Below are positions 1 through 39,938 of a DNA stretch of 39,938 nucleotides, in pieces; positions within the stretch are counted from its first letter, which is position 1, and each line of letters starts with the position of its first letter. The notes under the pieces were generated by a model that ran no database searches, was not told the DNA's origin, and saw only the letters and a list, made by a program, of their open reading frames with translations. The position numbers and the translations under genes are program-made. This DNA comes from an uncultured Pelagibacteraceae bacterium (GTDB lineage: Bacteria > Pseudomonadota > Alphaproteobacteria > Pelagibacterales > Pelagibacteraceae). The stretch is from the NCBI GenBank assembly GCA_902546085.1, contig CACCIO010000008.1, positions 1 through 39,938 on the forward strand, written 5' to 3'.

Positions 1-323
1 TTGTAATCAACACACTAGATCTCAATAAAGCTCAAGACATTGTAACTATTAATCTTAAAGACAAAAGTTCTATGGCTGATTACATGATCATAGCAAGTGG
101 AACTTCATCTAGACATATTCAATCTTTGTCTGAACAAGTTTTAGAAAAACTTAAAAAAAACGGTGTAAAAGACTCAAAAATTGAGGGTAAAGAAAGTGGA
201 GAATGGAAACTTGTTGATGGGATTGATCTGATTATTCATATCTTTCACCCAGAAAAAAGGAAGTTTTATGAATTAGAGAAAATTTGGTCAGAGTTAATTC
301 CAAAAGAAAAAGTGATGATATGA
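1..323 (+). CDS. rsfS: Ribosomal silencing factor RsfS, 3' part (5' end outside window)
   Basis: The frame is open from the window edge (codons from base 3) through the TGA at 321-323, so this is the C-terminal ~106 residues of a gene that begins upstream. The visible part reads VINTLDLNKAQDIVTINLKD followed by KSSMADYMIIASGTSSRHI, the conserved core of the RsfS/Iojap family. The family binds ribosomal protein L14 (uL14) and blocks 50S-30S joining when nutrients are short. The tail 'WKLVDGIDLIIHIFHPEKRKFYELEKIW' region also fits the family. The Met at base 72 is internal, not a start. The stop overlaps the ctpA start as ATGA, so the two are probably translationally coupled. In many alphaproteobacteria rlmH follows rsfS; here it does not. 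Confidence 0.93.
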   Translation, partial: VINTLDLNKAQDIVTINLKDKSSMADYMIIASGTSSRHIQSLSEQVLEKLKKNGVKDSKIEGKESGEWKLVDGIDLIIHIFHPEKRKFYELEKIWSELIPKEKVMI

Positions 324-1459
324 AAACAATTAAATTTTTATTATTAATTTTTTTTTCCGTTTTTTATATAAATAAACCAGTTATTTCAGCTGAAATTGAT
401 ATTTATAAAAAAATTGATCTCTTTGGTGAGGTTCTAGAAAAGATTAATAAAGAATATGTTGATGAGTTCAATCAATCTGAGAGTATGGACTCTGCTATCA
501 ATGGACTTTTACAATCCTTAGATCCTTATTCATCCTACATGTCCCCTAAAATTTTTGATGAAATGCAAACAGAAACCAGTGGTGAGTTTGGTGGATTAGG
601 AATTGAGGTTAGTATGGAGGCCGGTGTGGTAAAAGTAATTTCACCAATAGATGATACACCTGCTTCTAGAGCTGGATTAAAAGCTGGAGATTACATAGTA
701 AAAATAAATGATGTTCAGGTTCAAGGAAAATCATTAAGTGAAGCTGTTGATTTAATGAGAGGACCTGTAGGTTCTGGAATAGAATTAACAGTAAGAAGAA
801 GAGGTGAAAAAAAAGCATTAACGTTTAATATTATAAGAGAGGTTATTCAAGTTCAATCTGTAAAATCTGAAGTTATAGATAAAAGTATTGGATACATTAG
901 GCTTACTTCATTTAATGATAACAGTAGTGATCAAATAGAAAAACAAATTAAGAAACTTAAAAAAAATAAAAACTTAAATTCATTTATTTTAGATTTAAGA
1001 AATAATCCTGGGGGTCTTTTATCTCAAGCAATAAAAATCTCAGATTTTTTTCTAGAAAATGGAGAGATAGTCTCAACAAAAAGCAAAAAAAAATCTGAAA
1101 ATAGAAAATGGTTTGCAAAAAAAGGTGACATTACTGACGGAAAAACATTATTGGTTTTAATTAATTATGGTTCTGCATCTGCATCTGAAATTGTTGCTGG
1201 AGCTTTAAAAGATCACAAAAGAGCAATTATCATTGGTGAAAATAGCTATGGAAAAGGTTCGGTTCAATCAATTATTCCTTTAAAAAATCGTGGAGCTATC
1301 AGATTAACTGTCGCAAAATATTATCTTCCTTCTGGAAAATCTATTTCTGAAGTAGGTGTTAGACCAGATATAGAAGTAAATGAAGAAGGTGATGATTTTA
1401 GAATAAAAACTGATACTGATAATCAATTAAATTACGCTATTAAGTTACTTAACGGATAA
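320..1459 (+). CDS. ctpA: C-terminal processing protease CtpA (peptidase S41), PDZ-containing
   Basis: Periplasmic serine protease of the tail-specific/CtpA family. I start it at the ATG at 320-322 (379 aa), which overlaps the rsfS stop as ATGA and places a clear signal peptide at the N-terminus (basic MKTIK, then a hydrophobic stretch to about residue 24). An in-frame start at 284 would add 12 charged residues before the signal and is unlikely. The order is: N-terminal helical part, PDZ domain (about residues 85-165, with GGLGIEVS and SRAGLKAGD), then the S41 protease domain. The catalytic dyad appears to be Ser287 in NYGSASASEI and Lys312 in YGKGSVQ, 25 residues apart as in E. coli Prc. It lies between rsfS and rppH; an M23 peptidase gene, often next to ctpA in alphaproteobacteria, is absent here. 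Confidence 0.94.
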   Translation: MKTIKFLLLIFFSVFYINKPVISAEIDIYKKIDLFGEVLEKINKEYVDEFNQSESMDSAINGLLQSLDPYSSYMSPKIFDEMQTETSGEFGGLGIEVSMEAGVVKVISPIDDTPASRAGLKAGDYIVKINDVQVQGKSLSEAVDLMRGPVGSGIELTVRRRGEKKALTFNIIREVIQVQSVKSEVIDKSIGYIRLTSFNDNSSDQIEKQIKKLKKNKNLNSFILDLRNNPGGLLSQAIKISDFFLENGEIVSTKSKKKSENRKWFAKKGDITDGKTLLVLINYGSASASEIVAGALKDHKRAIIIGENSYGKGSVQSIIPLKNRGAIRLTVAKYYLPSGKSISEVGVRPDIEVNEEGDDFRIKTDTDNQLNYAIKLLNG

Positions 1460-1460
1460 T

Positions 1461-1934
1461 ATGAATAAAAATTTTAAAGATTTACCACTGAGAAGTGGGG
1501 TCGGAATTGTGTTGCTGAATAAACAAAATAAAGTATTCGTAGCAAAAAGAATAGATAATCCTAAAAATTTTTGGCAAATGCCTCAGGGTGGTGTTGATGA
1601 GGGGGAGAATAATTTAAAAGCTGCATTTAGAGAACTAGAGGAAGAAACAAGTATCAAAAGTGTAGAACTTATAAAAGAATTAGATGGTACATTAACCTAT
1701 GATTTACCTGATAGATTACTAGGTATTATTTGGAAAGGTAAATACAAAGGTCAAAGGCAAAAATGGTTTTTAATGCGATTTACTGGAAATGACAGTGAAA
1801 TAAATATTAACACATCTAATCCAGAGTTTTTAGATTGGAAATGGATTGAGCTAGATTTAATTACTGATGTTGTGGTTGATTTTAAACATCATGTTTACAA
1901 AGAACTGAAAGAAAAAGTAAAAAAATTAATTTAG
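1461..1934 (+). CDS. rppH: RNA pyrophosphohydrolase RppH (Nudix hydrolase)
   Basis: 157 aa, the usual RppH length. The family removes pyrophosphate from 5'-triphosphate RNA and so starts mRNA decay. The Nudix box spans residues 43-65: G43, E49, then R57-E58-L59 and the metal-binding E61-E62. The usual Gly near the end of the box is Ser64 (EETSI instead of EETGI). The upstream GVGIVLLN and NFWQMPQGGVDEGE segments match alphaproteobacterial RppH/InvA (also called diadenosine polyphosphate hydrolase). The start is one base after the ctpA stop (TAATATG). The last 9 bases overlap the end of atpC on the opposite strand, so there is no room for an intergenic terminator. Confidence 0.93.
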   Translation: MNKNFKDLPLRSGVGIVLLNKQNKVFVAKRIDNPKNFWQMPQGGVDEGENNLKAAFRELEEETSIKSVELIKELDGTLTYDLPDRLLGIIWKGKYKGQRQKWFLMRFTGNDSEININTSNPEFLDWKWIELDLITDVVVDFKHHVYKELKEKVKKLI

Positions 1935-2317
1935 AGTTTTTAAAACTTCAACTTTTTGATCTGCTAAATATTTAGATTGATCATTAATATCGGTTTTATT
2001 AGCCTCTTCTTCTGCCTGTTTAAGTAAATCTTGTTGCTTTGATTTATCCATATCAGCAAGATTAAAAATTGTACTTGTTAAAATTGATAAATTGTTATTT
2101 TTGAACTCAACAATTCCATCTTCAACATAGTAATTTTCATCCCCTGATTTTGATAAAATCTTAATTATCCCAGGTTTCAAAAAGGAAATAATAGAAATAT
2201 GATCCTTCAATATTCCCATCTCTCCTTCAAAAGCAGGGACCACAACTTCTGAAACATCATCTTTTACTAAAAAAGATTTTTCAGGATTTACAATTTCTAC
2301 TTTAAACTCTTCGCTCA

Positions 2318-2318
<1 letters not shown>
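1926..2318 (-). CDS. atpC: F1 ATP synthase epsilon subunit
   Basis: 130 aa; last gene of the atpHAGDC operon. The epsilon subunit joins gamma to the c-ring in the central stalk and can inhibit hydrolysis. The N-terminal beta-sandwich is recognisable (FKVEIVNPEKSF, VPAFEGEMGILKDH, which is the family's 'PG..G.lGILpgH' block), followed by YYVEDGIVEF and a short helical C-terminus rich in Lys and Glu. The start ATG overlaps the atpD TAA by one base (TAATG). Its 3' end overlaps convergent rppH by 9 bases. Identification is firm from position and the N-terminal block, although epsilon subunits diverge quickly. Confidence 0.95.
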
Positions 2319-4611
<2,293 letters not shown>

Positions 4612-4617
4612 AAATTA

Positions 4618-6153
4618 TTAAGATTTAAAATTTCCTTTTAATTGAGTGATTACCTCAACAAGTAGTTTTTCTTTATCTTCCTCAAGTTTTCCTGAACTTA
4701 AAATTGACTCTATAATTTCAGGCTTATCTGATTTACATTTTTCAATAATCTTGCTCTCAAATTCAGCAACGTCTTTTAAATCAATATCATCCAGATAACC
4801 TTTTACTCCACAAAATACTGAAATAACTTGTTCTGCAACAGTCATGGGTGAATATTGTTTTTGTTTTAAAAGTTCAGTCAGTTTAGAGCCTCTATTCAAA
4901 AGTTGCTGAGTAGATGCATCTAAATCAGATCCAAATTGAGCAAAAGCTGCCATTTCTCTGTATTGTGCTAACTCTAATTTCATTGAACCAGAAACTTTTT
5001 TCATTGCTTTTGTTTGAGCTGACGAACCAACCCTAGACACTGATAAACCTACGTTAATTGCAGGTCTTATACCTTGGTTAAATAGTTCTGTTTCAAGGAA
5101 AATTTGTCCGTCTGTAATTGAAATAACGTTAGTTGGAATAAACGCGGATACGTCTCCACCTTGTGTTTCAATAATTGGTAGTGCTGTAAGTGATCCACCA
5201 CCATGTTCATCACTTAATTTAGCTGCTCTTTCAAGTAATCTACTATGAAGATAAAATACATCTCCAGGATAAGCCTCACGTCCTGGGGGTCTTCTTAATA
5301 ACAATGACATTTGTCTATAAGCAACTGCTTGTTTAGATAAATCATCATAAATTATTAACGCATGCATTCCATTATCTCTAAAATACTCACCCATAGCACA
5401 ACCTGTGTATGGTGCTAAGAATTGTAAAGGAGCAGAGTCAGATGCAGTAGCAGCAACGATTGTTGTATACTCCATAGCTCCAGCTTCCTCTAATGTTTTT
5501 TGAATTTGTCTTACTGTTGATCTTTTTTGTCCAACTGCAACGTATATACAATACAGTTTTTGTTTTTCATCACCAGATTCATTGATTTTTTTTTGATTAA
5601 TAATTGCATCTACTGCAACTGCTGTTTTGCCAGTTTGTCTATCACCAATAATTAATTCCCTTTGCCCTCTTCCAATCGGAACTAGACTATCAATTGATTT
5701 AAGACCAGTTTGCATTGGTTCACTTACTGATTGTCTTGGAATAATACCAGGAGCTTTTACCTCAACCCTGCTTTTTTTAATTCCTTTATCTAATACTCCT
5801 TTTCCATCGATAGGATTTCCTAAACCATCTACTACTCTTCCTAATAATTCTTTTCCAACTGGAGTATCAACAATATTACCAGTTCTTTTTACTACATCCC
5901 CTTCTTTAACATTTCTGTCATCACCAAAAATTACGACACCAACGTTTTCACTTTCTAAGTTTAGAGCCATACCTTTTGAACCATCTGCAAACTCTACCAT
6001 TTCGCCAGCTTGAACATTATCCAAACCATAAATCCTAGCAATACCGTCTCCAACTGATAAAACTTGACCAACTTCTGTGACTTCTGCTTTATCACCAAAA
6101 TTTTTAATTTGTTCTTTTAATATTTTTGTAACTTCTGAAGGATTTATTTCCAT
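4618..6153 (-). CDS. atpA: F1 ATP synthase alpha subunit
   Basis: 511 aa. Regulatory nucleotide-binding subunit of F1. The Walker A loop GDRQTGKT is at residues 170-177; the [20 protein letters not shown] block and the [10 protein letters not shown] motif are intact. The ATG lies directly after the atpH TAA (TAAATG). Antisense open frames within it (for example 5627-6013) are shadows. The Fo genes atpB/E/F are not in this window; a split F1 and Fo arrangement is usual for alphaproteobacteria. Confidence 0.99.
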
Positions 6154-6711
6154 TTATGCCTCTATCATTCTATTTTCAATTTGTTGTAATTTATTTTTAA
6201 TTGAGGTATCGACCATAGTACTTCCTACTTGTACTACCAAACCTCCTATTAAACTTTTGTCATGTTTGTAGTTTAATTTTATTTTTGAGCTAAAATTTTT
6301 TGTTAACTCCTCTGTAATTTTTTTAATTTCTTCATTAGATAATTCTTTTGCTGATTTTAATTCTGCCTTAAGTTCACCTCTTTTTCTTGAACAAATTTCA
6401 ATAAAGCTTTTGAGTATACGCTCAATAAAAAAGAAACGTCTTTTTTGAATTAAGAAACTTAAAAAATTTCTAAATAAAGACTCAAATTTATTATTTTCAG
6501 AAATTTTATTGATTACTTTTAGTAAATCTTCTTGGCTTGTAGTTGGATCTTTAATCAAATTAGAAAAATCTTCACTTTTATCAATTAAATTAAGAATAGA
6601 TGAAGACTGAACTTCAATCTGACTTAAAAGATTGTTTTCCTCTGAAAGTTCAAAAAGCGCAAGAGAATACCTTTCAGCTGAAGTTATTGAAAATCCGGTG
6701 TCTTTACTCAA
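6154..6711 (-). CDS. atpH: F1 ATP synthase delta subunit
   Basis: 185 aa; first gene of the atp operon. Delta (mitochondrial OSCP type) links the top of F1 to the peripheral stalk. The N-terminal SAERYSLALFELSEEN segment, a mostly helical middle, and the C-terminal DKSLIGGLVVQVGSTMVDTS block (family 'dpsliGGlvvrvGd.viDgS') identify it. The start appears to be TTG at 6711-6709: there is no in-frame ATG nearby, and an AGAGGA ribosome-binding site at 6723-6718 sits 6 bases before it. The 108-base upstream gap is one of the two largest in the window and may hold the operon promoter. Confidence 0.94.
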   Translation of the reverse strand: MSKDTGFSITSAERYSLALFELSEENNLLSQIEVQSSSILNLIDKSEDFSNLIKDPTTSQEDLLKVINKISENNKFESLFRNFLSFLIQKRRFFFIERILKSFIEICSRKRGELKAELKSAKELSNEEIKKITEELTKNFSSKIKLNYKHDKSLIGGLVVQVGSTMVDTSIKNKLQQIENRMIEA

Positions 6712-6819
6712 CTTGGTTCCTCTATTATGTTGAAGATTATTTAAAAATCACGCCCTAAATAACATATGACCCTTATGTCTTCAAGTAGCGGATTCGTGAA
6801 AAAGTCCTCTTTTTTACGG
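6712..6819 (-). promoter_or_regulatory. priA-atpH intergenic region with candidate atp promoter
   Basis: This is the largest gap (108 bases) inside the 33-kb minus-strand run. A candidate sigma70-type pair is TTGAAG (6784-6779) and TATTTA (6761-6756) with a 17-base spacer, which would start transcription about 40 bases before the atpH TTG. The -10 match is poor. Just after the priA stop an AAAAAG/CTTTTT hairpin with a 4-base loop (6799-6814) could be a weak terminator. Both calls rest on short motifs in an AT-rich genome and are tentative. Confidence 0.35.
6718..6723 (-). promoter_or_regulatory. Shine-Dalgarno supporting the TTG start of atpH
   Basis: On the minus strand AGAGGA is followed by a 6-base spacer (ACCAAG) and TTG. 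This is one of the better ribosome-binding sites in the window and decides the non-ATG start of atpH. No ATG with comparable support is seen in frame. Confidence 0.6.
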
Positions 6820-8775
6820 TTAATTGAAGTTAATTGGATCAACATCAACTGAAAGTTTTATTCCAGAAGAAAATTTATATTTTGGAATAATTTTTGCAAG
6901 AGAGCTTTGTAGTTTCATAGATTTTAAGCCTCTTATCAAAAATCTTATCCTAAATTTTCTTTTTAATCTAAATAATGGGGCATTCACTGGACCTAGTATT
7001 TTTCCCTCTATTTTGTTTGCAATAAAATTTTTAAAATTAATAGCTTCTTTTTCTAATTTAATTTCATTATCTCCTGTTAAGATTAAAGAAATAAACCTTT
7101 GAAATGGAGGTAGTTTATTTTTTTTTCTTATCTGCAGTTCTCTTTCTAAAAAAATATCTGTATTTTTACTTGTAATTTCTGAAATCATCTTAGTATTATT
7201 TTCATAAGTTTGAAAATATACGGTTGCTGGTTTTCCAGTTCTTCCTGCACGTCCTGAAAGTTGATGATAAAGCTGCAAATTTTTTTCTGCACCTCTTAAA
7301 TCATGTCCTTGAGATGAAAGATCAATATCAACTACTACAATGCAATTTAAGCTTGGAAAATGAAAACCTTTTGAAATTAATTGGGTTCCAACTAAAATAT
7401 GTGTTTGATTATTAATAATTTTATCTATTTTTTCTTTAGAATCTTTTTTATTCATTGTGTCACTTGAAAAAATCTCTATTGTTTTTCCAGGAAACTTTCT
7501 TTTTACCTCTTCTGAAATTCTCTCAACACCAGGACCACTAAAAATAAATTCACAATTACCTTCTTTTGTACAATTTCTTTTAAGATCAGATTTGTATCCA
7601 CAATAATGGCATAATAAGTTATTTTTATTTTTATGATAAACTAAATTGATACTACAATTTGGACATGTAAAACTTGTAAAACACTTATTACATAAAACAT
7701 TTGGAGAAAAACCTCTTCTATTTAAAAAAAACAAAACTTGATCTTCTTTTTCTAAATGTGAATTTACTTTTTCGATAATTTTATTTGATATCCATGATTG
7801 TTTTTCAAGTTTCGTATTATTTAAATTAATAATTTCATAATTAGGTAATGATGCGTTTTGATATCTTTCATTTAATCTAGAAACCTCATATTTACCTTTT
7901 TTAATATTTTCAAAAGTTTCTATAGAGGGAACAGCAGTAATCAAATTGATGGGAATATTTTCAAAAGATGCTCTAGAAATTGCCATATCACGAGCATTGT
8001 AAGTTATGCCTTCATCTTGTTTGAATGATTGATCATGCTCCTCATCAACAATTATCATTCCTAATTTTTTAAATGGTAAAAATAATGAAGATCTAGCTCC
8101 AATTATTATTTTTATTTTACCGTTAGAAACGCCACTCCAAATTAATTCTTTCTTTTTTTTTGAAATACCAGAGTGCCAGACTGCAGGTTTAAAACCAAAA
8201 TATTCTACAAATTTTTGTTCAAACTGACTAGTTAGACCTATTTCTGGCAACAATATTAATCCTTGAAAACCCTTCCCTATCAATGGTTTTAACGCCTCAA
8301 AATAAACTAAAGTTTTTCCTGATCCAGTTGTGCCTTGCAAAACGTGTACTCTAAATTTTTTATTTGAAATACTCATTTTTTTTAGAGATTTATTTTGATC
8401 ACTAGATAGCTTGATTGTGTTTTGTTTAATTTTGCTATCAAATATTTGATAAAGTTGATTTTCTTTATTCTCTACTGCATTACTAGTTAAGAGTACTAAC
8501 TTTAATGCCATACCCTTTGGGATAAGATTATATTCTGCAAACCAATTTAAAAAATTTATTGTATTTTTTTTTAAAGGAGTAACGTCTAATTTCTTAATTA
8601 TATTTTTAGTCTTAAAATTTTTATTATTTTTTTTTTCAAATTCGTCCCAAACAACACCAGTAATTTTTGATTTTCCAAAAGGTACCATTACATAATCACC
8701 AACTTTAAGATTTAAACTACTTTCATAAGTAAATGGATGATTAAAAATATTTGGTAAAAGAATCGGATATTTCAT
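6820..8775 (-). CDS. priA: Primosomal replication restart helicase PriA
   Basis: 651 aa, somewhat shorter than E. coli PriA (about 730), mainly because the N-terminal DNA-binding region is compact. PriA is a 3'-5' SF2 helicase that reloads the replisome at stalled forks. Visible features are: N-terminal beta-barrel region (VGDYVMVPFGKSKITGVVW), Walker A GTTGSGKT (148-155), DEEH box (244-247), and a zinc-binding insert with paired cysteines (CNKCFTSFTCPNC, then CHYCG and two further Cys). The helicase C-terminal part has VGTQLISKGFHFP and QLSGRAGRTG. Motif III reads TAVPS instead of the more usual ATPS. The gene lies between lpdA (22-base gap) and the atp operon. Confidence 0.96.
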   Translation of the reverse strand: MKYPILLPNIFNHPFTYESSLNLKVGDYVMVPFGKSKITGVVWDEFEKKNNKNFKTKNIIKKLDVTPLKKNTINFLNWFAEYNLIPKGMALKLVLLTSNAVENKENQLYQIFDSKIKQNTIKLSSDQNKSLKKMSISNKKFRVHVLQGTTGSGKTLVYFEALKPLIGKGFQGLILLPEIGLTSQFEQKFVEYFGFKPAVWHSGISKKKKELIWSGVSNGKIKIIIGARSSLFLPFKKLGMIIVDEEHDQSFKQDEGITYNARDMAISRASFENIPINLITAVPSIETFENIKKGKYEVSRLNERYQNASLPNYEIINLNNTKLEKQSWISNKIIEKVNSHLEKEDQVLFFLNRRGFSPNVLCNKCFTSFTCPNCSINLVYHKNKNNLLCHYCGYKSDLKRNCTKEGNCEFIFSGPGVERISEEVKRKFPGKTIEIFSSDTMNKKDSKEKIDKIINNQTHILVGTQLISKGFHFPSLNCIVVVDIDLSSQGHDLRGAEKNLQLYHQLSGRAGRTGKPATVYFQTYENNTKMISEITSKNTDIFLERELQIRKKNKLPPFQRFISLILTGDNEIKLEKEAINFKNFIANKIEGKILGPVNAPLFRLKRKFRIRFLIRGLKSMKLQSSLAKIIPKYKFSSGIKLSVDVDPINFN

Positions 8776-8797
8776 ATTTTTATAATATGAAAAAAAA

Positions 8798-10198
8798 TTA
8801 AGAGTGTATTGCTCTTTTATCTACTGATAAAGCAGCTTCTTTAACTGCTTCAGAAAACGTTGGATGAGCATGGCAAGTTCGAGCGATATCTTCTGCACTT
8901 GCACCAAATTCCATTGCAACACCGATCTCTGCAATTAATTCTCCCGCATGAGGTCCAATTATATGTGCACCCAATACTTTATCTGTTTGCTCATCAGCTA
9001 AAATTTTAACAAAACCTTCTGCATCGTCTATGGCCTTAGCTCTTGAATTGGCCATAAACGAAAATTTCCCTACTTTATATTTTTTATTTATTTCTTTTAA
9101 TTGTTCCTCAGTTTTACCGATTGATGCTACTTCTGGTGTTGTATAAATTACTCCTGGGATTGTATCGTAATTTACATGTCCAGATTGACCAACTATGTTT
9201 TCTGCAACTGCTATACCTTCGTCCTCCGCTTTATGTGCAAGCATTGGACCAGCAATTACATCACCTATTGCATAAATATTCTCAACGTTAGTCTTAAAAA
9301 TTTTATCAGTTTTAATTCTATTTCTTTCGTCACGATCTACTCCTACAGACTCTAAATTCAAACCATCTGTATTAGGTTTTCTGCCAACAGAAATCAAAAC
9401 AACATCACACTCAAAATTATTTTTATTACCATCTTTATCTACTGTTGAAACCACTGCACCTACTGCATTTTTTTTAATTGTTTCAACTTTATTTTGCATA
9501 TTAAATTTCATTCCCTGTTTTTTTAAAATTTTCATAAACTCCGAAGAGATTTCTTTATCCATTCCAGGTGTAATATGATCTAAAAATTCAACAACTTGCA
9601 CCTCTGCTCCAAGTCTTGACCATACAGATCCCATCTCCAATCCTATATAGCCTCCTCCTACTACAACCATTTTCTTAGGTACCTTTTGTAACTTTAAAGC
9701 ACCTGTTGATGAGACAATTGTTTTCTCATCTATTTCTATTCCTGGTAATGAAACTGGAACTGATCCTGTTGCTATAACTGTTTTTTCTGTTTGGATGATA
9801 GTTTCTATATTTTTATCATCCTTTATTAAAATTTCATTTTTAGATTTAAAACTTCCATGTCCTTTAAAGTAAGTAACTTTGTTTTTTTTCAAAAGAAACT
9901 CAACACCTTTTGTAAGAACGGTTACAGCTTTATCTTTGCTTTTCATCATTTTGTCTAAATTTAATTTTACTTCACCAACTTCAATACCTTTATTTGCTAA
10001 ACTTTTTACTTTGTGAAATTCTTCAGACAGATTAAGTAAGCTTTTTGATGGGATACAACCTATATTTAAACAAGTGCCTCCCAAAGACCCTCTGGACTCT
10101 ACACATGCAGTTTTTAATCCTAATTGGGCAAGTCTGATTGCGCATACATAACCACCCGGTCCACCTCCAATAACTACAACTTTAAATTTCTCTGACAT
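8798..10198 (-). CDS. lpdA: Dihydrolipoamide dehydrogenase (E3)
   Basis: 466 aa FAD disulfide oxidoreductase that reoxidises dihydrolipoyl groups of the 2-oxoglutarate (and possibly other) dehydrogenase complexes, passing electrons to NAD. The FAD-binding [17 protein letters not shown], the redox pair C43/C48 in [16 protein letters not shown], the NAD-binding [16 protein letters not shown] block and the C-terminal catalytic H445-E450 (HAHPTFSE) are intact. The ATG follows the sucB TAA directly, so it is the E3 encoded with the OGDH operon. Confidence 0.97.
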
Positions 10199-11497
10199 TT
10201 AAATATCTAAAAACAACCTTCTAGGGTCTTCTAAGTTTTCTTTAATCATTTTAAGGAAAGATACAGATTCTTTTCCATCAATAATTCTATGATCATATGA
10301 TAATGCTAAATACATAATTGGTCTTATTTTGATTACACCATCTACAACAATAGGTCTTTCTACTATATTGTGCATGCCCAACACACCAGATTGAGGTAAA
10401 TTTAGTATTGGGGTTGAAAGCATAGACCCATACACACCTCCATTACTTATTGTAAATGTTCCTCCTTGAAGATCTTCAATTGTTAGCTTTCCATCTCGAG
10501 CTTTTTCTGAAATTTCTTTAATATTTTTTTCTATATCAGCAAAAGATAATTCATCTGCATTTCTTAAAACTGGAACAACCAAACCTTTATCTGTTCCAAC
10601 AGCAAAACTAATATTATAATAGTTTTTATAGATAATCTCATCACCATCTATTTCAGCATTCACGGCAGGGAAATTTTTTAAAGCAACTACACATGCTTTA
10701 ACAAAGAATGACATAAATCCTAATTTTATCCCATAACGAGATTGGAAATCCTCTTGATTTTCTTTCCTCATTTCCATTACACTGCTCATATCAACCTCAT
10801 TAAATGTAGTTAAAAGAGCGGCATTCTCTTGAGCTTGCTTTAATCTTTTTGCAATAGTTTGTCTCAACCTAGTCATTTTAATTCGTTCTTCTTCACCATA
10901 TTGAATTTTTCTTTCAGATTGTTTTGGATTTGCACCCATCAAACTTATTAAATCTCCTTTTAGAACTCTCCCATCTTTTCCTGAACCTTGAATTGAATTA
11001 ATATCAATATTATTTTCAGTTACTATTTTTCTCACTGCTGGAGACAAGGTTGGGTTAATATCTCTTTTTGGAGCAACATCTGGTTTAACTTCCTCAGTTA
11101 AAACCAAAGGTTTCTCTTTGGGTTTTTCTATCTCTTTTTCTTCAAATACTTTTGGTTCTTTTATATTTGCATCTAATTTTATTACATTGCTCTCTGCAGG
11201 AACTATTTTCTGTTGCTTGATTTCTTTTTGTGTTTTTGGTGCAGATTTAACCGCTCCACCTTCTTCTGATACAGAGCCTAATAATGCTCCTACTTCAACG
11301 ACTGATCCATCTTGTGAATTTATCTCTGTTAACACACCAGAAATTGGAGATGGCACTTCTAAGTTTACTTTGTCTGTCTCAAGTTCTACAATTGGCTCAT
11401 CTGCTTCGACTGTATCACCTGCGTTTTTTAACCATTTTGCAACAGTCGCTTCTGTTATACTTTCACCAAGAACTGGGACTACTATTTTTTCACTCAT
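10199..11497 (-). CDS. sucB: 2-oxoglutarate dehydrogenase E2, dihydrolipoamide succinyltransferase
   Basis: 432 aa. Forms the core of the 2-oxoglutarate dehydrogenase complex and transfers the succinyl group to CoA. Domains in order: one lipoyl domain (about 1-78, lipoyl lysine K43 in [11 protein letters not shown]), a Lys/Glu/Pro-rich linker (about 80-145), an E1/E3-binding domain (about 150-185, [14 protein letters not shown]), and the catalytic acyltransferase domain with H403 and D407 in SYDHRIIDG. It lies 5 bases after sucA and directly before lpdA. Confidence 0.97.
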
Positions 11498-11502
11498 TAA
11501 AA

Positions 11503-14421
11503 TTAATCAAATACCTTGTTAATTATTTCTTGTTGTTGAGAATTATGCCTTTTGGCATATCCTGTTGCAGGAGTTGCGTCTGGGCTTCTTCCTATATAAG
11601 AAATTTTATTATTATTAGCCTTTAAAGTGTCTAATGTCCATTGGATATAATCTCTAACTGAAAACCAAGCACCCATATTTTTTGGTTCCTCTTGACACCA
11701 AAAGAATTCAGCATTTTTAGAGTACGGTTTTAACTCCTTAACCAAAGCTTTTGCTGGAAATGGATACAATTGTTCAATTCTATACATCACTACATCATCT
11801 CTTTTAAGCTTTTCTCTGGCGTCTAATAAATCAAAATATACTTTTCCAGAACAAAGAATTACTTTTCTTATTTTAGAACTTTCTTTTAATTTAATAAATC
11901 CTTTAGACTTAGGATCCATAGCATGATCCCACAATACTCTATGGAAAGTATTTTTTTTGTTAAAATCTTCCAAACTTGAAACACAATACTTATTTCTTAA
12001 TAATGATTTTGGTGTCATTATGATTAGTGGCTTTCTGAAACTCCTATGCATTTGTCTTCTTAAAGCATGAAAATAATTTGCTGGGGTTGTGCAGTTCATT
12101 ACTTGCATATTATCGTTTGAGCATAATTGTAAAAATCTTTCTAATCTTGCTGAAGAATGTTCTGGTCCTTGTCCTTCATATCCGTGAGGTAACAACATTA
12201 CTATACCAGATGCTCTATTCCATTTTCTCTCACCAGATGCAATAAATTGATCAATTACTACTTGAGCTCCATTAGCAAAGTCACCGAATTGTGCTTCCCA
12301 AAGAGTAAGTGTGTTTGGCTCTACTAGACTATAACCATATTCAAAACCTAAAACTGCAAGTTCAGATAAAAAACTATCTACTACTTCAAATTGCTTTTGA
12401 TTTTTAGAAATATTATTAAGGGGAATGTACCTAGAATTGTCTATTTGATTTCTTAAAACAGAATGTCGTTGACTGAATGTTCCTCTTCCAGAGTCTTGTC
12501 CTACAAGTCTAACAGGATATCCCTCTTCTAGCAAAGATCCAAAAGCTAAAGATTCAGCTGAAGACCAATCGATTCCAGTACCTTTTTCGATACTTTCTTT
12601 TCTAGCATTAAATATTTTAGAGATAGTCTTGTGAATATTTTTTTCCTCAGGAATATCATTTATTTTATCTGAAATTCTTTTTAACTTATTTTCATCGAAA
12701 CCTGTTATACCCCTCTTATCTTTACCTCTTTCAGGTTTATATCTTGACCATGTTCCCTCAAACCATTCTATTTTTGGTTTATAATCCTTTGCACTTTTGT
12801 ATTGTTCATCAAGTAAATCTTTAAATGATTTAACGTTTTGATTTAATAATTCTTCAGTTATAGATTTCTCGTTTACTAATTTATTTCCATAAATTTTATA
12901 AACGCTTGGATGTGTTCTAATTTTTTTATACATTAAAGGTTGAGTAAATGAAGGCTCATCTCCCTCATTATGTCCAAATCTTCTATAACAAATTAAATCT
13001 ACTACGACGTCTCTATTAAATTTTAATCGAAATTCAGTTGCTATTCTAGTTGCATAAACAACTGCTTCTGGATCATCTCCATTAACATGAAGAATTGGTG
13101 CCTCTACCATTTTTGCAACATCAGATGGATAAGGTGATGACCTTGCAAATCTTGGACTGGTGGTAAATCCTATCTGATTATTAACAATAATATGAATTGT
13201 CCCTCCAGTATTATGTCCAGGTAAACCAGACATTGCAAAACATTCCGCTACAACACCTTGACCTGCAAATGCTGCATCTCCATGAATGAGGATAGGTATA
13301 ACTTTATTTCTCTCTCGGTCTTTGTGAAAAAATTGTTTAGCTCTTGTCTGCCCCAAGACAACTGGATTAACAGCTTCTAAGTGAGAGGGATTGTCTGTCA
13401 AACTTACATGAACGGAATTTCCATCAAACTCTCTATCTGAAGATGCCCCAAGATGATATTTCACATCTCCAGCACTGTCTTCAGCATCTGAACTAAATTC
13501 ACCTGCAAATTCATTAAAAATTTTCTTGTAAGACTTTTGTAAAACGTTTGCTAAAACATTAAGTCTACCCCTGTGAGACATTCCTATTTTAACTTCTTTT
13601 ATATTATTCTGACCACCTATTTTTATAATTTGTTCAAGAGCAGGTATCAAACTTTCTCCACCATCCAAACCAAATCTTTTTGTACCTACATACTTTGTAG
13701 CTAAAAATTTTTCAAATCCTTCGGCCTGTACTAGTTTATTTAAAATTGCCTCTTTTCCATTTTTGGTAAATTGAAGTGCATTTTTATCTTGCTCTATTCT
13801 ATCTCTAAACCACATTCTTTCATCTGGATTTGAAATATGCATAAACTCATAACCTATTTTTCCACAATAAGTCTTTTTCATAAATTTAAGTATTTCTCTT
13901 ATATTTGCATACTTACGGTTAATTACTCCATTAAGAAAAATCTTCTTATCGTAATTTTCTTTTTTAAAACCATAAAAATCTGGATGGAGTTCGTCTAAAT
14001 ATTCAGACTCTCTCATTTCTAATGGATCAAGATCTGCTAATAGGTGTCCTCTTAGCCTATAAGCTCTAATTAATGCTACAGCACTAATTGAGTCCTTATT
14101 TGAGTCAGCAAGTAATTGAAAATTAAATTTTTCTGAAGTATCGATTTTTTCATTATCAAAATTGCTCTTGTCTTGTTCTTCTATTTTTTTTTGTAATTCA
14201 TCAATATTGATTTTTTTTTTAGTTGGTCCCCAAGAAGGACCATTAATTTCTTTTGCTATAACATTTAATTCTTCACCAATTCCTTCAAAATAATTTGCCC
14301 AACTTTCTGGAAGATCAGCATCTTTATTTACAAACTTTAAATACATTTCTTCTATAAATGCACTATTAGATTTATTTAAAAATGAAGTTTTTTCGAAATT
14401 AAGATTTTTTGATGAAGACAT
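11503..14421 (-). CDS. sucA: 2-oxoglutarate dehydrogenase E1 component
   Basis: 972 aa thiamine-diphosphate enzyme that decarboxylates 2-oxoglutarate. The N-terminal E2-contact segment ([20 protein letters not shown]), the [14 protein letters not shown] block, [14 protein letters not shown], the ThDP/Mg motif region and [19 protein letters not shown] are typical of SucA, and the C-terminal [14 protein letters not shown] closes the protein as in other E1o. There is a 35-base gap after sucD; it is AT-rich and I see no convincing promoter in it. Position in mdh-sucCD-sucAB-lpdA order is the alphaproteobacterial norm. Confidence 0.98.
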
Positions 14422-14456
14422 CTTATTTATTTAATATATCTCTCTAATATTTTTTT

Positions 14457-15332
14457 TCAATTAGACAGTTTATCAAATAAAGTTTTTCCAATAATTGATG
14501 GTGATTTGGCAACAGTAATACCACATTCTTCCATTTTTTTTATTTTATCTTCGGCTCCACCCTTGCCACCTGATATAATGGCACCAGCATGCCCCATTCT
14601 CCTTCCTGGAGGAGCAGTAATTCCAGCAATAAAACCAACAATTGGTTTTTTGATCTTATGATTTTTTATAAATTCAGCCGCTTCCTCTTCGGCTGTTCCT
14701 CCAATTTCACCTATCATTAAAATAGATTCTGTTTCAGAGTCATTTAAAAATAAATCTAAACAATCTATAAAATTTGTTCCATTAATAGGATCACCACCAA
14801 TACCAATGCAAGTTGATTGACCAAGTCCATTTTCAGTTGTTTGGGCTACTGCTTCGTATGTCAATGTTCCTGACCTTGATACAATTCCAACACTTCCTCT
14901 TTTGTGAATACTTCCCGGCATAATGCCAATTTTACATTCATCTGGTGTAATTATTCCTGGACAATTAGGTCCAATTAATCTGCTATTAGAGCCACTTAAT
15001 TTTTGTCTTACCTTAAGCATATCCTGAATTGGAATTCCTTCAGTTATACAAACAATAAGTTCAATTGATGCATCAATAGCCTCAATGATTGCTGCTGCTG
15101 CAAATTTAGCAGGAACATAAATCATAGTTGCATTTGCTCCTACTTCATATTTTGCCTCTAAAACACTGTTAAAAACTGGTCTATCTAAATGTTTTTGTCC
15201 ACCTTTCTTTGGTGTAACTCCACCAACAAGATTGGTTCCATATTTTATAGCCTGCTCCGAATGAAAAGTACCGTGCGAGCCAGTAAATCCCTGACAAATT
15301 ACTTTAGTATATTTATTTACCAAAACTGACAT
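14457..15332 (-). CDS. sucD: Succinyl-CoA synthetase alpha subunit
   Basis: 291 aa. Works with SucC to convert succinyl-CoA to succinate with substrate-level phosphorylation. The CoA-binding Rossmann part begins [17 protein letters not shown], the [20 protein letters not shown] block is present, and the phospho-histidine is H248 in [16 protein letters not shown]. It starts one base after the sucC stop and shows no anomalies. Confidence 0.98.
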
Positions 15333-15333
15333 A

Positions 15334-16494
15334 TTATTTTATCGCCTCAACAATTTTCTTAGCAGCATCATCTAAATTTTCTGCTGAAATTAATTCTAAT
15401 CCAGAATTATCAAGAATTTCTTTTCCCTCTTGAAAATTTGTACCTGCTAATCGTACAACTAAAGGTACACTAATATTAATTCCTTTAGCTGCATCAACTA
15501 CTCCTTGAGCAAGTACATCACATCTCATAATTCCTCCAAAAATATTAATTAAAATACCTTTAACATTTTTATCTGAAAGAATTATATTTAATGCAGCGGA
15601 TACTTTTTCTTTAGATGCACCACCACCTACATCTAAAAAATTTGCTGGCTCTTTACCATACAATTTAATTATATCCATTGTTGCCATCGCCAATCCTGCT
15701 CCATTTACCATACAACCGATACTTCCATCTAGCTTGATATATGCGAGATCATGCTTGCTAGCTTCTATCTCTGTAGAATCTTCCTCATTTAAATCTCTTA
15801 GTTCAACAATTTCTGGATGTCTAAATAATGCATTTGAGTCAAAATTAACTTTTGCATCTAAACAAACAATTTTTTCCTCTTTTGTCAAAATCAATGGATT
15901 TACTTCAACCATGTTTGCATCTGTGCTGACAAACATTTTATATATTGATTTAATTAATGATATCGCTTGTTTTTGTGTGTCTTTATTTAAATGAAAAATT
16001 TTAACTATTTTTTCACAATCTGAATCTGAGATTTCATCACCTATATCAACTTTAGTTGTTATAATTTTTTCAGGTGAACTACTAGCAACCTCTTCAATAT
16101 CCATTCCACCTTGATCACTTGATATAAATGCAATTTTAGAACTTGACCTATCTACTAAACACGATAAATAAAATTCTTTATCTATACTTGAAGATTCTTC
16201 TACGTATAATCTTTTTACCTCTCTACCTTCAGGACCAGTTTGATGAGTTACAAGTGTTTTTCCTAGTAATTCTTTAGCTGCTACTGTTAGTTCTTCAATA
16301 GTGTTTAAAATTTTTACTCCACCAGCTTTTCCTCTACCACCCGCATGAATTTGTGCTTTAAGAACATATTTCTCAGTTTTTAGTGCTTTTGCTTTTTGAA
16401 TAAGTTCATCAACATTAAGCGCAAATACTCCTTCAGGAACTACAGCTCCATATTTTTTCAATATTTGTTTAGCTTGATGCTCGTGAATATTCAT
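15334..16494 (-). CDS. sucC: Succinyl-CoA synthetase beta subunit
   Basis: 386 aa. ATP-grasp subunit paired with SucD. The start [16 protein letters not shown] is nearly invariant in the family. The [16 protein letters not shown] nucleotide-binding loop, the MVEVNPLI metal-binding segment and the C-terminal [17 protein letters not shown] are intact. It follows mdh with a 2-base gap. The sequence alone does not settle ATP versus GTP preference. Confidence 0.98.
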
Positions 16495-16496
16495 TA

Positions 16497-17459
16497 TTAT
16501 TTAGATAAATCAGGATCTATTTTAGATGCAGCTTCCCATAAAGCTTTTACAGCATCTATTGAATGCATAAATTCTTTTTTTTCTTTTTCATCTAAATCAA
16601 TCTCTTCAATTTTTTCTACACCATTTTTTCCAATAATAACGGGAACACCTGCATAAACATTTTTCACACCATATTCTCCATTTAATTGTACAGCGCAGGG
16701 TAATAATTTTTTCTGATCATTCAAATATGCTTCTGCCATTTGAACGCCTGAAGCTGCTGGTGCATAAAAGGCTGATCCTTTTTCTAAATATTTAACTATT
16801 TCAGCACCGCCATCTCTTGTTCTTTGATTAATTTCCTCAACCCTTTCTGATGAAATCTTTCCATCCTTTACAAGATCTAACAAAGGTTTACCTGAAATTT
16901 TTGTAAATCTTGGCATAGGAACCATGGTGTCACCATGACCACCCATAACCATTGCCTCAATTTCTCTTACAGGCACATTTAGTTCTAATGATAAAAATAA
17001 TTTAAATCTCGAACTATCTAAAATACCTGCCATACCAACTACTTTATTTGATGGCATACCTGAAAATTTTTGAAATGCCATAACCATAACATCTAAAGGA
17101 TTGGTGATACAGATCACAAAAGCATTAGGAGCATTTTTCTTTACACCTTCAGCAACTTGTTTAATAATTTTTAAATTTATTCCAAGGAGATCATCTCGAC
17201 TCATGCCAGGCTTTCTTGGAACGCCAGCTGTAATTATAATTACGTCTGAATCTTTTATGCTTTCATAGTTATCAGTTCCTGAAAACCTAACATTGAAACC
17301 ATCTACAGATGAAGATTGTGCAATATCTAATGCTTTACCTTTTGCAATACCACTAGCTACATCAAATAAAACCACTTCATTTACTAATTCTTTTGTTCCT
17401 ATCAAATGTGCAAGAGTTCCACCTATTTGGCCTGCACCAATTAAAGATATTTTTGTCAT
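16497..17459 (-). CDS. mdh: Malate dehydrogenase (LDH-like type)
   Basis: 320 aa NAD-dependent malate dehydrogenase of the lactate-dehydrogenase-like group found in alphaproteobacteria. The N-terminal NAD site ([16 protein letters not shown]), substrate-loop arginines around [24 protein letters not shown], and the catalytic His175 in [12 protein letters not shown] are all present. It is the first gene of the mdh-sucCD-sucAB-lpdA block and is only 9 bases after mmsA. Confidence 0.98.
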
Positions 17460-17468
17460 CTATTTCCT

Positions 17469-18962
17469 TTATTTCATTGTTGGCATAACAAATTCCACAT
17501 TTGATCGGACACCTGAAGGCCATCTAGATGTTACTGTTTTAAGTTTAGTATAAAATTTTATTCCTTCCATACCATGCATTCCACTATCTCCAAATAATGA
17601 TCTTTTCCAACCACCAAAACTATGAAATGCCATTGGAACTGGGATTGGCACGTTAATACCAACCATACCTACTTGAATTTTACTTGCAAAAGTTCTCCCA
17701 GCATCACCGTCTCTTGTATAAATACTAACTCCATTTCCGTACTCATGGTCGTTAATTAATTTTGCAGCTTCTTCAAAAGTTTTTACTCGAACAACTGATA
17801 AAACTGGACCGAATATTTCTTCTTTGTAAATTCTCATATCTTTATTTACATGATCAAATAAACATCCACCTATATAGAAACCATTTTCATAACCTTGAAG
17901 TTTTAAACCTCTTCCATCAACCACTAGCTTTGCACCTTCCTTGACACCTAAATCAACATAACTTGTAACTTTTTCTAAATGTTCTTTGGTAACTAAAGGT
18001 CCCATTTCTGAAGTTTTATCCATTCCAGGACCCACTTTTAACGCTTCAGCTTTTTTTGATAATCTTGATACAAGTTCATCTCCAATGTCTCCAACTGCAA
18101 CCGCAACTGATTGAGCCATACATCTTTCTCCAGCTGAACCATAAGCAGCACCCATTAATCCATTTACAGCACCATCCAAATCACAATCTGGCATAACAAC
18201 TAAATGATTTTTTGCTCCACCCAAAGCTTGAACTCTTTTTTCATTTTTAGCCGAATTTTCATAAATATATTTTGCAATAGGAGTAGATCCAACAAAACTA
18301 ACAGCTTTAATATCTTTATTTTCTAAAATTGCATCTACAGCTTCTTTATCACCATTTATTACATTAAACACTCCATCTGGAAGACCAGCCTCAGATAGAA
18401 GTTCAGCCAATCTTAGACCACAAGATGGGTCTTTTTCTGATGGTTTAAGAATAAAAGTATTTCCACATGCTATTGCTATTGGAAACATCCACATTGGAAC
18501 CATTGCTGGAAAGTTAAAAGGTGTGATACCTGCAACAACTCCTAAAGGTTGTCTCATTGACCAACTATCAACATTAGTGCCAACATTTTCGGAATACTCA
18601 CCTTTTAATAAATGTGGAATTCCACAAGCAAATTCCACCACTTCAAGTCCTCTAGTTAAAGAACCTCTTGCATCTTCATAAACCTTTCCATGCTCTGAAA
18701 CTATTAACTTAGTTAATTCATCAGAATTTTTTTCAATTAATTCTTTAAATTTAAATATTATTCTAGATCTTTGTAGAGCAGGTTTTAAAGACCAAGTTTC
18801 AAATGCTTTTTTTGCTACCTCAACAGCACTGTCTAAATCAGATCTTGAAGCAAGTCTTACCTCAGACTCTTGTTCACCAGTTGCTGGATTGAAAACTTTT
18901 CCCTTTTTATCTGAAGATCCCGGAATTATTTTACCGTTTACGAAGTGTTCTATTAAATTCAT
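17469..18962 (-). CDS. mmsA: CoA-acylating methylmalonate/malonate-semialdehyde dehydrogenase
   Basis: 497 aa, family length. Aldehyde dehydrogenase superfamily member that acts with CoA, converting malonate semialdehyde to acetyl-CoA or methylmalonate semialdehyde to propionyl-CoA. The catalytic cysteine is C281 in GSAGERCMAQSVAV, a signature of the MmsA subgroup; ITPFNFPAMVPMWMFPIAIA and the C-terminal FHSFGGWKRSLFGD are also typical. It sits between sdhB (39-base gap) and mdh (9 bases), so it is probably co-transcribed with the TCA genes. In marine bacteria this activity can drain beta-alanine, myo-inositol, valine or 3-hydroxypropionate; the context does not decide which. Confidence 0.93.
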   Translation of the reverse strand: MNLIEHFVNGKIIPGSSDKKGKVFNPATGEQESEVRLASRSDLDSAVEVAKKAFETWSLKPALQRSRIIFKFKELIEKNSDELTKLIVSEHGKVYEDARGSLTRGLEVVEFACGIPHLLKGEYSENVGTNVDSWSMRQPLGVVAGITPFNFPAMVPMWMFPIAIACGNTFILKPSEKDPSCGLRLAELLSEAGLPDGVFNVINGDKEAVDAILENKDIKAVSFVGSTPIAKYIYENSAKNEKRVQALGGAKNHLVVMPDCDLDGAVNGLMGAAYGSAGERCMAQSVAVAVGDIGDELVSRLSKKAEALKVGPGMDKTSEMGPLVTKEHLEKVTSYVDLGVKEGAKLVVDGRGLKLQGYENGFYIGGCLFDHVNKDMRIYKEEIFGPVLSVVRVKTFEEAAKLINDHEYGNGVSIYTRDGDAGRTFASKIQVGMVGINVPIPVPMAFHSFGGWKRSLFGDSGMHGMEGIKFYTKLKTVTSRWPSGVRSNVEFVMPTMK

Positions 18963-19001
18963 GAATACGGTGTTTTAGATCAAAAATATCGAATAGTCTA
19001 T

Positions 19002-19781
19002 TTAAACATTAGCGGTTGCTAACATTTTTTTTATTTCAGCTATAGCTTTTGCTGGATTCAAGCCTTTAGGACATGCATTTGTACAATTTAAAATAGTATG
19101 ACATCTGTATAATTTTAATTCATCAGCAACTTTTTTTAATCTTGCTTTTCGCTCCTCATCTCTACTATCAATAATCCATCTATATGCTTGTAACAAAACT
19201 GCTGGACCTAAATATTTGTCACCATTCCACCAATAACTTGGGCAAGAAGTAGAGCAACAAGCACACATAATACATTCGTAGGCACCATCTAATTTTGCTC
19301 TGTCTTCTTTGGATTGATAAATTTCAGTAGTTTCTTTTGTTGAATTATTTTTTAACCATGGTTCAATTGATTGATACTGTTTGTACAATCCATCCAAATC
19401 ACCAATTAAATCTTTTTTGACTTTTAAATGAGGTAATGGATAAATATCAATATCTCCATCTATTTCAGCATGTGGAGTGGTACAAGCAAGGCCATTTTTA
19501 CCCCCCATATTCATTGCACATGAACCACATACTCCATGAGCACAAGATCTTCTGTATGTTATAGTTGAATCGATTTCATTTTTGATTTTATTTAAAATAT
19601 CTAGTACCTTTGAAGAACAATTATCCATGTCAACTTCATAGGTGTCTATCCTAGGACCTTCATCTGTAGATGGATCCCATCTATAAATATTTACTTTTCT
19701 TAAATTTTTTGATCCAGTTTTGTCTTTGAAGTATTTACCTTTTTTAATTTCAGAATTCTTAGGTAAACTCAATTGAACCAT
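19002..19781 (-). CDS. sdhB: Succinate dehydrogenase iron-sulfur subunit
   Basis: 259 aa. Electron-transfer subunit of complex II with three clusters. The 2Fe-2S cluster ligands are C80, C85, C88 and C100; the ferredoxin-like part has C170, C173, C176, C180 and C227, C233, C237 for the 4Fe-4S and 3Fe-4S clusters. All expected cysteines are present. The quinone-site tryptophan pair ([10 protein letters not shown]) is present too. It overlaps the sdhA stop by one base. Electron transfer to quinone therefore looks intact, which matters for the heme finding in SdhC/SdhD. Confidence 0.98.
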
Positions 19782-21556
19782 TAATATACCCGTTCTTGAG
19801 GTGGAAAATATTGCACTTCATTAGTTAAAGTTGATTGATGGACGGGTCTATAACTTATCTTTGTATTTTTACCATCACACCATGCAAGAGTATGTTGCAT
19901 AAATTTTTCATCATCTCTTTTTGGATAATCTTCTCTTGCGTGAGCTCCTCTACTCTCTTTTCTATGATATGCTGAGTCTACAGTTGCTACCGCTTGTCTG
20001 ATTAAATTATCAAATTCTAAGGTTTCTACTAAATCGGTGTTAAATACTAAAGATTTATCCTTAACAGAAATGGAGTCCATTCCATCGTAAGTTTTGCCTA
20101 TCTCATCAACCCCTTGTTTAAGATTTTTTTCTGTTCTAAATACTGCACATTTAGATTGCATTGTTTTCTGCATCGAGAGTCTTAATTCTGCAGTACTATT
20201 ATCCCCTTGAGCATTTCTAAGTTTATCAAATCTATCCAAACACTTTTGAGTTTCAGTTTCTGGTATTTCTTCATGTGGTGTTCCAGGTTTTACTAGTTCA
20301 GCCGCTCTTTTTGCAGCTGCTCTTCCAAATACTACTAAATCAATTAATGAATTAGAACCAAGTCTGTTTGCTCCATGAACAGAAACACATGCTGCTTCAC
20401 CAATAGCCATTAAACCAGGAACTGTTTTTTCAGAACCATTCATTGTTAGCACTTCTGCTTTATAATTTGTTGGAATACCTCCCATGTTATAGTGAACTGT
20501 AGGAACTACAGGTATAGGATCTTTGGTAACATCAACATTTGCAAACAATCTTGCAGCTTCAGTGATACCTGGTAATCGATTTTCAATTACACTTTTGTCT
20601 AAATGACTTAAATGTAAATGAACATGATCTTGATCTTTACCTACACCTCTTCCTTCATTAATTTCTATAGACATTGATCGACTGACAACATCTCTTGACG
20701 CTAAATCTTTTGCATTTGGCGCGTATCTTTCCATAAATCTCTCACCTTCTGAATTTACTAAATAGCCACCTTCACCTCTTACTCCTTCTGATATAAGTGT
20801 TCCGTGTCCATAAATACCTGTTGGATGAAATTGTACAAATTCCATATCTTGCAAAGGTAGTCCTGCTCTTAAGACCATGGCATTACCATCACCTGTACAA
20901 GTATGAGCTGATGTAGCAGAGTAGTATACCTTTCCATATCCTCCAGTTGCAATAATTACAGTGTGCGCTCTAAATCTATGAATTGTACCGTCATTAAGAT
21001 TCCATGCTATTAATCCTTTGCACTCTCCATCTTTCATTAATAAATCTAAAGCAAAATATTCAATAAAAAATTCTGTGTTATGTTTTAAAGCTTGTCCATA
21101 TAAAGTATGTAATATTGCATGCCCTGTTCTATCTGCAGCTGCACAAGTTCTTTGAACAATTCCATTTCCATAATTTTTGGTCATACCACCAAATGGTCTT
21201 TGATAAATTTTCCCCTCCTCTGTACGACTAAAAGGAACACCATACTTTTCCAATTCCAAGACTGCTTTGGGCGCTTCTTTACATAAATATTCAATGCTAT
21301 CTTGATCTCCTAACCAGTCTGCACCTTTTACAGTGTCATACATATGCCATCTCCAATCATCTTCCCCCATATTTCCTAGGGCTGCTGATATTCCACCTTG
21401 TGCAGCAGACGTATGACTTCTTGTGGGAAATACTTTTGAGATACACGCTGTTTTTAAACCAGCTTCACTTAATCCCACAGCTGCTCTTAATCCTGAGCCA
21501 CCTGCTCCAAGTACAACAACATCGTACTCATGATCTATGATATTATAGGCTTTCAT
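19781..21556 (-). CDS. sdhA: Succinate dehydrogenase flavoprotein subunit
   Basis: 591 aa. Oxidises succinate to fumarate using covalently bound FAD. FAD-binding [18 protein letters not shown] is at the N-terminus, the covalent FAD-linking histidine is H48 in [15 protein letters not shown], and the active-site region [20 protein letters not shown] followed by RGEGGYLVN and [10 protein letters not shown] is intact. It overlaps sdhD by 4 bases and sdhB by one, so translation is likely coupled across the operon. Confidence 0.99.
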
Positions 21557-21882
21557 GTATTTAAGTTAAAAATAACAATTATTGTTAAAATTGGAATTGT
21601 TATAGCAAAAAAATTTAAGATTTTGTTTGCGGCATTTTTGATTTTCGTATCTTTTATATAGTCCTCAAAAACCTCACTAATACTTAATGCTGAAAAAAAA
21701 TAAATAAATACCAGAAACAGTCCCATTAAAAATTTAGATGGTTGAGATGTCAAAAAACCAACTATTTCTTGATAACTTTTATCATAAAAATTTACTAAAC
21801 TTAAAATAAACCAAAGCATTAGAGGTAACAAAATTAAAGAGCTAAATTTTAAAAACAACCATTTTTTTGTAACCGGTAGCAT
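21553..21882 (-). CDS. sdhD: Succinate dehydrogenase membrane anchor SdhD, without histidine
   Basis: 109 aa with three hydrophobic segments (about 10-30, 50-70 and 88-107), the SdhD topology. The conserved Asp-Tyr pair of the quinone site is D74-Y75 (EVFEDYIKD), corresponding to E. coli D82-Y83. Eleven residues before that Asp, where E. coli SdhD has the axial heme ligand H71, this protein has F63. The whole 109-residue chain contains no histidine and no cysteine. Identity rests on position (between sdhC and sdhA), topology and the DY motif. See findings for the implied loss of heme b. Confidence 0.9.
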
Positions 21883-22262
21883 TAGATGACTCCTCTTCCA
21901 AATATATAAACTAATATAGTTAAAAAAATTGAACCGAAAATAACAAGCAAACCTGTAATTTTAGTTGTTTGTAATTCAAAGCCATAACCTAAATCCATAA
22001 TTAAATGTCTAATCTCACTTAACATTTGAAAACTAAAAGACCAAGTTATTCCAATTAATATAAATTTCCCTGAAAAAGATTCTAAAAAAATTTTTATTGT
22101 TTGATATTCACTCTCTCCTAAAAGCATAAAAGCAAACCAAATACAAATTAAAGTTATTGCAAAAAAATTAATTATCCCTGTAATTCTATGTGAAATGGAT
22201 ACTAAAGAAGAAATATGCCATTTATAAATTTGTATATGTGGTGATAAAGGTCTATTTTCCAT
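21882..22262 (-). CDS. sdhC: Succinate dehydrogenase cytochrome b556 subunit SdhC, axial His replaced by Gln
   Basis: 126 aa with three hydrophobic segments. The N-terminal RPLSPHIQIY and SISHRITGIINF motifs are the SdhC signature; S22, H25 and R26 correspond to E. coli quinone-site S27, H30 and R31. RHLIMDLGY (85-93) matches the conserved block after the heme ligand. With a constant offset of 5 from E. coli, the axial heme ligand H84 falls on Q79 here (FSFQMLSEIRH). First gene of sdhCDAB, 4 bases after asd. The fold and quinone site look normal but heme coordination does not. Confidence 0.93.
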   Translation of the reverse strand: MENRPLSPHIQIYKWHISSLVSISHRITGIINFFAITLICIWFAFMLLGESEYQTIKIFLESFSGKFILIGITWSFSFQMLSEIRHLIMDLGYGFELQTTKITGLLVIFGSIFLTILVYIFGRGVI

Positions 22263-22266
22263 TTTA

Positions 22267-23262
22267 TTATTTTGATTTAATTATTGTTTCTGCGATTTCA
22301 ACAGAATTAAGTGCAGCACCTCTTAATAAATTATCTGAAACAATCCATAAATTAAGAGAATTTTTTTTAGTTTTATCCTCTCTAATTCTAGATATGTAAG
22401 TCTCATCATTTCCAGCTGCCTCAAAAGGAGTGCTATAACCTCCATTTTCTCTTTTATCAATAACCTGACAGCCTTCTGCATTATTTAAAGATTCTCTAAC
22501 ATCATCTAAATTAAAAGGTTTCTCAAACTCTATATTAACAGACTCAGAGTGTGATACTAGCACAGGAATTCGAACACATGTTGCTGTAAGTTCAATTGTT
22601 TCATCTAATATTTTTTTTGTTTCATTTGTCATTTTTAATTCTTCCTTTGTATATCCATCATCAGAGAAAACATCGATATGTGGAATAACATTAAAAGCAA
22701 TTTGTTTGGTAAAGTTTTTGGACTCTATTTTTTTTCCATCTAAATATTTTTTAGTTTGCTCAATTAATTCATCCATTGGGCTTTTTCCACCACCTGAAAC
22801 AGATTGATAAGTTGAAACTACAACTCTTTTAATTTTATATAAATCATGAAGTGGTTTAAGAGCAATAACAAGTTGTGCTGTTGAACAGTTTGGGTTTGCA
22901 ATAATATTTTTATTCATTTTTTTTATTTCAGAAGAGTTTACTTGTGGAACAATCAGAGGTACATCTGGATCCATCCTAAAAAAACTTGAATTATCAATTA
23001 CCACAGTATGTTTGGCTGCATTTTCTGCATATTTTTCAGCAATTTTTCCTCCTGCTGCAAAAAAAGTAATATCAGCTTTAGAAAAATCATAGTTTTCTAA
23101 ATTCTCAATTTCATATTCTTTATCTCTAAATAATATTTTTTTTCCTGCACTTTTTTCTGAGGCAACTAAATATAGATTATCAAACTTGAAGTTTTTTTTA
23201 TCAAAAACTTCAAGAGTCTTTCTACCTACATTACCTGTTGCACCCACTATAGCTATGTTCAT
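22267..23262 (-). CDS. asd: Aspartate-semialdehyde dehydrogenase
   Basis: 331 aa NADPH enzyme converting aspartyl-phosphate to aspartate semialdehyde, a branch point to lysine/diaminopimelate, threonine and methionine. The N-terminal AIVGATGNVGRKTLEV cofactor site, catalytic C126 in ANPNCSTAQ, and C-terminal Arg/His segments (CVRIPVLVSHSESVNIEF) are intact. It lies between dmdA (15-base gap) and sdhC (4 bases). Placement next to a methyl/sulfur supply gene may be coincidental; methionine synthesis is the only shared route. Confidence 0.96.
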   Translation of the reverse strand: MNIAIVGATGNVGRKTLEVFDKKNFKFDNLYLVASEKSAGKKILFRDKEYEIENLENYDFSKADITFFAAGGKIAEKYAENAAKHTVVIDNSSFFRMDPDVPLIVPQVNSSEIKKMNKNIIANPNCSTAQLVIALKPLHDLYKIKRVVVSTYQSVSGGGKSPMDELIEQTKKYLDGKKIESKNFTKQIAFNVIPHIDVFSDDGYTKEELKMTNETKKILDETIELTATCVRIPVLVSHSESVNIEFEKPFNLDDVRESLNNAEGCQVIDKRENGGYSTPFEAAGNDETYISRIREDKTKKNSLNLWIVSDNLLRGAALNSVEIAETIIKSK

Positions 23263-23277
23263 ATTTAGAGTTTTATA

Positions 23278-24387
23278 CTAAATAAAAGGTAAATCGCAAA
23301 CTTTACCCACACAAATTTCACCATTTATCTTGGCTTTTATATCCTGATCAACGTTCCAGTGTGGTTTTTTCATCATAGCAATACCAATAACTTTTTTAAA
23401 ATGTGGTGAATAGCAAGCTGATCTCAATTCTCCAATTATATTATTGTTTTGATCACTTAATTCTAATGATCCTGTAATACTTATTTTATCTATATCAAGC
23501 ATTACTCCCATTAATTTTTTTTTAATTCCTTCAGATTTAATTTTTTTTAATTTCTCTTTACCTAAAAAATTAACTTCGCTATCTATGTTAATATATTTAT
23601 CAAATCCACATTCATAAGGATTGTCTCCATTATCGATATCATTTCCATACGATAATAATCCACTTTCAATACGTTCTATTAAATTTGGACAACCTGGTTT
23701 GATATTAAATTCTTTTCCAATTTCAAAAAGATGATCATATAATTTTAATCCAGAAACATTATGCTCAACATAAATTTCATAACCACCTTGTTTTGACCAA
23801 CCAGATCTTGCAATTAAATGTTTATCACCACCAAATTCAAAATAATCAAAACCAAAAAATTTTAAATTAACTATCTTATCTCCAAAAACTTTTTCCATTA
23901 ATTCAAATGACTTTGGACCTTGTATAGCCATTATATCAACATCAGGTTCAAAAATGTTTACGTCTAATTTATTTCCAATGGCTAACCCCTTTGCAAATAA
24001 TATTACATCTGAGTCAGCAAGAGAAACCCACCATTTATTTTCATTTAATCTAAGTACAACTGGATCATTAATCAGACCTGCGTTATCATCAATTATTGGA
24101 CAATAATAACATCTTCCATCTTTCGATTTAGATAAATCTCTACAAGTCATCAACTGAACTAATTTCGCTGAGTCTTTACCAGAAATTTCTACCTGTCTTT
24201 CAGCAGCTACATCCCAAATTTGTACATACTGTTTTAAGTGATGGTATGAGTCCTCAATTGAACCAAACGCTGCGGGAAGCAACATGTGATTATATATTGT
24301 ATAAGCCGTAACTCCTTGTTTTTCTATTCTAGAGGTATAGGGAGTGCCTCTCAGCCTTCTTGATTTTGCAATTGAAAAACTTTTCAT
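23278..24387 (-). CDS. dmdA: DMSP demethylase DmdA
   Basis: 369 aa, the length of the characterised Pelagibacter enzyme. Member of the GcvT/aminomethyltransferase fold that moves a methyl group from dimethylsulfoniopropionate to tetrahydrofolate, giving methylmercaptopropionate. Conserved family blocks are [32 protein letters not shown], and [14 protein letters not shown]108 (GLINDPVV) lines up with the catalytic-site Asp region of GcvT. W197 and Y206 are at positions I recall as substrate-binding in the Pelagibacter structure. Unlike true GcvT, it sits in a cluster with acyl-CoA ligase and dehydrogenase genes rather than gcvH/gcvP. The start overlaps the upstream hydrolase stop (TAATG). Confidence 0.94.
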
Positions 24388-25160
24388 TATTTTAAAAATT
24401 CTAAAACCTTGTCTCTCATTTCGAATGCTTTTTCAATCATAATCATATGACCACAACCCTCAATTATATGAGTTGTTGAATTTTTAATTAAACTAGAAAA
24501 CTTTTTACCTGACTCTAGATTTACCATTTTGTCTAATGATCCAAATATCAATAAAGAGGGACAGTCTATTAATCTAGCAGCGTCAGATCCATTAATATAA
24601 TTATTACATGCAATTAAATCGACTGCTAATATTTCTCTAATATCTCTTGGTGACTGTATTATTTTTTCCACTGGATTACCTCCTATAAATTTTTTTGAAC
24701 CTTCATAGCCCCACTTCATCATTAATTTAACCGCATCAGTATCTCCATTTTTTGCTAAATCAATAAGATCTGGATGAACTGGCATTCTATTTGAACCACC
24801 AATAAAAACTAATTTTTTTAATCTTTTTTTATATTTAGATGCATATTCAAGTATCTCTAAACTTCCTTGGGAGTGCCCAACAATAAATAATTGTTTTAAA
24901 TTTAATTTTACAAATACTTGTTCTAGCCAATCAGCAATTTTTTCAATACTATCTAAGCAGGGTCCATCTGAATTACCATGCCCAGGTAAATCAATAGATA
25001 ATACATTAAAATTTTTGTTAGAAAAAAATTGTTCAGTTAATGACCAAACTATGTGGGATAGACCGCTTCCATGAAGAAAAACTATTGTTTCTTTATTTGG
25101 ATCTATTCCCTGTCCAGCATCTGATGCATGAATATTTTTATTTTCTATTTGAAAAATCAA
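24387..25160 (-). CDS. Alpha/beta hydrolase in the DMSP demethylation cluster
   Basis: 257 aa soluble alpha/beta-hydrolase-fold protein with no signal peptide. The triad appears complete: nucleophile S97 in the elbow VGHSQGS, D210 in GSLDKMV, and H238 in GCGHMIMIE; the oxyanion region is [12 protein letters not shown]. The exact substrate cannot be read from sequence. It is placed between dmdB and dmdA with a 7-base gap on one side and a one-base overlap on the other, so it is almost certainly co-expressed with them. By position a role in acyl-CoA thioester or methylthio-compound hydrolysis is possible, but this is inference. Other options are a generic esterase or a lactonase. Confidence 0.85.
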
Positions 25161-25167
25161 AAATTAC

Positions 25168-26784
25168 CTAAACTTGTTTTCTCAGTTCAAATTTTTGTAT
25201 TTTACCTGTTGACGTTTTTGGTAACTCACAAAAAACAACCTTTTTTGGAACTTTAAAGCCTGCTAAAGTTTCTTTACAAAAATCAATTAATTCTTTCTCG
25301 CTAACTGGTTTGTCTTTAACTGCCTCGATAAATGCACACGGCACCTCACCCCATTTTTCGTCTGGTTTTGCAACAACCGCAGCAATCGAAACGGATGGGT
25401 GTTTGGATAAAGTATTTTCAATTTCAATTGAAGAAATATTTTCTCCTCCAGAAATAATTATATCTTTTGATCTATCTTGTATTTTAATATAGCCATCAGA
25501 GTGCATTACAGCTAAATCACCACTGTGAAACCAACCATCTTTCATGGCTTTTTCGGTAGCCTCTTTATCTTTGAAATATCCCTTCATAACGACATTTCCT
25601 CTAATCATGATTTCACCAATTGTCTTTCCGTCTCTAGGAACTTCTTTCATTGTCTCAGGGTCTAAAACAACTACACCTTCCGTATTAGGGTACTTTACAC
25701 CTTGTCTTGCTTTAATCTCGTTTTGTTTTTCTTCGTCGAAATTATTCCACTCATCATTCCAGGCACACTGAGTTACATGCCCATAAGTTTCCGTTAAACC
25801 ATATACATGCATCACTTCAAATCCCAGAGCTCTCATTTTTTTAAAAATTATACTTGGTGGAGGAGCACCAGCAGTTAAAACATAAACTTTTTGTTTTAAT
25901 TTTTTCTTATCGCTTTCTGGGGCTCCAGTAATCATATTCAATACTATTGGAGCACCACCAAAATGAGTAATTTCATATTTATCAATGAGTTCAAAAATTT
26001 TTTTAATGTCTATATTTCTTAAACAAATTGTTCTTCCATTTAGCATCGGTACGGTCCATGGATAACACCAACCATTGCAATGGAACATTGGTACAACTGT
26101 TAAAAAATTTAGCCTATTTGGCATATTCCAAGCAACTGAGCTTCCCGTAGACATTAAATATGCTCCCCTATGATGATAGACAACACCTTTAGGATTTCCT
26201 GTAGTACCTGATGTATAACTTAATGATATAGCTTGCCACTCATCCTCGGGCATTTGCCATTGGTAATTTTCATCACCTGTATTTAAAAAACTTTCATATT
26301 CTAAATCACCAATTTTTTCCAATTTTGATTGGTCAGCATATTTATCGTTTATGTCAATAATAGTTATTTTTTTATTAAGATTTTTTAATGCTTTTTTTAC
26401 TTCTCCATGAAGTTGTCTATCTACAACTAAGACTTTTGCTTCGCTATGATCTAAAATATAGGAAATTGTTTTGGCATCTAATCTTATATTTATCGTATTA
26501 AGAACTGCACCAGTCATAGGTACAGAATAGTGTGCTTCAAAAATCTCTGGAGTATTGAAAGCTAAGAATGAAACCGTGTCACCTTTTTTAATACCTATTT
26601 TTGTCAATGCACTAGCAAATTTTACAACTCTTTTATAAACTTCAGCCCAGGTATAATTTTTTTCTTCATAAATTATAGCCTCATAATTTGGGTAAATTTC
26701 TTTTGCTCTTTTTAAAAAAGTTAAGGGAGTGAGGGGTACGTGATTTGCTTTATTTTTATCTAAATTTGTATCGTAATGGCTCAT
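25168..26784 (-). CDS. dmdB: Acyl-CoA ligase, probable methylmercaptopropionate-CoA ligase DmdB
   Basis: 538 aa acyl-adenylate-forming enzyme. The AMP-binding P-loop SLSYTSGTTGNPKGVVYHH, VYGLTETYG, GWFHSGDLAVMHSDGYIKI and the C-terminal catalytic lysine K528 (KTSTGKIQK) are intact. The sequence alone fits a short- or medium-chain acyl-CoA ligase. DmdB is chosen because the gene overlaps the dmdC-like dehydrogenase by one base and is followed by dmdA. DmdB adds CoA to methylmercaptopropionate. The equivalent Pelagibacter gene was, as far as I recall, shown to have this activity. Confidence 0.86.
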   Translation of the reverse strand: MSHYDTNLDKNKANHVPLTPLTFLKRAKEIYPNYEAIIYEEKNYTWAEVYKRVVKFASALTKIGIKKGDTVSFLAFNTPEIFEAHYSVPMTGAVLNTINIRLDAKTISYILDHSEAKVLVVDRQLHGEVKKALKNLNKKITIIDINDKYADQSKLEKIGDLEYESFLNTGDENYQWQMPEDEWQAISLSYTSGTTGNPKGVVYHHRGAYLMSTGSSVAWNMPNRLNFLTVVPMFHCNGWCYPWTVPMLNGRTICLRNIDIKKIFELIDKYEITHFGGAPIVLNMITGAPESDKKKLKQKVYVLTAGAPPPSIIFKKMRALGFEVMHVYGLTETYGHVTQCAWNDEWNNFDEEKQNEIKARQGVKYPNTEGVVVLDPETMKEVPRDGKTIGEIMIRGNVVMKGYFKDKEATEKAMKDGWFHSGDLAVMHSDGYIKIQDRSKDIIISGGENISSIEIENTLSKHPSVSIAAVVAKPDEKWGEVPCAFIEAVKDKPVSEKELIDFCKETLAGFKVPKKVVFCELPKTSTGKIQKFELRKQV

Positions 26785-28547
26785 TAATTAAACTTAAAAT
26801 TCATTATATTTGAGCTTCCTGAGATTGCTGATTTGTAGTGATACTCAGCCCGAGGTAATACCTTATCAAAATAAAATTTAGCTGTATTTATTTTATCACT
26901 ATAAAATTCTTTATTTGTATTAAAATCATTAAAACTAACCTCTAAAATTTTAATCCAAGCATAAGCAATTGAAACATAACCTAAGCTTTTTAAATAATCA
27001 TTTGCTGCAGCACTAACATCATCCTTTTCAATTTTATTTTTATCATTTATCCAATCTGTGAATTTGGATAAAATATCTAAATAATGGTTTAATTCTTTAG
27101 AAAATGTTTTTACTTTTTCATTTTTGCTCTCACATTCAGATTTAATCATTTCTAAAAACTTATTTATAACATCGCCCTTTTTGTTAGATAATTTTCTAAA
27201 TACTAAATCTGCAGCCTGTACGGAATTTGTTCCTTCATAAATTGGGGTAATACGATTATCTCGATATAATTGCTCAATACCTTGGTCTTTAGTATATCCA
27301 TATCCTCCATGTATCTGCATTGCATCGCTAGTAATTTCCATAGCTAAATCTGTAAAAAGTGATTTAACCACAGGCGTCATTAATGAAACGTAATCTAAAG
27401 CAGCTTGTTTAATTTTTTCGTCTGGATGATAAAGACTTACTTCTGTTTGTTGAGAAAGCCAAAAACATAATGCTCTTTCACCCTCAATTATTGATTTCAT
27501 ATTAAGTAAAGTTCTTCTAATGTCTGCATGATCAATTATAAAATCTGCACCATTATTAGATTTTGAATTATTTGTTTTTCCTTGCTTTCTCTCTTTTGCG
27601 TAAGAAAGTGAATTTTGATAAGCAATTTCAGAAATACCTAAACCTTGAATGCCTACAACTATTCGCTCTAAATTCATCATTGTGAACATTGCACTAAGAC
27701 CTTTATCTTTGTTACCAATCATGTAACCAGTTGCATCATCAAAATTTAAAACACAAGTTGCTGAACCTTTAATACCCATCTTACTCTCAATTGATCCAGT
27801 TGAAATTCCATTTCTTGGACCAATACTACCATCCTGGTTCACAATATATTTTGGAACTAAAAATAAACTAATTCCCTTAGTACCAGATGGAGAGTCTGGT
27901 GATCTTGCCAAAACTAAGTGAATAATATTTTCGGTTAAATCATGGTCTCCTGAAGTTATGAATATTTTTTGACCACTGATTTTATAAGTATTATCTGATT
28001 GTTTAATTGCTTTAGTTTTTAACAAGCCAAGGTCGGTACCACAGACTGGTTCTGTTAAACACATTGTACCACTCCACTTACCTTCTACAATCTTTGGTAA
28101 ATATTTATTTTTAATTTCATCAGAAGCATGATGATTAATACAATTATAAGCACCAATACTTAGTTCACTATATAATTTAAATGATAAGCTTGCTGAAGAT
28201 AGCATTTCATCAAAAAATGCACTTACTGTTTTTGGCATTCCTTGACCTCCATATTTTGGATCACAAGACAATGAAGTCCAACCATCCTCAATATACTTTT
28301 GATACGCTTCTTTGTAGCCTGGGGGTGTTCTGACAACACCATTTTCTAAAACTGCTGGATTTTCATCTCCTGATTTAGCAAGAGGTAAAATTAAATTTTG
28401 ATTTATCTTGGCTGCTTCCTCTAAAATATCTTTCACTAGATCTGAACTAACTTCATTATATTTTTCAAGTTCATTATAATTTTTATTGTCTCTTAATTTT
28501 TCAAAGAGAAACATCATGTCTTTTACTGGAGCTGTATAACTTGGCAT
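26784..28547 (-). CDS. dmdC: Acyl-CoA dehydrogenase, probable methylmercaptopropionyl-CoA dehydrogenase DmdC
   Basis: 587 aa, the long form of acyl-CoA dehydrogenase with an extra C-terminal helical domain that is typical of DmdC and related enzymes. The start MPSYTAPVKDMMFLFEKL, the FAD/substrate loop CLTEPVCGTDLGLLKT, MGIKGSATCVLNFD, QIHGGYGYTKDQGIEQLYRD and the catalytic glutamate E438 in PIYEGTNSVQ are present. DmdC oxidises methylmercaptopropionyl-CoA to methylthioacryloyl-CoA. First gene of the DMSP set in transcription order, 26 bases after leuB; the gap shows no clear promoter. Confidence 0.86.
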   Translation of the reverse strand: MPSYTAPVKDMMFLFEKLRDNKNYNELEKYNEVSSDLVKDILEEAAKINQNLILPLAKSGDENPAVLENGVVRTPPGYKEAYQKYIEDGWTSLSCDPKYGGQGMPKTVSAFFDEMLSSASLSFKLYSELSIGAYNCINHHASDEIKNKYLPKIVEGKWSGTMCLTEPVCGTDLGLLKTKAIKQSDNTYKISGQKIFITSGDHDLTENIIHLVLARSPDSPSGTKGISLFLVPKYIVNQDGSIGPRNGISTGSIESKMGIKGSATCVLNFDDATGYMIGNKDKGLSAMFTMMNLERIVVGIQGLGISEIAYQNSLSYAKERKQGKTNNSKSNNGADFIIDHADIRRTLLNMKSIIEGERALCFWLSQQTEVSLYHPDEKIKQAALDYVSLMTPVVKSLFTDLAMEITSDAMQIHGGYGYTKDQGIEQLYRDNRITPIYEGTNSVQAADLVFRKLSNKKGDVINKFLEMIKSECESKNEKVKTFSKELNHYLDILSKFTDWINDKNKIEKDDVSAAANDYLKSLGYVSIAYAWIKILEVSFNDFNTNKEFYSDKINTAKFYFDKVLPRAEYHYKSAISGSSNIMNFKFN

Positions 28548-28573
28548 ATTTAAACCTTAAAATAATTCTAGTT

Positions 28574-29680
28574 TTATTGCAATTTTGAAATTATCGCATC
28601 ACCCATTGCTGAAGTAGACGTTTCTTTCATGCCTTCTGACATTATGTCTTTAGTTCTTAATCCATCATTTAGAACATCTTGAACTGCCTTTTCTAAAACA
28701 TCTGCTTCTTTATCAAGATCTAAAGAGTATCTTAAAGCCATAGCAAAACTTAAAATAGAAGCTATTGGATTTGCAATACCTTGTCCAGCTATATCAGGAG
28801 CCGATCCATGTATTGGCTCATACATTGCTCTCATCTCACCATCTTTATTTTTTGCACCCAAAGACGCTGAAGGCAAAAGACCTAAAGATCCAGTTAACAT
28901 CGAAGCTTGATCAGACAGCATATCCCCAAATAAATTATCGGTAACAATTACATCAAATTGCTTTGGGTTTCTTAAAAGTTGCATTGCGCAGTTATCTGCT
29001 AACATATGGCTTAACTCTACATCTTTGTATTCTTTTTCATGAAGTTCTTTAACTTCTTCTTTCCACAATTGTCCGGCTTCCATTACATTTGACTTTTCAC
29101 ATGATGTAACTTTGTTTGATCTTTTTCTTGCTAAATCAAAAGCAACTCTAGCTACTCTTGTAATTTCACTAGTTGTATATGTATGAGTATTAATTCCTTT
29201 TCTTTCACCATTTTCAATTGGCTTTATTCCTCTAGGTTCACCAAAATATATTCCACCCGTTAACTCTCTTACTATCATTATATCTAGTCCTGAAACTACC
29301 TCTGGCTTAAGGGTTGAAGCATCGACTAATTGTTTAAAACAAATTGCAGGCCTTAAGTTTGCAAAAAGCTTTAATTCTTTCCTAAGTTTTAATAATGCTC
29401 TTTCTGGTTTTTTGGAAAATTCTAGGTTATCCCATGTAGGACCACCAACTGCTCCAAGCATAATTACTTCACTTTCTAATGCTTTATAAAAAACCTCATC
29501 AGTGATTGGGGTGCCATGTTTATCATAAGAACAACCACCAACTAGCTCCTGATCAATTTCAAAATCTAAAGATTTTTTATCATTAAACCAGTTAATGATT
29601 TTTTTTACCTCAGTTATTACCTCTGGACCAATACCATCGCCAGGAAGTAAAAGTATTTTTCTTTTTTTTACTTTAATCAT
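28574..29680 (-). CDS. leuB: 3-isopropylmalate dehydrogenase
   Basis: 368 aa. Third specific step of leucine synthesis: NAD-dependent oxidative decarboxylation of 3-isopropylmalate. The [15 protein letters not shown] start, [21 protein letters not shown] and [28 protein letters not shown] blocks are typical, and [20 protein letters not shown] carries the cofactor site. It overlaps the end of leuD by 8 bases. Confidence 0.97.
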
Positions 29681-30278
29681 TAAATACCCAAGGCTTTTCG
29701 TTTTTTAAATTTGTTTCAAACTTTTCTATTTTTTCTGATTTTTTTAGTGATAAAGCGATATCGTCAAGCCCTTCTAACAAACATTTTTTCTTAAATGGAT
29801 CAACTTCAAATTTAAGCTCATTATTTCCATAAACTATTTTTTCCTCTTGCAAATCAATAGAAATTTCTTCTTGTCTTTTTGCGTATTCAGATAGCTCTTT
29901 TATTTTTTCTTCTTCAAGGATTATAGGCAAAATTCCATTTTTAAAACAATTACTAAAAAAAATATCTGCATAACTTGAGCTTATTACACAAGTAATACCA
30001 AAATCTAATAGTGCCCAAGGAGCATGTTCTCTTGATGAACCACATCCAAAGTTTTTTCCAGCAATTAAAATTTTAGATTGATTAAATGGATCTTTGTTTA
30101 ACACAAAATCATTTATTTCTTTACCTTGATCATCATATCTCATTTCAAAAAATAAATTTTTTCCTAGACCAGTTCTTTTGATAGTTTTTAAAAACTGCTT
30201 TGGAATTATCATATCTGTATCAATATTTACAATTGGTAAATAAGCTGGGATACTTTTTAATTTATTAAATTTTTGCAT
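29673..30278 (-). CDS. leuD: 3-isopropylmalate dehydratase small subunit
   Basis: 201 aa swivelling-domain subunit that joins LeuC to isomerise 2- to 3-isopropylmalate. [42 protein letters not shown] and [12 protein letters not shown] are the family's substrate- and interface motifs. The ATG directly follows the leuC TAA and the 3' end overlaps leuB by 8 bases. Nothing unusual is seen. Confidence 0.97.
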
Positions 30279-31682
30279 TTAATTTTGATACTTTCTGACA
30301 TCATCTAAATTACCTGAAATTGCAGCTGCTGCAGCCATTCCTGGACTAACTAGATGAGTTCTACCACCTCGTCCTTGTCTTCCCTCAAAATTTCTATTTG
30401 ATGTAGAGGCGCATCTTTCTTCTGGTTTTAATTTATCGGCATTCATCGCTAAACACATTGAGCAACCTGGTTCTCTCCATTCAAACCCTGAGCTAACAAA
30501 AATTTTATCTAGTCCTTCTTGCTCTGCTTGTTCTTTAACTAAGCCTGAGCCTGGAACTACTATAGCATTAACATGCGATGATACTTTTTTATCTTTTACG
30601 ATTTTTGCTGCTTCTCTCAAATCTTCTATTCTGCCATTAGTACAACTACCAATAAATACTTTATCTATTTTTATATCTGTGGCTGCCATATCAGGTTTTA
30701 AACCCATATACTTTAAAGCTCTTTCAATTGAATTTTTTTTATCTTCATCAGTCTCATTATTTGGATTTGGAACTTTTCCATCAATTGTTATTACATCTTG
30801 CGGTGACGTACCCCATGTAATCATAGGTAAAATTTCATTTGCATTAAGGCTAATTTCTTTATCAAAACTAGCATCAGAGTCTGTTTTTAAAGATTCCCAA
30901 TAGTTCAAAGCTTTATCCCAATTTTCACTTTTTGGTGACATTGGTTTCCCTTTTAAATATTCAAAAATTTTTTCATCTGGTGCAATTAATCCTGCTCTTG
31001 CACCACCTTCAATTGTCATATTGCAAATAGTCATTCTTTGCTCAACACTTAAAGATCTTATTAAATCTCCAGCATATTCCACAACAGATCCTGTTCCACC
31101 TGCTGTACCTATTTTTCCAATTATTTGAAGTATTACATCTTTAGAAGTAACTCCTAAAGGAAGTTCACCGTTAACATTAATTCTAAAATTTTTAGCTTTC
31201 TTCTGAACTAGTGTTTGGGTTGCTAAAACATGTTCAACTTCTGAAGTTCCTATTCCAAATGCTAAAGCACCAAATGCTCCATGCGTTGCGGTATGACTAT
31301 CTCCACAAACAATAACTGTACCTGGTTGAGTAAAACCTTGTTCAGGTCCAATAATATGAACGATACCTTGCCTCTTATCATCCATACCAAATAACTGAAC
31401 ACCGAATTCTTTACAATTTGCCTCTAAAGTATCTACTTGAATTTTTGACTCTTCATCTGAAATACCTTTTGATCTGTCAGTTGTTGGAACATTATGATCT
31501 GCAACTGCTAAAGTTAAATTTGGATGTCTAACTTTTCTGTTAGAATTTCTTAATCCTTCAAAAGCTTGGGGGCTAGTCACCTCATGAATTAAATGTCTAT
31601 CTACAAAAAGTAAAGATGTGCCATCATCTTGTTGGTCAACTAGATGATCGTTCCAAATTTTATCGTATAATGTTGTAGACAT
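30279..31682 (-). CDS. leuC: 3-isopropylmalate dehydratase large subunit
   Basis: 467 aa aconitase-family protein with a 4Fe-4S cluster. The three cluster cysteines are C347 (SCTNGR), C407 and C410 (GCSMCLAM), at the same numbers as in E. coli LeuC. The [12 protein letters not shown] start, [13 protein letters not shown] and [30 protein letters not shown] blocks are intact. It lies 11 bases downstream of rplS, so leucine synthesis is placed behind a ribosomal protein operon. Confidence 0.98.
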
Positions 31683-31693
31683 TGAAAAAAAAA

Positions 31694-32269
31694 TTATTTT
31701 TTTTCTGTAGAGCTTTCTGATTTTTGTTCTTCTTTAGGAGCCTCTGCTGCTGGAGCCGCCTCTTCTTTAGGTGCTGCTTCTGCTTTAGGAGCCTCTGCTA
31801 CTGGTGCTGCTTCTGCTTTTGGAGCTTCTTCTTTTGTTGCTTCTACTGCAGGAGCTACATTTTCTTCTGTAACTGTTTCTGGTTTTGCCTCGATATCAAT
31901 ACCAATTTTTTTTCTAATTTTTTCTGCAATCCTTGCTGATTTACCAGTTCTGTCTCTTAAATAATAAAGTTTTGCTCTTCTTACTTTACCTGATCTAATA
32001 ACCTTAATTGAGTCAATTAAAGTTCCAAATAAAGGAAAAGTTCTCTCAACACCCTCTCCAAATGAAATCTTTCTAACCGTAAAAGATGAGTTTAAGTCTC
32101 TGCTTTTTTTAGCAATACACACTCCCTCAAAATATTGAATTCTTTCTTTTTTACCCTCGGTAATTCTCACACCAACTTTAACAACGTCTCCAGGATAAAA
32201 TTCTGGAATTTTTTTCTCTGAAAGAATTTTGTTAACGTTATGCTGATTTATTTCTTCAATTGTTTTCAT
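31694..32269 (-). CDS. rplS: Ribosomal protein bL19 with Ala/Glu/Pro/Lys repeat tail
   Basis: 191 aa from the ATG at 32269, against about 115-130 for most L19. The core (about 1-127) has [42 protein letters not shown] and [18 protein letters not shown], all canonical. The tail (128-191) is low-complexity, with repeated [11 protein letters not shown] and AAEAPKEE units and a basic end, and is predicted disordered. An in-frame TTG at 32284, closer to an AGAAG sequence, would add five residues (MININ); I prefer the ATG because MKTIEEIN fits the family start. It is one of two ribosomal proteins in this operon with the same kind of tail. Confidence 0.94.
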
Positions 32270-32285
32270 GTTAATATTTATCAAG

Positions 32286-32972
32286 TTAATTCTTCTTATA
32301 TTTTTCCCATAAATCTGGTCTTCGGTCGCGTGTTATAGCCTCAGATTGAGATAAACGCCAGTGTTTAATTTTATTATGATCACCTGATAATAGCACGTCT
32401 GGCACAGCTTTTTCCTCCCAAATTTGAGGTTTTGTATACTGAGGATACTCTAGAAGACCATTTTCAAAGGTTTCATCTAATTTAGAGTTTTCATTTCCTA
32501 ATACACCTGGCAGCAATCTTAAAATACTATCTATAACTACATACGCAGCTGACTCCCCGCCTGACAAAACATAATCTCCAATACTAATTTCCTCAATATT
32601 TCTTGTTGAAAGTATTCTTTCGTCCACACCTTCAAAATGACCACAAATTAAAGACAGAGATTTTTCACTAGCTAGCTCTTTTGCTAAATTTTGATCAAAT
32701 TTTTTTCCTTTTGGCGATAAGTATAAAATTCTATCATTCTCATTTTTGTTTTCATCTAAAGACTTTGCAAGAACATCTGCTTTTAACAACATCCCTGAAC
32801 CACCCCCATAAGGTGTGTCATCTACTGTTTTATGTTTGTCATCAGCTGCATCTCTTATATTTACAACTTTAAGTTTCCATAAATTATTTGATAAAGCTTT
32901 TCCATAGAGTCCTTTAGATAAAGGACCAGGAAAAACTTCTGGATAAAGTGTAAACACTTGAGCTTGCCACAT
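32286..32972 (-). CDS. trmD: tRNA (guanine-N1)-methyltransferase TrmD
   Basis: 228 aa SPOUT-class enzyme that makes m1G37 in tRNAs and protects against +1 frameshifting. The trefoil-knot SAM site is clear: [24 protein letters not shown] and [14 protein letters not shown]; the substrate segment [17 protein letters not shown] and the C-terminal [20 protein letters not shown] are intact. It lies 14 bases after rpsP. In most bacteria rimM sits between these two genes; here the gap cannot hold it. Confidence 0.97.
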
Positions 32973-32986
32973 AAATAATCTTTAAA

Positions 32987-33451
32987 TTATTTTTTTTCCT
33001 CTGCTGGAGCTTCTTCCTTAGGAGCTTCTGCTTTTGGAGCTGCTTCTGCTTTTGGAGCTTCTTCCTTAGGAGCTGCGTCTGCTTTAGGAGCTTCTTCCTT
33101 AGGAGCTGCGTCTGCTTTAGGAGCTTCTTTATTATCCTCTTCTTTTTTATTTCTCTCTTTTTTTGGTACTGCTTTAATTGGATTATTTCCATTAGCAGGC
33201 ATAGGCATTAATTCGTTCTCACCTAAAATTCTTGCTACTCTAGTTGTTGGTTTAGCGCCTTGACCAAGCCAATATTTTATTCTCTCAGCTTCTAGGCCCA
33301 CTCTTTCTTTTTTCTCTTTTGGTAATAAAGGGTTAAAGAAACCAACCTTCTCTATAAATCTTCCGTCTCTTGCAAAACGACTGTCGGCAACAACAACCTT
33401 ATAAACAGGACGTTTTTTTGTTCCACCTCTTGATAATCTTAATTTTAACAT
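32987..33451 (-). CDS. rpsP: Ribosomal protein bS16 with Ala/Glu/Pro/Lys repeat tail
   Basis: 154 aa; S16 is normally about 80-90 aa in bacteria, sometimes longer in alphaproteobacteria. The core (1-85) is canonical: [60 protein letters not shown]. Residues 86-154 form a charged tail. It contains two identical 11-residue units ([11 protein letters not shown]), then similar units and a final EEKK. It is encoded in part by an exact 33-base tandem repeat. 14 bases after ffh and 14 before trmD. Confidence 0.95.
33055..33120. repeat. Exact tandem repeat, 2 x 33 bases, in the rpsP tail
   Basis: Bases 33055-33087 and 33088-33120 are identical 33-mers (beginning GAGCTTCTTCCTTAGGAGCT). They keep the reading frame and encode two copies of an 11-residue unit in the S16 C-terminal tail. 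Neighbouring degenerate copies extend to about 33000, and similar units lie in the rplS tail at about 31736-31830. Exact identity at third codon positions suggests a recent duplication by slippage or unequal crossover. Confidence 0.95.
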
Positions 33452-33465
33452 TTGTTCTCCTTTTT

Positions 33466-34824
33466 TTACTTTAATTGGTTAAATAGCTCTGGCGGTATAC
33501 CTTTATCTGACATACCTTTCAGATTTCCTTTTGACATCTTTTTCATCATTTCAGACATCATTTTAAACTGCTTAAGCAATTTATTGATAGTGGCTGGATC
33601 TGTGCCAGAGCCATTAGCAATTCTTTTTTTTCTAGAACCATCTATTATTTTTGGATTCTCTCTTTCTTTTTTTGTCATTGATAGAATAATAGCTTCATTT
33701 TTTGATATTATACTTTCATCAATACCTGCAGAATCCATTTGAGATTTAATTTTAGATACTCCTGGCATAAAAGACATAATTCCCTCAATACCACCCATTT
33801 TTTTCATTTGTCTTAATTGAGACAAATAATCTTCCATAGAGAATTGACCTTTTTTTAAATTTTCCTCTGCTTTTTTAATATTCTCTTCACCTAAATCTTG
33901 TGCAGCTTTTTCTACAAGAGATACGATATCTCCCATTCCAAGTATTCTGTTTGCAATTCTATCTGGATGGAATACTTCAAGATTATCTATTTTTTCTCCT
34001 ATACCTAAAAATTTAATTGGAACATTTGAAACATATTTCATACTCACTGCGGCTCCACCTCTTGCATCACCGTCAGCCCTAGTTAAAATAATTCCAGATA
34101 AATTAACTGTATTTTTAAATTCTTTTGCCACTGAGGCTGCAACTTGACCTGTTAAAGAGTCTGCAACTAAGAAAGTTTCTGTTGGATTGATTACAGCTTC
34201 AATTTGCTTAATCTCACTCATCATTTGTAAATCGATTTGAGTTCTACCAGCAGTATCAAATAAAATTATTTCAGCTCCATTTAAATTAGCAGCACTTATT
34301 GCTCTTCTACAAATATCAGCAGGTTGCTGACCTTCTATAATAGGTAAAGTTAAAATATTATTTTGTTCTCCTAAAGATCTAAGTTGTTCTTGTGCAGCTG
34401 GTCTGTAAATATCTAGACTGACCATCATTACTTTTTTCTTTTTATTATTTTCTAAAAATTTTGCTAATTTTGCTGTTGTTGTTGTTTTTCCTGAACCTTG
34501 TAACCCAACTAACATCATTGGCACAGGCGGTACTGCGTTTAAGTTTATCTCGTTATTCGTTGCACCTAATAAATCTACAAGCTCATCATAAACAATTTTA
34601 ACAACCATATCCCCAGGAGAGGTAGACCTTATTATCTCTTGGCCTAATGCTTTTGGCTTAACTTTTTCAATAAAATCTTTTGCAACATCCAAAGAGACAT
34701 CTGCTTCAAGTAAGGCTTGCCTAATACCTCTTAAACCTTCATCTACTTGAGCTTCATCAAGCGAAGGTGCCTTTTTCAGAGAAGAAAAAATTTCTTCAAA
34801 TTTATTTGTTAAATTTTCAAACAT
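33466..34824 (-). CDS. ffh: Signal recognition particle protein Ffh
   Basis: 452 aa from the ATG at 34824 ([18 protein letters not shown], the conserved start). An open frame continues upstream to 34905, but those 27 residues are unlike any Ffh and fall in the hairpin region, so I reject them. SRP GTPase that binds signal sequences and 4.5S RNA and targets membrane proteins through FtsY. N domain 1-90; G domain with [17 protein letters not shown] (106-122), [20 protein letters not shown] and [10 protein letters not shown]. The methionine-rich M domain (from about 310) has the [12 protein letters not shown] helix. No Shine-Dalgarno precedes the start; a small hairpin ends 5 bases upstream. Confidence 0.97.
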
Positions 34825-34902
34825 ATTTATTACGCATAGCAGTAACGCACTAGTGGGCGAACCCTCGCTGACTAGTGTCGATCTCTTTGTTTTCAAAGAC
34901 AC
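34825..34902 (-). promoter_or_regulatory. Structured 5' leader upstream of ffh with competing helices
   Basis: Three inverted repeats are visible. Hairpin A: 7-bp outer stem 34848-34854/34871-34877 (CACTAGT with ACTAGTG) and 4-bp inner stem 34857-34860/34865-34868 (GCGA with TCGC) across a 2x2 internal loop. Hairpin B: 34875-34879/34898-34902 (GTGTC with GACAC), capped by CTTTG/CAAAG (TTTG/CAAA when the outer stem forms) around a 4-base loop. Its outer stem shares bases 34875-34877 with hairpin A, so the two outer helices exclude one another. Hairpin C: 34830-34835/34839-34845, with one bulge, ending 5 bases before the ffh ATG. G+C is locally well above the neighbouring sequence. The strand is uncertain, since the inverted repeats would fold on either; I favour the ffh mRNA because C abuts its start. 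I recall a published Pelagibacter candidate RNA motif named for ffh; this may be it. Confidence 0.6.
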
Positions 34903-34915
34903 CACAAAGTTAATG

Positions 34916-34962
34916 TTTTTGCGGAAACGGCAACAACCTATAATAGAGGTTCAAAAAGTCAA
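34916..34962. promoter_or_regulatory. Candidate overlapping divergent promoters for ffh and dapF-ftsY
   Basis: On the plus strand a perfect TATAAT lies at 34939-34944, about 40 bases before the dapF ATG, with only a weak -35 (TTTTTG at 34916-34921, 17-base spacer). On the minus strand the same near-palindromic stretch reads CCTCTATTATAGG (TATTAT at 34945-34940), with TTGACT at 34962-34957, but that spacing (11 bases) is too short for a standard pair. Divergent transcription must start somewhere in this 160-base gap; exact start sites are a guess. Confidence 0.4.
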
Positions 34963-34984
34963 TAAATAAGTTAAATATCTATAT

Positions 34985-35809
34985 ATGGATATTAAAGCAT
35001 TTAAAATGGACGGTTTAGGTAATGATTTTGTCATCATAGATAATAGACAAACAATTACAAATTTGACGAAAGAGCAAATAATAAAGATTTGTGACAGAAA
35101 ATTTATTGGTTGTGACCAACTAATATTGATTAAAAAAAATGATATTTCAGATGCTTCGCTAGAATTTTATAATTCAGACGGAGGAATGTCTGGTGCGTGT
35201 GGAAATGGTACACGATGTATTGCTGATTTATTAGGCAAGGAAAACAACAAAAAAGAAATTGTCCTAACAACTTTATCTGGCAAATTAAAATCTAATATTG
35301 TTGGAGAAAAAATAGTTTCTACAGAAATAGGTGTTGCAAAAACAAAATGGGATGAGATTCCGTTGTCTAAAGAATTAAATACTAATAATTTAGGAATTAA
35401 AATTATTGACAAAAATAATAACGAATTTTCTGGTGGAACTGCTGTAAATGTTGGAAACCCACATGTAGTTTTTTTTGTTAATAATAACGAAAATTTTGAA
35501 ATTAAAAAAATTGGACCAGAAATTGAAAATCATTCTTTATTCCCAGAAAAATGTAATGTTACTTTAGCAACTGTTGTTAACAAAGAATTGATTAAAGTTA
35601 GAGTGTGGGAAAGAGGAGCTGGACTTACTAAAGCATGTGGTACAGCAGCTTGTGCAACAGCTTTTGCTGCAAAACAAAATGGACTGGTAAATGATAAAGT
35701 GAATATTGAATTTTCTACAGGTAGATTGACAATTTCAATTGATGAAAACAATAGTATTCATATGAAAGGACCAGTTTCAGATATCGAGGAGATAAATTTT
35801 AAAATTTAA
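34985..35809 (+). CDS. dapF: Diaminopimelate epimerase
   Basis: 274 aa cofactor-independent epimerase that turns LL- into meso-diaminopimelate for peptidoglycan and lysine. The two active-site cysteines are C72 (SGACGNGTRC) and C218 (TKACGTAACATAF). KMDGLGNDFVIID at the N-terminus and VNVGNPHVVFF in the middle are family blocks. Its stop overlaps the ftsY start by one base (TAATG). In many alphaproteobacteria a MiaB-like gene lies between dapF and ftsY; not here. Confidence 0.97.
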   Translation: MDIKAFKMDGLGNDFVIIDNRQTITNLTKEQIIKICDRKFIGCDQLILIKKNDISDASLEFYNSDGGMSGACGNGTRCIADLLGKENNKKEIVLTTLSGKLKSNIVGEKIVSTEIGVAKTKWDEIPLSKELNTNNLGIKIIDKNNNEFSGGTAVNVGNPHVVFFVNNNENFEIKKIGPEIENHSLFPEKCNVTLATVVNKELIKVRVWERGAGLTKACGTAACATAFAAKQNGLVNDKVNIEFSTGRLTISIDENNSIHMKGPVSDIEEINFKI

Positions 35810-36726
35810 TGGGAATTTTTGAAAAATTTAAATCAGGTTTTAAAAAAAGTGCCTCAGCTTTTACAACGGGTTTAAGAGATATAGTTGTAAAAAAAGAGAT
35901 TGATGACAAAACATTAGACAAAATTGAAGATTACTTAATTCAATCCGATGTTGGTATTGTTTCGGCTTCAGAAATAAGAGAAATAATTTCTCAAACAAAA
36001 ATTGATCCCAATAAAGATTTAACTGACGAAATAAATAATATTTTAAAAAATTATATTATTTCAATTATGAAACCTTTAGAAAATATTGAATTCTTCAAAA
36101 AAAAAGAAAAATTAAATGCAACATTAATTTCAGGTGTTAATGGTGTTGGAAAGACAACTACTATTGGAAAAATAAGCAAAATATTAAAGGGTAATGGAAA
36201 TAAAGTAATGTTAGCTGCATCAGATACTTTTAGAGCAGCAGCTATTGAGCAACTAGAAAATTGGGCAAACAAAGTTGATGTTCAAATTACAAAATCATCC
36301 CAAGGTTCAGATCCTGCATCAGTTGCTTACAAAGCTATTGATGAAGCATTAAACAATAATTTTGACCAAGTTTTAATTGATACAGCTGGAAGATTACAAA
36401 ATAAAAAAAATTTGATGGAGGAATATAAAAAAATTGCAAATGTTACTAAAAAAATTGATCCAGATGCTCCACATGATGTTATTTTAGTTTTGGACGCAAC
36501 CTCGGGGCAAAATGTTATTAATCAAGTTGAAGAATTTAATAAAATTATTCCAATAACTGGTCTTATTATGACAAAATTAGATGGCACAGCAAAAGGAGGT
36601 ATTCTTCTAGCTGTTGCTAAGAAATATAAACTACCAATTATTGCACTTGGATTAGGTGAAAAAGAAGATGATTTACAAATTTTTGAGGCTGAAAAATTTG
36701 CAGAAGCATTTACTCAAATTAATTAA
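35809..36726 (+). CDS. ftsY: SRP receptor GTPase FtsY (short form)
   Basis: 305 aa, containing essentially only the NG domain; the long acidic N-terminal region of E. coli FtsY is missing, as in many alphaproteobacteria. An amphipathic basic start (MGIFEKFKSGFKKSASAFTT) probably mediates lipid binding. Walker A GVNGVGKTTTIGK (109-121), DTFRAAAIEQL, DTAGRLQNK and TKLDGTAKGG are intact. FtsY receives Ffh-bound ribosomes at the inner membrane. Its 3' end overlaps the convergent gene at 36719 by 8 bases. Confidence 0.97.
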   Translation: MGIFEKFKSGFKKSASAFTTGLRDIVVKKEIDDKTLDKIEDYLIQSDVGIVSASEIREIISQTKIDPNKDLTDEINNILKNYIISIMKPLENIEFFKKKEKLNATLISGVNGVGKTTTIGKISKILKGNGNKVMLAASDTFRAAAIEQLENWANKVDVQITKSSQGSDPASVAYKAIDEALNNNFDQVLIDTAGRLQNKKNLMEEYKKIANVTKKIDPDAPHDVILVLDATSGQNVINQVEEFNKIIPITGLIMTKLDGTAKGGILLAVAKKYKLPIIALGLGEKEDDLQIFEAEKFAEAFTQIN

Positions 36727-37282
36727 TTAAGGTACTGGAAATTAGAGGTTTATAAAAACTACATTTATAATGTTCTTTAAATTCATAGTGTCCACAATTT
36801 TTAGCTATCGAAGAAATAATAAAATCAAATTTTCCATTTACAGGATAAAGCTCTAACTTTTTTTCAACAATATCAAATTTAAAATTAGCTTTTAGACTTT
36901 TTACAGCACTAATCATCACCAGAGTTTTGTTATCTTTTAAAAGATAATATGCAAAATCATCTGGAAAAACTGGGAAATCATACTCTTGCAAAAAATATTT
37001 TGCTGTTTTGGGAAACCATTCATAAGAAATTAATGGCAAGGACTCTTTCGTTTTGTAGTTATAAATATAAAGATCTTTTGGAAAATCATTAATATAATTT
37101 GAATTTTCTCCTCGAGCCATGACAGCTTTTTCACGGGTTTTAAAATATAATGCAAAATTTTCATCGTGCGAATTCATTTGATCAATATGAAAAAGGCTGT
37201 CTACAGATGCTAAATTTTCTTTGGCATTTGATAAATTATTTAAAGAAAAAAGAACAATAAAAAATAAGAAAAAATTTTTCAT
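36719..37282 (-). CDS. Secreted/periplasmic protein of unknown function
   Basis: 187 aa. I do not recognise the family. Residues 1-20 (MKNFFLFFIVLFSLNNLSNA) form a clear signal peptide with a plausible cleavage after NA. The mature part is mixed alpha/beta in appearance, rich in Lys, Phe and Tyr. Two cysteines near the C-terminus (KNCGHYEF and HYKCSFY) are 11 residues apart and could form a disulfide. A segment MARGENSNYINDFPKDLYIYNYKTKESLP resembles an exported beta-rich domain. The gene is convergent with ftsY (8-base overlap) and 48 bases from the hydrolase upstream of it. Function unknown. Confidence 0.75.
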   Translation of the reverse strand: MKNFFLFFIVLFSLNNLSNAKENLASVDSLFHIDQMNSHDENFALYFKTREKAVMARGENSNYINDFPKDLYIYNYKTKESLPLISYEWFPKTAKYFLQEYDFPVFPDDFAYYLLKDNKTLVMISAVKSLKANFKFDIVEKKLELYPVNGKFDFIISSIAKNCGHYEFKEHYKCSFYKPLISSTLIN

Positions 37283-37330
37283 AGATTAACCTAAAAAAAA
37301 AATTTGAATTATCTTTGTTTAGATTATGGC

Positions 37331-38149
37331 TTAATTTAAACTATCAACAAACGATTTTAGGGCTAATACAAGTTTATCATCATATTCCATCATATGATCG
37401 TCATATTTTGTAAAATATGAATATTTAGGTTCACTTGCTAAATTAAAAATTTTTTTACCCATCCAAAATGGAACTATTTGGTCAGCCTCACCATGCATTA
37501 CTAATACTGGAATATTTATATTTTTAATTTTTTCATTATTTTCATACTTATCTTTTAATATTAAACCTACTGGAATATATGGATAAAAATTTTTCGCAGC
37601 CTCTATCATTGATGTGAATGGCGTTTCTAAGATTAATCCTGCAAAATTTTTATTCTGAGTAATTTCAGTAGCAATGCCAGTTCCTAATGACTCTCCATAA
37701 ATAATTATATCTTCTTCTTTTAAACCTTTTTCCTTAAGCCAGTTTATTGCACTAGCGCCATCTGTATAAAGACCCTCCTCGCTTGGTTTTCCTTTATTGC
37801 CGCTAAACCCTCTCCATGCAATAATTAAAAAATTAACATCCATGTCTCTAAAATGATTTAATTTATGAATTCTGTTTTCAAGTGTCCCAGCATTTCCGTG
37901 AAAATAAACTATTGTTTTATAACTATTTAAATTTTTATTATGAAACCAGCCTAAAAGATTAATATTATCTGTTGTTTTGATAGTAACTTTTTCAATGTTA
38001 ACTTCTAAATTATCTCCAGAATAATTATTTTCATCAGGATGATACATTAAATTTCTTTGAAAAAAGAATAAGAAAATTAAAACGATTAAGTAAATAGCAA
38101 TAATACCAATTAATAATTCCAAAAAAAAATTCCTACGTTTTATTTTCAT
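37331..38149 (-). CDS. Membrane-anchored alpha/beta hydrolase (BEM46/ABHD13-like)
   Basis: 272 aa. A basic MKIKRR followed by a hydrophobic segment (about 8-30) suggests an N-terminal anchor, with the hydrolase domain following. The triad is visible: serine in the elbow YGESLGTGIA, aspartate in HGEADQIVPF, histidine in YDDHMMEYDD; HGNAGTLENR is the oxyanion loop. The pattern (short anchor, HGNAG, GESLG) matches the BEM46/ABHD13/YfhR-type group, whose physiological substrates are mostly unknown; it may be an esterase or lipase. It overlaps the MFS gene by 17 bases. Confidence 0.85.
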   Translation of the reverse strand: MKIKRRNFFLELLIGIIAIYLIVLIFLFFFQRNLMYHPDENNYSGDNLEVNIEKVTIKTTDNINLLGWFHNKNLNSYKTIVYFHGNAGTLENRIHKLNHFRDMDVNFLIIAWRGFSGNKGKPSEEGLYTDGASAINWLKEKGLKEEDIIIYGESLGTGIATEITQNKNFAGLILETPFTSMIEAAKNFYPYIPVGLILKDKYENNEKIKNINIPVLVMHGEADQIVPFWMGKKIFNLASEPKYSYFTKYDDHMMEYDDKLVLALKSFVDSLN

Positions 38150-39371
38150 ATTTTTTTCTATTTAATATTAAAAAAAATATATAAGAAATAATACTTAAGA
38201 TTAAGAAAACTGAAAAAGCTGATTTAAAAGCAAATACTTCTGCATGACCCATCCCTTTAACAATATCTATCACTAAGCCCATTAGCCATTGCATTATGAA
38301 TGTTCCTGCAAATATTAATAAATTGAATGAAGTTAGTGCTTTACCAGCATAATAACCTGAAAAAGAAAGGCCCACAGCTGGCTGTGTAACTGATAAAAAA
38401 ATTGAACTTAAAATAAATAAAGTTATGTAGAATGCACCCGCTTTTGAGCCTAACAATATAATGACAAACATTACAGAAAAACTAATTGGCAAACCTAATT
38501 TAAGTATTCTTTTAGCGCTAAACCCTATTCCTGAAATTTTTGGTAAAAAATAACCCCACAAAAAAAAGGATGCCAACATAGTTACATTGATCCAAAATAA
38601 TCCTGTAGCGCTCTGAAGTGGTGTATAGCCAGCAACTCTAGTCATCCATGGGCCTGCCCATAAAGTTTGTATAGCCATTAAGCCCCCATAATTAAATAAA
38701 CCCATTGGAATTACACTTATAAAAAATCGATTTTTCCAAACTTCTGATAAAGTTCCGGTATTACTTGGCTCTTCTAACTCTTTATTTTTAGTTAAATTCC
38801 ATTTTGGGATGAAAACTAACATTAAAAAAATACTAATTAAAATTAAGATAGCGATACCAGCAAATATCCATCTCCAACCGAAACTAGGTAATAAAAGTTG
38901 TACAGGCAAAGTGGATGACAAAAAACCTAATGATGCAATCATTAGCATCCATGAGTTTGCTCTTTGTTGTTGATTTTCTGCATACCATATTCTGTAACCT
39001 GTTAACGGAGCCATCAAACAAGCACTTACACCTACACCAATTAGAATTCGTGAAACTAATAATCCCGAAAAGCTTTCAGCTAAAGCAAATGATCCTGTTC
39101 CAACTAATGCGATAAATAAAAAAGAAGAGACAACTTTTTTTGGTCCATATTTATCTAACAAATATCCAAGCGGTATTTGCATACAAGCAAAACCCAAAAA
39201 ATAACCTCCAGCTAATAATCCTAAATCAGCTGCTAATAAATTAAATTCTGAGGTTAATACTGGTGAAAGTGTCGCGGTAATTGCACGTAACAAACATGAT
39301 AAAAAATAACCAAATGCAAATACACAAAAAACAATAATAGCCTGTTTTTTTGGTAAAATATAATTTTCCAT
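38133..39371 (-). CDS. Major facilitator superfamily transporter
   Basis: 412 aa with about 12 hydrophobic segments. The loop 2-3 signature GYLLDKYGPKKVVSSFLF (MFS G-x-L-x-D-x-x-G-x-[KR]) is present, as are GVGVSACLMAPLTGYRIWY and the large central cytoplasmic loop near FIPKWNLTKNKELEEPSN. This layout fits organic-anion or sugar-acid symporters, but the substrate cannot be assigned. It shares 17 bases with the hydrolase gene downstream and is 3 bases from the unknown gene upstream, so the three are likely one transcript. Confidence 0.88.
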   Translation of the reverse strand: MENYILPKKQAIIVFCVFAFGYFLSCLLRAITATLSPVLTSEFNLLAADLGLLAGGYFLGFACMQIPLGYLLDKYGPKKVVSSFLFIALVGTGSFALAESFSGLLVSRILIGVGVSACLMAPLTGYRIWYAENQQQRANSWMLMIASLGFLSSTLPVQLLLPSFGWRWIFAGIAILILISIFLMLVFIPKWNLTKNKELEEPSNTGTLSEVWKNRFFISVIPMGLFNYGGLMAIQTLWAGPWMTRVAGYTPLQSATGLFWINVTMLASFFLWGYFLPKISGIGFSAKRILKLGLPISFSVMFVIILLGSKAGAFYITLFILSSIFLSVTQPAVGLSFSGYYAGKALTSFNLLIFAGTFIMQWLMGLVIDIVKGMGHAEVFAFKSAFSVFLILSIISYIFFLILNRKKYENKT

Positions 39372-39374
39372 TAA

Positions 39375-39938
39375 TTAAAAGTTTAAGGATATATCTCTGT
39401 GGACTGAGTTACATCTTGCAACAAATTTAGCTTGTTCTTTAGTTAATCTACTTTGAAGTCGTAGTCCAATATTATGTTTAATTACATCATTATATTTAAT
39501 TAATTCAGGTAATAAATTTTTATTAGCATCAGCTCTCCACGTGACTTCGGCATTGAAAAGATCAAAAGTCTCTGAACTTATTTCAAGTAATTTTTGTTCA
39601 TCTAACTCATCATTATCTATTATAGAAATTAGGTCATCTAATTTATTTGCAAATTCTTCCGTTCCAGAAATTTCTCCAAGCTTTTCAAAAAGATTATCAA
39701 TTATTGAAATAGATTTTTCAAAATTTTTATTATCAATAGTATATTTTAATTCTTTTATTCCTGGGGAAAGTTCTTTTAATTTTTCATTATCATCTATAAA
39801 CATTACTATTTGATCCAGAGTTTCATAAGCTTCATCTACGTTTTTTCTATATCTCTTTGTTCTTGTGTTTTTTGCTTTATGTAATATTTCAAACTCCCCA
39901 TTTTTGGTTTTCCAGCTTTCAGGAATTTTATTTTGAAG
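39375..39938 (-). CDS. Unknown protein, 3' part (5' end beyond window)
   Basis: The frame stays open from the stop at 39375 to the window edge, 187 codons, so the Met at 39803 is not necessarily the start. I do not recognise the family. The visible part begins LQNKIPESWKTKNGEFEI and is almost wholly alpha-helical and acidic, with many Leu/Ile heptad-like spacings (about residues 45-130) and a more basic end, RLQSRLTKEQAKFVARCNSV. No membrane segment is seen. It lies 3 bases upstream of the MFS gene. The Lys/Arg-rich HKAKNTRTKRYRKN segment could bind nucleic acid, but this is weak. Confidence 0.7.
   Translation of the reverse strand, partial: LQNKIPESWKTKNGEFEILHKAKNTRTKRYRKNVDEAYETLDQIVMFIDDNEKLKELSPGIKELKYTIDNKNFEKSISIIDNLFEKLGEISGTEEFANKLDDLISIIDNDELDEQKLLEISSETFDLFNAEVTWRADANKNLLPELIKYNDVIKHNIGLRLQSRLTKEQAKFVARCNSVHRDISLNF

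Follow-up and report, generated by a model that had tools for sequence, protein, structure and literature searches.

The window, the whole stretch of 39,938 nucleotides analysed here, belongs to a 1.06-Mb draft genome of 48 contigs that is 80% complete. It carries the genes for complex II (succinate dehydrogenase) as an operon on the minus strand in the order sdhC, sdhD, sdhA, sdhB, which is also the order of the E. coli sdhCDAB operon. The large membrane anchor SdhC (126 amino acids; 21882-22262, minus strand) matched TIGR02970 with 128 bits at a cut-off of 52.3, and the small membrane anchor SdhD (109 amino acids; 21553-21882, minus strand), whose gene overlaps sdhC by one base (TAATG), matched TIGR02968 with 52.9 bits (cut-off 41.8). 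The flavoprotein gene sdhA (19781-21556, minus strand) was identified by TIGR01816 (964 bits, cut-off 727), and the iron-sulfur protein gene sdhB (19002-19781, minus strand) by its cluster cysteine motifs, which align with those of solved complex II SdhB chains. The genome belongs to SAR11: SdhC of the window is up to 90% identical to its closest named relatives, which are Pelagibacteraceae. A DMSP demethylase gene (23278-24387, minus strand; NF009133, 579 bits, cut-off 410) adjoins asd and sdhCDAB; its upstream neighbours are a gene for an alpha/beta-hydrolase-like protein and one for an acyl-CoA synthetase (25168-26784).

As is typical of class C, the operon encodes two homologous three-helix anchors of the SdhC and SdhD families. 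Besides the TIGR matches, the AlphaFold2 model of SdhC (pLDDT 88.6) matched 7jz2_C (Z 15.4) and that of SdhD (pLDDT 91.4) matched 2wdq_D (Z 13.4, 105 residues aligned). At an E-value of 0.001 both anchors matched Sdh_cyt (PF01127) only in Pfam, and their best NCBIfam names, both above cut-off, were SdhC and SdhD rather than the FrdC and FrdD of class D. The anchor of E. coli fumarate reductase was a poorer structural match (Z 9.3-9.4) than the Sdh anchors (Z 13.4-15.4). The source genome, 80% complete, yielded no further Sdh_cyt pair.

For comparison, SdhC and SdhD were taken from 260 loci in 248 genomes, which amount to 235 distinct SdhC and SdhD pairs; six pairs are common to two records and may represent one genome counted twice. 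Codes such as f1 or g1 are arbitrary labels for families and genera, and "f1-type" denotes the 134 SAR11 genomes outside family f2, window included, that miss at least one axial heme ligand. According to the earlier note, the window keeps the quinone-site residues of both anchors and all SdhB cysteines, and the alignments bore this out. SdhC Ser22 to Arg26 (22185-22199, minus strand) correspond to E. coli S27 and R31, and SdhD Asp74-Tyr75 (21658-21663, minus strand) to D82-Y83, residues that we take to form the quinone site. All four, and with them the quinone site expected of class C, are present in 134/134 f1-type genomes, and SdhC His25 (E. coli H30), between Ser22 and Arg26, in 132/134. 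The window thus shares fold, quinone residues and iron-sulfur motifs with E. coli SdhCDAB (1nek, 2wdq). Furthermore, sdhC and sdhD are under purifying selection, with a median pairwise dN/dS of 0.23 for SdhC (2928 pairs) and 0.28 for SdhD (4468 pairs) among pairs with dS of 0.2-1.2.

Residues at the axial heme ligand positions

In class C, one b heme is ligated by one histidine from each anchor. E. coli SdhCDAB binds heme b with H84/G88 in SdhC and H71/G75 in SdhD, whereas the window has Gln/Glu and Phe/Ser at these positions. A phmmer alignment matched SdhC Gln79 (CAA; 22026-22028, minus strand) to E. coli H84 (1nek_C) and to the axial histidine of avian SdhC, and kept the IRH(L/M)xxD block in register. 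Structurally, SdhC aligned over 118 residues with gaps, and end ranges only were given, so that its register rests on sequence motifs and profiles. For SdhD, a single-sequence search returned no match to E. coli SdhD or to any solved complex II chain. A profile of 66 SdhD relatives aligned with 1nek_D without a gap over 100 positions (3-102 with 11-110), and the AlphaFold2 model aligned with 2wdq_D over 105 residues (3-107 with 11-115). The constant offset of 8 places Phe63 (TTT; 21694-21696, minus strand) at E. coli H71. SdhD contains no histidine and SdhC contains four. The three statements of the earlier note, that Gln79 replaces H84, that Phe63 replaces H71 and that SdhD is free of histidine, were all upheld.

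Each axial histidine of E. coli is followed at +4 by a glycine (HxxxG), namely G88 in SdhC and G75 in SdhD. The window has Glu83 (GAG; 22014-22016, minus strand) at the former and Ser67 (AGT; 21682-21684, minus strand) at the latter. At SdhD R20, described as a distal-propionate residue in E. coli (PMC3290573), it has Lys12 (AAA; 21847-21849, minus strand), and f1-type genomes have Lys in 132 and Arg in 2 of 134 cases. As Lys also occurs at this position in 7 of the 93 genomes with both axial histidines, it is not diagnostic. SdhD Met22 (21817-21819, minus strand), found in 131/134 f1-type genomes and in none of the 11 both-histidine SAR11 compared, may either fill the cavity or act as a ligand.

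Two SdhC histidines were considered and set aside. His86 as an iron ligand was rejected, since it falls on E. coli H91, a residue that bonds a propionate, and since the position is Phe, Tyr or Leu in 32 of 67 phylum loci with both axial histidines. His16, present in 119/134 f1-type genomes, is nearly specific to the f1 clade but already occurs in L166, a SAR11 locus that keeps both axial histidines; in the model its place is close to where the first helix begins.

Distribution of ligand loss

As the earlier note had proposed, positions 79 and 63 were compared across SAR11 and other alphaproteobacteria. Within the window's genus, both axial histidines are missing in 61 of 63 genomes and one is missing in two; close relatives with both histidines, which would point to a local error, number 0/63. 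Both histidines are gone from 117 of the 134 f1-type genomes and one from the other 17, of which 15 keep the SdhC and 2 the SdhD histidine, and the SdhC 79 column reads Gln in 119 and His in 15. Among the 64 named SAR11 loci, many of which are presumably single-cell genomes judging by their isolate names, 53 lack both histidines, 9 lack one and 2 (L166 and L174) have both. In genus g8, 3/8 genomes lack both and 5/8 lack one, the single g9 genome lacks one, and genera g5, g6 and g7 have both in 8/8.

The sister family f2 displayed another pattern. Its genus g2 combines SdhC Tyr with SdhD His in 15/15 genomes, as does g4 (1/1), while g3 has both histidines in 2/2. Several g2 loci (L034, L046, L060 and others) read YxxxC in SdhC with HxxxG intact in SdhD. 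The heme status of f2 is less certain because the SdhC glycine has become Cys or Ser but the SdhD glycine is kept; g2 would have either a heme with Tyr as ligand or, as in yeast, a Tyr-His pair and no heme.

Outside SAR11, alphaproteobacteria have both histidines in 16/16 named and 65/70 further genomes. The latter, with SAR11 not counted, came from 129 class genomes with a match and comprise the 30 best-scoring plus 40 selected because they scored low or were small, and for this reason the five exceptions in 70 are not a frequency. These five (G298, G317, G341, G363 and G370; loci L237, L243, L249, L254 and L256) are scattered on the tree. Four of them, G298, G317, G341 and G363, carry Glu at the HxxxG position of SdhD (75), and G341 also on the SdhC side. 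In a phylum sample of 68 loci newly taken from 87 genomes with a match, one locus having its SdhC positions masked and one genome (G340) being shared with the 248-genome set, histidine and glycine are kept in both subunits in 67/67 readable loci. In 29 of these 67 loci (L272, L295 to L303 and others) the position of E. coli SdhC H91 is Phe.

An error in sequencing, assembly or binning, or decay of the anchor genes, has a negligible probability. The 80% complete, 48-contig state of the window's genome could invite such an explanation, but the f1-type states recur in 134 genomes from two collections, with identical SdhC and SdhD in G128 and L112, and both histidines are also missing from G012, G086 and G087, each of which is a single contig. 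The frames are open, dN/dS is 0.23-0.28 and the quinone-site residues are fixed. A local error, a pseudogene and a second, heme-bearing copy were ruled out by the relatives, by dN/dS and by the Sdh_cyt search of the 80% complete draft.

The glycines of the heme pocket

The pocket glycines are lost along with the histidines. SdhC 88 (E. coli numbering) is Gly in all 93 genomes with both histidines and SdhD 75 in 92 of them, so that both glycines are kept in 92/93, the exception being L166 with Ser in SdhD. Conversely, at least one pocket glycine has been lost in all 155 genomes of the 248-genome set that miss an axial histidine. Every f1-type genome has replaced both. SdhD 75 is Ser in 89, Thr in 44 and Asn in 1 of the 134, and SdhC 88 is Glu in 134/134, encoded by GAA in 87 and GAG in 47. 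This was the sole column found in 134/134 f1-type genomes and in 0/11 both-histidine SAR11 (L166 left out). That the residue is fixed while its codon varies suggests that selection holds Glu at SdhC 88.

Independent pairs were compared on a FastTree phylogeny of SdhA, with SdhB added where present, covering 242 of the 248 genomes (six were left out for short SdhA). Histidine and glycine loss went together in six of seven pairs, were opposed in none and showed no difference in one, which gives a sign test p of 0.031 that rests on six informative pairs.

Order of loss inside SAR11

On this tree the f1 clade comprises 132 rows with support of 100, and its sister group, consisting of g5 to g7 and L174 (9 rows, support 94), has canonical ligands. 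Inside the f1 clade, L166 retains both histidines with the SdhD glycine changed to Ser; g8, g9 and G037 combine His/Glu in SdhC with Phe/Thr in SdhD; and other genomes have Gln/Glu in SdhC with Phe or Tyr in SdhD. Within the clade, the SdhC state changed at least five times and the SdhD histidine at least twice. On these counts the SdhD histidine was probably lost first and the SdhC histidine afterwards several times, being replaced by Gln more than once. The first step is less sure, because L166 sits at an open fork of the tree. Two genomes (G042 and L170) have the SdhD histidine together with SdhC Gln, which is perhaps a reversion. The joint loss in both partners described in the earlier note thus held in that both ligands are gone, but it was probably stepwise, passing through HG/HS and HE/F before QE/F or Y.

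Comparison with heme-free complexes

Complex II of Saccharomyces cerevisiae is reported as solved without heme (PMC13066397; PDB 9qdl and 9qdm by title). As described there, Sdh3 His156 bonds Sdh4 Tyr108, Sdh4 Glu112 replaces a glycine and bonds Sdh3 Arg97 in the propionate's stead, and a phospholipid is buried deeper, partly replacing heme contacts. Glu112 stands four residues after Tyr108, that is, at the HxxxG position. The yeast enzyme and the window share the class C fold, the quinone site, axial histidine loss and a Gly to Glu change in HxxxG, yeast being heme-free by structure and the window enzyme by prediction from sequence. In the window the yeast-type pattern takes the form of SdhC Gln79/Glu83 and SdhD Phe63/Ser67. 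The two differ in that yeast has lost the histidine in Sdh4 only, to Tyr, and has its Glu in Sdh4 opposite Sdh3 Arg97, whereas the window's lineage has lost both histidines and has its Glu in SdhC, presumably opposite SdhD Lys12, on the other pseudo-two-fold side. SdhC 88 and SdhD 75 are equated by the pseudo-two-fold because each precedes, by three residues, one member of the H91-Q78 pair. Family f2, with SdhC Tyr and SdhD His, mirrors the yeast Tyr-His pair.

The class D fumarate reductase of E. coli, FrdABCD, is described as having no heme between its membrane anchors and an unassigned cofactor where the heme would be (PMC10238741). The mitochondrial complex II of Tetrahymena and Perkinsus is likewise reported without heme (PMC13066397); these are divergent eukaryotic complexes within supercomplexes, likened to the window by description. 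In the open-access literature searched, we found no report of a heme-free class C complex II in SAR11 or other bacteria.

Discussion

Taken together, these findings make it likely, with a probability of roughly 0.8, that the operon encodes a succinate:ubiquinone oxidoreductase that is class C by descent and no longer binds heme b. The window enzyme would depart from class C by its heme alone, as the yeast enzyme does, and would at most belong to a heme-less subdivision, for which the yeast study is reported to call (PMC13066397). The claim of the earlier note that complex II is heme-free but quinone-active thus gained strong support from sequence, through the glycine co-loss in 155/155 genomes and the counterpart changes in yeast; the absence of heme itself stays a prediction.

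In the proposed mechanism, electrons would pass from FAD through the three iron-sulfur clusters and reach ubiquinone at the site formed by the conserved S27, R31, D82 and Y83, and the enzyme would retain activity. The empty heme pocket would be repaired by side chains: Gln and Phe or Tyr take the place of the axial histidines, and larger residues that of the two HxxxG glycines, which presumably pack against the porphyrin. The carboxylate of SdhC Glu83 probably stands in for a heme propionate by bridging SdhD Lys12 and SdhC His86, and the Glu83-Lys12 pair would be the pseudo-two-fold mirror of yeast Sdh4 Glu112-Sdh3 Arg97.

The heme of E. coli complex II is described as lying off the direct electron path, with a potential that does not set turnover, and a heme-free variant is reported to keep significant activity and to permit growth on succinate, although at lower rates and with the heme stabilising the isolated enzyme (PMC3290573). 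For the 17 of 134 f1-type genomes with one axial histidine, heme ligation by that residue is possible. Single-ligand mutants of E. coli Sdh can reportedly retain heme.

Conceivably, heme b is still bound, five- or six-coordinate, through SdhC His25, SdhD Met22, SdhC Cys40 or, in some species, Tyr63. We consider this improbable. His25 (132/134), Met22 (131/134) and the Cys at SdhC 45 in E. coli numbering (115/134) are widespread, and crystal structures of the E. coli axial-ligand mutants H84M and H71M were among our structural matches. In addition, Arg26 and His86 are kept (His86 in 134/134), and their E. coli counterparts, R31 and H91, are reported to hold the heme propionates (PMC3290573). 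However, no f1-type genome has kept either pocket glycine, a charged Glu having taken the place of one of them, and the equivalent Gly to Glu change in yeast accompanies the reported absence of heme (PMC13066397). The candidate ligands also vary, with 2, 3 and 19 exceptions for His25, Met22 and Cys40, respectively.

In a variant of the heme-free reading, the cavity is filled by a different ligand, for instance a phospholipid tail or a quinone, that stabilises the helices. The phospholipid in yeast (PMC13066397) and the unassigned cofactor of E. coli fumarate reductase (PMC10238741) lend it some plausibility, but the larger residues at the glycine sites leave less room and the sequence indicates no specific ligand, so that it appears rather unlikely.

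As to why the heme of complex II would have been lost, selection to save iron in a low-iron ocean, as the earlier note suggested, and neutral replacement are two candidate causes. The clusters of complex II are described as holding 2+4+3 irons (PMC3290573) and the heme holds one, so the loss would save one of ten irons, plus the porphyrin. That a streamlined genome replaced a dispensable cofactor neutrally, and not under selection for iron saving, we judge to be an even proposition. Consistent with it are the saving of one iron in ten, the reported position of the E. coli heme off the direct path with no bearing of its potential on turnover (PMC3290573), and the ligand loss in the five alphaproteobacterial exceptions outside SAR11, whose genomes measure 1.2-2.0 Mb, from a sample that favoured small genomes and low scores. 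Against it, Glu88 is fixed despite synonymous turnover, which argues that the replacement state is under selection now, and the canonical SAR11 set includes L174, titled as a 200 m depth cast and possibly from a lake.

The source genome encodes ferrochelatase and a heme-copper oxidase (COX1), and heme is therefore presumably made and used elsewhere in the cell. A further idea, that heme made from glycine is costly in a glycine-poor cell, was rejected as framed, since the source genome has no match to the C4-pathway ALA synthase model TIGR01821. Across 31 genomes of the order (the source and 30 relatives) none exceeded the cut-off of this model, with three weak matches below it; ALA is presumably made by another route in these genomes.

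SAR11 are among the most abundant marine bacteria. We incline, if only slightly, to the wider proposal that in most marine SAR11 the complex II of the Krebs cycle would be free of heme, and that its loss would have followed a repeatable route: a pocket glycine changed first, one histidine went next as a carboxylate took over the propionate salt bridge, and the second histidine went last. Lineages would have used either pseudo-symmetric side (SdhC Glu88 or SdhD Glu75), as in yeast, and the heme would be a structural strut replaceable by one glutamate. If heme is indeed absent, the SAR11 remodelling of complex II mirrors the route of baker's yeast to a heme-free enzyme.

The role of the complex II heme is a long-standing question, to which SAR11 contribute a natural gradation: some living relatives have both histidines, some one and some neither, and the compensating residue is fixed. 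With this gradation, whether the heme acts as a strut or in redox chemistry becomes testable by point mutation. The family model named "cytochrome b556 subunit" still matches the ligand-less protein above cut-off, and HxxxG in both anchors may serve as a simple sequence rule that predicts the heme content of class C complex II. If the heme-free reading is true, ocean estimates of the cofactor, iron and heme cost of a core respiratory enzyme would need revision.
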